In this document: positions 1 to 42,300 of the stretch, in pieces
Position numbering within the stretch: position 1 is the first letter of the stretch
Layout: the number at the start of each line of letters is the position of its first letter
Assembly: GCA_025350905.1 (NCBI GenBank)
Contig: JANXWY010000256.1
Coordinates: 1-42,300, forward strand
DNA length: 42,300 nucleotides
Source: Verrucomicrobiota bacterium
Lineage (GTDB): Bacteria > Verrucomicrobiota > Verrucomicrobiia > Limisphaerales > JADLHS01
Direction: 5' to 3'
Translations under genes and position numbers: made by a program
Notes under the pieces: model-generated
What the model was told of the DNA's origin: nothing
Databases searched by the model: none
What the model saw: the letters and a program-made list of their open reading frames with translations, nothing else

Positions 1-1
1 G

Positions 2-109
2 ACCGCGACGGTCGAAAAAATAATGACCAAGGTGGAACGCGCGCGCCAGAAACTGGAGGAGATTAAGCCCGGATGGTCGGTTCGGAAAAAGCCCAAAAAG
101 CGCAGATAA
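2..109 (+). CDS. C-terminal end of an unidentified protein (partial)
   Basis: An open frame enters from the left edge and ends at a TAA at 107-109. The 35 visible residues are very basic; the tail reads KPGWSVRKKPKKRR, and a helical stretch MTKVERARQKLEEIK precedes it. The start lies outside the window and I do not recognise the family. A lysine/arginine-rich tail like this is common in nucleic-acid-binding proteins, but that is only a suggestion. The frame is open throughout and closes just before the transposase remnant. Confidence 0.5.
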   Translation, partial: TATVEKIMTKVERARQKLEEIKPGWSVRKKPKKRR

Positions 110-141
110 TATGTCTAGCTATTTACGCAACACTACACTAG

Positions 142-381
142 CGACATGGCCGCGAATGCAAAGGAAAAATTGAGTCCGGGATCAATCACGGTCAGGAAAA
201 CGCCCTCCAAGGCCGCAGCTTCGCGAGCCTGGCGGCGCAGAACCTTTCGCTTTCAGACTGGGAAAGTGGCGTGGCTGACACCCGCATCCACGGCACCACG
301 CGCCAGCAGGTCGGCAAAGTGTTCACCGAAGTGGAACATGGCGTCCAACCCGCCGAAGCGGGTTTCGCTTCGGTTGGTTGA
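142..381 (+). pseudogene. Remnant of an IS21-family IstA-like transposase
   Basis: Frame 1 between a TAG at 139-141 and a TGA at 379-381 reads KGKIESGINHGQENALQGRS, then FASLAAQN, then WESGVADTRIHGTTRQQVGK and VFTEVE. This matches my memory of the segment after the DDE catalytic core in IS21-type IstA proteins (pattern KGKIESGV, ALKGR, VADTRIHGTTRQQVG). Only about 80 residues remain. No catalytic domain lies upstream, no istB follows, and I see no terminal inverted repeats. It is an orphan scar of an insertion sequence. The resemblance is from family memory, not a search. Confidence 0.75.
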
Positions 382-471
382 CTGTGGCTTTAAGCGCGGA
401 CGGCGTTTTACAACGGACAGGGAACTGAGGGATGCAGTTGGATGAACTGATAACGGCTCACAGAAAATGAG

Positions 472-528
472 TCGTCCCCAATTAAGCATTCTAGCATAGC
501 TGGATGCTGGTTGTGAAGCTGGGGACGA
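472..528. repeat. Inverted repeat, possible terminator of the sigma-factor gene
   Basis: TCGTCCCCA at 472-480 is the exact reverse complement of TGGGGACGA at 520-528. A second nested pair (AGCAT 485-489, ATGCT 504-508) lies inside. It sits about 110 bases past the stop codon of the minus-strand sigma-factor gene and could end that transcript, but there is no clear T-tract. The rest of 382-635 holds nothing I can identify. Confidence 0.4.
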
Positions 529-635
529 TCAGCTGTCAGCGGCGAGATGAACGTGGTGGGAAGTTGGCGGTGTGAAAATCCGTTTTCTTCCCGGCAATCG
601 CATCCCCGCTGGCGCCACGGCATTTTTAGTTCTGA

Positions 636-2279
636 TTACTTGTCGCCGTCGCCATTTGCTGCCGTCGGCTGGGTCCGAGGACGACCCCCGAGGCGATGCC
701 GCACCGCTCGTGCATAGTACGCGATGGGGGCCAGGGAAAGCACGGTGATCACACTGAGAAGGAGCATTTGGCTTTGTTCCGCGTGCGGGTCGGCCAGGAT
801 CTGGCGGGCGATGGCATCGTTCGCATGTTGAGCAAATGCCACCGGGCCTTCCGCCGCGAGCCGGGCGATAGCGAATCCACCGCCCGTTGCGGTCTGCCAG
901 CCGAGCGCAGACAACCATGCATAAGCTTTCACGCCTACCGCCATGCAGCCGACGGCCAGTAGACCGACGCCCGCCGTGCCGAGTGAGATCACGCCCACGC
1001 TGAGCGAGCCGATGGCCAGGAGGCCGATCGCGACGGCGCCGACACTGACGGGCGCAACCGCATAACCGCCCCACGCAAACAGAAGCCCGTAGGCGCGATC
1101 CCCGCCGGCGAACCAGCCAAACACGGGGCGCTCGCCCTCATCGGGCGTGGAAAACCGTATGTGAACCAGCGGCACTCCGAGCAACTTCAACCGGCTCCGG
1201 TATTCACCGGCGGACGACCCGACCTGATCCCGGGGATCACGAAAAAGCTCGGGATGCCGCCGCCGCTCCGCCGAGCGCAACGCGCGCATCCCGCGCATCA
1301 CCCGCAGCATTGCCACCGGCAACCCCACAACGAATGCCAGCACCAGCACCTGGGCGATCCCCGCAAAAATTGCGCGACTTTCCCACCAATGAAACGCGGC
1401 GGCACGAATCAAATACAGGACCACCAGCAATCCAAGCGCTCCAAAGAACACCCCCAGCGTGATCTTCACGACGGCGCGACGTTCCCGGGGCGTCCGCGCC
1501 TGATCCAGACTGGCGCGCAGCGCCAACACCGTGGAGACCACACCCGAGATGGAAGCAAGCAACGCCGCGAGTCCCGTGGACTTGGCCATCAAAGTGCCGT
1601 GGGCCGCCGCCGCGCCAATCCCGGCGGCCTTGGCAGGCGTGGCCAACATCGCTGGCAGCGCCGCCACCACGCCGAGCGTGAAGACGCGACCGGGTGTGCT
1701 CCGCGAGAGTGCGCCTTCGACAAAGGAAAGCACCCGCTCCTGCAAGATCTTGCGCCCGCGCGCGAGCCTCTGCTTGACCGCGTCCTCGGTGAGATCGAGT
1801 GCGACCGCCACGTGCTCCACCGAACGATGCTCGCGGTAGTAGAGAACCAGCGGTTCGCGATACAACTCGGGCACGCGCTCCAGCGCGCTCCACAAGATCG
1901 CCTGCTCCTCCTTGTCCATCGCCAGGTCCGCGGCCGGCTCGTCGGCCGACGGCAGCTCCTCCGCCTGCTCCAGCGCTTCTGCGTGCCGCACAGGTTCCCG
2001 TACGTCGGAACGACGCAGCCGGCCGACCTTGTAACGCAGAATCCCGCATAGCCACGGACGCAGCTTTTCGGGTTCGCGCAACGTGCAGAGCTGGCGCCAC
2101 GCGTCAACGAACGCCTCTTGTGCCAGGTCTTCGCTCTCGCTCAAGCTGCCGGTCGCGGAGTACCCCAGCGAGCACAGGAGCCGCTGGTATCGCTCCACAA
2201 TCCGGCCAAAGGCTTCACGATCGCCGCCCAGGCAGGCCGCCACCAACTCCGCATCCGGGATGAGGTCAACTGAGGTCAT
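636..2279 (-). CDS. ECF RNA polymerase sigma factor with C-terminal membrane domain
   Basis: The 547-residue product begins with a sigma-70 family (ECF) module. Region 2 covers about residues 10-90 and includes ERYQRLLCSLGYSATGSLSE followed by SEDLAQEAFVDAWRQL. Region 4 covers about 120-190 and carries the helix-turn-helix HVAVALDLTEDAVKQRLARG. Instead of ending near 190 residues, it continues for about 350 residues with several hydrophobic segments (AALLASISGVVSTVLAL, LGVFFGALGLLVVLYLI, VLVLAFVVGLPVAML, and a glycine/alanine-rich stretch near VSVGAVAIGLLAIGSLSVG). It is probably membrane-tethered, with the extension sensing a signal and replacing a separate anti-sigma factor; this is inference. 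I chose ATG at 2279; a GTG six codons upstream (2297) is also in frame. No anti-sigma gene is adjacent. Confidence 0.9.
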   Translation of the reverse strand: MTSVDLIPDAELVAACLGGDREAFGRIVERYQRLLCSLGYSATGSLSESEDLAQEAFVDAWRQLCTLREPEKLRPWLCGILRYKVGRLRRSDVREPVRHAEALEQAEELPSADEPAADLAMDKEEQAILWSALERVPELYREPLVLYYREHRSVEHVAVALDLTEDAVKQRLARGRKILQERVLSFVEGALSRSTPGRVFTLGVVAALPAMLATPAKAAGIGAAAAHGTLMAKSTGLAALLASISGVVSTVLALRASLDQARTPRERRAVVKITLGVFFGALGLLVVLYLIRAAAFHWWESRAIFAGIAQVLVLAFVVGLPVAMLRVMRGMRALRSAERRRHPELFRDPRDQVGSSAGEYRSRLKLLGVPLVHIRFSTPDEGERPVFGWFAGGDRAYGLLFAWGGYAVAPVSVGAVAIGLLAIGSLSVGVISLGTAGVGLLAVGCMAVGVKAYAWLSALGWQTATGGGFAIARLAAEGPVAFAQHANDAIARQILADPHAEQSQMLLLSVITVLSLAPIAYYARAVRHRLGGRPRTQPTAANGDGDK

Positions 2280-2333
2280 AGTTTCCGCAGTGCGCACAAT
2301 GCTTCACCGGTAAGTGCCAGAAAAGTGCCAACT

Positions 2334-2433
2334 GGTGACAGGATTTTTTCCCAGCCGCCGACCAGGCCGGCACGAGGTCGCCGAAAGCTTGAAATCGATA
2401 CCATTTCGTCAGCAAGGAAAAAACTTTGTCACC
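2334..2433. repeat. 100-bp element bounded by 18-bp imperfect inverted repeats
   Basis: GGTGACAGGATTTTTTCC at 2334-2351 pairs with the reverse complement of 2416-2433, which reads GGTGACAAAGTTTTTTCC, matching at 15 of 18 positions. The pair encloses 64 bases without a convincing gene. It lies in the divergent gap between the sigma-factor gene and the CIA30-like gene. It could be a miniature mobile element or a regulatory palindrome pair for the two divergent genes. Confidence 0.5.
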
Positions 2434-2552
2434 GGTAGCACCGGTTTGGACACCTATGGGCGAAATGTCGTTCACTCACTGGATCTGGCGCCCACCGAAG
2501 CCGCCAGTTGGTCCTCGACCAAAAAACTGAAGCAAACCGTCATCACTCGCTT

Positions 2553-3170
2553 ATGAAAATGAAACTGATTCCTTCCTCCCCGACCACCCGCCGCCGACCG
2601 GCGGCGACCTCCTTGTTCGCCGCATTCCTCGTGCTTGGCTCGATTGCGGCACAGGCCGCGAACGCTCCCATGTTGCTGGACGATTTCTCGGATTCAACGC
2701 GTAACAAGAACGGAGTCGTACGGCTCCTGATCGACGACAAGGCCATCGGCAGCAAGTCGCAGGCGACTCAGAAGTGCGAAAACGGCGTGCTCACGGTCAA
2801 AGGCGACCTGGTGCCCGGACGCGGCGTTCCTGCGTTCATCAGCCAGGTGTCACTCCTTGCGGCAGATGGGAAGCCGAAGGATATGACCGGCTACCAGGGC
2901 GTTCGCCTTCGCGTTAAGGTCACGAAGGGCATTCTGTGCGTTCAGGTGGCCAGTTCGATGATCGACAACTTCGATTTCCACGCGGGCGCGCCGATCGCGG
3001 GCAAGCGCGGGGAACTTCAGGAAGTCCGGATTCCCTTCAAGGACATGAAGCGCGCCTGGTCGGAGCAGACCGTGCTCAACCTGAAAACCATCACGAGTGT
3101 CAACCTGATCTCCTTCGGTATGGCCAAAGATGCGTTCGCCTACGAAGTGGATGAAATCGGCTTCTATTGA
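2553..3170 (+). CDS. Secreted CIA30-domain (NADH:ubiquinone intermediate-associated 30-like) protein
   Basis: The 205-residue protein starts at ATG 2553 with a basic n-region (TTRRRP) and a hydrophobic segment ending AAQAANA, a plausible signal peptide of about 38 residues. The rest fits the CIA30 beta-sandwich fold: LLDDFSD near residue 41, alternating strands, then GVRLRVKVTKGILCVQVASS, RIPFKDMKRAW, and a C-terminal ISFGMAKDAFAYEVDEIGFY, the usual final strands. CIA30 folds resemble carbohydrate-binding modules, and bacterial members are often periplasmic of unknown role. The acyltransferase gene begins 27 bases after its stop on the same strand, so the two are probably co-transcribed. Confidence 0.8.
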   Translation: MKMKLIPSSPTTRRRPAATSLFAAFLVLGSIAAQAANAPMLLDDFSDSTRNKNGVVRLLIDDKAIGSKSQATQKCENGVLTVKGDLVPGRGVPAFISQVSLLAADGKPKDMTGYQGVRLRVKVTKGILCVQVASSMIDNFDFHAGAPIAGKRGELQEVRIPFKDMKRAWSEQTVLNLKTITSVNLISFGMAKDAFAYEVDEIGFY

Positions 3171-3197
3171 ACCCTGTCACTCAACCCCTCTGCCATT

Positions 3198-4508
3198 ATG
3201 ACTCCATCTGCTGCCCCTACCACCATTGCTGCGTCGCAAAGCGCGGATAACTCCCGCCTGGACTACCTCGATGCGACGCGGGCGTTCGCGCTCGTGCTCG
3301 GGATCGTGTTCCACGCGTGCCTGTCGTTTATGCCGGTCTTCATGGGCTGGGCGGTCCAGGACGTCTCAACCAGTCCGCTGGTAACCATGTTCATGACGGT
3401 TAGTCACTCTTTCCGCATGGAAACTTTCTTCCTGCTCGCGGGCTTTTTCAGTCACCTGACCTTTCATCGAAAAGGCGGCGGCGATTTCGTGCGTTCGCGC
3501 GTGTTCCGGATCGCGGTGCCGTTCGTCGTCGGCTGGTTCATCCTGCGTCCGTTGGTCATCTCCGGCTGGATCATGGGTTCTGCCAGCCTGCGCGGTGACG
3601 TCGATGTCTGGGCCGGTCTTCGGGAAGGCTTCCAAACCTTCTCGACTCTTCCCACCGGGCTCTTCGCGGGATCGCACCTGTGGTTCCTTTACTACCTGGC
3701 GCTGATCACGACTTTGACGCTCGCCGCGCGGGGATTGCTGGCCGCAACTGGTTCGTGGAAGGTGGCGCTGGTCCGATGGGCTGACGCCATCGTCGCGTGG
3801 CTGGCCAACTCCCCGGTTTCCCTGTTGATCCTCGCGGTCCCGACGGCGGCCGCGCTCTGGTTCATGGGCGCCTGGGGCATGGATACGCCGGACCGGTCGC
3901 TGTGGCCGCATCTTCCGGCGCTCAGCATCTACGGCGGCTTCTTCGTCCTCGGCTGGATGTTGAGCCGGCAACGCGAGCTGATCTCCCGATTCGCGCGGCT
4001 CACGCCGCAACGCTGGATTGTGGCGGGGATTGGCATCGCCGCCATCCTTCTGCTCGGCGCAATTGAACGCGATCCGGGGCATCCCCGCTATGTCGCGGCG
4101 CACCTGGGTTACGCCGTCGGTTACGCCCTGACGATGTGGTCGCTTGTATTCCTGACCATCGGCGTCTTCCACAAACTGTGCCCGCGGCCCAACGCGTTCG
4201 TGCGCTACGTCGCCGACTCTTCCTACTGGATGTACTTGATCCACCTGCCTGTCGTGGTCTGGCTGCAGGTGGCGGTCGCCGAGCTTCCGCTGCACTGGTC
4301 GTTCAAGCTCGCGCTCGTTTCCACGATGACCATTGCCATTGCGTTGCTCACCTACGATCTCCTTGTGCGCTCGACGTTCATCGGCTGGGTGCTAAATGGC
4401 CGCCGCCGTGACCGGGTGCTGGCTTCCTGGGCTCTCAGCCGCGTCCACCACCTATGGCGCGACGAGAACCCGATGCAGACGACGAAATTGGAAACTGATC
4501 TACCGTAG
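3198..4508 (+). CDS. Membrane acyltransferase, acyltransferase-3 / OpgC-like family
   Basis: The 436-residue integral membrane protein matches the acyltransferase-3 family (PF01757). It opens with RLDYLDATRAFALVLGIVFH, the conserved family entry with the probable catalytic histidine in helix 1, followed by FFLLAGFFSHL and FRIAVPFVVGWFI. About ten hydrophobic helices follow, including SLLILAVPTAAALWFM and GGFFVLGWML, and near the end YVADSSYWMYLIHLPVVVWL, the typical late-helix motif. Relatives such as OpgC/MdoC transfer succinyl or acetyl groups onto periplasmic glucans or other envelope sugars; the substrate here is unknown. It directly follows the CIA30-like gene. The frame is intact and of normal family length. 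Confidence 0.88.
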   Translation: MTPSAAPTTIAASQSADNSRLDYLDATRAFALVLGIVFHACLSFMPVFMGWAVQDVSTSPLVTMFMTVSHSFRMETFFLLAGFFSHLTFHRKGGGDFVRSRVFRIAVPFVVGWFILRPLVISGWIMGSASLRGDVDVWAGLREGFQTFSTLPTGLFAGSHLWFLYYLALITTLTLAARGLLAATGSWKVALVRWADAIVAWLANSPVSLLILAVPTAAALWFMGAWGMDTPDRSLWPHLPALSIYGGFFVLGWMLSRQRELISRFARLTPQRWIVAGIGIAAILLLGAIERDPGHPRYVAAHLGYAVGYALTMWSLVFLTIGVFHKLCPRPNAFVRYVADSSYWMYLIHLPVVVWLQVAVAELPLHWSFKLALVSTMTIAIALLTYDLLVRSTFIGWVLNGRRRDRVLASWALSRVHHLWRDENPMQTTKLETDLP

Positions 4509-4514
4509 CCGTCC

Positions 4515-4767
4515 TTGGTTTCTATGACGGCAATCAGGGCGGCTAGCCAGGTCCGCGTCGAAACCCGGGAATCCGTTCCAGCCAGATATGCCTTGGCGAT
4601 ATGCAGGTTCAGTTGTCGTTGGCGGAAGGGTTCGTTTCGTGCGTTGATCAGGGCAGTTGCTTCGGCCCGATCCTGGATACCGAGGCGCTCCGGCTTTCCA
4701 GTTTCAGGATCGCGGACTTAGACGACCCCGCCCTGGGACAGCGGTAGAGTCGGCGTCGCTCTTTCAT
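4515..4767 (-). pseudogene. Broken N-terminal fragment of a tyrosine-recombinase/integrase
   Basis: On the minus strand an ATG at 4767 opens MKERRRLYRCPRAG. The sequence must then change frame near 4720 to continue as DPETGKPERLGIQDRAEATA, then LINARNEPFRQRQLNLHIAK, then AYLAGTDSRVSTRTWLAALI, breaking off at about ETKDG near 4515. The pattern (short basic start, ETGKPERLG strand, helical AEA and arm-binding-like region) is that of N-terminal halves of phage-type integrases in this group, as I remember them. A TAA sits in the downstream frame at the break, confirming a frameshift. The catalytic R-H-R-Y domain is absent. It lies downstream of the tRNA-Glu gene, on the same strand. Confidence 0.6.
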
Positions 4768-4980
4768 GGCTCGAGTTTTCGTTCGCGCCTGTGAGGTGCG
4801 ATCGAAGGGCAGGTGTCTCAATGAAACCAAACGCGCAGTCAATTACGTTTAAGCTTGTCGTGCCCGAGTGATTGCGGAGTAGATGTTGAGTTATTCTGAG
4901 TCACCTATCTGCTGCTACTTTTGATGGGTGACTTAGGACAGTGAGATTTGCAATTCCTGATCCAAACGACGTTTTGGAAT

Positions 4981-5046
4981 TGGAGGCGAAAGTCGGAATG
5001 GAACCGACCTTTCCGCTTCTCAAGCGGCAGTGACAAAACCAGTCAC
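4981..5046 (-). tRNA. tRNA-like sequence (D, anticodon and T arms plus CCA), 5' acceptor strand missing; probably a pseudo-tRNA
   Basis: Read on the minus strand there are three consecutive hairpins with tRNA spacing: GTGAC/GTCAC around TGGTTTT (5046-5030), CCGC/GCGG around TTGAGAA (5027-5013), and GTCGG/CCGAC around TTCCATT (5008-4992). TTTCGCC, T and CCA follow (4991-4981). The bases where the 5' acceptor strand should be (5055-5049, TCAATGC) do not pair with TTTCGCC, and the T-loop reads TTCC instead of TTCG. The loop would place GAG as anticodon. It may be the leftover 3' portion of a tRNA gene at an old integration site. Confidence 0.4.
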
Positions 5047-5078
5047 ACGCATTGAAATGAAACTTGTGGAATCGGGAA

Positions 5079-5100
5079 TCTTCCTGCACTCTTCCTGCAC
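5079..5100. repeat. Tandem 11-mer next to the tRNA gene
   Basis: TCTTCCTGCAC occurs twice in direct tandem (5079-5089, 5090-5100), and the next bases form a small palindrome TGCAC-AACG-GTGCA. It lies between the tRNA-like sequence and tRNA-Glu, where integrase arm-binding or attachment repeats would be expected; that role is inference. Confidence 0.4.
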
Positions 5101-5125
5101 AACGGTGCATGCAGTTGAACTTCAA

Positions 5126-5200
5126 TGGTAGCGCGTACGGGAATCGAACCCGTCTTTCAGCCTTGAGAAGGCCACGTCCTAGCCGATAGACGAACACGCC
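5126..5200 (-). tRNA. tRNA-Glu (anticodon CTC)
   Basis: The minus strand from 5200 to 5126 folds as a tRNA. The acceptor strands GGCGTGT and ACGCGCT pair with two G-T wobbles. The D-arm region is GTCTATCGGCTAGGAC. The anticodon loop TTCTCAA gives anticodon CTC (plus-strand 5165-5167). The T-arm is GACGGGTTCGATTCCCGT, the discriminator is A, and CCA is encoded at 5128-5126. The D-arm and TTCGTCTA start are typical of bacterial tRNA-Glu. The gene is divergent from rpmI and sits beside the remains of an integrative element. Confidence 0.92.
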
Positions 5201-5253
5201 AGCCGGAGGTCATGCTAGCCAGCGGGACGTTCTTGTAAACGAGAAATTACTGC

Positions 5254-5282
5254 TTGCGCCGGGCTTGCGAGCCTCCTAGACT
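5254..5282 (+). promoter_or_regulatory. Possible sigma-70-type promoter for rpmI-rplT
   Basis: TTGCGC (5254-5259) and TAGACT (5277-5282) are separated by exactly 17 bases and end 29 bases before the rpmI start. Matches to consensus are 3/6 and 4/6, so this is a weak call. No infC gene lies upstream, so this cluster needs its own promoter in the gap after tRNA-Glu. Confidence 0.35.
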
Positions 5283-5311
5283 GCGCGCTCTTTTGGTAAG
5301 AAACACAATTT

Positions 5312-5521
5312 ATGCGACGTCCTAAAGGTATCAAAACGAAGAAATCAGTGGCCAAACGATTCAAGATCACGGCCCGCGGCAAGGTCCTGCGCAATCAGGC
5401 CGGTCGCCGTCACCTGTGCCAGGGCAAGAGTGCCAAACGGCGGCGGAGTCTGCGCGGTTCGGTTCTGGTCCACGAAACCGACGTTTATCGCATCAAGCAA
5501 AACCTACCGTTCAGCCACTGA
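5312..5521 (+). CDS. rpmI: 50S ribosomal protein L35
   Basis: The 69-residue, strongly basic protein has the L35 pattern: KGIKTKKSVAKRFKITARGK followed by VLRNQAGRRHLCQGKSAKRR and RSLRGSVLVHETD. L35 is a small component of the 50S ribosomal subunit. The ATG at 5312 gives a protein of usual length; upstream purines are weak (GGTAAG). The rplT gene follows after 37 bases, as in most bacteria. The normally preceding infC is absent; a tRNA gene occupies that side instead. The carboxyl end (VYRIKQNLPFSH) is slightly extended. Confidence 0.96.
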   Translation: MRRPKGIKTKKSVAKRFKITARGKVLRNQAGRRHLCQGKSAKRRRSLRGSVLVHETDVYRIKQNLPFSH

Positions 5522-5558
5522 ACAGCCATCGCCCCGCCCTCACACTTAAATTTTTTTT

Positions 5559-5939
5559 ATGCGAGTCACTAACGCGCCTGCCTCCCGAAAACGCCGCAAC
5601 CGCATGTTGCAAGCGGCGAAAGGCTTCCGCCTCAAACGCTCCAAACTCTATCGCTACGCTTCCGATGCCGTGGATCATGGCCGGCAGTACGCCTATCGCG
5701 ATCGCCGCGTCAAAAAGCGCACGTTCCGCTACCTCTGGCAGGCGCGCATCAACGCCGCCGCCCGGACGGCGGGCATGACTTATAGCCGCTTCATTGAGGG
5801 GCTCAAAGCCGCCCAATGCGAACTCGACCGCAAGATTATCGCGGATCTCGCCGCCACGGACGCCGCTGCGTTTGGCGAATTGATCAAACTCGCGCAGGAT
5901 GCGCTCAAGACCAAAGCAGCGAAAGTCGCGAAAGCCTGA
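5559..5939 (+). CDS. rplT: 50S ribosomal protein L20
   Basis: The 126-residue basic protein carries all L20 landmarks: MRVTNAPASRKRRNRMLQAA, KGFRLKRSKLYRYASDAV, DHGRQYAYRDRRVKKRTFR, LWQARINAAARTAGMTYSRF, IEGLKAAQCELDRKIIADLA. L20 binds 23S rRNA early in assembly of the 50S subunit and in several bacteria represses its own operon. Length and frame are normal, with a short alanine/lysine tail. It ends 22 bases before a strong terminator, separating it from pheS. No good Shine-Dalgarno precedes the ATG; an eight-base T run is there instead. Confidence 0.97.
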   Translation: MRVTNAPASRKRRNRMLQAAKGFRLKRSKLYRYASDAVDHGRQYAYRDRRVKKRTFRYLWQARINAAARTAGMTYSRFIEGLKAAQCELDRKIIADLAATDAAAFGELIKLAQDALKTKAAKVAKA

Positions 5940-5960
5940 TCCGAAAATAATTTCAATGGC

Positions 5961-5995
5961 CAACGGGTGACCCGCAAGGGTTGCCCGTTTTGCTT
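5961..5995 (+). terminator. Rho-independent terminator after rplT
   Basis: AACGGGTGACCC (5962-5973) pairs over twelve positions with GGGTTGCCCGTT (5978-5989), two being G-T wobbles, around a GCAA tetraloop. TTGCTT follows the stem, completing a T-rich tail from 5988. It closes the rpmI-rplT unit, so pheS probably has its own promoter in 5996-6160. Confidence 0.8.
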
Positions 5996-6160
5996 ACGGT
6001 CAGAGGCGCTCCCAAACCGGCGCTCACGCTCTCGGGTCCGTGCCTCAGACAATTGGTCCCGACACCGTGTCGTTTCGGTCGTGACCCCGGCGGCAGTAAA
6101 AATATTTTCGTTTGTGACTTCGACCGCGGTTTGCGATTAAACTCGCCCCCAAATAATTTT

Positions 6161-7222
6161 ATGGCTGGATTTCTTGATGACATTGAACCGCTGAAACAAG
6201 CCGCACTGGAGGAACTCAACGCGGCGCCGGACGGCGCCGCGCTGGAGCAAACCAAAGGTGCGTGGATTGGCCCGAACGGCAAATTTACCGCGTTGATGAA
6301 ACAACTGAGCACCTTGACCAAGGAGGAAAAACCGGCCGCGGGCAAACTTGTCAATGCCGCGAAGGTCGAGCTCGAGGCGGCGCTGGGCGCGCGCCGCGAA
6401 GCCCTCGAGCTCGCCGCAGCGCTCCCCACTAGGCCAACGGACTTCACGCTCCCGGGACGCCGCCGGGCCCTGGGCAAACTCCATCCCCTCACGCAAGTCA
6501 CCGAAGACATCGTGCGCGCCTTTCGCAAGATCGGTTTCGCGGTCGCGGATGGGCCGGAGATTGAGGACGAGTATCATTGCTTTGATGCCCTCAACACGCC
6601 CGCCGACCATCCCGCCCGCGATGCACAAGACACATTCTACCTGTCCAGCAATGGGCCCGACCACTCCTCTTTGCCGCTAGGCGAGGTCGGTGGGACACGC
6701 GTTCGCCAGCCCCGCCTGCTCCGCACCCACACCAGCTCGGTCCAGATCCGCGTGATGAAATCGCAGCCGCCGCCCGTGCGCATCATCGTGCCGGGCCGCG
6801 TCTATCGGCGCGACAATGCCGACGCCACGCACAATCCGACTTTCCATCAGATCGAGGGCCTGTATGTGGACCAAGGTGTGACCGTGGGCGACCTCAAGGG
6901 AACGGTCGAATTCGTCTTCCAGGAACTCATGGGGCGCGACGTAAAAATTCGCTTTCGTCCGCACTACTTCAGTTACACCGAGCCCAGCTACGAAATCGAT
7001 TTCACGAATGCGCTCGTCAAAAAAATGGGCAAGGACTGGCTGGAGATCGCCGGCTGCGGCATGGTGCATCCGCAGGTCTTCGAAAATGTCGGTTACGATC
7101 CAGCCGTCTGGACCGGCTGGGCGTTCGGCTTCGGGATTGAACGCATTGCCATGCTCCGCTACGGCATCAACGACATCCGGCTCTTCTACGAAAACGATGT
7201 GCGGTTTTTGAGGAATTTTTGA
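6161..7222 (+). CDS. pheS: Phenylalanine-tRNA ligase alpha subunit
   Basis: The 353-residue protein starts MAGFLDDIEPLKQAALEELN, a class II PheS coiled-coil N-terminus. The catalytic core includes the motif region HPLTQVTEDIVRAFRKIGFA, EIEDEYHCFDALNTPADHPA, RLLRTHTSSVQIRVM, PGRVYRRDNADATHNPTFHQ, IEGLYVDQGVTVGDLK, RFRPHYFSYTEPSYE and AFGFGIERIAMLRYGI. It charges tRNA-Phe together with PheT as an alpha2-beta2 complex. Between DTFYLS and LLRTHTS there is an unusual insert of about 18 residues (NGPDHSSLPLGEVGGTRVRQ), where homologues are usually shorter; the underlying DNA (6652-6712) is partly palindromic. ATG at 6161 is chosen because it gives the normal N-terminus. Confidence 0.96.
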   Translation: MAGFLDDIEPLKQAALEELNAAPDGAALEQTKGAWIGPNGKFTALMKQLSTLTKEEKPAAGKLVNAAKVELEAALGARREALELAAALPTRPTDFTLPGRRRALGKLHPLTQVTEDIVRAFRKIGFAVADGPEIEDEYHCFDALNTPADHPARDAQDTFYLSSNGPDHSSLPLGEVGGTRVRQPRLLRTHTSSVQIRVMKSQPPPVRIIVPGRVYRRDNADATHNPTFHQIEGLYVDQGVTVGDLKGTVEFVFQELMGRDVKIRFRPHYFSYTEPSYEIDFTNALVKKMGKDWLEIAGCGMVHPQVFENVGYDPAVWTGWAFGFGIERIAMLRYGINDIRLFYENDVRFLRNF

Positions 7223-7319
7223 TACGCCCCGACGCGGAGGGATCTTCCCCAGCGCACCGCAGTTGCCATCCCGATTCTAGCTGGATGCCTACCCTCCCCG
7301 CCATCGCCCGCAGCCACAC

Positions 7320-7773
7320 CGTTGCCCCGGCGCCGCGCATCTTCATTTCGGCGAGGGCGGGGCAATTGTTTTCTGGTCATCGCTGGATTGGTCGGCACGG
7401 CGGGCATCGCGGCGGACCCGATGGCTGGTCGCTGGGTGCCGACCAACGCGACCCCAATGGCCAAACCTGCGGCCCGATTTCTGAGGAAAAGTGGCGGAGG
7501 TTAATGACGCATCGGCCTTGCGCCATGACTACAGTTCGTTTCCGTCCGGTCACACGGCGACTGCGGCGGGTTTCGCTGTTGCCTTGGCGTGGACGGCCCG
7601 GCGGTGGGTTGGGTCGCGATGAGTTGGATGCCGGGCGTGGGTTGGTCCCGGATTTGCGTGGAAGCCCACCATTTTCCGAGGTGATGGCCGGACTGATTTT
7701 CGGCCTGGCGACGGCGTTGGTAGTCTTGCGAGCCTTCGGTTGGCCACGGCTTGAACGGACGAATGCGGGCTAG
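7320..7773 (+). pseudogene. Decayed PAP2-family phosphatase gene between pheS and pheT
   Basis: Three frames hold pieces of one PAP2 (type 2 phosphatidic acid phosphatase-like) membrane protein. Frame 2 has FLVIAGLVGTAGIAADPMAG and RWVPTNATPMAKPAARF, ending at TAA 7502-7504. Frame 3 has RHDYSSFPSGHTATAAGFAV, containing the family SGH signature, ending at TGA 7620-7622. Later pieces are SRICVEAHHF and, in frame 1, EVMAGLIFGLATALVVLRAF, matching the third PAP2 motif (SR, H, D/E-V-x-A-G). Several shifts and stops break it, so it cannot make a functional enzyme. Residues 7223-7320 hold nothing recognisable. It fills most of an unusually long pheS-pheT gap. Confidence 0.75.
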
Positions 7774-7857
7774 CGAGCTGGTTCGGTGGCGGCGAAAAAT
7801 CGTTTGGGTCGCGCTGGCTTCTATGATTTACTCCCGCCGCACAGAATTTGTAGCGCA

Positions 7858-10278
7858 ATGAAAGTCACCCTAAACTGGCTCAAACAATACGTTGATTTTA
7901 ACTGGTCGCCTGAAGAATTGACCGAGCGCCTCACCATGCTCGGGCTCGAGGTTGAGGGCGTGCAGAAAATCGCCGGCGCATTCGAGGGGATCGTCGTCGC
8001 CCAAATTCTCACCCGAGACAAGGTACCCGGCTCGGATAAATTGTCCGTCTGCAAGGTCAACGATGGCCGCGGCGAACGCACCATCATTTGCGGCGCGCAG
8101 AATCATCAACCCGGCGACAAGGTCCCGCTGATCTTACCGAACTTCGCCCTGCCACTGAAAGCCGGCGACCCGGAGCCGTTCGTCATCAAGGAACGCAAAG
8201 TTTTTGGCGTCACGAGCCAGGGTATGATGTGTTCGCCCCAGGAACTAGGATTGCCCGATCTAGTGGACGGCCTGCTCATCCTGCCCGCGGAGGCGCCGGT
8301 CGGCCAGCCATTCGCAGAATATCTTGGACGCAGCGGCGGGGATGTGGTTTATGACCTTGAGGTGACGCCGAACCGACCCGATTTGAACAGCGTCATTGGA
8401 ATTGCGCGCGAGATCGCGGCGGCCACCGGAAATCCGCTACGGCTTCCGGAATTCAAAATTCAAAATTCAAAATTCAAAATTGAAGAACTGGTCGCCGTGC
8501 GAATCGAAGATGCGGAGTCGTGTCCGCGTTACACCGCGCGCGTTATCCAAGGGGTGAAGCTTGGGCCCAGCCCGGATTGGTTACGTTCGACGCTGGAGCG
8601 CGTCGGCATTCGCAGCATCAGCAACGTGGTGGACGTGACGAATTACGTCATGCTCGAAACCGGCCAGCCGTTGCATGCGTTTGATTATCAGCTCATCGCC
8701 AAGGCCGCAGACGGCCAGCCGACCCTCGTGGTCCGCCGCGCTGCAACCGATGAAAAATTTCGGACGCTAGACCAACAAACCCGCACGTTGACGGCCGAAA
8801 TGCTTTTGATTGCCGATGCGCAGAAGGGCATCGCACTCGCCGGCGTCATGGGGGGCGCCAACACGGAAATCAACGAACAGACGGTGGACGTTTTGCTGGA
8901 GAGTGCGTATTTCTCGCCGACCAATATCCGGCGCACGAGCAAACAACTCGGGCTCCGCAGTGAGTCCAGCTACCGCTTCGAACGCGGCGCGGACGTGGGC
9001 CTCTGCGATTGGGCCAGCCAACGCGCGGCACAATTGATTCAGGAAACGGCGGGCGGACAGTTGGCCGAGGGCGTGGTGGATTGTTACCCGAATCCGGCAC
9101 CGCGCAAAAGCATCACGTTGCGTTTCTCCAAGTCGAAAGATTTGCTGGGCATCGGCATTTCGCACGCCGAACAGGTTTCCTTCCTCACCCAACTCGGCTT
9201 GTCCGTCGTAGAACAACAACCGGGCGAATGCACGGTCAGCATCCCAACCTGGCGGGTGGACTTGAAGCGCGAGGTGGATTTAATCGAAGAAGTGGGCCGG
9301 CTTTACGGCGTGGACAAAATTCCCAGCACTCCGCCGCGAGGGGCGATTGGCAGCAATGACCACGATGCCGTGCACGATCAAATTGCCGAGGCCCGACGGA
9401 TTCTTTGCGGTTTGGGGTTAAACGAAGCACAGGGTCAGACGTTAGTGTCGCGGGCCGAGTGTCGCGGGCCGGGCGCGGAAGTGGTCGCACTGGCGAATCC
9501 ACTGAGCTCCGACATGGATGTGTTGCGGCCGAGTTTGCTGCCCGGACTGATTCAAGCTCTGCGGCACAACGTCAGTCGGAAGAATTACGAAGTGGCGTTG
9601 TTTGAAGTGGGCCGTGGATTCACGCAAGTCGCAGGTCACGCGCAAGAGACTCGCCGCGTTGCCGTGGCCCTCACCGGCCGGCGCCACCTAGCGTTTTGGA
9701 GCGGTGCGGACCGGGACGCGAAGTTCGACGCGTACGATCTGAAAGGGATGCTCGAGGAATTCCTGGAACAGTTCGGCGTGCGCGGTTGCACTTTCACCCG
9801 CCGGGCCGACAGCACCGCGCTCTTTTTGGAATCCGCGAGCCTTCAAATCGGGAAGCAACCCATCGGGGAACTCGGCCAGCTCTTGCCGACCCTGGCCAAG
9901 AAATATGACCTGCGCGACGCCGTGCTGCTGGCCGAGCTCAATTTGGATTGGTTGCTCGCCCGCCGGAATCCGACGAAGTCATTCAAGCCCCTGCCCCAAT
10001 TTCCCAGCATCCGGCGCGACGTGGCAATGCTCGTGGCAGAGGCCACGACCCACGACCTGGTATTGCAAACCGTTAGGCAAACGAAACCCGTAAATTTGGA
10101 ATCGGTGGAATTATTTGATGTCTTTCGCGGCCAGAACGTGCCAGCGGGGCAGAAGAGCCTGGCCTACGCGTTTACCTATCGCGCGGCGGACAAAACGTTG
10201 ACCGACGCCGAGGTCAATGCCGCGCACGACCGGATCGTCGCGCAGCTCCGCCAAGGTCTTACCGCCGTGATTCGTTGA
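7858..10278 (+). CDS. pheT: Phenylalanine-tRNA ligase beta subunit
   Basis: The 806-residue protein starts MKVTLNWLKQYVDFNWSPEE, the standard PheT N-terminus. A tRNA-binding OB fold follows (IVVAQILTRDKVPGSDKLSV, about residues 45-150), then the B3/B4 editing region with EVTPNRPDLNSVIGIAREIA and YVMLETGQPLHAFDY. The B5 domain lies at about 400-490, and a C-terminal anticodon-binding fold contains FPSIRRDVAMLV and FTYRAADKTLTDAEVN. The beta subunit binds tRNA and edits mischarged Tyr-tRNA. At about residues 198-208 the sequence FKIQNSKFKI is encoded by a 7-base tandem repeat. Length is normal; it is separated from pheS by a pseudogene. Confidence 0.97.
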   Translation: MKVTLNWLKQYVDFNWSPEELTERLTMLGLEVEGVQKIAGAFEGIVVAQILTRDKVPGSDKLSVCKVNDGRGERTIICGAQNHQPGDKVPLILPNFALPLKAGDPEPFVIKERKVFGVTSQGMMCSPQELGLPDLVDGLLILPAEAPVGQPFAEYLGRSGGDVVYDLEVTPNRPDLNSVIGIAREIAAATGNPLRLPEFKIQNSKFKIEELVAVRIEDAESCPRYTARVIQGVKLGPSPDWLRSTLERVGIRSISNVVDVTNYVMLETGQPLHAFDYQLIAKAADGQPTLVVRRAATDEKFRTLDQQTRTLTAEMLLIADAQKGIALAGVMGGANTEINEQTVDVLLESAYFSPTNIRRTSKQLGLRSESSYRFERGADVGLCDWASQRAAQLIQETAGGQLAEGVVDCYPNPAPRKSITLRFSKSKDLLGIGISHAEQVSFLTQLGLSVVEQQPGECTVSIPTWRVDLKREVDLIEEVGRLYGVDKIPSTPPRGAIGSNDHDAVHDQIAEARRILCGLGLNEAQGQTLVSRAECRGPGAEVVALANPLSSDMDVLRPSLLPGLIQALRHNVSRKNYEVALFEVGRGFTQVAGHAQETRRVAVALTGRRHLAFWSGADRDAKFDAYDLKGMLEEFLEQFGVRGCTFTRRADSTALFLESASLQIGKQPIGELGQLLPTLAKKYDLRDAVLLAELNLDWLLARRNPTKSFKPLPQFPSIRRDVAMLVAEATTHDLVLQTVRQTKPVNLESVELFDVFRGQNVPAGQKSLAYAFTYRAADKTLTDAEVNAAHDRIVAQLRQGLTAVIR
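8451..8481 (+). repeat. In-frame heptanucleotide tandem repeat inside pheT
   Basis: ATTCAAA occurs four times in direct tandem, followed by a partial ATT, 31 bases in all. It is translated as part of EFKIQNSKFKIEE in a linker after the first editing-domain motif. Being AT-only apart from C, it stands out sharply from the GC-rich gene around it. Confidence 0.9.
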
Positions 10279-10373
10279 CAGGCGGAGCAATTTTGGCCCG
10301 GCGAACGGCACCCCCAAACTGGTTTTTTCCCTAGGAATGACGGCGCCGGATATGGTTAAATGACAATCAGGTT

Positions 10374-11681
10374 ATGAGCCAACGCACACGATTTACCCTA
10401 GCGCAGGAAGACATTCCCAAGGCGTGGTACAATCTCAACGCGGATTTTCCCGAGCCGTTACCGCTGCCGCTGCATCCGGGCACGCGGCAACCCGTGACGC
10501 CGGAGCTGATGCTGGGCCTCTTCCCGGAAAACCTGGTGCGGCAGGAGATGTGTCCGGACCGTTGGGTGGAGGTACCCGAGCCGGTCCGTGACATTTACGC
10601 GCTCTGGCGGCCCACGCCCTTGTTGCGTGCGGTGCGGCTGGAGCAGGCGCTGCAAACGCCGGCGCACATTTACTACAAATATGAAGGCGCCAGCCCCGCC
10701 GGCAGCCACAAGGTCAACACCTCGATCCCGCAAGCCTATTTCAACAAGGTCGCCGGCACCAAACGCCTGGCCACCGAGACCGGCGCGGGCCAATGGGGTT
10801 CGTCGCTGGCCCTGGCCTGCCAGTTATTCGGATTGGAGTGCAACGTCTACATGGTCAAGGTGAGCTACCATCAAAAGCCCTATCGCCGCATGCTCATGCA
10901 CACTTGGGGCGCCACCGTACATCCGAGCCCCAGCGACCAGACGAACTACGGCCGCCAGTTGCTGGCCGCAGATCCGAATTGTCAGGGCAGCCTCGGCATC
11001 GCCATCAGCGAAGCCATTGAAGACACCGCCACCCATCCGGACACCAAGTATTCGCTGGGCAGCGTGCTGAACCACGTCTGCCTGCACCAGACCGTCATCG
11101 GTCAGGAATCCATCCGGCAAATGGAGTTGGCGGGGGAAGAGCCGGACACCATCTTTGGCTGCGCCGGCGGCGGCAGCAACTTCGCCGGCATCGCCTTCCC
11201 ATTCATTCAAAAGAAAATCACGGAAGGCAAAAAATACCGCATCGTGGCGGTCGAACCGAGCGCCTGCCCGTCCCTCACGGCCGGCGAACTCCGCTATGAC
11301 TTTGGCGATACGGCGGAGACGACCCCGCTGATGATGATGTACACGCTGGGCCACAAGTTCATGCCGCCCCCGATTCATGCAGGCGGCCTGCGTTACCACG
11401 GCATGGCGCCGATGGTCAGCCACGCCTTGAAACTCGGGCTGATCGAAGCCCAGGCCATTCACCAGACCAAAGTCTTCGAGGCGGGCATCTTGTTTGCGCG
11501 CAGCGAAGGGATCGTGCCCGCCCCGGAATCAGCCCATGCCATCGCGGCGGTGATTCAGGAAGCCATCGCGGCGCGGGAAGCCGGGCAGAAGCGGGTGCTG
11601 CTGTTCAACCTTTCCGGCCATGGACTCCTCGATCTGAGTTCTTTTGAAAGCTACTTGTCCGGGAAAATCCAGGATGTTTAA
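10374..11681 (+). CDS. Tryptophan synthase beta chain-like PLP enzyme (TrpB2 type)
   Basis: The 435-residue protein matches the TrpB2 branch, longer than classical TrpB. The cofactor site reads [14 protein letters not shown] with the probable Schiff-base lysine K113. [16 protein letters not shown] follows near residue 134, and the phosphate-binding GCAGGGSN is at 262-269. The C-terminus has [16 protein letters not shown] and the serine-rich [10 protein letters not shown]. TrpB condenses indole with serine to make tryptophan; TrpB2 members often lack a neighbouring trpA, as here, and may work with free indole. ATG at 10374 follows CAGGTT. The start and the N-terminal [18 protein letters not shown] agree with that subfamily. 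Confidence 0.93.
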
Positions 11682-11720
11682 ACCCGAATCTAAACCAAAC
11701 CAGACCCCCAAAATCCACTC

Positions 11721-12617
11721 ATGAAAATCCAACTCAACTCCGCACTGTTCGTTGCCGGCCTGCTGGTCGTGCCTGCGGTGCTCCAGGCTCAACCCACCGC
11801 GCACTATGTCGCCGGCAGTGAAGGCATCAAGGGGGCGTCCCTCCCGCCGCCAGGCTGGTATCTGCGGGACTACAACGTGGCGTACCACGCCACGCAGGTG
11901 AATGATCCCGCGGGTCAAGAGATCCCCGGATTGGACCCTAAAATAACGACCTATGCCAACGTGCCTCGCGTCATCTGGATCACAGAAACGAAATTCCTCG
12001 GCGGCAATCTTGGCGTCGACGCCTTGGTGCCCCTGATCTACCAGAGCTTGGTGGTCAATACTCCCGGCCCGCGCTACAACAGCGACACTTTCGTCATTGG
12101 CGATATTTTCGCCGAGGGTACTTGGTCCTGGCGCCTCAAGCATTTTGATTTCTCCCTCGGCGCCGGCGTTTGGGCGCCCACGGGCGACTCCGCCGCGCCC
12201 CTCACGACCAAAGGCGGCAAAGGCTACTGGACCCCCATGTTTACGGCTGGAGTGACCTGGTACATTGACGAAAAGAAAACCTGGGCGGTCTCCGCGCTCA
12301 ACCGGTACGAGTTCAACACCGAACAGCGCTATGTCGACATTACCCCCGGCCAGGCCTACACCCTCGAATGGGGGATCAGCAAAACGGTACATCAGACGAT
12401 TGATCTGGGCGTGGTGGGTTACTACCAGCAACAAATGACCGGCGGCGATGTCGCGGGCTCGTCCGCTCACGATCGCGCGGCCGCGGTCGGCCCGGAAATC
12501 CTCGTGGCGTTTCCGGACTCCGCGCTTTCGCTTTCCTTGCGTTACCTTTATGAATTCATGGCCCGCGATCGCGCACAGGGCGGGACCATTGCGTTAACGG
12601 TGACCAAAAAGTTCTGA
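11721..12617 (+). CDS. Outer-membrane beta-barrel protein, phenol-degradation MetA/SphA-like family
   Basis: The 298-residue protein has a clear signal peptide (LFVAGLLVVPAVLQAQ) and then alternating amphipathic strands with aromatic girdles, ending in TVTKKF, a terminal-phenylalanine beta-strand typical of outer-membrane barrels. Segments such as HYVAGSEGIKGASLPPPGWY, VDALVPLIY, FSLGAGVWAPTG and YWTPMFTAGVTWYID match my memory of the 'transporter'/Phenol_MetA_deg family (PF13557). Members are thought to form channels for hydrophobic or organic compounds; the substrate is unknown. It follows the TrpB-like gene by 39 bases and might share its transcript. Confidence 0.78.
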   Translation: MKIQLNSALFVAGLLVVPAVLQAQPTAHYVAGSEGIKGASLPPPGWYLRDYNVAYHATQVNDPAGQEIPGLDPKITTYANVPRVIWITETKFLGGNLGVDALVPLIYQSLVVNTPGPRYNSDTFVIGDIFAEGTWSWRLKHFDFSLGAGVWAPTGDSAAPLTTKGGKGYWTPMFTAGVTWYIDEKKTWAVSALNRYEFNTEQRYVDITPGQAYTLEWGISKTVHQTIDLGVVGYYQQQMTGGDVAGSSAHDRAAAVGPEILVAFPDSALSLSLRYLYEFMARDRAQGGTIALTVTKKF

Positions 12618-12655
12618 GCAGGTTTCCCTGCCTGGGCCACCGGCGACTAGCCCAC

Positions 12656-12701
12656 CGCAAGCGTCGCGACCGAACCGACGGTCGACAAACCCCCGCTTGC
12701 G
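12656..12701. repeat. Inverted repeat in the convergent gap
   Basis: CGCAAGCG (12656-12663) is the reverse complement of CGCTTGCG (12694-12701), with a smaller CGACCG/CGGTCG pair between. It lies between two convergent genes (ends at 12617 and 12975) and could end transcription from the left, though no T-tract follows. The remainder of the 357-base gap contains no gene I can support. Confidence 0.35.
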
Positions 12702-12974
12702 TCCGAGCGGAGGCGAGCGTGCAAACGGAGGACCGGGCCAGCGCTCCGGACGCTCTCCAAAAATGGAGGTAGTGGTCGAGTTTCAAACCGCAAATCAGCG
12801 CCCGAATGTCGATTCAAACAACCGTGTGAAATTTGCAGGCTAACACTCGTGGCGAAACCAATCCGCGCCCATGACTCCTTGGACTGGAACATTGGCAACG
12901 CCTTCCCGATTCGCGGCGAGAGGTAATTGAACTGGGCTATCCCATAAAACTGGGACTGAAAGCCAGGCAAGCCT

Positions 12975-15800
12975 CTACGGTGTCGCCCGTGCCCGAAAGG
13001 AAAGACCCGGAGAAGTGACCACCACTGAGTTGGTGAATACCGGCGAGCCCGTCAGCGGAATGGTGTTGGTGACCAGGGCCACCCAGTTCATCAAGTTGGT
13101 CGAGCTTTCCAGCACATAACTGACGCCGGGTTTGCCGGTGACAGCAAGTGGCAATCGACCTCCCACCGGAGTGCCCGATTGCCAGTTCAACACTGGCACG
13201 CGGCTTTGCAGCGTGAACATGTCGAGGACCTGGTTGTGGTCATCGTAGGTTTCCCAGGCAAGCACCGAGCCATTCACTTCCATGATGTCGTAGTGGTACT
13301 TGCTCCATTCAACTATTTGCGTGAACGGCCAGGCGGCCACAACCTGGGTGTCCAAGGCGCCGCCACCACCGCCGCTGACGACATACACCACTCCGTTAGT
13401 CGCCCCGCGTTGATAGGAGTGCTGATGGCCGCTGATGACGATGTCCACATTTTTCTGGGTGAACAGCGGCACCCAGTCCGAGCGGACAAAAGGTTCACCG
13501 ATATAGCCGCCGCCGTTCCACACGTTGACATACGGCGGCCGGTGGAAACAGACGATCCGAAAGGCGGCCTGCTGGGTTTCGGGGCGGCTGAGTTCCGTTT
13601 GCAGCCAGTTGAATTGTTCCGGGGCCGAGCTGGTGTCGACTTCGCTATCGAGGAAGATGAAACGGCTGTTGCCATAGTCGAAAGCGAACCAGGCTTCGTT
13701 GCCGGGCAGCGTGCTGTAGGCGTAAGCGAGTGCATGTTCGCCATCGTGATTACCGCGCGCATAGATGACCGGCGTGGTTTGGGCGGCGTTGAGAGTTTCA
13801 AGCGGTTTGAACCAATAGTCGTGCCACTCGGCAATGGCGTTACCGCTGTTCACCATGTCGCCAGCCACGCAAATCAGGTTCGGCGCGTGCGCCAGGAGGT
13901 TGGTCACATGCGTCGCCAGCGTGACCGTTCCGGCATGATTGTCGCCCCACCATGCGGTCACAAACGGACTCGTACGTTTGGGCGCGGTGCTAAAGGCGAA
14001 GGTGGCGGTGGCGGCTGCCCCGCTGCGGACGCGATAGACATATTCCGTCTCCGTCGCCAAACCGGGAATCGTGGCCCGATGTACAAAATGGGTGGCATCA
14101 ATTTGCAACGATTCAATCTGGCTCAGCGTATTTTCGATAAGGTTGCTGCGGCCCCAATCCACGAAATGCCGCGCCAGATTGCCGTCGGTTTCCCAGATCA
14201 GCGTCATGGCGTTGGTCCGCACATCCTGCAGCATCGGCTGCTTGGTGATGGTGGGTGTGGGCAGCGGAAAAGGCTTTTGCAATCGCACGATCAAGTCGTC
14301 GGCCATGCTGTCATTGTCCGCGTCGCGGCGATGCTTGCCGACGATTTCGAGCCGCAGCCTGCGCGTGCCGGCCGGCAGCAAACCCGACAGGTTGCGTTGC
14401 AACCACACGCTATTGGCGGCAATGATGCAGCGAACCGCGGACAGTTCCTGGTTGGCGGCATCGAGATAGCCGACGCGGTAAAAGACCTGATCATCAAACG
14501 TCCCCGCGCCGTATAGATTTCGCAACCAGGCTTCGGCATCGAGCACGGCGCCACTGTCGAGATCGCTGGGCGTGAACCCGGCGGCGATCAAATCAATGTC
14601 CTGCCGCACGATGGCGTTGCTGGCGGACGTGTTAATGCCACCGTGGAAAAAGTTGACCCCGCCGTGCGGCGAGCCTTTGGGACCGGCGCTGGTGAGCACG
14701 ACCGGACTACCGGCCAGGGTCTGCCAACTGGCGAAGAACGATTCAAAACCGCCGTTGGTTTGCAGCGCTTGGCCGAACAGTGGATTAAGATTGCCGGCGG
14801 AGCCAAAGACCGAAAAGTCCCCATCGGAAACATCCGTCACCGCCGGAACGCCAACGGCTGTGATTCGAATGCGGTAATTGTTTGTATCACCCAGCGCAGG
14901 GTTGATCGCCCACGTATAATTGCTTTGGCTCAATCCGACTTGGGCCAAGCCTAGAAAAAAGACTCCCCCGCGATACAGGTCAATTTGGGCGAGGCCACTC
15001 GGATTGGCCACCGTCCACGAGATCGTCGGCGAGCTGCCCGCTTGATAATTTTCACCGCCATTCGGGGTAACAACGTGGAGTGAACTGGGCGGAGCCGGGA
15101 GCGGTATGCCGGCCGCCGTCGCCCCACCAAGCGCGGCAATATCGGCGGCGAGCATGGCTTCCGGGCGAAGTTGCACACTGTTGACATAGCCGGCGGCATT
15201 CTCCGAATTCTCATCGGCAAACAAGAGCACGGTTGCGCCCAGGGCCCAACGTCCGTCCACCGCGGGGCCGCCGACTTGCTGGACTTGCGTGCCGTTGATG
15301 AAACTCGTCAATGTGCCGGCCACCCCGTCCACCACGACCGCGAGCCGATTCCAAGTCCCATCGGCTACCGTGCCGCCATACACGCCGGAGATGCCGAGGC
15401 CGCGGCTGCCATTAATAAACCATTCACCATCGTCGTTGTTGGCAGGATTGGTTTGGTAAAGGACCGCCCAAGGATCGACATGGCTCGGGAACATCACGTC
15501 GAAAATGAGGGTGTATTGATTCAACAGACTGCCCCCGCCATTCGCACCCAGTCCATGCTGCAGGTTGAAATAGCTGCCGCGGGTGAAGGTCGCGACCTGG
15601 GCGGATTGCCCGCCGATGGTGGCCGTGGTGAAAGTGACTCCGGCACTCGAAGCCGGCGCGGCGAAACTGGTGGTCAGGGCGCTGCCACCGACCGAAGAGC
15701 TCAGGTTGCCGTCAAAGTCATACTGAGCCACGGCCGCAGGCAGAGGCGAGGTCCCAAACCAAGAAGTCAGGAAAAACACCACTACTGCTGCGTATTTCAT
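12975..15800 (-). CDS. Secreted metallophosphoesterase with LamG-like and fibronectin-like domains
   Basis: The 941-residue protein has a signal peptide (VVVFFLTSWFGTSPLPAAVA). A LamG-like sandwich (about 25-225) is followed by a strand-rich domain starting VTPNGGENYQAGSSPTISW (245-332), a carbohydrate-binding-like segment (340-510), and a fibronectin/purple-acid-phosphatase N-domain (about 515-605, TEYVYRVRSG). The metallophosphoesterase domain holds all metal ligands: WWGDNHAG (D620, H622), AGDMV (D648), RGNHD (N684, H685), CFHRPP (H753), GHQHS (H792, H794). A C-terminal sandwich (VSYVLESSTNLMNW) of a kind common in Verrucomicrobiota secreted proteins ends it. It probably removes phosphate from extracellular esters. 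The TPR gene ends 6 bases before its start, so they form an operon. Confidence 0.9.
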   Translation of the reverse strand: MKYAAVVVFFLTSWFGTSPLPAAVAQYDFDGNLSSSVGGSALTTSFAAPASSAGVTFTTATIGGQSAQVATFTRGSYFNLQHGLGANGGGSLLNQYTLIFDVMFPSHVDPWAVLYQTNPANNDDGEWFINGSRGLGISGVYGGTVADGTWNRLAVVVDGVAGTLTSFINGTQVQQVGGPAVDGRWALGATVLLFADENSENAAGYVNSVQLRPEAMLAADIAALGGATAAGIPLPAPPSSLHVVTPNGGENYQAGSSPTISWTVANPSGLAQIDLYRGGVFFLGLAQVGLSQSNYTWAINPALGDTNNYRIRITAVGVPAVTDVSDGDFSVFGSAGNLNPLFGQALQTNGGFESFFASWQTLAGSPVVLTSAGPKGSPHGGVNFFHGGINTSASNAIVRQDIDLIAAGFTPSDLDSGAVLDAEAWLRNLYGAGTFDDQVFYRVGYLDAANQELSAVRCIIAANSVWLQRNLSGLLPAGTRRLRLEIVGKHRRDADNDSMADDLIVRLQKPFPLPTPTITKQPMLQDVRTNAMTLIWETDGNLARHFVDWGRSNLIENTLSQIESLQIDATHFVHRATIPGLATETEYVYRVRSGAAATATFAFSTAPKRTSPFVTAWWGDNHAGTVTLATHVTNLLAHAPNLICVAGDMVNSGNAIAEWHDYWFKPLETLNAAQTTPVIYARGNHDGEHALAYAYSTLPGNEAWFAFDYGNSRFIFLDSEVDTSSAPEQFNWLQTELSRPETQQAAFRIVCFHRPPYVNVWNGGGYIGEPFVRSDWVPLFTQKNVDIVISGHQHSYQRGATNGVVYVVSGGGGGALDTQVVAAWPFTQIVEWSKYHYDIMEVNGSVLAWETYDDHNQVLDMFTLQSRVPVLNWQSGTPVGGRLPLAVTGKPGVSYVLESSTNLMNWVALVTNTIPLTGSPVFTNSVVVTSPGLSFRARATP

Positions 15801-15806
15801 AAAGAT

Positions 15807-16826
15807 TTATTCAACTTGCTGCTCGGCTAAGTTCGGTTCGGCCACCGGTTTATTGTCCGCGCCACCGTCCCTCGCCAGCGACGCCAGCGACGCCGCCACT
15901 TTCGCTCGCAATTGAATTGTGGCGGAGGACGTCCGCATGCGCGAGGGCAGCGCATCAATTGTTTGCAAGGTGGCTGCAAATACTGGCTGTGCATTTTGCG
16001 GTCGGCCCGCGCCCAGCAGGATTTCGCCCTTCCACGCCAGCCACGTCTCCTTCCGATTCGCGCGGACGATGATCGTCTCCAACCGGGCCAACGCCGCGTC
16101 CGGTCGCTGGCGCTTCAATTCGTATTCGATCGCCGCCTTTTGAAAGGTGACTACCCAGCCCAACCGGGCCAACCCGTCATCCAACCCTTGGATGGCCTCG
16201 CCCACGCCGAACTCGGTCGCTTGCAGGCTGGCACGCTCGAGAAATTCCTCGGGCGGCGGACTGCCCGCCGCCGCGAGGGCACTTGAATAATCGGCGATAG
16301 CCGCTCGGCGTTCCCCCAAGCGGGCGAGGACCCGCGCGCGACCGAGCAAGGCCACGCGGTTGGTCGGAACGCGGGCGAGAAATTCATCAAAAGCCGCGCG
16401 GGCGTCGGGATCTTCACCCAGGTCCACGCACAATTGGGCCCGCCCGAGGAGCAGCGGAGCGGAATCGGGCGCCAACTTACCAGCGAGCGTGTAATCGCTC
16501 CGCGCCTCCGCCCAGTCCCCGTGCAACCGGTAGATGTCACCGCGTTGAACCAGCACCTCCACGTTGCTTTGGTTGGTGCTGAGTTGCGCGGTCAGCAGCC
16601 GGATGCGGGCGGTCAAATCTTCGTGCGCCAAAACCGTCCCGGCGCCGATGGCGCCCAGCGCCAAGCCCAGCACTGCGTTGATCAGGAAACGACGCGAACT
16701 GGCACTGACCTGGGTCCGTTGTGTTCGGCAAATAAGGCGCGGGATAATCCGCCGGGCAGCGGCGACTAGGATAAACACGGGCGTTTTCCAACCAGCGCTT
16801 GGCGCCAATGTTAACGTGGCCTTCAT
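15807..16826 (-). CDS. TPR-repeat protein, probably membrane-anchored
   Basis: The 339-residue protein has a positively charged N-terminal region of about 45 residues, then a single hydrophobic segment (FLINAVLGLALGAIGAGTVL). Tetratricopeptide-like helical pairs follow from about residue 75 (VEVLVQRGDIYRLHGDWAEA, LLLGRAQLCVDLGEDPDARA, VALLGRARVLARLGERRAAI). TPRs bind partner proteins; no enzyme motif is visible. The gene ends 6 bases before the metallophosphoesterase ATG and was probably transcribed with it, suggesting a role in handling that exported enzyme. The ATG at 16826 is used, but the long basic leader before the hydrophobic segment is unusual. Confidence 0.8.
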   Translation of the reverse strand: MKATLTLAPSAGWKTPVFILVAAARRIIPRLICRTQRTQVSASSRRFLINAVLGLALGAIGAGTVLAHEDLTARIRLLTAQLSTNQSNVEVLVQRGDIYRLHGDWAEARSDYTLAGKLAPDSAPLLLGRAQLCVDLGEDPDARAAFDEFLARVPTNRVALLGRARVLARLGERRAAIADYSSALAAAGSPPPEEFLERASLQATEFGVGEAIQGLDDGLARLGWVVTFQKAAIEYELKRQRPDAALARLETIIVRANRKETWLAWKGEILLGAGRPQNAQPVFAATLQTIDALPSRMRTSSATIQLRAKVAASLASLARDGGADNKPVAEPNLAEQQVE

Positions 16827-17068
16827 CGAAAATACAACGATGGCATCCTCTCACTTAGCCCTGCGGGTGGCAAGCGAGGCTGCGTCGCGGAAAATGAGTT
16901 CCGGCCGCAGCCCGCGCGCCTGGGGCCGCGTAAACGTGGAACTCCAAACCCACCAGCCGCTAGCTTTGCGGGCCGTTTGCGGCAGCACCCCAATCCGTGC
17001 GTTACGCGCTTAGCCATAGGTCTGACCTTGTCCTCAGTCGTCTTCCGCCGCTAAAATGGACGGACATT

Positions 17069-17998
17069 ATGATTGGATACCTCGGTCGCTCGGTCATTTG
17101 TGCCCTGGCTCTCTCGTTGGCGTTGGCGGCGGGTGCAGCCCCGCACGCGACCCACGTTTTCATCATCAGTATTGATGGTGGTAATCCGGAAATAATGCTG
17201 AATAGCCGGATGCCGGTCTTGAAAAAGTTGGCCGCCGGCGGAGCGCACACGTGGCGGGCGCAAACCATTGTCCCCTCGCTCACCTTGCCGGCGCATACTT
17301 CCATGCTGACCGGCGTTCGCCAGGATCAGCACCAAGTCACGTGGAATAATTTGTCGCCAACGAATGGCTTGGTGCGCGTGCCGACCATCTTTGCGGCGGC
17401 CCGGGCCGCGGGGTTTTCCACCGCGATGTTTGTGGGCAAGGAAAAGTTCCGGCACCTCCTACTGCCCGGCACGGTGGACGTGTTCAGTTATGATCGCGAC
17501 GCAGCGGTCGACGTCGCCAAGAGCGAAAGCGGCGGGGCGAACGTGAAGAAAGAAGGCAACGTGCTAGCCAAGGTGGTGGCGGCCGAGGCGGCGGATTACA
17601 TCGTCAAAAACAAACCGAACCTCTGCTTCATCCATTTCGCGGATCCGGATACCATCGGCCACACGCTGGGCTGGGGCTCGCCGGAGCAAATCAAAGGGTT
17701 CGCCGATACCGACGCGGCGCTGGGCATCATCCTGAAAGCCATTCGCCGGGCGCACATCGAAAAGGACAGTGTCATCCTGATCAGCGCGGATCACGGCGGC
17801 CACGGTCGCGGTCACAGCCAGGGAACGCCCGCGGATATGACCATTCCGTGGATCGCCTGGGGCAAAGACGTCCGGCCGCATTTCGAGATTACAGTCCCCG
17901 TGAACACTTGCGACACGGCGGCTACCGCGCTCTGGTTGCTCGGAGTGCAACCCCTCATCTCGCTGGACGGCGTGCCGGTCTCCAGCGCTTTTGAATGA
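17069..17998 (+). CDS. Alkaline phosphatase-superfamily phosphodiesterase/nucleotide pyrophosphatase
   Basis: The 309-residue protein starts MIGYLGRSVICALALSLALA with a cleavable signal (AAGAAPHA). It has the type I phosphodiesterase/nucleotide pyrophosphatase metal site: SIDGGNP (D36), VPSLTLPAHTSM with the likely nucleophile T72, FADPDTIGHTLGW (Asp and His ligands) and SADHGGHGRGH. The end IPWIAWGKDV is also typical. It likely hydrolyses phosphodiesters or phosphate esters in the periplasm. A start farther upstream in the same frame would remove the signal peptide from the N-terminus, so ATG 17069 is preferred. It diverges from the TPR gene. Confidence 0.9.
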   Translation: MIGYLGRSVICALALSLALAAGAAPHATHVFIISIDGGNPEIMLNSRMPVLKKLAAGGAHTWRAQTIVPSLTLPAHTSMLTGVRQDQHQVTWNNLSPTNGLVRVPTIFAAARAAGFSTAMFVGKEKFRHLLLPGTVDVFSYDRDAAVDVAKSESGGANVKKEGNVLAKVVAAEAADYIVKNKPNLCFIHFADPDTIGHTLGWGSPEQIKGFADTDAALGIILKAIRRAHIEKDSVILISADHGGHGRGHSQGTPADMTIPWIAWGKDVRPHFEITVPVNTCDTAATALWLLGVQPLISLDGVPVSSAFE

Positions 17999-18006
17999 CC
18001 TGAATC

Positions 18007-18175
18007 GGTAGGGTCAGCGCGCTGCGCTGACCACCGGCCCGTGCAGGGCCGGAACGAGTTCTATGCAAGGGCACGCCGAACCAGTCGCCATGGCACCGCT
18101 GGACGCGGCGCTGGTCATCGCAGCGCGATGACCCTACCCCCCTGTCGCAGATCATCGCAGCGCGATGACCATACC
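18007..18175. repeat. Cluster of three palindromic REP-like units
   Basis: The 27-base unit at 18007-18033 (GGTAGGGTCAGCGCGCTG and on) is repeated inverted at 18112-18138 with 25 of 27 positions matching, and a third related copy lies at 18150-18175. Each unit is itself a hairpin (TCAGCG...CGCTGA, TCATCG...CGATGA); the changes in its arms are paired, so base pairing is kept. A further GC hairpin, CCGGCCC/GGGCCGG, lies at 18034-18052. The cluster fills the gap before the second sigma-factor gene. Confidence 0.85.
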
Positions 18176-18255
18176 ACCGTGACGCGAACTTCTATTTCGG
18201 CTTCCTTTCAAAATACATTGTCGGAATTCGCCGGCGGCGGTTGTTTAATAAGTGG

Positions 18256-19695
18256 ATGCTGGAAAAGACCGACGCCCAACTGCTGCGCGAGTACGTGGAA
18301 CACCGCAACGAAGCCGCGTTCGGCGAAATTGTCAGCCGCCATGCGGACGTGGTATATGCTTCCGCCCTGCGCCAAGTCAACTCACCGGATCTGGCCCATG
18401 ACATCGCCCAAGGCGTTTTCAGCGACCTCGCCCGCAAGGCCCGACCGCTCGCCGAAACGCTCACCAGGGACGCTTCACTTCTGGGCTGGCTTTTCCGCAG
18501 CACGCGCTTCCTCGCGCTTAATCAATTGCGCGATGACCGGCGTCGGCAGACCCGCGAAAGGCAAGCTATGGAAAACTTCGACCCCATTTCCGAAACCGCG
18601 CCCGAATGGGAACGCATCCAACCTGTCCTTGATGAAGCGATGGCCGACTTGACCGACGAAGACCGCGACGCCGTGCTGCTGCGCTTTTTCAAGAATCGCG
18701 ATTTCCGCACGATCGGGGCGGCTCTGGGCGTCAGTGACGATGCCGCGCAGAAACGGGTGAGCCGCGCGTTGGAGCGGCTGCGCACCCAGCTCACGAGCCG
18801 GGGCGTGACCACCACCACCGTCGCCCTCTCCACCGTGCTTTCAGCCAACGCCGTTCCGATGGCGCCCGCCGGTCTGGCCGCCATGCTTTCGACCGCCGCC
18901 CTGGCAGGAACGACCTTCGCCACCACGGCCACGACGACGGCCGTTAAAACCATTGCCATGACCACAATCCATAAAACTCTCATCGCTGCCACGCTCGCTG
19001 CCGCCGTTGGCGCCGGGATCTACGAAGCGCGCCAGGTCTCCAACCTGCGAGATCAAGTCCAATCGCACGGGCAACAAGGAGAAACGCTTGAACTACAGGC
19101 AGCTGAAATCGAACGTTTATCCTTAGTGGTCGCTCAGGCCAAGACCTCTCAGGCGCTGGCGGATGAGCGGCTGGTCGAACTACTGAGGCGCCGAGGAGAA
19201 GCGGTCTCCCTCCGCAACCAAACAAACGAACTTGCCAGATTGAAACAGGAATACCCTCAGTTCCGCTCCTCGAGGGTGATCGACCAGAATTACCAAACCG
19301 CCGCCCCGCGACCCGAAGCCATTGTTCCAAAGGAGGCTTGGACGTTCGCGGGGTATGCGACTCCAGAAGCCGCGTTGCAATCATTAATGTGGGCAAAGAG
19401 CAAAGGCGACGTAAAGGCGTATTGGGCCAGTCTTAGCCCAGACGAGCAACAATCCTCCGCACAGAAATTTGAAGGTAAGCCCGAAAGTGAGATTGCGACG
19501 AGTTTGATTGTGGATGCCAGCGGCACCGAAGCATTGCGCTTGGATCGAAGAATTGTTCTTGCCGACGGCGGAGTCGGCTTCGTCCTTTCTGCGACAGAGG
19601 TCGACAATGGGGCAACCTCAACGAGAGCCGAGAAGGTGATAGTATTCAGAAATCTTGGAGGCGAGTGGAAGGCGACGGGGCTTCCAGTGAAGTAA
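18256..19695 (+). CDS. ECF sigma factor with long C-terminal extension
   Basis: The 479-residue protein starts MLEKTDAQLLREYVEHRNEA, the usual opening of a Verrucomicrobiota ECF type. Region 2 covers about 15-95 (ALRQVNSPDLAHDIAQGVFS) and region 4 about 125-180 (RTIGAALGVSDDAAQKRVSR). After this comes an alanine/threonine-rich segment, a hydrophobic helix (LIAATLAAAVGAGIYEA) near 245, a coiled coil (about 270-320) and a folded C-terminal domain with WTFAGYATPEAALQSLMWA. The topology suggests a membrane-anchored sigma factor with an external sensor domain, an inference. A TTG five codons upstream (18241) is an alternative start. No anti-sigma gene is adjacent. Confidence 0.88.
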   Translation: MLEKTDAQLLREYVEHRNEAAFGEIVSRHADVVYASALRQVNSPDLAHDIAQGVFSDLARKARPLAETLTRDASLLGWLFRSTRFLALNQLRDDRRRQTRERQAMENFDPISETAPEWERIQPVLDEAMADLTDEDRDAVLLRFFKNRDFRTIGAALGVSDDAAQKRVSRALERLRTQLTSRGVTTTTVALSTVLSANAVPMAPAGLAAMLSTAALAGTTFATTATTTAVKTIAMTTIHKTLIAATLAAAVGAGIYEARQVSNLRDQVQSHGQQGETLELQAAEIERLSLVVAQAKTSQALADERLVELLRRRGEAVSLRNQTNELARLKQEYPQFRSSRVIDQNYQTAAPRPEAIVPKEAWTFAGYATPEAALQSLMWAKSKGDVKAYWASLSPDEQQSSAQKFEGKPESEIATSLIVDASGTEALRLDRRIVLADGGVGFVLSATEVDNGATSTRAEKVIVFRNLGGEWKATGLPVK

Positions 19696-19975
19696 ACTGC
19701 GGGCGTGCGCTGGGCTCATCTCGTCGATAACAAGAGACATGGCTTATCGCACAACTTTCATGGCGATTCCACCGTGGAAATGCGTGGCGTCGGATTAATC
19801 GTCGCCACCGCCGCACAGGGAGCCGAGTGTTACGCGCGGTAAACCGCCAGAATACTTCCGGCGGTACCCCGGACGGGAACCAGTAGTTGTGCCTCGCATG
19901 TAGCCGCCCACGTCCCTGAGCAATTCGCAGTAGCGTCGGGCCTCGGCCACCACCTCGTGGGTCGTGGCGTCGGTC

Positions 19976-20058
19976 GTCCCGCGAGGGACAATTGGAAATT
20001 AGCCAGCCACAAGGTGGCTGGCAGCCCGCCCAAAGCTAAAACCGTCCTAGAAGGACGG
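19976..20058. repeat. Three short perfect hairpins in a row
   Basis: GTCCC/GGGAC (19976-19989), GCCAGCCAC/GTGGCTGGC with loop AAG (20002-20022) and CCGTCCT/AGGACGG with loop AGA (20042-20058) follow each other at intervals of 12 and 19 bases. More imperfect stems (GCCGC...GCGGC near 20160) continue to about 20200. The 642-base gap 19696-20337 contains no gene I can support; this structured cassette is its main content. Confidence 0.6.
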
Positions 20059-20337
20059 CGGAAAACAAACACGTTTTCCCTCGTCGTTCCGCGATGAAAA
20101 CCCTTTTCAACATCACCCACCCAGCCATCCAGCCAGCCACTTCGTAGCTTGCTAATCTCCACTGCCGCTTCGCGGCTTTGCGCTCCTGCCGGAAGCATTT
20201 AGTCTTTTTCTGGTTCGAATCGCCGGCGGGACCTCGAGCTAGAGAAAGCGGCCCGAGCCACGGAGGTAGCCGCTACCGACCCCAAACCGCCACGCGCTAG
20301 CAAGCCGGCCGACGCTCCCAACATTCAGGAGAACGAT

Positions 20338-21690
20338 TCAGCGGGGTGCCGGCTCCGCGAGGCAATAAAGGAAATGTTCGCCGCGCAGATAGAATTCACG
20401 ATCCACCAGCGCCGGGGAGGCGCTGAACGAATCCTCGAGGTGGTTGACCCCCAGCGTGGCGTTCTCGCGATCATGGCGCAGCACGACCGTGGTGCCGTCA
20501 CGCCCCGTGATGTAGAGGCGGTCGGCGGCCCCGACCGGGGAAGCAAAAATGAAGTCGCGGATCCCTTCCAACCGGAGCGGTTCGCCAAGGGGTTTGCCGG
20601 TGGCGGGCTCGAGGCGGGAAAGGATGTTCTGATTGTGCCGCAGGAAATATAGCGTGTCGTCATAGAGGAGCGGCGAGGAGACGTACGGCGTCATGCGATT
20701 GAGCTTCCACGCCACGCGATCCGTGCCGGTGAGGTCGCCTTTCGCGCCGGCCAGCCGGATGGCGAGCATCGCCTGCTGATAATAACTGTTCCCGGCAATC
20801 ACCACGCCGTCGCGATGCACCGGCGAGGAGACGACATTGTCCGTGAGGCCGGCACATTCCCAAAGTTGCTTCCCCGTGGCCAGGTCATAGCCACGCACTC
20901 GTTTGGTCGCGCTCACAATAATCTGCGGTTTGCCCTCGTATTCCACCACGAGCGGCGTGGACCAGGAGGTCTTTTCGTCGCGGGCAACTTTCCAGCGTTC
21001 CTTGCCCGTGTGCTTGTCGAAGGCATAGAGGAAGGAGTCGCCTTCATGATCCCAGCAAACGATGAGAGTGTCGCCGTACACCACCGGCGAACTGCCTTCG
21101 CCGTGCGCGTGCAGGGTCTGCATCCGGCCCAGGTCTTTCGACCATTTCACCTCGCCGTTCAGATCGAGGCCGTAAAGACCGCGCGAGCCAAAGAAAACGT
21201 AGAGCTGCTCGCCGTCGGTGACGGGCGAGTTGGAGGCGAGGCTGCCGGTGGTGTGCCCACCTTCGTGCGGCCATTCTTCGCGCAGGACTTTCTTCCATAA
21301 AATACTTCCATCCCGGCGGCTGATAGCCAGGACGACAAATTGATGGCGCTGCGTGACCGGCACACTGTCATGAACGCCAGGGGCGCTGTCATAGACGGGT
21401 TTCTGCGCCTCGCCGATCGGCACTGCGGCAGTAACGAAGACACGGTCACCGAAGACGATGGGGGAAGAATGGCCTTTACCGGGCAAGGGGATTTTCCAGC
21501 GAAGGTTATTGGTCTCGCTCCACTGCAGCGGTGGATTTGCCTGCGGTGCGACGCCGTTAGCCAAGGGTCCGCGCCATTGCGGCCAATTGCGCAGGTAGTT
21601 CGTGCTGGCGCGGTCGCCCGCATCCGCAGCCAGTGTCGGGAACACGAGCACAAAACCGAAGAGCGCGAGCAATCGCAGTGGAGTCAACAT
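20338..21690 (-). CDS. Secreted PQQ-binding-like beta-propeller protein (BamB-like)
   Basis: The 450-residue protein begins MLTPLRLLALFGFVLVFPTL with cleavage likely after AA. Eight-bladed propeller repeats of the PQQ-like type follow: NWPQWRGPLANGVA, LRWKIPLPGKGHSSPIVFGD, GSILWKKVLREEW, GEVKWSKDLGR, GKERWKVARDE and GKQLWECAGL, each with the W-containing strand of that fold. No PQQ-dehydrogenase catalytic motifs are seen, so it is probably a scaffold or binding protein, not an enzyme. WPQWRGP starts are common in planctomycete and verrucomicrobial members. A start 22 codons upstream would place a poor leader before the signal peptide, so ATG 21690 is preferred. Confidence 0.87.
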   Translation of the reverse strand: MLTPLRLLALFGFVLVFPTLAADAGDRASTNYLRNWPQWRGPLANGVAPQANPPLQWSETNNLRWKIPLPGKGHSSPIVFGDRVFVTAAVPIGEAQKPVYDSAPGVHDSVPVTQRHQFVVLAISRRDGSILWKKVLREEWPHEGGHTTGSLASNSPVTDGEQLYVFFGSRGLYGLDLNGEVKWSKDLGRMQTLHAHGEGSSPVVYGDTLIVCWDHEGDSFLYAFDKHTGKERWKVARDEKTSWSTPLVVEYEGKPQIIVSATKRVRGYDLATGKQLWECAGLTDNVVSSPVHRDGVVIAGNSYYQQAMLAIRLAGAKGDLTGTDRVAWKLNRMTPYVSSPLLYDDTLYFLRHNQNILSRLEPATGKPLGEPLRLEGIRDFIFASPVGAADRLYITGRDGTTVVLRHDRENATLGVNHLEDSFSASPALVDREFYLRGEHFLYCLAEPAPR

Positions 21691-21807
21691 GCTGAGGCAT
21701 GGTGTAGCCCTTGAGCCAAGGCGTGTCAAAGCACGAGTGACAAGCACGAATGGCACGAGTAGCGCGGTGCGAAGGGAATCTCAGACTCCCAGCAAGCTGC
21801 GCCTAAA

Positions 21808-21914
21808 CTTAATCTTAATCTTGATCTTGATCTTCGTCTTAATCGGTTCTGCAAAACTCGCAGCTCGGATTCGGACGGGGGACATGAAGATTAAGATTAA
21901 GATTAAGATCAAGA
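21808..21914. repeat. Hexanucleotide microsatellite pair forming an inverted repeat
   Basis: Degenerate CTTAAT/CTTGAT hexamers run for 37 bases (21808-21844), and the complementary GATTAA/GATCAA hexamers run for about 29 bases (21886-21914), so the two tracts could form a long hairpin around a GC-rich 41-base middle. The structure lies in the divergent 314-base gap between the propeller gene and the hydrolase gene; I see no gene in this gap. Confidence 0.8.
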
Positions 21915-22004
21915 GTGGGAACTGGGAAATGCGCGCCGCCGGCAGTCGCATCACTTCTCCCTTCAGGCAAGTTTTGCCTTGTCAGCCCCTGTGGCTTGCG
22001 AACA

Positions 22005-23915
22005 ATGACCTCCGTGAAAGTCTCTCCGCGCATCCTCCTTCGCCTCGTTGTTTTCCTGTCGCTCGCCGTCGGCCGCGTTGGGGCCGTCGACGAAAAAAGC
22101 GCCGACACCAATGCCGTCTGGCTCGCCGAGCATTACACCAAGTACGAACATCGCATTCCGATGCGCGACGGGGTGCGCTTATTCACCCGTGTTTATGTGC
22201 CCAAGGATGACGCTGAGAAATGGCCCATCATGCTCACGCGCACGCCCTATGCCCTGAAGCCGTACGGCACGGACAACTACGAGGATCCGAGTGGCACCTT
22301 TGCCATGCTGGCCCGGGACAAATTCATCCTCGTCAAACAGGACGTGCGCGGACGCTACGCCTCGGAAGGGGAATTCGTTCATGTGCGGCCTTTCAATCCG
22401 AGCAAGGGGCCGAAGGACACGGACGAAAGCACCGACGCCTGGGACACCATTGACTGGCTCGTGAAAAATGTGCCGAACAACAACGGCAAGGTCGGCCTGT
22501 TCGGCATCTCGTATCCCGGCTTCTACACTTCGATGGGGATGATTGACACCCATCCTGCTCTCAAGGCCGCGTCGCCCCAAGCTCCCATTTCCGACTGGTT
22601 CATGGGCGACGATCTGCATCACAACGGCGCGCTTTTTCTCTCTCAAAATTTTGGCTTCCTCTCCTGGTTCGAGCTGAAGTCCGACGACCCGCTGCACGAT
22701 AGCGGCCGGAATTTTGTCTTCCACAATCCTGATGGCTACGACTTTTTCCTGCGCATGGGGCCGCTCGCCAATTCCGACACGGTGCTGTTCAAGAACGCGA
22801 TCCCGGTGTGGACGGAGTTTCTGGCGCATCCGAACTACGACGCCTTCTGGCAGGCGCGCAACATCCGGCCGCACTTGAAGAACATCCGTTGCGCAGTGAT
22901 GACCGTGGGCGGTTGGTTTGATGGTGAAGACCTTTTCGGCGCGCTCGAGACCTATCGCTGGACGGAACGGCTCAACCCCGGCATCACGAATCTGCTCGTC
23001 ATGGGCCCGTGGGCCCACGGCGATTGGGGGCGCAAGGATGGCGACAAACTCGGCAACATCAATTTCCATGCGAAGACGGCCGCGTTTTATCGCGAGCACA
23101 TTGAGCTGCCGTTCTTCCGCCAATTTCTGAAGGGCGCCACCAACGACCCGTTGCCGGAAGCCTACGTGTTCGTGACCGGACTGAACCAATGGCGTCGCTT
23201 CGACGCCTGGCCGCCGCGCGCTGTGCATGAGCAAACGTTGTATTTCCACCCCGGCGGCAACCTAACTTTCACCCCGCCCGCGGAAGCCGCGCCGGCATTC
23301 GAGGAATACGTGAGTGATCCGGCCAAGCCCGTGCCGTTCACGCTTGAGGTGACGACCGGTTATCCGCGCGGCTATCCGGTGCATGACCAGCGCTTCGCCG
23401 CGTCACGGCCCGACGTGCTGGTTTACGAAACGGAACCGCTGGAGGAAGACCTCACGTTTGCCGGTCCGCTCAAAGCCACGCTCTACGTCACCACCACCGG
23501 CACCGACGCGGATTGGGTGGTGAAGTTGATGGACGTTTACGACGCCGACTTTCCGAATCCGGACCCGAATCCCGCGTATGTCGTCATGGGCGGATACCAA
23601 CAGCTCGTGCGCGGCGACGTCATGCCCGCGCGCTTCCGCGACAGCTTTGAAAAGCCCGTGGCGATGACGCCAGGCCAGGTGACGAAGATCGAGTTCACCA
23701 TGCCCGATGTGTGCCACACCTTTCGGCGTGGTCACCGCGTGATGGTGCATGTGCAAAGTTCGTGGTTTCCGTTGGTGGACCGCAACCCGCAGACCTTCGT
23801 GAACATCGCCACGGCGAAACCGGAGGATTTCCGCAAAACCACCCAACGCGTCTATCACAGCAGCAACGCCGCGTCAGCCTTGACGGTGCAAGTGTTGTCT
23901 GCGGCCAAGCCGTGA
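22005..23915 (+). CDS. CocE/NonD-family alpha/beta hydrolase (peptidase S15-like)
   Basis: The 636-residue protein starts MTSVKVSPRILLRLVVFLSL, a signal-like leader. The N-terminal hydrolase domain has YEHRIPMRDGVRLFTRVYVP and the nucleophile motif LFGISYPG (S169), with the acid near GGWFDGEDLFGALETYRW and the histidine in GPWAHGDW. The C-terminal jelly-roll of the X-Pro dipeptidyl-peptidase family is seen as LTFAGPLKATLYVTTTGTDA and GHRVMVHVQSSWFPLVDRNP. Relatives hydrolyse cocaine esters, glutaryl-cephalosporins or peptides; the substrate here is unknown, probably an ester or amide in the periplasm. The end overlaps no gene and is followed by the first REP unit. Confidence 0.92.
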   Translation: MTSVKVSPRILLRLVVFLSLAVGRVGAVDEKSADTNAVWLAEHYTKYEHRIPMRDGVRLFTRVYVPKDDAEKWPIMLTRTPYALKPYGTDNYEDPSGTFAMLARDKFILVKQDVRGRYASEGEFVHVRPFNPSKGPKDTDESTDAWDTIDWLVKNVPNNNGKVGLFGISYPGFYTSMGMIDTHPALKAASPQAPISDWFMGDDLHHNGALFLSQNFGFLSWFELKSDDPLHDSGRNFVFHNPDGYDFFLRMGPLANSDTVLFKNAIPVWTEFLAHPNYDAFWQARNIRPHLKNIRCAVMTVGGWFDGEDLFGALETYRWTERLNPGITNLLVMGPWAHGDWGRKDGDKLGNINFHAKTAAFYREHIELPFFRQFLKGATNDPLPEAYVFVTGLNQWRRFDAWPPRAVHEQTLYFHPGGNLTFTPPAEAAPAFEEYVSDPAKPVPFTLEVTTGYPRGYPVHDQRFAASRPDVLVYETEPLEEDLTFAGPLKATLYVTTTGTDADWVVKLMDVYDADFPNPDPNPAYVVMGGYQQLVRGDVMPARFRDSFEKPVAMTPGQVTKIEFTMPDVCHTFRRGHRVMVHVQSSWFPLVDRNPQTFVNIATAKPEDFRKTTQRVYHSSNAASALTVQVLSAAKP

Positions 23916-23929
23916 GTCGCTATTGATTG

Positions 23930-23953
23930 GTGGCAGCCGACGTAAGGAGGCTC
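23930..23953 (+). repeat. Single REP unit (family I)
   Basis: A 24-base unit starts GTGGCAGCCGACGTAAGG, a copy of the repeat that fills 23.9-28.1 kb. No partner in opposite orientation lies within 200 bases. It is 57 bases before the fusion gene start, 14 bases after the hydrolase stop. Confidence 0.8.
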
Positions 23954-24010
23954 AAACTTTTTTGCTGGAGTCACAGCTGCAAACCCAACGGAAGGGAGTA
24001 GGTTGTCACC

Positions 24011-27000
24011 ATGACCATCACGCCTTCACTCTTCGAGGCATTTCTCAAATGCCCGACCAAATGCTGGCTCCGGTTTACCGGCGAAACGCCGCCCGGCAAC
24101 AGCTACGCCGAATGGGTTGGGACCGAATCAGAATCTTATCGCATCGATGCCGCCAAAAGGTTGATGGCGACCGTGCCCGCGGACGAGTGCGGCCCATCAC
24201 CTGGTAGCAGCCGACGTGAGGAGGCTCATTCGCTCGCCGAAAATCTGAAGGCCGCCCAGTGGCGCGTGGCAACCGACGTTTCGTTGCATACCGAGCTTCG
24301 TAGCAGCCGAGGTCACGAGGCTCAAACCCCTTCCGCTCAACGCTCAACCGTCAACTCTCAACCCACTGATCAGAGCCTCCTCACGTCGGCTGCTACGATC
24401 GTCGAGTCCCGTCTCCACGCCATCGAGCGCATACCATCGGAAGGCCGGGGCAAACCGGCGCAATTCGTTCCCATCCGTTTCATCTACCGCAACAAACTCA
24501 CCAAGGACGACCGATTGCTGCTGTCGTTCGATGCCTTCGTGCTTTCCGAAATGCTCGGCCGCGCCGTCAGCCCCGGCAAAATCATCCACGGCGAGCTCCG
24601 CGACAGCGCTGGTAGCAGCCGAGGTAACGAGGCTCAAACTGAAAAATCGGAAATTGGAAATCCGAAATCGGAAATTAGTCAGAGCCTCCTCACCTCGGCT
24701 GCTACTCACAATGGGGTAGGTGAACCACAAACCGGGATTGCAGCCGCTCTCGGCCAAGCCCATCCACGGGTAACGAAGGTCAAGACCCCGGCCCTGGCCG
24801 GCGAAGTGCGGAAACGCCTCGAGAAAATGACCGCGCTGCTCGCCAGCCCCGCGCCGCCCGATCTCGTCCTGAACCGGCACTGCGCCGAATGCGAATTCCA
24901 GGCGCGCTGCCGGAAGATCGCGGTGGAGAAGGACGACCTCAGCCTGCTGGCCGGCATGAGCGCGAAGGAGCGCCAGCAACTCCGCAGCAAAGGCATCTTC
25001 ACCGTGACACAGCTCTCCTACACATTCCGCCCGCGCCGCAGATCCAAACGGCAGCGCGATAAACGCGAGAAATATCATCACTCGCTCAAGGCGCTGGCGA
25101 TTCGGGAAAAGAAAATCCACATCGTCGGCAGCCCGGAACTCAAGATCGAAGGCACGCCTGTCTATCTGGATGTCGAAGGCCTGCCCGACCGCGATTTCTA
25201 CTACCTCATTGGCCTGCGTATCGGCCAGGGCGAAGCTGCCGTCCAGCACAGCCTGTGGGCGGACACCGTCGCGGACGAGGGAAAGATTTGGCAGGAATTC
25301 CTCGCCATCCTCGAAACCGTCAAAAAGCCGGTGCTGATTCACTACGGGAGTTACGAGACAACTTTTGTGAAAAACATGGCGGAGCGTCACGGCAGCCCAG
25401 AGGCCGAATCAGTTGCGGCTAAAACGCTCGCCTCGGCTCTCAATCTCATCTCGGCAATGTTTTCGATAATTTACTTCCCGACCTATTCCAACAGCCTCAA
25501 AGAAATCGCCCGACACTTGAATGTTGAATGGTCGGAAGCAGGCGCATCAGGAACGGGTTCGATTGCTTGGCGGCGGGACTGGGAGAAATCACGATTAACT
25601 GTTTTGATGCAGAGGCTGATCACGTACAACACCGAAGATTGTATGGCCCTTGCTCGACTGCACGGCCATCTCGGTGATTATTCAGTGAATGGCGACACAA
25701 CCACATGTGCTAAAGATGTTGTTCATGCCGATTGCCTGCCACGCAATTTTCCATGCACTTTCAAGAAGAATCAGTTTCAGTTCGCAGAGTTTGAACAAAT
25801 CAACCAAGCCGCCTATTGGGATTACCAGCGCGAGAAGGTTTTGGTCAAATCAAGCGAACGATTGAAGCGAATCGCCCAGAAGATTGGTCCAAAAATAAAG
25901 CTGAAACCCCGTATCAATAAAATCGTTGAATGGCCCGGACCGACCGCATGCCCTAAGTGCGGTGCGCTCAAGATTTACAGGCACCAGGCTGAACGCAAGA
26001 CTTTGGTTGACGTCCGATTCAGTTTTGGAGCCATCAAAAGATGGACAACGAAAAACCTATTCCATCGCTATAGATGTCCGAAGTGCAGGATAATTTTCCG
26101 CAACTCTGAATGCGCTTGGGATGGCCACAAGTTTGGGCCCAACCTGCGAGCGTTCTGTGTATATCAAACTATTGAACTGAGGCTACCCCAGCACCAGGTG
26201 ACCGCATTCGTCAACTCGCTTTTCAATTTTCAACTTTCAGCCACTATCGTGAATAAGTTCAAGGAAAGCGTGGCAGCTTTCTATCAAGAAACTCACGAAG
26301 CGCTGATGCAGGCCATAATCGATGGACCTTTAGTTCACGCGGATGAAACTAAAGTGAGTTTAGGTGGGCAAATTGGCTACGTCTGGATCTTCACGAATCT
26401 CGAATCGGCAGTTTATTTGTATTCTCCGTCTCGAGAAGGCGAACTCGTTCAACGCGTCTTGAAGGATTTCGATGGCGTGCTTGTTTCGGACTTTTATACG
26501 GCTTACGATTCTCTGAGCTGCGCTCAACAGAAATGCTTGATTCACCTCATACGGGACTTGAATGATGACGTGTTCAAAGAACCGTTTAATACCCAGTTCA
26601 AAGAGCTGGTTGCCAAGGTAGCAACCCTCCTCAAGCCGATGATCCAAACAGTTGATCGTTTCGGACTAAAGACTCGATTTCTGCGCAAGCACAAGGCCGA
26701 TGTGGGTCGGTTTTTCAAGTGGCTGTCCCTCCGGGAATATCGAAGCGAGACGGCTTTGAAGTGTAAGCAGCGATTGGAGAAGAACCGTAACACTCTCTTT
26801 ACATTTCTCGACCACGATGACATTCCGTGGAACAACAACAATGCGGAGCACGCGGTCAAAGCGTTTGCGCTGCTGCGTCGGAATTTCGCTGGACTCTCGA
26901 CCGAAAAGGGAATCAAGGAATACTTGATCCTCCTAAGCGTCTGCCAAACCTGCAAATACATGGGCGTGGACTTTCTGGATTTCCTCCGTTCCGGGGAAAA

Positions 27001-27112
27001 GGACATTCACGCCTTCGCGGAAAGCCGGCGCGGACGCAAACAGCGGACGCCATCCAGCCAACCGCCCGATTTGCCCGGGAGCGCAACCCCGGGCAGCGGC
27101 GGCCCACCCTAA
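24011..27112 (+). CDS. Cas4/RecB-like nuclease + RNase H-like nuclease + IS66-like DDE transposase fusion
   Basis: One uninterrupted 1033-residue frame holds three enzymes. Residues 1-300: a TM0106-type RecB/Cas4-like PD-(D/E)XK module (SLFEAFLKCPTKCWL; D174 in LLLSFDAF; Cys C14, C291, C294, C300 positioned for a 4Fe-4S cluster). Residues 380-550: a DEDD nuclease of the RNase_H_2 type (YLDVEG with D387 and E389; ITYNTEDC with D543). Residues 590-1000: an IS66-like transposase with a zinc finger (C647, C650, C689, C692) and a full DDE triad in HADET (D778), VSDFYTAYD (D827) and WNNNNAEH (E946). In-frame REP insertions lie at residues 65-73, 97-129 and 201-232. No IS66 companion ORFs or terminal repeats are visible. 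The gene lies among REPs and is followed by a RAYT. The 25.4-26.9 kb part has lower GC than the rest. The fused product's function is unknown. Confidence 0.85.
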   Translation: MTITPSLFEAFLKCPTKCWLRFTGETPPGNSYAEWVGTESESYRIDAAKRLMATVPADECGPSPGSSRREEAHSLAENLKAAQWRVATDVSLHTELRSSRGHEAQTPSAQRSTVNSQPTDQSLLTSAATIVESRLHAIERIPSEGRGKPAQFVPIRFIYRNKLTKDDRLLLSFDAFVLSEMLGRAVSPGKIIHGELRDSAGSSRGNEAQTEKSEIGNPKSEISQSLLTSAATHNGVGEPQTGIAAALGQAHPRVTKVKTPALAGEVRKRLEKMTALLASPAPPDLVLNRHCAECEFQARCRKIAVEKDDLSLLAGMSAKERQQLRSKGIFTVTQLSYTFRPRRRSKRQRDKREKYHHSLKALAIREKKIHIVGSPELKIEGTPVYLDVEGLPDRDFYYLIGLRIGQGEAAVQHSLWADTVADEGKIWQEFLAILETVKKPVLIHYGSYETTFVKNMAERHGSPEAESVAAKTLASALNLISAMFSIIYFPTYSNSLKEIARHLNVEWSEAGASGTGSIAWRRDWEKSRLTVLMQRLITYNTEDCMALARLHGHLGDYSVNGDTTTCAKDVVHADCLPRNFPCTFKKNQFQFAEFEQINQAAYWDYQREKVLVKSSERLKRIAQKIGPKIKLKPRINKIVEWPGPTACPKCGALKIYRHQAERKTLVDVRFSFGAIKRWTTKNLFHRYRCPKCRIIFRNSECAWDGHKFGPNLRAFCVYQTIELRLPQHQVTAFVNSLFNFQLSATIVNKFKESVAAFYQETHEALMQAIIDGPLVHADETKVSLGGQIGYVWIFTNLESAVYLYSPSREGELVQRVLKDFDGVLVSDFYTAYDSLSCAQQKCLIHLIRDLNDDVFKEPFNTQFKELVAKVATLLKPMIQTVDRFGLKTRFLRKHKADVGRFFKWLSLREYRSETALKCKQRLEKNRNTLFTFLDHDDIPWNNNNAEHAVKAFALLRRNFAGLSTEKGIKEYLILLSVCQTCKYMGVDFLDFLRSGEKDIHAFAESRRGRKQRTPSSQPPDLPGSATPGSGGPP
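24204..24227 (+). repeat. Single REP unit inside the fusion gene
   Basis: A 24-base copy beginning GTAGCAGCCGACGTGAGG lies in frame in the fusion gene, coding for GSSRREEA at residues 65-73. The nearest opposite copy is in the next REPIN, so it may be a single unit or a decayed pair. Confidence 0.85.
24300..24396. repeat. REPIN in the nuclease coding region (residues 97-129)
   Basis: A forward unit (24300-24323, subtype GAGGTCACGAGG) and a reverse unit (24373-24396, subtype of GACGTGAGGAGG) enclose a 49-base spacer of CTCAA-type repeats. The 97-base REPIN stays in frame and adds about 33 residues ending SLLTSAATI. The flanking homologous residues, TDVSLHTE and ESRLHAIERIPSEGRG, would otherwise be adjacent. 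Confidence 0.9.
24612..24705. repeat. REPIN in the nuclease coding region (residues 201-232)
   Basis: A forward unit (24612-24635, GAGGTAACGAGG subtype) pairs with a reverse unit (24682-24705, hybrid GAGGTGAGGAGG), 46 bases apart. The spacer contains short purine-rich repeats such as AAATCGGAAATTGG. The 94-base insert adds GSSRGNEAQTEKSEIG and SQSLLTSAAT to the protein without a stop. Confidence 0.9.
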
Positions 27113-27117
27113 CCTTC

Positions 27118-27265
27118 GTAGCAGCCGACGTAAGGAGGCTCATTCTAATTTCTGCGATGGATGCGGGGCGATGATTGACCACTCCGGTTAGAATATAAGG
27201 CCACGAGACTTGCATCGATTCGCATTTAGGAATTCCAGTCAGAGCCTCCTCACGTCGGCTGCTAC
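27118..27265. repeat. REPIN upstream of the RAYT gene
   Basis: A forward unit (27118-27141, GACGTAAGG) and a reverse unit (27242-27265) frame 100 bases. It lies between the fusion gene stop (27112) and the RAYT start (27320), so this is the intergenic content here. Confidence 0.9.
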
Positions 27266-27319
27266 GAAAGCATTGGCTCTGGATTCTCCGGGGCTTGCAC
27301 CGTACGATGGCGCAGCGCC

Positions 27320-27901
27320 GTGAATGAACCAAACCTCAATCGCGCTTTCTATCTCCCGCGCCTTCCCCGCGAGTATTACCGGGGCGACGCCGTAGTACAT
27401 TGGACGCTTTCTGTCTCGCATCGCCGACGCGGTTGGCTGGATGAACGGTTTCACGCCGCGTTCCGCGAACTGATGCTGCACGCCGCCGCCCGCGAGGGCT
27501 TATTCTGCCCGGGGTATTGTCTCATGCCGGATCATTTGCATCTGGTCTGGATGGGCCTGCGGCTGGATTCCGACCAACTCAACGGCATGGCCTTCCTCCG
27601 AACGCACCTCAAACTCCAACTTGCGCCGCAGAAATTCCAGCATCAACCACATGATCATGTGCTCAAGGAAGCGGAGCGCCAGCGGAACGCGTTTGCCAAG
27701 GTCTGCAATTACATCCTCGCAAATCCGTTGCGGGCTGAACAGGTGGAGCATCCGAACGAATGGCCGTTCACCGGGGCCATCGTGCCGGGCTATCCCACGC
27801 TGCATCCATTGCAAAACGATTTTTGGTCGAAGTTTTGGAAGCTTCATGCGCAGGCGAAGCATGCAAATGCAGGGGAAATTATTCGCCCGCCTATCAAATA
27901 A
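27320..27901 (+). CDS. REP-associated tyrosine transposase (RAYT), IS200-like Y1 family
   Basis: The 193-residue protein has the single-strand HUH motif as MPDHLHLVW (H72, H74) and the catalytic tyrosine in CNYILANPLR (Y131), the standard Y1 transposase layout (about 60 residues between). RAYTs cut and join single-stranded REP hairpins. The start is GTG at 27320 (no ATG in that frame). REPINs of one family lie on both sides (27118-27265, 27911-27993, 28031-28108), and these start with GTAG, or GTGG, matching the tetranucleotide known in RAYT-recognised REPs. The gene is intact and of normal length, so it is the best candidate for mobilising the local REPs. Confidence 0.92.
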   Translation: MNEPNLNRAFYLPRLPREYYRGDAVVHWTLSVSHRRRGWLDERFHAAFRELMLHAAAREGLFCPGYCLMPDHLHLVWMGLRLDSDQLNGMAFLRTHLKLQLAPQKFQHQPHDHVLKEAERQRNAFAKVCNYILANPLRAEQVEHPNEWPFTGAIVPGYPTLHPLQNDFWSKFWKLHAQAKHANAGEIIRPPIK

Positions 27902-27910
27902 ATAGCCGCC

Positions 27911-27993
27911 GTGGCAGCCGACGTAAGGAGGCTCTGAATGCCTTTGTGGGGAAAGCTGGTCGGAGAAGTGAGCCTCCTCACGTCGGCTGCTAC
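27911..27993. repeat. REPIN directly downstream of the RAYT gene
   Basis: A forward unit (27911-27934, GTGGCAGCCGACGTAAGG) and a reverse unit (27970-27993) enclose 35 bases. It begins 10 bases after the RAYT stop codon. Confidence 0.9.
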
Positions 27994-28030
27994 CGAGAAT
28001 GGGCGCAGCCATCGCAGCCACCCATTCAAT

Positions 28031-28108
28031 GTAGCAGCCGAGGTCACGAGGCTTTGACTCTCCTCATCGTTGTTCCTTCAGAATGAGCCTCCTTACGTCG
28101 GCTGCTAC
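28031..28108. repeat. Second REPIN downstream of the RAYT gene
   Basis: A forward unit (28031-28054, subtype GAGGTCACGAGG, ending GCTT) pairs with a reverse unit (28085-28108, subtype GACGTAAGG) 30 bases apart. It ends 50 bases before the stop of the next gene. Confidence 0.88.
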
Positions 28109-28158
28109 GATCGCAGTTCCTTCGCCTCTTGGCCATGGATGCGTTCGGACAGTCCGGT

Positions 28159-28764
28159 TCAGGCCAAAGCACGTTCGATGAGCGACTGTTCACGGGCGCC
28201 ATACCTAAGCTTCAGCGCCTCGGCGTGCGCGGCGGGCGTCATCTTTTTCCACGATTTTTGCAGCGCGTTGATCATCTTTGCGTCGTCTGATTTCGCTGCG
28301 AGGGCGGCCAGTTGCCGTTCGAGAAAGACGAGGCAGAGAGCGTCCTCGAGGACGCGGCTTTCGGGATCGGCGGGGAAATTCTTTTTCAAGTTCAAGTCCT
28401 GCACGCGGCGGATGGTGTCATCGTCATAGCCTACGGCGCGGAGAATCTCGCCTGCCTTTTGCGCGTGGAATTTCTTCAAATCCGCGCGCCATTGCAGATA
28501 GCCCGGGCGCGACATCGGATACGAGTCGCGCGGGATCAGCCAGCGGGCGATGTGCTGGCAACGGGCGGCCAGGCGCAACGGTTCGCTGGCCTCGGGGCTG
28601 AGCTGCTGCACCCAGTCCGTGAGCCATTGGGCATAAATCAACTCGCGTGGGTGAGACTCTCCGTCAGCAACCTCCCGGTTCGGGTCGCGGGCGTTTTCTT
28701 CGTCGAACCGCCGGAGCGCAGCGGCGAAGCGCTCCGGATCGTTGGGCTCAAAAGCTGACTGCAT
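28159..28764 (-). CDS. DUF4202-family protein
   Basis: The 201-residue, mostly helical protein matches my memory of DUF4202 (PF13875): RFDEENARDPNREVADGESH, PRELIYAQWLTDWVQQL, LAARCQHIARWLIPRDSYP, SRPGYLQWRADLKKFHAQKA and GYDDDTIRRVQDLNLKKNF. Its histidine and aspartate residues (C/Q-H, H-P-R) suggest a metal-dependent fold like HD hydrolases, but no function is established for the family. The start ATG at 28764 gives the usual N-terminus. It diverges from the small Cys-protein gene that opens the metal-transport block. It is intact. Confidence 0.85.
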   Translation of the reverse strand: MQSAFEPNDPERFAAALRRFDEENARDPNREVADGESHPRELIYAQWLTDWVQQLSPEASEPLRLAARCQHIARWLIPRDSYPMSRPGYLQWRADLKKFHAQKAGEILRAVGYDDDTIRRVQDLNLKKNFPADPESRVLEDALCLVFLERQLAALAAKSDDAKMINALQKSWKKMTPAAHAEALKLRYGAREQSLIERALA

Positions 28765-28865
28765 GGCGGGGTTATTTCAGTTCAAGACCGGGCAGGCAAG
28801 GTTGGATTCAATTCTAAAGGAAAAAAGGTTGTCAATCGGCAACCGCCCTGCTGAAATCAGCGGTG

Positions 28866-29195
28866 ATGCAACTGCTGTCCCCGAGACAGGCCGCCTGGAC
28901 CAAACTCGCGCTCGCGAGTTTGATGGCGGGGTTGGTTCTACTGCTCGCGCTCGTCGCGTCGAGCGAAAGCCTGCATCACCGAATTCATGGCAGTTCCACA
29001 GATGGCCAGAGCCCGTGTGCCATTTGCTCCGTGGTCCGGGGACAGATCGATGCCCCGACCTCGACTTCGCCCGAAGCCGTCGTGACGTTGTTTATCGCGT
29101 GGACGCTTCCCCATCTTGAATCCGCGATTCCCCCTGCGGTGGATGTCTCCGTGGCCTCCAGTCGCGGTCCGCCGGCTTCCTTTGCTTCCCTGTAA
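28866..29195 (+). CDS. Small membrane protein with CXXC, first gene of the metal-uptake cluster
   Basis: The 109-residue protein starts MQLLSPRQAAWTKLALASLM, and its first helix, LVLLLALVASSESLHH, looks like a signal anchor. A short polar region follows with SPCAICSVVRG, a CXXC pair, and a second hydrophobic stretch (VVTLFIAWTLPH). Histidines around SLHHRIHG could bind metal together with the cysteines. I do not recognise a named family. It precedes a porin and a zinc-type binding protein, so metal handling is plausible but inferred. The ATG at 28866 is chosen; a GTG one codon upstream is an alternative. Confidence 0.6.
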   Translation: MQLLSPRQAAWTKLALASLMAGLVLLLALVASSESLHHRIHGSSTDGQSPCAICSVVRGQIDAPTSTSPEAVVTLFIAWTLPHLESAIPPAVDVSVASSRGPPASFASL

Positions 29196-29287
29196 TTCGT
29201 CACTGGCCATCCACGGGCCAGCTTTTTCCGTTTGGAATTTAATACTTGGCGTACCGCGTCGTGTGGACGCCGTTACTAGGAAATTTT

Positions 29288-30757
29288 ATGAAGCTTTTGA
29301 AAACGATCAGATGGACCGTTTTGGTTTCGGCGTTGGTACTGGTACCGCATGGTGCGGTACGGGCGCAGGAGACCAATCAATTGAACCAGTTGCGGCGGCA
29401 ACTGGAGCAGATGCAGGAAAATTTTGAAAAAGTGCAGCGCGCCCAGCGGGAGCAGATTGAGGCGTTGACCAAACAACTGAATGAAGTGATCCAACAATCG
29501 ACGGCGACGGCCGATCAAAAAAAACTCGAAGCCCAACTCGCCTTGGAATTGGCGACCAATCAACCTGCGGCGGCGCCGCCCGCCAAGGGCATGGACAAAG
29601 CGCCGTGGTCACCCGCGCAACCGCTCACGGTGGCGCGGAGCGGCGCCTCGTACCTCAACATGAGCTTTGACGGCATGTTCGCAGTCGGCGGTTCCTCGGC
29701 GCAGGATATCCCGGCGCTTGAATTTGGCGGCCATGATCCCAAGCAGAATGGGTTCACCGTGCAAAATTTGGAGATGACGCTGGATGGCAAAGTGGATCCT
29801 TACTTCCGTGGCCAGGCCAACATTGTCCTACAAATCGATCCAGACGGCGCGACGAGCGTTGAGGCCGAGGAAGCCTATCTGGAAACCATTTCGCTGCCGT
29901 GGAATCTCCAAGTCAAGGCTGGGCAGTATTACACCGCGTTCGGAAGGATCAATCCGACGCATCCGCACACCTGGGACTTTGTGGATCAGCCGCTGGTCAT
30001 CGGTCGATTCCTGGGGCCGGATGGTTTGCGCAATCCGGGCGCGCAAGTCTCGTGGCTGGCGCCGACACCGTTTTACTCCGAGCTGTTTCTGTCCGTGCAA
30101 AACAGTGGCGGCGAAACGGCGAACAGCTTCCGGGATGTGGCGGGCACCGAGTTGATCACCCAGCGTCCGGGCGTGGACACCTCGGTTCAGAATGCGGGGG
30201 ACATGCTCTATTCGCCGCGCTACGTGATGTCCTTCGACCTCGGCGATGAACACACGCTGGTGCTGGGTGGATCGGGTGCGTTCGGGCCCAACGCCAGCGG
30301 TCAGGACGGGCGGACGGCCATTTACGGCGCGGACCTGTTCTACAAATGGAAGTCGCGTCAGCATGACAAGGGCTTTCCATTTGTGACCTGGCAGACGGAG
30401 TATTTGTATAGCCACTATGAAGCAGCGGCCTATCCCGGCAGTCCCGGCTTTTCGCCTGCGGCCGCCACGACAATCAACAACTGGGGTGTTTACTCCCAGG
30501 TGTCGTACGGCTTTCGGCCGCGCTGGGTTGCGTCGCTGCGCGGTGATTACGTGACCGGCCAACCGGGGGATTTCTGGGCGGATCCGCTCCTCGACGATCG
30601 TTATCGCATCTCCCCGGCATTGACGTTTTATCCGAGCGAGTTTTCGAAGCTTCGCCTCCAATACAATTACGACCACATCCAGAGCGTTGGGGTGGAAAAT
30701 TCGGTATGGTTCCAATTCGAGTTCCTGCTCGGCGCGCACTCGGCGCATAAATTTTAA
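29288..30757 (+). CDS. Outer-membrane porin-like protein with coiled-coil N-terminus
   Basis: The 489-residue protein has a signal peptide (VLVSALVLVPHGAVRAQ), then a coiled coil (about 28-80, NQLNQLRRQLEQMQENFEK and EQIEALTKQLNEVIQ). A proline/alanine linker follows, and then beta-strands with aromatic girdles. MTLDGKVDPYFRGQANIVLQ, AGQYYTAFGRINPTHPHTWD and FDLGDEHTLVLGGSGAFGPN are barrel-like, and the end FEFLLGAHSAHKF is a typical terminal strand. The N-terminal coiled coil could bind peptidoglycan or trimerise. It stands between a CXXC membrane protein and a zinc-type binding protein, suggesting an outer-membrane metal channel in the same pathway. Start ATG 29288 is used; an upstream in-frame codon would precede the signal. 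Confidence 0.82.
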   Translation: MKLLKTIRWTVLVSALVLVPHGAVRAQETNQLNQLRRQLEQMQENFEKVQRAQREQIEALTKQLNEVIQQSTATADQKKLEAQLALELATNQPAAAPPAKGMDKAPWSPAQPLTVARSGASYLNMSFDGMFAVGGSSAQDIPALEFGGHDPKQNGFTVQNLEMTLDGKVDPYFRGQANIVLQIDPDGATSVEAEEAYLETISLPWNLQVKAGQYYTAFGRINPTHPHTWDFVDQPLVIGRFLGPDGLRNPGAQVSWLAPTPFYSELFLSVQNSGGETANSFRDVAGTELITQRPGVDTSVQNAGDMLYSPRYVMSFDLGDEHTLVLGGSGAFGPNASGQDGRTAIYGADLFYKWKSRQHDKGFPFVTWQTEYLYSHYEAAAYPGSPGFSPAAATTINNWGVYSQVSYGFRPRWVASLRGDYVTGQPGDFWADPLLDDRYRISPALTFYPSEFSKLRLQYNYDHIQSVGVENSVWFQFEFLLGAHSAHKF

Positions 30758-30775
30758 CCTGCGATAGACACAATT

Positions 30776-31936
30776 ATGAAAACAACCATCTTGAAATCTT
30801 TGTTACGCTTAGTCGGGAGCGTCTTTTCTGGCGCGGCGTTCTCCCTCACCTCACCCCGACCCTCTCCCCTCCCGCTGGGAGCGGAGAGGGAGGAGCGAGC
30901 GAAGCTGCCAGGTTTTTCGCGAGCGCATTTGGCAAACCCAACGCCAGGTTTTGGAGGAAGACGGGATATGATTCCCCCCCTCCGCACTCTCGACGGGAGG
31001 GGAAAGGGCTGGGGTGCGGTGCGGGTCGGCATTGCGCTCGTAGTCGGCCTGGCATTCGTAAGTTTGGTTTCAACGGCGCAGGCAAAACTGAATGTGGTTT
31101 GCACCACTCCGGACATTGCTTCGCTGGCACAAGCGGTGGGCGGCGACAAAGTTGAAATCACCACGCTGGCGCGGCCCACCGAAGACCCGCACTTCGTGGA
31201 CGCCAAACCCAGCTTCATCGTGAAGCTCAATCGCGCCGACGCCTTGATCGAGGGTGGCGCGGAATTGGAAGTCGGCTGGCTGCCACCGTTGCTCACGGGG
31301 GCCCGCAACGCGAAGCTCGCGTCCGGTGCGCCGGGCTACCTCCGCGCCAACGAAGGCGTACAAATGCTCGAAGTGCCCACGTCGCTGGACCGTTCGGAAG
31401 GAGACATCCACGCGGCGGGCAATCCGCATTTTCTGGTGGACCCGGAGAATGCAAAAATCATCACGCGCCACATCGCCGAGGCCTTCTGCAAGCTGGATGC
31501 AGCGAACTGCGCGAGCTACCAGGCGAACCTGAAAAAGTTCCTCGATGAGCTGGCTGCCAAGATGGTCGAGTGGCAAAAGCAACTTGCACCCTTCAAAGGG
31601 CAGCAGCTTGTGGCGTATCATAATTCCTGGGTTTATTTCGCGAAGCGTTTTGGACTTCAGATCAATGTGTTCCTCGAACCGAAACCTGGCATCCCGCCGT
31701 CGCCGGCGCATCTCGCGTCGGTGATCACCAAGATGAAGGCGGACAAGACGCATGTCATCATCGTGGACCCCTATCTGAACCGGCGGACGGCGGAAACCGT
31801 GGCGCGGAACACCGACGCGACGGTCGTGGACGTGGCGCAAATGCCCGGCGGCGTGAAAGGAACGGAGGGCGGCTACCTGGCGCTGATGGATTATCTCGTG
31901 AACTCGCTAGCGAAGGCGCTGGCGGAAAAGAAGTGA
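30776..31936 (+). CDS. Metal ABC transporter substrate-binding protein (ZnuA/MntC-like) with an inserted repeat
   Basis: The 386-residue frame is a cluster 9 periplasmic binding protein: KLNVVCTTPDIASLAQAVGG, ARPTEDPHFVDAKPSFI (His ligand), AAGNPHFLVDPENAK (His), LVAYHNSWVYFAKRFGL (His), FLEPKPGIPPSPAHLAS and VIIVDPYLNRRTAE. These are the usual Zn/Mn ligand blocks. The N-terminus is abnormal: MKTTILKSLLRLVGSVFSGA is separated from the hydrophobic core VGIALVVGLAFVSLVSTAQA by about 60 residues translated from a palindromic DNA insert (30849-31016). An in-frame GTG at 31019 (VRVGIALVVGLAF) could be the working start, giving a normal signal peptide. Which start is used cannot be seen. It binds metal for the permease downstream. 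Confidence 0.88.
   Translation: MKTTILKSLLRLVGSVFSGAAFSLTSPRPSPLPLGAEREERAKLPGFSRAHLANPTPGFGGRRDMIPPLRTLDGRGKGWGAVRVGIALVVGLAFVSLVSTAQAKLNVVCTTPDIASLAQAVGGDKVEITTLARPTEDPHFVDAKPSFIVKLNRADALIEGGAELEVGWLPPLLTGARNAKLASGAPGYLRANEGVQMLEVPTSLDRSEGDIHAAGNPHFLVDPENAKIITRHIAEAFCKLDAANCASYQANLKKFLDELAAKMVEWQKQLAPFKGQQLVAYHNSWVYFAKRFGLQINVFLEPKPGIPPSPAHLASVITKMKADKTHVIIVDPYLNRRTAETVARNTDATVVDVAQMPGGVKGTEGGYLALMDYLVNSLAKALAEKK
30849..31016. repeat. Family II palindromic REPIN inside the binding-protein signal region
   Basis: A forward unit (30849-30890, CCTCACCCCGACCCTCTCCC then GAGAGGG) and a reverse unit (30971-31016, ending AAAGGGCTGGGGTG) flank about 80 bases of spacer. It lies within the open frame of the binding-protein gene and is read through in frame. 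Confidence 0.75.
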
Positions 31937-31952
31937 TATGGAGAACGAAAAC

Positions 31953-32108
31953 GCCCTCACCCTGACCCTCTCCCATCCGATGGGCGAGGGAACAGCAATC
32001 GCGCGCCCGACTTGTTCACTTGCCTGTGCGGCAAATCCAGCGATCGGTTTTTCTGTGGACTCGAAAACATTTCTCCCTCTCCTCGGAGGAGAGAGCCGGA
32101 GTGAGGGC
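31953..32108. repeat. Family II REPIN between binding-protein and permease genes
   Basis: A forward unit (31953-31990, GCCCTCACCCTGACCCTC, closing GGGCGAGGG) and a reverse unit (32073-32108, CTCCCTCTCC ending GAGTGAGGGC) enclose about 80 bases. This is the whole content of the 195-base gap. The same family as inside the preceding gene. Confidence 0.8.
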
Positions 32109-32131
32109 GAGCGTTACAATTAAATTATTCT

Positions 32132-32968
32132 ATGACCGAGATTCTTTCTGTAATGAAATGGCCGCTGGTCGCGTGTTTGTTGCTGCCGGGCATCCTGGTT
32201 TACTACGGGCTGCACATCATTCGTCGCGAAGTCATCTTTGTGGACCTGGCGCTGGCGCAGGTGGCCACTTTGGGCACCTGCGTGTGTTTGTTTCTGGGCC
32301 ATGAACCGGATGATCCACACAATTATTTCTGGTCGCTCGGCTTCACGCTGGTGGGCGCACTGGTGTTCACGTTTACGCGCTCGACCAAACACGCGAAGGT
32401 GCCGCAGGAGGCGCTCATCGGCATCACTTACGTGGTGGCCGCGGCGGCAGGGATTCTCCTGTTGAGCAAGAGTCCGCACGGCAAGGAGGAACTGCAACGC
32501 ACGCTCGTCGGCGATTTGCTCACGGTCACGCCGATGGAAATCGGGAAAACCGCCGCGCTCTACGCGGTGATCGCGATTTTGCATTTCATTTTCCGGAAGC
32601 AGTTCATCCGGCTTTCGTTCGACCACGAACACGCGGAGCAGGGCGGCCTTAACGTGCGGTTTTGGGATTTCCTCTTTTACGCACTGTTCGGGTTGATCGT
32701 GACGAGCTTCGTGCAAGTCGGCGGGGTGTTGATGGTGTTCTCCTACCTCATCGTGCCAGCGGCGTGCGGGACCTATCTGGCGGCGGCGCTGCCGGCGCGG
32801 CTGGCCATCGGCTGGTGCGTGGCGACCCTGGCGAGCGTGGGCGGACTGTACGCGTCGTTCCGACTCGACGTGCCGACGGGCGCGGCGATTGTGTGCGTGC
32901 TGGGCGCGGTGTTGTTGGTGGCGGCCATCAGCTCGAAAGTGTTTGTCCCGTCGCCGAAGGATTCATAA
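32132..32968 (+). CDS. Zinc/manganese-type ABC transporter permease (ZnuB-like)
   Basis: The 278-residue protein has about eight membrane helices and matches the ABC-3 (PF00950) permease family: VACLLLPGILVYYGLHIIRR, EVIFVDLALAQVATLG, LTVTPMEIGKTAALYAVI, FWDFLFYALFGLIVTSFVQV, GGVLMVFSYLIVPAACGTYL and GGLYASFRLDVPTGAAIV. The segment EVIFVDLALAQVATLG carries the cytoplasmic loop that normally contacts the ATPase. The substrate-binding protein is encoded upstream, but no ATP-binding subunit gene lies in the window. Start ATG 32132. Its 3' end overlaps the 3' end of the convergent efflux-pump gene by six bases. Confidence 0.9.
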   Translation: MTEILSVMKWPLVACLLLPGILVYYGLHIIRREVIFVDLALAQVATLGTCVCLFLGHEPDDPHNYFWSLGFTLVGALVFTFTRSTKHAKVPQEALIGITYVVAAAAGILLLSKSPHGKEELQRTLVGDLLTVTPMEIGKTAALYAVIAILHFIFRKQFIRLSFDHEHAEQGGLNVRFWDFLFYALFGLIVTSFVQVGGVLMVFSYLIVPAACGTYLAAALPARLAIGWCVATLASVGGLYASFRLDVPTGAAIVCVLGAVLLVAAISSKVFVPSPKDS

Positions 32969-35900
32969 TTCTTGGGTGGAAGGAGGTTCAGGCAAATGCA
33001 CCGTGGTGTGCTTCACCGGCTCGCGCTCGAACACCTTGTAAAGCGTGGGCAGCAGGAAAAGCGTCAACAGCGTGGAACTGATCAGCCCGCCAATGACCAC
33101 GGCGGCGAGCGGCTTCTGAATTTCACTGCCCGGCCCAGTGGCGAAGAGCATTGGCACCAGGCCAAGCGCGGCGACGCTGGCGGTTATCAGAACCGGACGC
33201 AGCCGCAGCACCGCGCCTTTGATCACGGCGAGTTCGACGCTGACGCCTTCCCGGCGCAGTTCGTTGAAGTAACTCACCATCACGATGCCGTTGAGCACGG
33301 CCACGCCAAAGAGCGCAATGAAGCCAACGCTGGCGCTGACGCTCAGGTTGAAGTGGCCAAGGAGCAGCGCGAGAATGCCGCCGATGAGCGCGAAGGGAAT
33401 GTTCAGGATGATGAGCAAGGCCTGCTTGACCGAGTTGAAGGAGCCGAACAGCAGTAGAAAAATCGCCGCGATAGTGATCGGCACAACGATGCTGAACCGC
33501 TTCATGGCGCGCTGCTGGTTCTCAAACTGGCCGCCCCAGGTCAGGAAGTAGCCCGGCGGGAGTCTCACGGCGGCATCAATCTTTGCCTGCGCCTCCTTCA
33601 CAAAGCTGCCGATGTCGCGGGCCGTCACGTTGCACTCAACGACGATGCGACGCTGCCCCATTTCGCGGCTGATTTGGGCCGGACCTTCCGTCACATAGAC
33701 GTGCGCCAGTTGCCCGAGCGGGATCAATGCACCTTGAGGTGAAGCTATGAGGATCTGGCGGATGGACGAAACATCATTCCGCGCTGACTCCGGGAAGCGC
33801 ACCGCGAGCCCGAAGACTTTCTGGCCTTCATAGACTTTCGTCGCCTCCTTGCCACCGATCGCGGTTTCGACGACCTGCTGCACGTCGGCGACATTGATGC
33901 CGTAACGGGCGAGCTTATCGCGGTCAATTTCGATTTGCAGGTAGGCCAGACCGCTGACTTTTTCGACGTTGATGTCCGCCGCCCCGCGCACCTTGCCGAG
34001 GACGCGTGCCACCGCTTCGGCCTTCGTTTTTAGGACTTCGAGGTCATCGCCGAAGATCCTGATGCCAATGGCGGACTTCACGCCGCTGACCAGTTCGTCC
34101 ACGCGCAGGGCAATCGGCTGGGTAAAACTGGCAGCCACGCCGGGAACTTCGGCGACGGCCGTGCGGAGCTTGTTCACGAGTTCTTCCTTGGTTTTGGCCG
34201 TGGTCCATTGCTCCCGCGGTTTCAGCGTGACGGTGACATCGCTGGCTTCCACCCCTTCGGGATCGGAGGCAATGTCGGCGCGGCCCGTCCGGGAAACCAC
34301 ATCAATCACTTCGGGGAATTGTTTGACGATGCTTTCCACCCGACCGGCCAGCTCCAGCGATTGCGGGAGAGCGATGCTGGGCAGGCGCGCGAGTTTGATG
34401 GAAATCGCGCCTTCATCGAGGGTCGGCAAAAATTCCGTGCCTAGGCGAGGCACGAGCGCCAGTGCACCGGCCAGCGCCAACATTGCCGGCAGCACCACGA
34501 GCCCCGGTCGGCGCACGCAAGGCTTCAGCACCACGAGATAGGCGTGTTTCAACCACCGGATGTGAAGCGGGTCCTGCGCGCGTGGAACTTGTTTCAAGAA
34601 AACGGTGCATAGCATCGGCACGAGCGTGAGCGAAAGCATCAACGAGCCGAGCAACGCGAACGAAATGGTAAACGCCAGGGGGCTGAACATCTTTCCTTCG
34701 AACCCTTCCAGCGTGAACAGTGGCAGGAACACCACGATGATGATGAAGATGCCAAACACAATCGGACGACCGACCTCCTTGGCGGCGTAGAGCACGAGTT
34801 CCGTTTTGCTGGCATGCGCGTGTTGCTTCGCTTCGTCTGGCTGCTCGGTCAGATGCCGATGAATATTTTCCACCATCACGACCGCGCCATCCACCATCAT
34901 GCCAATGCCGATGGCCAGACCGCCGAGCGACATGAGATTGGCCGAGAGGCCATAGCAGCGCATCATGATGAAGGCGAAGAGTGCCGCCAGTGGCAACACC
35001 AGCGTAACGATAATGGCGCCGCGAATGTCGGCGAGCAGCACAATGAGGATGATGAGGACAAAAATCGCCCCTTCTCCCAGGGCTTTCGTGACGGTATGAA
35101 TTGCGTTCTTGACGAGATCGGTGCGGTCGTAGAATGGCACTAACGTGACGCCTTTCGGCAGCGCCTTCCGGATCGCGGGTAGTTTTGCCTTCACTCCGTT
35201 GACGACATCCCGACCGCTCGCGCCTTTGAGCATGAGAACAATGCCCGCCACGGCTTCGCCTTCACCGTTGGCCGTGACGGCGCCCTGCCGCAATTCCGCG
35301 CCGATGACCACATCCGCCACGTCCCGAACATAGACGGCGGCGTGCGCGTGCGTGGCCACGATGATGTTCTCGATGTCCTTCGTGTTTTTCACCAAACCCA
35401 GCCCGCGCACGACGTATTGTTCCGAGCCGTGTTCGATGAAATTGCCGCTGGCGTTGGCGTTGTTCTTTTCCAGCGCTTCAAAGACCTGCTGCAACGTGAG
35501 GCCATAGGAAGTCAGCCGGTCGGGATTGATGAGCACTTGGTACTGTTTCACCAGACCGCCGAAGGAATTGACATCCGTGACGCCGGGCACAGTGCGGAGA
35601 ATGGGCCGCACGATGTATTGCTGGATGGTGCGCAGTTCGGTCGCGTCGTATTTCTTGTCCTGGCTGACAAGGGTGTATTGGTAAATCTCACCCAAGCCGG
35701 TACTGATCGGGCCAAGTTGCACGTCCACGCCCGCCGGCAATTTGTCCCGCGCGCCGGATAGCCGCTCGAATACCAGCTGGCGGGCGAAGTAGTCGTCCAC
35801 CTGGTCCTCGAAAACCACGGTGATGACGCACAGCCCGATTTTCGAAACCGAGCGGACTTCCGTGAGCTTGGGTAAGCCGGCCAGTTCGATTTCAATCGGG

Positions 35901-36100
35901 CGCGTCACAAGTTTTTCCATGTCCGGCGGCGACATGCCCCCCGCCGTGGCGAGTACCTGCACCTGCACGTTGGTCACGTCGGGAAAGGCGTCAATCGGGA
36001 TCTTCAGGAGCGAGAGCCAGCCGGAACCGGCGAGAATCAGCGTCGCCAACACCACGAGCATGCGCTGGCGCACGGAGAAATTGAGGATGAGGTTGATCAT
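32963..36100 (-). CDS. Heavy-metal efflux RND transporter, CusA/CzcA family
   Basis: The 1045-residue pump follows the CzcA/CusA pattern. The N-terminus is LILNFSVRQRMLVVLATLIL and the first periplasmic part is PIDAFPDVTNVQVQVLATAG. TM helix 4 has GGLAIGIGMMVDGAVVMVEN, with charged residues expected in proton relay. The second half has RLGTEFLPTLDEGAISIKLA and later FSIVVPITIAAIFLLLFGSF. Methionine and acidic residues in the periplasmic cleft would select the metal; I cannot tell Zn/Co/Cd from Cu/Ag. It works with the adaptor and outer-membrane genes next upstream on this strand. The start at 36100 overlaps a purine-rich GGGAGAGG, a good Shine-Dalgarno. It is intact. Confidence 0.96.
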   Translation of the reverse strand: MINLILNFSVRQRMLVVLATLILAGSGWLSLLKIPIDAFPDVTNVQVQVLATAGGMSPPDMEKLVTRPIEIELAGLPKLTEVRSVSKIGLCVITVVFEDQVDDYFARQLVFERLSGARDKLPAGVDVQLGPISTGLGEIYQYTLVSQDKKYDATELRTIQQYIVRPILRTVPGVTDVNSFGGLVKQYQVLINPDRLTSYGLTLQQVFEALEKNNANASGNFIEHGSEQYVVRGLGLVKNTKDIENIIVATHAHAAVYVRDVADVVIGAELRQGAVTANGEGEAVAGIVLMLKGASGRDVVNGVKAKLPAIRKALPKGVTLVPFYDRTDLVKNAIHTVTKALGEGAIFVLIILIVLLADIRGAIIVTLVLPLAALFAFIMMRCYGLSANLMSLGGLAIGIGMMVDGAVVMVENIHRHLTEQPDEAKQHAHASKTELVLYAAKEVGRPIVFGIFIIIVVFLPLFTLEGFEGKMFSPLAFTISFALLGSLMLSLTLVPMLCTVFLKQVPRAQDPLHIRWLKHAYLVVLKPCVRRPGLVVLPAMLALAGALALVPRLGTEFLPTLDEGAISIKLARLPSIALPQSLELAGRVESIVKQFPEVIDVVSRTGRADIASDPEGVEASDVTVTLKPREQWTTAKTKEELVNKLRTAVAEVPGVAASFTQPIALRVDELVSGVKSAIGIRIFGDDLEVLKTKAEAVARVLGKVRGAADINVEKVSGLAYLQIEIDRDKLARYGINVADVQQVVETAIGGKEATKVYEGQKVFGLAVRFPESARNDVSSIRQILIASPQGALIPLGQLAHVYVTEGPAQISREMGQRRIVVECNVTARDIGSFVKEAQAKIDAAVRLPPGYFLTWGGQFENQQRAMKRFSIVVPITIAAIFLLLFGSFNSVKQALLIILNIPFALIGGILALLLGHFNLSVSASVGFIALFGVAVLNGIVMVSYFNELRREGVSVELAVIKGAVLRLRPVLITASVAALGLVPMLFATGPGSEIQKPLAAVVIGGLISSTLLTLFLLPTLYKVFEREPVKHTTVHLPEPPSTQEL

Positions 36101-36104
36101 GGGG

Positions 36105-37043
36105 CTATTCCTCTCCCAATTGGCCTTTGTGCATTTCCGATTTCAGAATAAAGCTGCCGTCCGTGACCACGTTTTCGCCCGCCTTCACGCCGCTGAGGAT
36201 TTGAACGCGCCCAGATTGCTCCAAGCCCAACTTGACGGTGCGCTTCTCGAATCGGTTGGCATCTAGGGCGACAAAAAGGATCTGTTCCTCGCCGTCGGTT
36301 TGGAGCGCGCCGTCGGGAACCAACAGCACGTTTTCAAGCATCGTGGTGACGATTTCAACGTCGGCGAACATCCCCGGCTTCAAACGCCCATCCGCGTTGT
36401 CCACGCCGATCCGGACCTCGACCGTGCGCGAACCGGCCTCCACCTGATTGCCAATGAGCATCACCTTGCCGTGAAACTTCTCCTCGGGAAACGCCTGCGC
36501 GGCGAATGTCGCATCCTGACCCACCTTGACCGCCGCGATGTCGCGCTCCTTCACTTCGGCGATGGCCCATAGCTGCGTTGGGTCGCTGATCGTGTAAATT
36601 TCCTTCGCCTTGTCCACCAACTCGCCGGTGGTGGCCTTGCGGTCGATGATCACCCCATCAATCGAGGCTTTGATCTCCAGTTGTCGGCCGAGCAACTCCG
36701 GCGACTCGACGAGCGCCATCACATCGCCCGTCTTCACGCGGTCGTTCAGGTCGAAATTGAGTTTGGCCAACCGGCCTTCGAACGTCGAAGTGACCTTGGC
36801 GCTCTTGTTCAAGTTGGCACTGATGCGGCCGGCCGCCTTGAGCGTCGTGCCGAGGCTGCTCAACGTCGCGGGCTCAATCTTCAACGCGACGTGCTTCAAG
36901 TTCTCCGGCGTGAGGGTGACAATGTTTATCTCGTGCTTGGCTTCCGGTTTGGCCTCCGCGGCGGGTACGGCTTTTTGTCCGCAACCCGCCAGTCCGCCGG
37001 TCAGCAGCGCGGCGGTGAATAGTAAAATGATTCGATAGTTCAT
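36105..37043 (-). CDS. RND periplasmic adaptor subunit, CzcB/CusB-like lipoprotein
   Basis: The 312-residue membrane-fusion protein starts MNYRIILLFTAALLTGGLAG and has the lipobox LAGC with the cysteine just after, so it is probably an inner-membrane lipoprotein. Strands and hairpins include LKHVALKIEPATL, a coiled coil region in the middle, and FEGRLAKLNFDLNDRVKTGD plus GRVQILSGVKAGENVVTDGS at the C-terminal beta-barrel and membrane-proximal domains. The adaptor links CzcA to CzcC. It lies 4 bases before the czcA-like gene and 7 bases after the tolC-like gene, so the three genes form one operon. It is at the short end of the family. Confidence 0.94.
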   Translation of the reverse strand: MNYRIILLFTAALLTGGLAGCGQKAVPAAEAKPEAKHEINIVTLTPENLKHVALKIEPATLSSLGTTLKAAGRISANLNKSAKVTSTFEGRLAKLNFDLNDRVKTGDVMALVESPELLGRQLEIKASIDGVIIDRKATTGELVDKAKEIYTISDPTQLWAIAEVKERDIAAVKVGQDATFAAQAFPEEKFHGKVMLIGNQVEAGSRTVEVRIGVDNADGRLKPGMFADVEIVTTMLENVLLVPDGALQTDGEEQILFVALDANRFEKRTVKLGLEQSGRVQILSGVKAGENVVTDGSFILKSEMHKGQLGEE

Positions 37044-37050
37044 GTTGATT

Positions 37051-38373
37051 TTAGTTTTTGCTTGCCGATGGTTTGGTCTTTTCCAATTCGTTCAACGGCA
37101 TTCCCAATCCTGCCTCGAGCGCGGCTTGGGCGTCGTAGAGCCGCTGCAAGGTTTCGTAGTAACCCGCTTCTGTGTCGTAATAGGTGCGCTCCGTTTCCAG
37201 AAACACGAGCAGCGAAGTGCGGCCGTCCGCATAGCTTTGCGCGGCGTTGTCGAGGGCGGCTTTGAGTTTGGCGCGAAACGCCGGGGTGTAGATGGCCAGT
37301 GATTCGCGCGCGGCCGTCAGCAAATGCGCCGCGCTGCTGACCTCGCGCACGATGTCTCGGCGCAAGGTGTCGAGTTCGGCCAGCGCGCGTTGTTGCTCGG
37401 CGGTGGCCGTGGTAATCGCCCCCTGCTTTTTGTCCCACAACGGCCAGGGCAGCGAAATCCCCAACCCGTAAATCTGCTCGCCTTCACGGTATTCCACCGA
37501 CGGACCGACCGTCAAATCGGGGAGACGCGATTTCCTCGTCAAGGCGAGACTCAACCCGGCGCGCTCAACTTCCGCCGCCTGAATTTTCAGGCTCGGGTTT
37601 TGAGTCAAGGCGCGGTGCAAGAGGGTGGTTTCATCCGGCACGGACGGACTTTCACTGAACTCGCCCACGATCTCCACAGGTGCCTTGAGTTGGCGCCCCA
37701 CCAGCGAATTGAGTGCCGTGCGCGCCACGGCTTCGTCCGCCTGCGCTTCACGCAGCGATTTCATCCCCGCCGCCACGTCCACCTCCGCCTTGATCTGCTC
37801 AAAGTCCGGGGCGAATCCGCCTTCCACCTTTTTTCGCGCCGCCTCCAGGAAAGATTGGGCCAGCTTCATGTGCCGTTGCCGCAAGGCGACCAACTGCCGC
37901 GAGGCGAGCAATCGGTAGAACGAGCGATGCACTTGGATGGCAATTTGCGTCCGAAAGGCCGAGCGCGCCAATTGCCGGGATTCAACAGTCTTTTCCGCCA
38001 CCGCGCGCTGCAAGGCGCGCTTACCCGGAAAACGGAAGGTCTGCGCCACGCCGAAATCACCATGGAAACCAGTGCGCGACGGGCGGCCGCTTTCCTCGGT
38101 GCGAACCGCCCCCGGAGCGAATGACACTTCGGGATTATCCCACGTCTTGGCTGTGATCAACTCGCCGCGAGCCCCCGCGACCGCGGCTTCAAACAGCCGC
38201 ACTTCCGGGTTGTTCGTCCACGCCTCGGCGACCAGGGTTTCCAAGAGGGCGGCATCGCGCTGTTCCGGGGAGGCTGGGTCGGGCGGCAAATTGGTTGGTT
38301 GGGCCGGAGTCACCGCGCTTGCAAACGCCAGCACAAGCAGGAACGGCAAGCGGCAATAAATGTTTCGCTTCAT
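37051..38373 (-). CDS. TolC-family outer-membrane efflux protein (CzcC/CusC-like)
   Basis: The 440-residue protein starts MKRNIYCRLPFLLVLAFASA with a signal peptide. Two repeats of the TolC (OEP) fold follow: LVAEAWTNNPEVRLFEAAVA, ITAKTWDNPEVSFAPGAVRT and RSFYRLLASRQLVALRQRHM for repeat one, and LTQNPSLKIQAAEVERAGLS, SRLPDLTVGPSVEYREGEQI and YETLQRLYDAQAALEAGLGM for repeat two. Homologues form the exit duct for the RND pump. ATG at 38373 gives a signal peptide; a start six codons further (38391) is possible. A small cysteine-rich gene lies about 90 bases upstream on the same strand. Confidence 0.95.
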   Translation of the reverse strand: MKRNIYCRLPFLLVLAFASAVTPAQPTNLPPDPASPEQRDAALLETLVAEAWTNNPEVRLFEAAVAGARGELITAKTWDNPEVSFAPGAVRTEESGRPSRTGFHGDFGVAQTFRFPGKRALQRAVAEKTVESRQLARSAFRTQIAIQVHRSFYRLLASRQLVALRQRHMKLAQSFLEAARKKVEGGFAPDFEQIKAEVDVAAGMKSLREAQADEAVARTALNSLVGRQLKAPVEIVGEFSESPSVPDETTLLHRALTQNPSLKIQAAEVERAGLSLALTRKSRLPDLTVGPSVEYREGEQIYGLGISLPWPLWDKKQGAITTATAEQQRALAELDTLRRDIVREVSSAAHLLTAARESLAIYTPAFRAKLKAALDNAAQSYADGRTSLLVFLETERTYYDTEAGYYETLQRLYDAQAALEAGLGMPLNELEKTKPSASKN

Positions 38374-38463
38374 AGTCAAATCAAACGCCAAACCTAAAAC
38401 TGGAAAACCAGATCACGGCGTGAAATCACACCGCGTTGAGAGGAAAGTCCCGAACGGGACGGA

Positions 38464-38853
38464 TTACGAAGTCACGGAGGGAGCGCGCGGTGGCGCCGCG
38501 GCGCGGGAGGAGAATTGCCAGACTTTGAGAAGTTCGGGCGGGGCGGAATCGAACCGGACGGGGCGGACGCTGGCCGGTCGCACCGCTTCCAGCAAAAGCG
38601 CTGTCAGGAATGGAGACAAGTCCGCCGGCGGCAGGGGCACCGCAACTGGTCCCATTTCGGATTTATAAAACCCGGATTCGACGGACGCGCAACTATCGGT
38701 GGCACAGTCCCGCTCCGGATGCGGCGCGGCGGCGGCTTCGTTTGCACAGGCCAGGAACTCAAGACCGGAGATTTGCTCCAAACTGCAATGACTCGTGACC
38801 AGCGGCCAGAAGGCCACCAGCAGCAGAGTCAGCGATATTCGAAGCCACTTCAC
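38464..38853 (-). CDS. Small Cys-containing protein leading the czc-like operon
   Basis: The 129-residue protein (GTG start 38853; a TTG at 38880 would add nine codons) begins with a hydrophobic segment MKWLRISLTLLLVAFWPLVT and SHCSLEQISGLEFLACANEA. A cysteine-rich stretch, DCATDSCASVESGFYKSE, then a proline-rich tail follow. I do not recognise a named family. In verrucomicrobial genomes, as I remember them, similar small proteins with this HCSLE...C motif precede czcCBA genes, which suggests metal sensing or chaperoning in the periplasm. This is inference. It is 90 bases upstream of the tolC-like gene. Confidence 0.55.
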   Translation of the reverse strand: MKWLRISLTLLLVAFWPLVTSHCSLEQISGLEFLACANEAAAAPHPERDCATDSCASVESGFYKSEMGPVAVPLPPADLSPFLTALLLEAVRPASVRPVRFDSAPPELLKVWQFSSRAAAPPRAPSVTS

Positions 38854-39041
38854 GGGAGTTAAGATGTTCGTCAGCCGCAAATGTTCAATGCTAATGTTGT
38901 GCCAAAACAGAAATTTTACTCACGGCCAGGTAGCTGGCTCTCCCGACCGTGGATCTCCTGACGGCTTTTGGCGGGCGGCCGCACAAAGCCGGACGGCAGC
39001 CAGTGCCGCGGCGGCCCTTCACGGCCAAACAAGCCTCTGAC

Positions 39042-39203
39042 TCACAGCACGACCATGGTAGCGGATACCAAATTGGTCACATTGGCGCCCAAGCTGACAG
39101 CGTGATCCGTGGATTGCGAGGTGATGGTGAATGCGAAAGCTGCGCTTGAAGCCAACAAGCAAGTGGCCACTGCGGCGAGGATGCACTGTGTTCGGTTGTA
39201 CAT
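39042..39203 (-). CDS. Short putative secreted peptide, 53 residues
   Basis: The ATG at 39203 starts MYNRTQCILAAVATCLLASS followed by AAFA, a clear signal peptide. The mature part is only about 29 residues (ITSQSTDHAVSLGANVTNLV then SATMVVL). A MITE-like element begins 16 bases upstream, so this may be either a real small gene that has lost its promoter, or the truncated start of a larger secreted protein. I do not recognise a family. Neighbours 39512 and 40513 also encode small secreted proteins, so it could belong to that group. Confidence 0.4.
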   Translation of the reverse strand: MYNRTQCILAAVATCLLASSAAFAFTITSQSTDHAVSLGANVTNLVSATMVVL

Positions 39204-39218
39204 AGGTTTTTCCCTAAG

Positions 39219-39336
39219 AGCCCGTTTGAAAACGCTTACGAAGCGCCGCGTGAGGACACGCGGCCTACAGGAAACTTCGGAAATGGCCACGCATTGTAGG
39301 CCCGGTGCTCTCACCGGGCTAGTTTTCAAACAGGCT
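39219..39336. mobile_element. MITE-like 118-bp element with 15-bp terminal inverted repeats
   Basis: AGCCCGTTTGAAAAC (39219-39233) and the reverse complement of 39322-39336 (AGCCTGTTTGAAAAC) match at 14 of 15 positions. Between them are two internal hairpins, CCGCGTG/CACGCGG near 39252 and GCCCGGTG/CACCGGGC near 39300, so the element is highly structured. It encodes nothing. It sits 16 bases before the small secreted-peptide start and could contribute its promoter or its terminator. Confidence 0.75.
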
Positions 39337-39408
39337 TTAAGTTATGCGCCCCGATTGGATAAGCAGACTTCAGGGCACTGGTTGGGGGTTCTGGTCCGGA
39401 AGTGGAAT

Positions 39409-39444
39409 CCGGGTTTCTCTGCCGGAGAGCGGAGAGAAACCCGG
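39409..39444 (-). terminator. Strong hairpin after the secreted-protein gene, possible terminator
   Basis: CCGGGTTTCTCT (39409-39420) and AGAGAAACCCGG (39433-39444) form a perfect 12-bp stem with a 12-base loop. It is 68 bases past the stop of the gene at 39512. No T-tract follows, so a Rho-independent terminator is only possible. 39445-39511 contains nothing else. Confidence 0.45.
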
Positions 39445-39511
39445 CGCGACCTTTGCGCTTCTATGGCAGATTTGAATTCAATGGAGAGAGATGGACTGCT
39501 CGTCTTCCAAT

Positions 39512-40075
39512 TCAGTTCAGCGGTTCGATCGCGACGCGGGTGCCATGGGAAATTCCCGCGGGGTGAAACGGAAGCGTAATTCCGTTCGGTAGGATGATAT
39601 CCGTCTGAACCGTCGCATTGAATTCATCACCGCCCTGGTTGACGGTGAGGCGGCTGCGAATCTTGCTGATGCCGGTAAAGGTATTGGCGGCATCGAACCC
39701 AAGGCGCAATTCCGTGGCCGCGAACTGATGGCGGCCGGTTGTGACCCAATTTCCCTGTCCGGGGGGACCTCCTGCTCCAGGTCCGTTATTTGATGCCACG
39801 AGAACGCCGCCTGCGGCATAGGTGTCGAGCCTCGTGAAGTTCAGGGTTGAACCCGGTGGAAGCGACGCCGGATCGAGATTGACCTGAACGAGCCACGTGC
39901 CCACCAGTACATCCGGATTTCCGCCCCGCTCGGAGTGGTCATTTTCCGCCTGTGTTTTTTGCGCCGGCATGAAGAGCGGCAGAGCCATTGCCCCGGCGAT
40001 CAGGGAAGCGAGGAGGAAGCCTTTGGTTTTGCTCAGGTGCGGCAGCCTGGTTGATTGGTTAAACATCTTGATCAT
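39512..40075 (-). CDS. Secreted protein of unknown function, lipocalin-like size
   Basis: The 187-residue protein starts MIKMFNQSTRLPHLSKTKGF then LLASLIAGAMALPLFMPAQK, a signal peptide. The mature part is beta-rich: GTWLVQVNLDPASLPPGST, LNFTRLDTYAAGGVLVASNN, GQGNWVTTGRHQFAATELRL, and NQGGDEFNATVQTDIILPNG. It looks like a small barrel or sandwich that binds a ligand; I do not recognise a named family. The ATG at 40075 is preferred, with ATG 40066 possible. An ECF-like promoter (40155-40184) lies about 80 bases upstream, matching one before the neighbour at 41049. Confidence 0.6.
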   Translation of the reverse strand: MIKMFNQSTRLPHLSKTKGFLLASLIAGAMALPLFMPAQKTQAENDHSERGGNPDVLVGTWLVQVNLDPASLPPGSTLNFTRLDTYAAGGVLVASNNGPGAGGPPGQGNWVTTGRHQFAATELRLGFDAANTFTGISKIRSRLTVNQGGDEFNATVQTDIILPNGITLPFHPAGISHGTRVAIEPLN

Positions 40076-40154
40076 ACGATTTGTCCTTTCTTTGTTTGTT
40101 TTGTTTGTTTTTGTTGTCAGGCATTCGCGCCGTGACTCTGTCACGGTTCATTGA

Positions 40155-40184
40155 TTACTACAGGAGGGCGCGGGCGGGGTTACA
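40155..40184 (-). promoter_or_regulatory. ECF-like promoter shared with the next gene
   Basis: On the minus strand TGTAACC and GTAGTAA are separated by 16 bases, 80 bases before the ATG at 40075. The identical elements and spacing occur at 41128-41157, and the following leader (CGCGAATGCCTGACAAC then an A/C-rich AACAAACAAAA stretch) is also shared. This conservation marks a regulatory unit, though the sigma factor is not identified. Confidence 0.55.
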
Positions 40185-40470
40185 GGAAGCGCAAGCGAGA
40201 ACTCGGCGAGCAATGGGAACGGATCAAACTCCAGGTGAGGGCGTGCCACTCCACTCCGCCGACCATTGGGAATCCGCGTTGCGTTCATGCGGACAGAGTT
40301 CGCTGCTTGGCAACCGAGAGCGGGATGTTGCCTGGTTGGTCACCTCCCAGCGTACTTGAACTGCGCCCATCGGCACGGGAACGTCGCCTTTTTCGCGGTG
40401 TTCGCCGTGACGTTACGCCCTTCTTGACTGGCGCCGTCAACATTTCGGCCGAGGCAGAAGGCCCAAAGGC

Positions 40471-40497
40471 AAAACCCCGCCCAAAGGGCGGGGTTGT
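40471..40497 (-). terminator. Rho-independent terminator of the secreted-protein gene
   Basis: AACCCCGCCC (40473-40482) and GGGCGGGGTT (40486-40495) form a perfect 10-bp stem around AAA. Read on the minus strand it follows the 40513 stop by about 17 bases and ends in TTTTGCC. It is the best supported terminator in this part of the window. The region 40185-40470 contains nothing else I can support. Confidence 0.72.
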
Positions 40498-40512
40498 TGA
40501 CTGACGCGGCTG

Positions 40513-41049
40513 CTATTCTTCGTCTTCTTCCTCCAAGTCAGGGAAAGAGAAGCTTCCCTTGAGTACGGCGCTGTATGGGTTAACGGGAGCGCCCGCATTT
40601 ACGGCGAAGTCAAAGTGATCGACAAAGGTCCAGCCTCCGGTCGCGCCCTCAAAACGGCCGGTGCCACCTGTGACCGTGTAACTGCCAACCGTCTCTTTCA
40701 GGGTAAAGGGCTGTAACGCGTATCCGGTCGACGTCAGGAACAGCATGTCCCCATTGGCAAAAGTCATCGTGGAGGTTGCGGTAGCGCTCGCCAACATCAC
40801 ATTGATCACTGTGAGGCCGGTCAGGGTATAATGTCCAAAGTGAGTCAGCCTCCCCTCTGCGACGGTTTGATTCGTGGCAAACGGGAAGGAGAACGATACG
40901 GGGGTGCTGCTAACAAAGACCTCTTTGCCTTTGAACGACACCGAATCCGAATCATCTGCCAAAACCGGGCGGGCCGAGATCAATAGAGCTGAAGCGGCTA
41001 GAAACAGGCCGATTGTTACCTTATTACGTTTTGATTTGATGAGTTGCAT
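40513..41049 (-). CDS. Secreted beta-rich protein with GGTGRFEGATG motif
   Basis: The 178-residue protein has a signal peptide (VTIGLFLAASALLISARPVLA). The mature part is strand-rich and contains VGSYTVTGGTGRFEGATGGW, a motif seen in allene-oxide-cyclase/dirigent-like barrels and in many bacterial secreted proteins, and ends with an acidic tail SFPDLEEEDEE. I cannot assign a function. It is preceded by the promoter at 41128-41157, with the same leader as the gene at 40075, and followed by a clear terminator. The two proteins do not look alike in sequence, so the shared promoter suggests co-regulation rather than gene duplication. Confidence 0.65.
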   Translation of the reverse strand: MQLIKSKRNKVTIGLFLAASALLISARPVLADDSDSVSFKGKEVFVSSTPVSFSFPFATNQTVAEGRLTHFGHYTLTGLTVINVMLASATATSTMTFANGDMLFLTSTGYALQPFTLKETVGSYTVTGGTGRFEGATGGWTFVDHFDFAVNAGAPVNPYSAVLKGSFSFPDLEEEDEE

Positions 41050-41127
41050 ATTTGTTTTGTTCTTTCTTGTTTTGTTTTTTGTTGGTTGTCAGGCAATCGC
41101 GCCTGACTCTGGTTTACCGTTCAGGGG

Positions 41128-41157
41128 TTACTACAGGAAGGCACGGGCAGGGTTACA
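41128..41157 (-). promoter_or_regulatory. ECF-like promoter, second copy
   Basis: TGTAACC-16-GTAGTAA on the minus strand, 79 bases before the ATG at 41049. The spacer differs from the other copy at only a few positions (CTGCCCGTGCCTTCCT against CCGCCCGCGCCCTCCT), and the downstream leader ends with AACAAAAAACAAAACAAGAA. See the other copy at 40155-40184. Confidence 0.55.
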
Positions 41158-41319
41158 GGCGCACGGTCGAATCTTGGCGAGCGGCGAACGCATTGCGGGC
41201 CCTTGCCCACAGAGCGCGCCAGCCGGCCACCGGTCAGGACCACGTGCGCTCCATCCGGGGCGCGCGCCAAAGGGAGTGTGCGCGGTCCCAGTTCCGGACG
41301 GCCAATGCTTCTGCCCCTC

Positions 41320-41842
41320 GACCGGAAATTGCATTAACATGTAAATCAGATCTTGCAGATCCGACCCATTTGCAAACGTGAGGGAGGTGGGGCCCGGAAC
41401 CCAATTCCGTTTTGGCCCAAGCCATCTGTGACGGGTGACATGGCCGTCGGCAAAGGCGATATTGGCGGCCTGATTGTAGTGATCCGCCGAGAGATCGTGG
41501 CACACTGTGTCGTACGCTAACACCGGCACGCCGACAACCGCCAGCGCGTCCGGATCGGTGTTTCAGAGTCCATCCCAGCATGAGCTGGTTGAGGTGGCTC
41601 TGGCACACCGCCGATTAGCTCTTGGCTTTGGCTCGGGTCAGTGCCGGGAGCAGCAGACCAGCCAGGCTTACAATGGTCGCGAGGACCACCGGCAGTTCGA
41701 TGAAGGTGAATGCATTGCTGTCGAGGCGGCTTCTGAGAGCGCCGTTGATCACAGAGTGGCAAAGTGCCGTGTTCGCACGAGGCGTCGCATAGACTTTGAG
41801 GCCGGCCAGAAGGCGGATTTTGTTTTCATTTTCGGATCGCAT
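41320..41842 (-). pseudogene. Degraded prepilin-type protein with H-X9-DG-like end
   Basis: From ATG 41842 the frame reads MRSENENKIRLLAGLKVYAT and then SNAFTFIELPVVLATIVSLA, GLLLPALTRAKAKS and stop, which matches the prepilin-type GFTLIELLVVIAIIAILAGL N-terminus. After the stop, other frames give CQSHLNQLMLGWTL and then HYNQAANIAFADGHVTRHRW and LGPKRNWVPG, the C-terminal H-X9-DG-like motif of verrucomicrobial prepilin-like proteins. The expected middle of over 100 residues is absent and two frame changes intervene, so this is an internally deleted pseudogene. Its first bases overlap the end of the WD40 gene by 17 bases. Confidence 0.65.
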
Positions 41843-42300
41843 TTGCTTTCTCCGAGGCAGTGATATCATCCCATGTCGCAGCGGGCCATAACCTAGCCGT
41901 TCCGTCGGACCCGGTAGTGGCCATGAGGTTCCCATCCGGCGAGAACGTCACCGAAGTAACCGCTCCGCCGCCATGAGCCAGTTTCAATGCCACCTGGTAG
42001 TTTGCCAGTGACCAAAAACGGACGGACCCGTCGCCGCTCGTCGAAACGAGCGTCTTGTCATCGGGCGCGAAAGCCAATCCGCACACCGGCCCAAAATGGC
42101 CCTCCAGACGCTTGGGTACACCCTGTCGCAAGTCGTAGATTACGACCAGGTGGTCCTCTCCTCCTGAAGCCAGCAAAAGTCCGTCATGAGAAAAGCAAAG
42201 GGCATTAATTGCATTCGTATGCTCATGGAAAGGGGAAGATGACAGCCGCCCGGTGCCAAAATCCCAGATGGACACCTGGCCGTTCCGCATTCCGAGCGCG
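41826..42300 (-). CDS. WD40-repeat protein, C-terminal part (partial at window edge)
   Basis: The frame enters from the right edge and ends at 41826; about 158 residues are visible. Three WD40 blades are clear: NAINALCFSHDGLLLASGGE with DHLVVIYDLRQG, PVCGLAFAPDDKTLVSTSGD with GSVRFWSLANYQ, and AVTSVTFSPDGNLMATTGSD with GTARLWPAATWDD. The propeller is a protein-interaction platform. In Verrucomicrobiota and Planctomycetota such repeats are often fused to a kinase or a sigma-factor-like domain, but the N-terminus lies outside this window. No start can be assigned. Confidence 0.85.
   Translation of the reverse strand, partial: ALGMRNGQVSIWDFGTGRLSSSPFHEHTNAINALCFSHDGLLLASGGEDHLVVIYDLRQGVPKRLEGHFGPVCGLAFAPDDKTLVSTSGDGSVRFWSLANYQVALKLAHGGGAVTSVTFSPDGNLMATTGSDGTARLWPAATWDDITASEKANAIRK

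Follow-up and report, generated by a model that had tools for sequence, protein, structure and literature searches.

We found that a Cas4-fold domain, a predicted 3'-5' exonuclease and an IS66-type transposase are joined in a single bacterial protein, and we confirmed that this fusion is a genuine conserved architecture. The gene lies in a 42,300-nucleotide stretch of a Verrucomicrobiota contig (the window). It forms one intact frame with an ATG start and no internal stops, as expected from an earlier note on this DNA that had described a continuous 3.1-kb frame (Table 1). A tblastn search of GTDB genomes confirmed 192 of 206 candidate stretches, and the best 80 of these 192 were taken forward. 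Residue counts refer to 52 full-length members; the other 40 of 92 rows were left out as broken, short or with a start or end that could not be placed. The fusion is no accident, because all 52 members match both the TIGR03491 (TM0106) and IS66 models at E ≤ 0.001, the DEDD and DDE residues are near-invariant and dN/dS is 0.13-0.36. Both the N-module and the core are under purifying selection (dN/dS of 0.128-0.357 in 132 pairs and 0.135-0.224 in 11 pairs, respectively, for pairs with dS below 1.2). These matches also bear out the relation to TM0106 that had been proposed.

The dip in GC content to 0.48 at 25501-27000, against about 0.60 in the surroundings, would fit a sequencing artefact or a recent IS66 insertion that hit an intact TM0106 nuclease gene. 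This explanation has next to no chance of being right and is refuted by the conserved junction, which recurs in every full-length member across about ten phyla. It is also at odds with 57 genomes, the window's own and those of relatives in its order: none contains a standalone TM0106 gene over the cut-off, and every over-cut-off TIGR03491 match (7 of 57 genomes) is the fusion. The earlier note had named an unshared junction, a stop or frameshift between the parts, and a fresh IS66 insertion as findings that would speak against a fused enzyme. Homologues share the junction, so none of these applies.

Domain models placed RNase_H_2 at residues 384-554 and DDE_Tnp_IS66 at 708-969 of the window protein. 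TIGR03491 (residues 251-550) and the IS66 model NF033517 (639-993) both exceeded their curated cut-offs, the latter with 192.3 bits against 180. In the predicted structure, the N part was matched best by the Cas4/Cas1 chain 7mi4_A (Z 17.7, 188 residues aligned, 3.0 A). The DEDD part resembled a family B polymerase exonuclease (Z about 15), and the transposase part resembled the ISCth4 transposase 6xgx_A (Z 14.9, 319 aligned, 7.0 A). A sequence search of the PDB returned no matches. The model had a pTM of 0.57, and the relative placement of domains was therefore left uninterpreted.

The earlier note had described three domains with intact motifs, which is correct for all but one site. C14, C291, C294, C300, D387, E389, D543, C647, C689, C692, D778 and D827 are each present in 52 of 52 members, E946 in 51, C650 in 49 and D174 in 48. 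The proposed zinc finger (C647-C692) and DDE triad thus stand. The proposed DEDD set of D387, E389 and D543 was right but incomplete, as it also needs E449, a position held by Glu in 48 members and Asp in 4. With this residue, all four acidic positions of motifs Exo I-III are filled in every member, and the DEDD part is predicted to be a 3'-5' exonuclease. Judged from the alignment, the Cas4/RecB-type PD-(D/E)xK site is degenerate although its four cysteines persist. R160 of the window protein occupies the D-x-K acid position; none of the 52 fusion members has an acidic residue there, and 7 of 7 canonical TM0106 proteins have Asp. D174, put forward as a Cas4-like motif residue, aligns with Tyr in the same seven proteins and is no counterpart of a catalytic Asp. 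The comparison comprised seven usable canonical proteins; L215 was excluded because its reading frame was wrong, and L217 and L220 were recognized by eye as members of the fusion family. Because this site is degenerate, the description of the protein as carrying two active nucleases is unsupported.

Table 1. Features of the fused gene and its surroundings (positions in the window; pLDDT from the model of the 1033-aa protein).
Feature	Position	Strand	Remarks
Fused gene: Cas4-fold/TM0106, DEDD exonuclease, zinc finger, IS66-type DDE transposase	24011..27112	+	1033 aa
Cas4-fold/TM0106-type N part, residues 1-308	24011..24934	+	four-Cys cluster intact, PD-(D/E)xK site degenerate
DEDD 3'-5' exonuclease fold, residues 381-566	25151..25708	+	D387, E389, E449, D543
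Zinc finger and DDE transposase core, residues 627-985	25889..26965	+	D778, D827, E946
Usual N-module similarity break, codons 446-460	25346..25390	+	comparison with other members
3' tail, conserved at DNA level, solo copies elsewhere	26936..27060	+	DNA comparison
REP unit 5' of fused gene	23930..23953	+	
In-frame REP-derived segment, residues 65-73	24203..24229	+	occupied in <30% of 52 members
In-frame REP-derived segment, residues 95-124	24293..24382	+	pLDDT <50 at 101-125
In-frame REP-derived segment, residues 196-250	24596..24760	+	pLDDT <50 at 198-248
Inverted REP pair, first unit 6 nt past stop codon	27118..27265		
RAYT-like (REP-associated tyrosine transposase) gene	27320..27901	+	model match below cut-off; same position in four relatives
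Three more REP units beyond RAYT gene	27911..28108		

On balance we favor the reading that the fused gene encodes the transposase of a compact single-gene lineage within the IS66 superfamily, one that moves horizontally and has a built-in module for processing DNA ends. In this scheme the Cas4-like Fe-S domain would hold a single strand or an end of DNA and leave it uncut, trimming of the 3' end would fall to the DEDD domain, and the DDE core would join the trimmed end to target DNA. Several lines of evidence support mobility. The family is spread patchily across about ten phyla, and it occurs on two cyanobacterial plasmids, Acaryochloris pREC4 (typed as conjugative; span 255-1014) and Calothrix p4 (span 206-1002). 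Five genomes (G057, G058, G063, G064 and G065) each carry several divergent copies. Two records titled Betaproteobacteria and Deltaproteobacteria share 90% DNA identity over 2402 nt, starting about 100 nt before the ATG; the phylum labels of carriers may be affected by mis-binning of MAG contigs. In the core tree, 10 phylum groups require 25 label changes, where shuffled labels require 28.1 on average. The fused gene thus appears to move sideways between bacterial phyla. Some phylum signal nevertheless persists, as both trees require fewer changes than shuffled ones, clearly so that of the N-module (19 against 28.2), and this counts against a mobile transposase.

Other observations also run counter to the mobile reading. 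The window's genome holds one copy of the fused gene. No TnpA or TnpB match was found in the window, as the earlier note had stated; across 92 loci TnpA was absent and the one TnpB was distant, about 4 kb away in L100, while a positive control was detected. The suggested check of homologue flanks for terminal repeats showed inverted repeats no better than mismatched flanks in 44 of 47 loci; the exceptions are REPs in the window and L077 and another repeat in L035. Two genomes of the same genus carry the window's upstream gene and one of them also the downstream gene. Homology ends at 23919-23921 and 28158, and since the flanking genes lie on different contigs, no joined empty site was found in the relatives examined. 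No target duplication was found there either.

The absence of IS66 terminal repeats and accessory genes would suit a domesticated enzyme that serves the host in DNA processing or defence and no longer moves its own gene, which would have spread like other accessory genes through plasmids and recombination. Purifying selection on both modules and the single copy in the window's genome point the same way, as does the N-module's closer tracking of Verrucomicrobiota (5 label changes, against 10 in the core tree). We nevertheless consider it a rather unlikely explanation. The gene is patchy not only among the order relatives but also in a phylum sample, where 3 of 387 genomes bear the fusion at E ≤ 1e-30, and 8 of 92 rows are broken or short. 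Its neighbors are seldom shared: 85 loci have a flanking ORF, and 34 pairs of them have one in common within 4 kb, chiefly RAYT (window, L029, L046, L077 and L087) and the near relatives L054/L089, L088/L091 and L094/L098. Defence models gave weak Cas4 and DEDDh matches and nothing more. Among the readings first offered, a one-off domesticated transposase fits poorly because of the patchy presence, the apparent cross-phylum transfer, the several copies in some genomes and the broken copies; the best fit is a mobile transposase to which a DNA-processing module has been added.

Sequence comparison among members indicates that the gene is a mosaic, in which a conserved N-module and a 3' tail of about 100 nt surround a repeatedly exchanged core. 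The core (codons ~450-970) differs where the N-module and tail remain alike. The L087/L046 pair, for example, has an identity of 0.90 in the N-module and 0.34 in the core, and the nearest neighbor by N-module differs from that by core in 38 of 52 members. Over codons 271-435, 8 of 10 windows have an identity of 0.75-0.87 at fourfold sites; this falls to 0.16-0.50 in the codon windows from 451-480 to 946-975, and is 0.70-0.76 in the tail. The 5' break has a median at codon 452 (45 non-independent pairs), and the position of the 3' break is blurred. In 39 of 52 members the N-module has a higher GC3 than the core, which is suggestive and not taken as proof. Six loci lack the core; between their N-module and tail stand other genes, or nothing at all. 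The core may be swapped where a resident copy meets an incoming one, with the conserved ends serving as sites of homologous recombination. Recurrent exchange of this kind would offer a rare, testable view of transposases changing engines.

The tail also occurs apart from the core. Nine contigs carry two or more tails, 21 in all, of which 12 are additional, and every one is co-oriented. Genes lying between tails, or between N-module and tail, include PemK/MazF, ParD/ParE, Gp49 and HTH, DUF433/DUF5615, PIN, HNH, ankyrin and DDE_3 (IS630-type) transposases. A toxin- or antitoxin-like gene is present in 9 of 18 intervals (L260 by eye; no background rate), and in 8 of 18 a same-strand gene ends within 30 nt of the tail. 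In L046 the tail is non-coding DNA immediately after the core's stop. These arrangements could reflect cassette capture, with the tail as a recombination site, genes inserted 5' of it in integron-like arrays and the fused protein as recombinase. We consider this very unlikely: co-orientation is also produced by tandem duplication, the 5' edge of the tail ranges over model positions 2-62, the window's genome has a single tail, and the tail folds no better than shuffled DNA (z -0.65 to 0.51 in four stretches). The folding result also rules out an attC-like hairpin, an integron feature. A prediction that solo N-terminal fragments would be followed by cargo and a tail failed in the three testable of five cases; no tail was found in the examined stretch of any of the five, two of which lie at contig ends. 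A bolder version, which we likewise rate as improbable, has the fused protein capturing, trimming and integrating DNA: the N-module would bind the tail as a fixed site, any DDE core (IS66- or IS630-type) would catalyze, and tail-bounded cassettes would collect genes such as toxin-antitoxin modules, with a single chain mimicking the division of labor among Cas4, DnaQ and Cas1. If this holds, integrons and CRISPR adaptation would have a DDE-based counterpart.

The window does contain repeats around the fused gene. The earlier note had reported no terminal repeats; none of the IS66 type is present, but 11 GTAG-type REP units lie at 23930-28108, five of them within the fused frame. They belong to a genome-wide family (128 units in 6.27 Mb) and are not IS66 terminal repeats. 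The note had missed the in-frame REPs, the adjoining RAYT gene and the N-module/core/tail mosaic. Solo tails might be by-products of REP/RAYT (REPtron) mobilization in which the fused gene's 3' end was dragged along. In the window, L204, L205, L029 and L046, a REP pair 5-8 nt past the end of the tail frame is followed by RAYT. Of 93 tails, 11 have a window-type REP no farther than 230 nt away, compared with 3 of 296 background windows. A strong hairpin lies no more than 160 nt from 9 of 88 tails, compared with 3 of 192 windows (Fisher p 0.002). However, 82 of 93 tails have no window-type REP, 79 of 88 no strong hairpin, and just 4 of 24 solo or extra tails have such a hairpin nearby. The tail as a REP/RAYT passenger is only partly supported, and we regard this origin of solo tails as unlikely. 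PMC3733652 describes REPtrons with GTAG-tagged REPs, an adjoining RAYT and some REPs in coding sequence, and names one verrucomicrobial species that is rich in REPs. The window shares these three features and is ordinary in this respect, with RAYT neighboring the fused gene in several relatives.

We compared the fusion to known systems. TM0106/COG2251 proteins (TIGR03491; DUF83 and RNase_H_2) have the same order of Cas4 fold and DEDD domain; the seven canonical proteins aligned, six in open frames of ~995-1152 residues and one in a frame of 494, retain the D-x-K that the fusion has lost. PMC3985635 attributes to COG2251 a PD-(D/E)XK-like DUF83 domain, a predicted 3'-5' exonuclease activity and tandem AAA domains; in the fusion the partner is an IS66-type transposase. 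Like IS66 transposases, the window protein has a zinc finger and a DDE core and scores above the curated IS66 cut-off. It is 22% identical to the ISEc8 transposase, and the fusion differs in lacking TnpA/TnpB and recognized terminal repeats and in its N-terminal extension of ~600 residues. TnsA-TnsB fusions of Tn7-like/CAST elements also join a nuclease-fold domain to a DDE transposase in one chain; the families differ on both sides, and the protein described here has a degenerate endonuclease-type site and an additional exonuclease domain. In CRISPR adaptation, Cas4 and DnaQ-like exonucleases act with Cas1-Cas2. The fusion likewise combines a Cas4 fold, a DEDD trimming fold and an integrating enzyme, but its Cas4 site is degenerate and its joining enzyme is a DDE transposase and not Cas1. 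No CRISPR-like array was found in the window (no family of direct repeats exceeded two copies at spacings up to 120 nt), in line with the earlier note. A chain of Cas4 fold, exonuclease and transposase would suit the one-piece preparation and insertion of DNA ends, in an enzyme assembled from the part types used in CRISPR adaptation.

Phages are not evident carriers: 13 of 50,697 phage records matched, none over 80% of the query, and viral contigs contained no relative. No description of such a fusion was found among open-licence papers, and the excerpt of PMC3985635 is silent on it. What appears to be new here is the mosaic of conserved N-module and tail with an exchanged core, in a family related to the known TM0106 and IS66 proteins. 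The two plasmid genes are annotated as 'TM0106 family RecB-like putative nuclease' and 'transposase IS66, putative'; because both are named after one half only, the family is concealed in annotation.

We compared the gene fused from a nuclease module and a transposase with its homologues in other genomes. Scanning the GTDB genomes turned up 206 candidates, 192 of which encode a relative, and the best 80 of these 192 were retained. Of the 92 loci used, 52 hold full-length intact frames; the other 40 were set aside with an unplaceable start or end, or a broken or short frame. The earlier note had read one continuous 3.1-kb frame with three domains, and this reading held: the window carries an uninterrupted frame of 1033 residues with Pfam, NCBIfam and fold matches (table). 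The same architecture recurs: in 52/52 full-length members, TIGR03491 (the TM0106 family model) and the IS66 model both matched with E <= 0.001. Low dN/dS values indicate that both the N-module (the 5' part, to about codon 450; 0.128-0.357, median 0.196, 132 pairs) and the core (codons ~450-970; 0.135-0.224, median 0.166, 11 pairs) are under purifying selection, using pairs with dS < 1.2. Judged from these sequence comparisons, we conclude that the fusion is real.

Structure prediction was consistent with the three domains. An AlphaFold2 model built from a 52-row alignment (mean pLDDT 82.3, pTM 0.57) was used for single folds and not for domain placement. Structure comparison with Z scores, plus Foldseek, matched Cas4, the family B polymerase exonuclease and the ISCth4 transposase. 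The window holds no CRISPR-like array, as previously noted.

Features of the window and of homologue or tail loci in other genomes (L numbers)
Feature	Location	Remarks
Fused gene	24011-27112 (+)	
Cas4 fold	residues 1-308	predicted structure; best match 7mi4_A, Z 17.7, 188 aligned, 3.0 A
TIGR03491 (TM0106 family)	residues 251-550	NCBIfam, 174.9 bits, above cut-off
Exonuclease domain, family B polymerases	residues 381-566	predicted structure; Z ~15
RNase_H_2	residues 384-554	Pfam match
ISCth4 transposase 6xgx_A	residues 627-985	predicted structure; Z 14.9, 319 aligned, 7.0 A
IS66 transposase model	residues 639-993	NCBIfam, 192.3 bits, above cut-off
DDE_Tnp_IS66	residues 708-969	Pfam match
RAYT-like gene	27320-27901	model match below cut-off
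S15 peptidase gene (X-Pro dipeptidyl-peptidase type)	21984-23915	ends 95 nt before fused gene
37-nt repeat, tandem pair	18109-18182	84% alike
N-module linkers with repeated peptides	L207 6660-7961 (-); L270 4624-5454	translations, by eye
Fusion gene between 44-47-nt direct repeats	L107 311-3599; L148 1-3549	L148 from a Shewanella-titled MAG
Co-oriented solo tails flanking toxin- or antitoxin-like genes	L255 7191-8044; L256 5578-8051; L257 4156-5036	no fusion gene within fetched stretch
IS630-type (DDE_3) transposases between N-module piece and tail	L265 2713-4769; L267 5237-6682	
Other genes between tails, or N-module piece and tail	L255	PemK/MazF
	L256	Gp49 + HTH + ParE
	L257	DUF433 + DUF5615 (DUF5615 in L033 too)
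	L083	HNH; ParD + ParE
	L057	ParE
	L264	PIN
	L207	ankyrin protein
	L206	no family matched

The motifs described as intact in the earlier note largely stood. C14, C291, C294, C300, D387, E389, D543, C647, C689, C692, D778 and D827 are kept in 52/52 members, E946 in 51, C650 in 49 and D174 in 48. The exception is the Cas4-type role given to D174, which aligns with Tyr in all seven canonical TM0106 proteins (L211, L212, L213, L214, L216, L218 and L221; L215 was left out for a wrong reading frame, and L217 and L220 are fusion members by eye). The acid of the D-x-K motif, Asp in 7/7 canonical proteins, is lost in the fusion members: the position (window R160) is acidic in 0/52, whereas the next motif Lys, K162, is kept in 49/52. 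The upstream motif Asp, D89, is present in 7/7 canonical proteins and is Asp in 32/52 and Glu in 3/52 fusion members. By these alignments, the D-x-K loss, the partial replacement of D89 and the placement of D174 indicate that the Cas4/RecB endonuclease core is degenerate, with its cysteine cluster retained. The DEDD set D387, E389, E/D449 and D543, the acidic residues of motifs Exo I-III, is complete in 52/52. N478 (25442-25444) is Asn in 52/52 fusion members and Asp in 7/7 canonical proteins. PMC3985635 predicts 3'-5' exonuclease activity for COG2251/PF13482, which carries a PD-(D/E)XK-like DUF83 domain.

Predicted folds, motifs and selection suggest that the protein is most likely a transposase whose N-terminal module would hold and trim a DNA end ahead of DDE strand transfer. 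We found no report of such a fused architecture in the open-licence full texts searched.

The gene is a mosaic. Fourfold-site identity between the window and 13 members was 0.39-0.72 over codons 1-210, 0.75-0.87 in 8/10 windows of codons 271-435 (0.55-0.58 in two), 0.16-0.50 from windows 451-480 to 946-975, and 0.70-0.76 over codons 976-1020. Protein identities over residues 125-440 and 455-970 were 0.90 and 0.34 for L087 vs L046, 0.89 and 0.46 for the window vs L087, and 0.79 and 0.74 for the window vs L025. The nearest neighbour differed between these regions in 38/52 members. A step model placed the 5' break at median codon 452 (interquartile 450-468; 45 non-independent pairs); the 3' break was less sharp. 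The N tree showed 19 label changes, against a mean of 28.2 in shuffles. Phyla are mixed in the core tree, whose 10 groups require 25 changes (mean 28.1 in shuffles, 11/200 of which were as low). Verrucomicrobiota alone changes 5 times in the N tree and 10 times in the core tree. Homologous recombination via the conserved ends would be the simplest cause.

Loci from records titled Betaproteobacteria (L059) and Deltaproteobacteria (L080) are 90% identical over 2402 nt, beginning ~100 nt upstream of the ATG. In the pairs examined, similarity mostly began <100 nt before the ATG and ended <= ~45 nt past the stop, except where flanking DNA was common. Unlike an ordinary IS66 element, the fusion loci lack inverted repeats beyond chance (44/47 loci with flanks), TnpA (none in 92 loci) and a nearby TnpB (one, distant), in agreement with the earlier note. 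The three repeat exceptions are REPs in the window and L077, and another repeat in L035. No empty insertion site was found in relatives. The neighbour and copy-number comparison found a single copy in its own genome (489 contigs searched) and 34 locus pairs with a common neighbour ORF within 4 kb (85 loci with a flanking ORF). Shared neighbours include the REP-associated tyrosine transposase (RAYT; window, L029, L046, L077, L087), those of close relatives (L054/L089, L088/L091, L094/L098) and scattered others, including L040/window. Close orthologues of the S15 peptidase in the genus (genomes G001 and G004) are followed by other DNA. The direct repeats of L107 and L148 adjoin an apparent tRNA 3' end, and these contigs may represent tandem or circular DNA.

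Of the genome's 128 REP units of the GTAG type, 11 cluster at the fused gene and its RAYT neighbour (23930-28108), five within the fused frame; the rest of the window has none at <= 3 mismatches. The in-frame segments (residues 65-73, 95-124 and 196-250) are mostly disordered and missing from most members. RAYT homologues occupy the equivalent position in L204, L205, L029 and L046. REPs within genes and beside RAYTs are already known (PMC3733652). The repeated peptides of L207 and L270 appear to stem from another, local REP family copied in frame.

TIGR03491 scored above cut-off in 7/57 genomes (own and order relatives), every one this fusion. In the copy-number search, four other matches in the own genome (within residues 88-130 and 193-245) coincide with the REP-encoded segments. 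Among five same-genus genomes, only G004 holds a piece, at a contig end. Across the phylum sample, 5/387 genomes matched at E <= 1e-30, three with the fusion. G057, G058, G063, G064 and G065 each hold multiple divergent copies. Among the matches listed (5000 records), at least two plasmids carry the fusion: pREC4 of Acaryochloris marina (typed as conjugative; gene annotation 'TM0106 family RecB-like putative nuclease'; 74% of query matched) and Calothrix p4 ('transposase IS66, putative'; 77%). No phage record matched over > 80% of the query.

The last ~126 bases (the tail) match over >= 85 bases at 85-97% in 25/39 places listed outside the own genome, despite whole-protein identities of 54-73% for most verrucomicrobial relatives. 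At least 28/320 order genomes hold it (two candidates scored per genome). One of 33 tail loci examined lacked it by BLAST, and 11 of the other 32 had no fusion core in ~1.5 kb; these include L233, which starts inside a fused gene's tail, and L253, a 24-nt match. A tail profile gave 93 matches in 81 of 144 loci (duplicates excluded). Nine contigs hold two to four tails each, 21 in total, all co-oriented. A gene on the tail's strand ends <= 30 nt from it in 8/18 intervals by our count. The L046 tail is non-coding, downstream of the core's own stop. The tail is an unexplained observation and no proven system, because we found no folding tendency in its DNA, its 5' edge varies among loci, solo N fragments carry it in 0/5 cases (3 testable), and the window's genome has one tail only. 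In L263, the N piece and tail are nearly in contact. In L267, the N-module ends at ~codon 430, and an IS630-like frame begins shortly after and stops just ahead of the tail. Downstream of one of the DDE_3 transposases of L265 and L267 lies a gene that matches 5'-3' exonuclease below cut-off.
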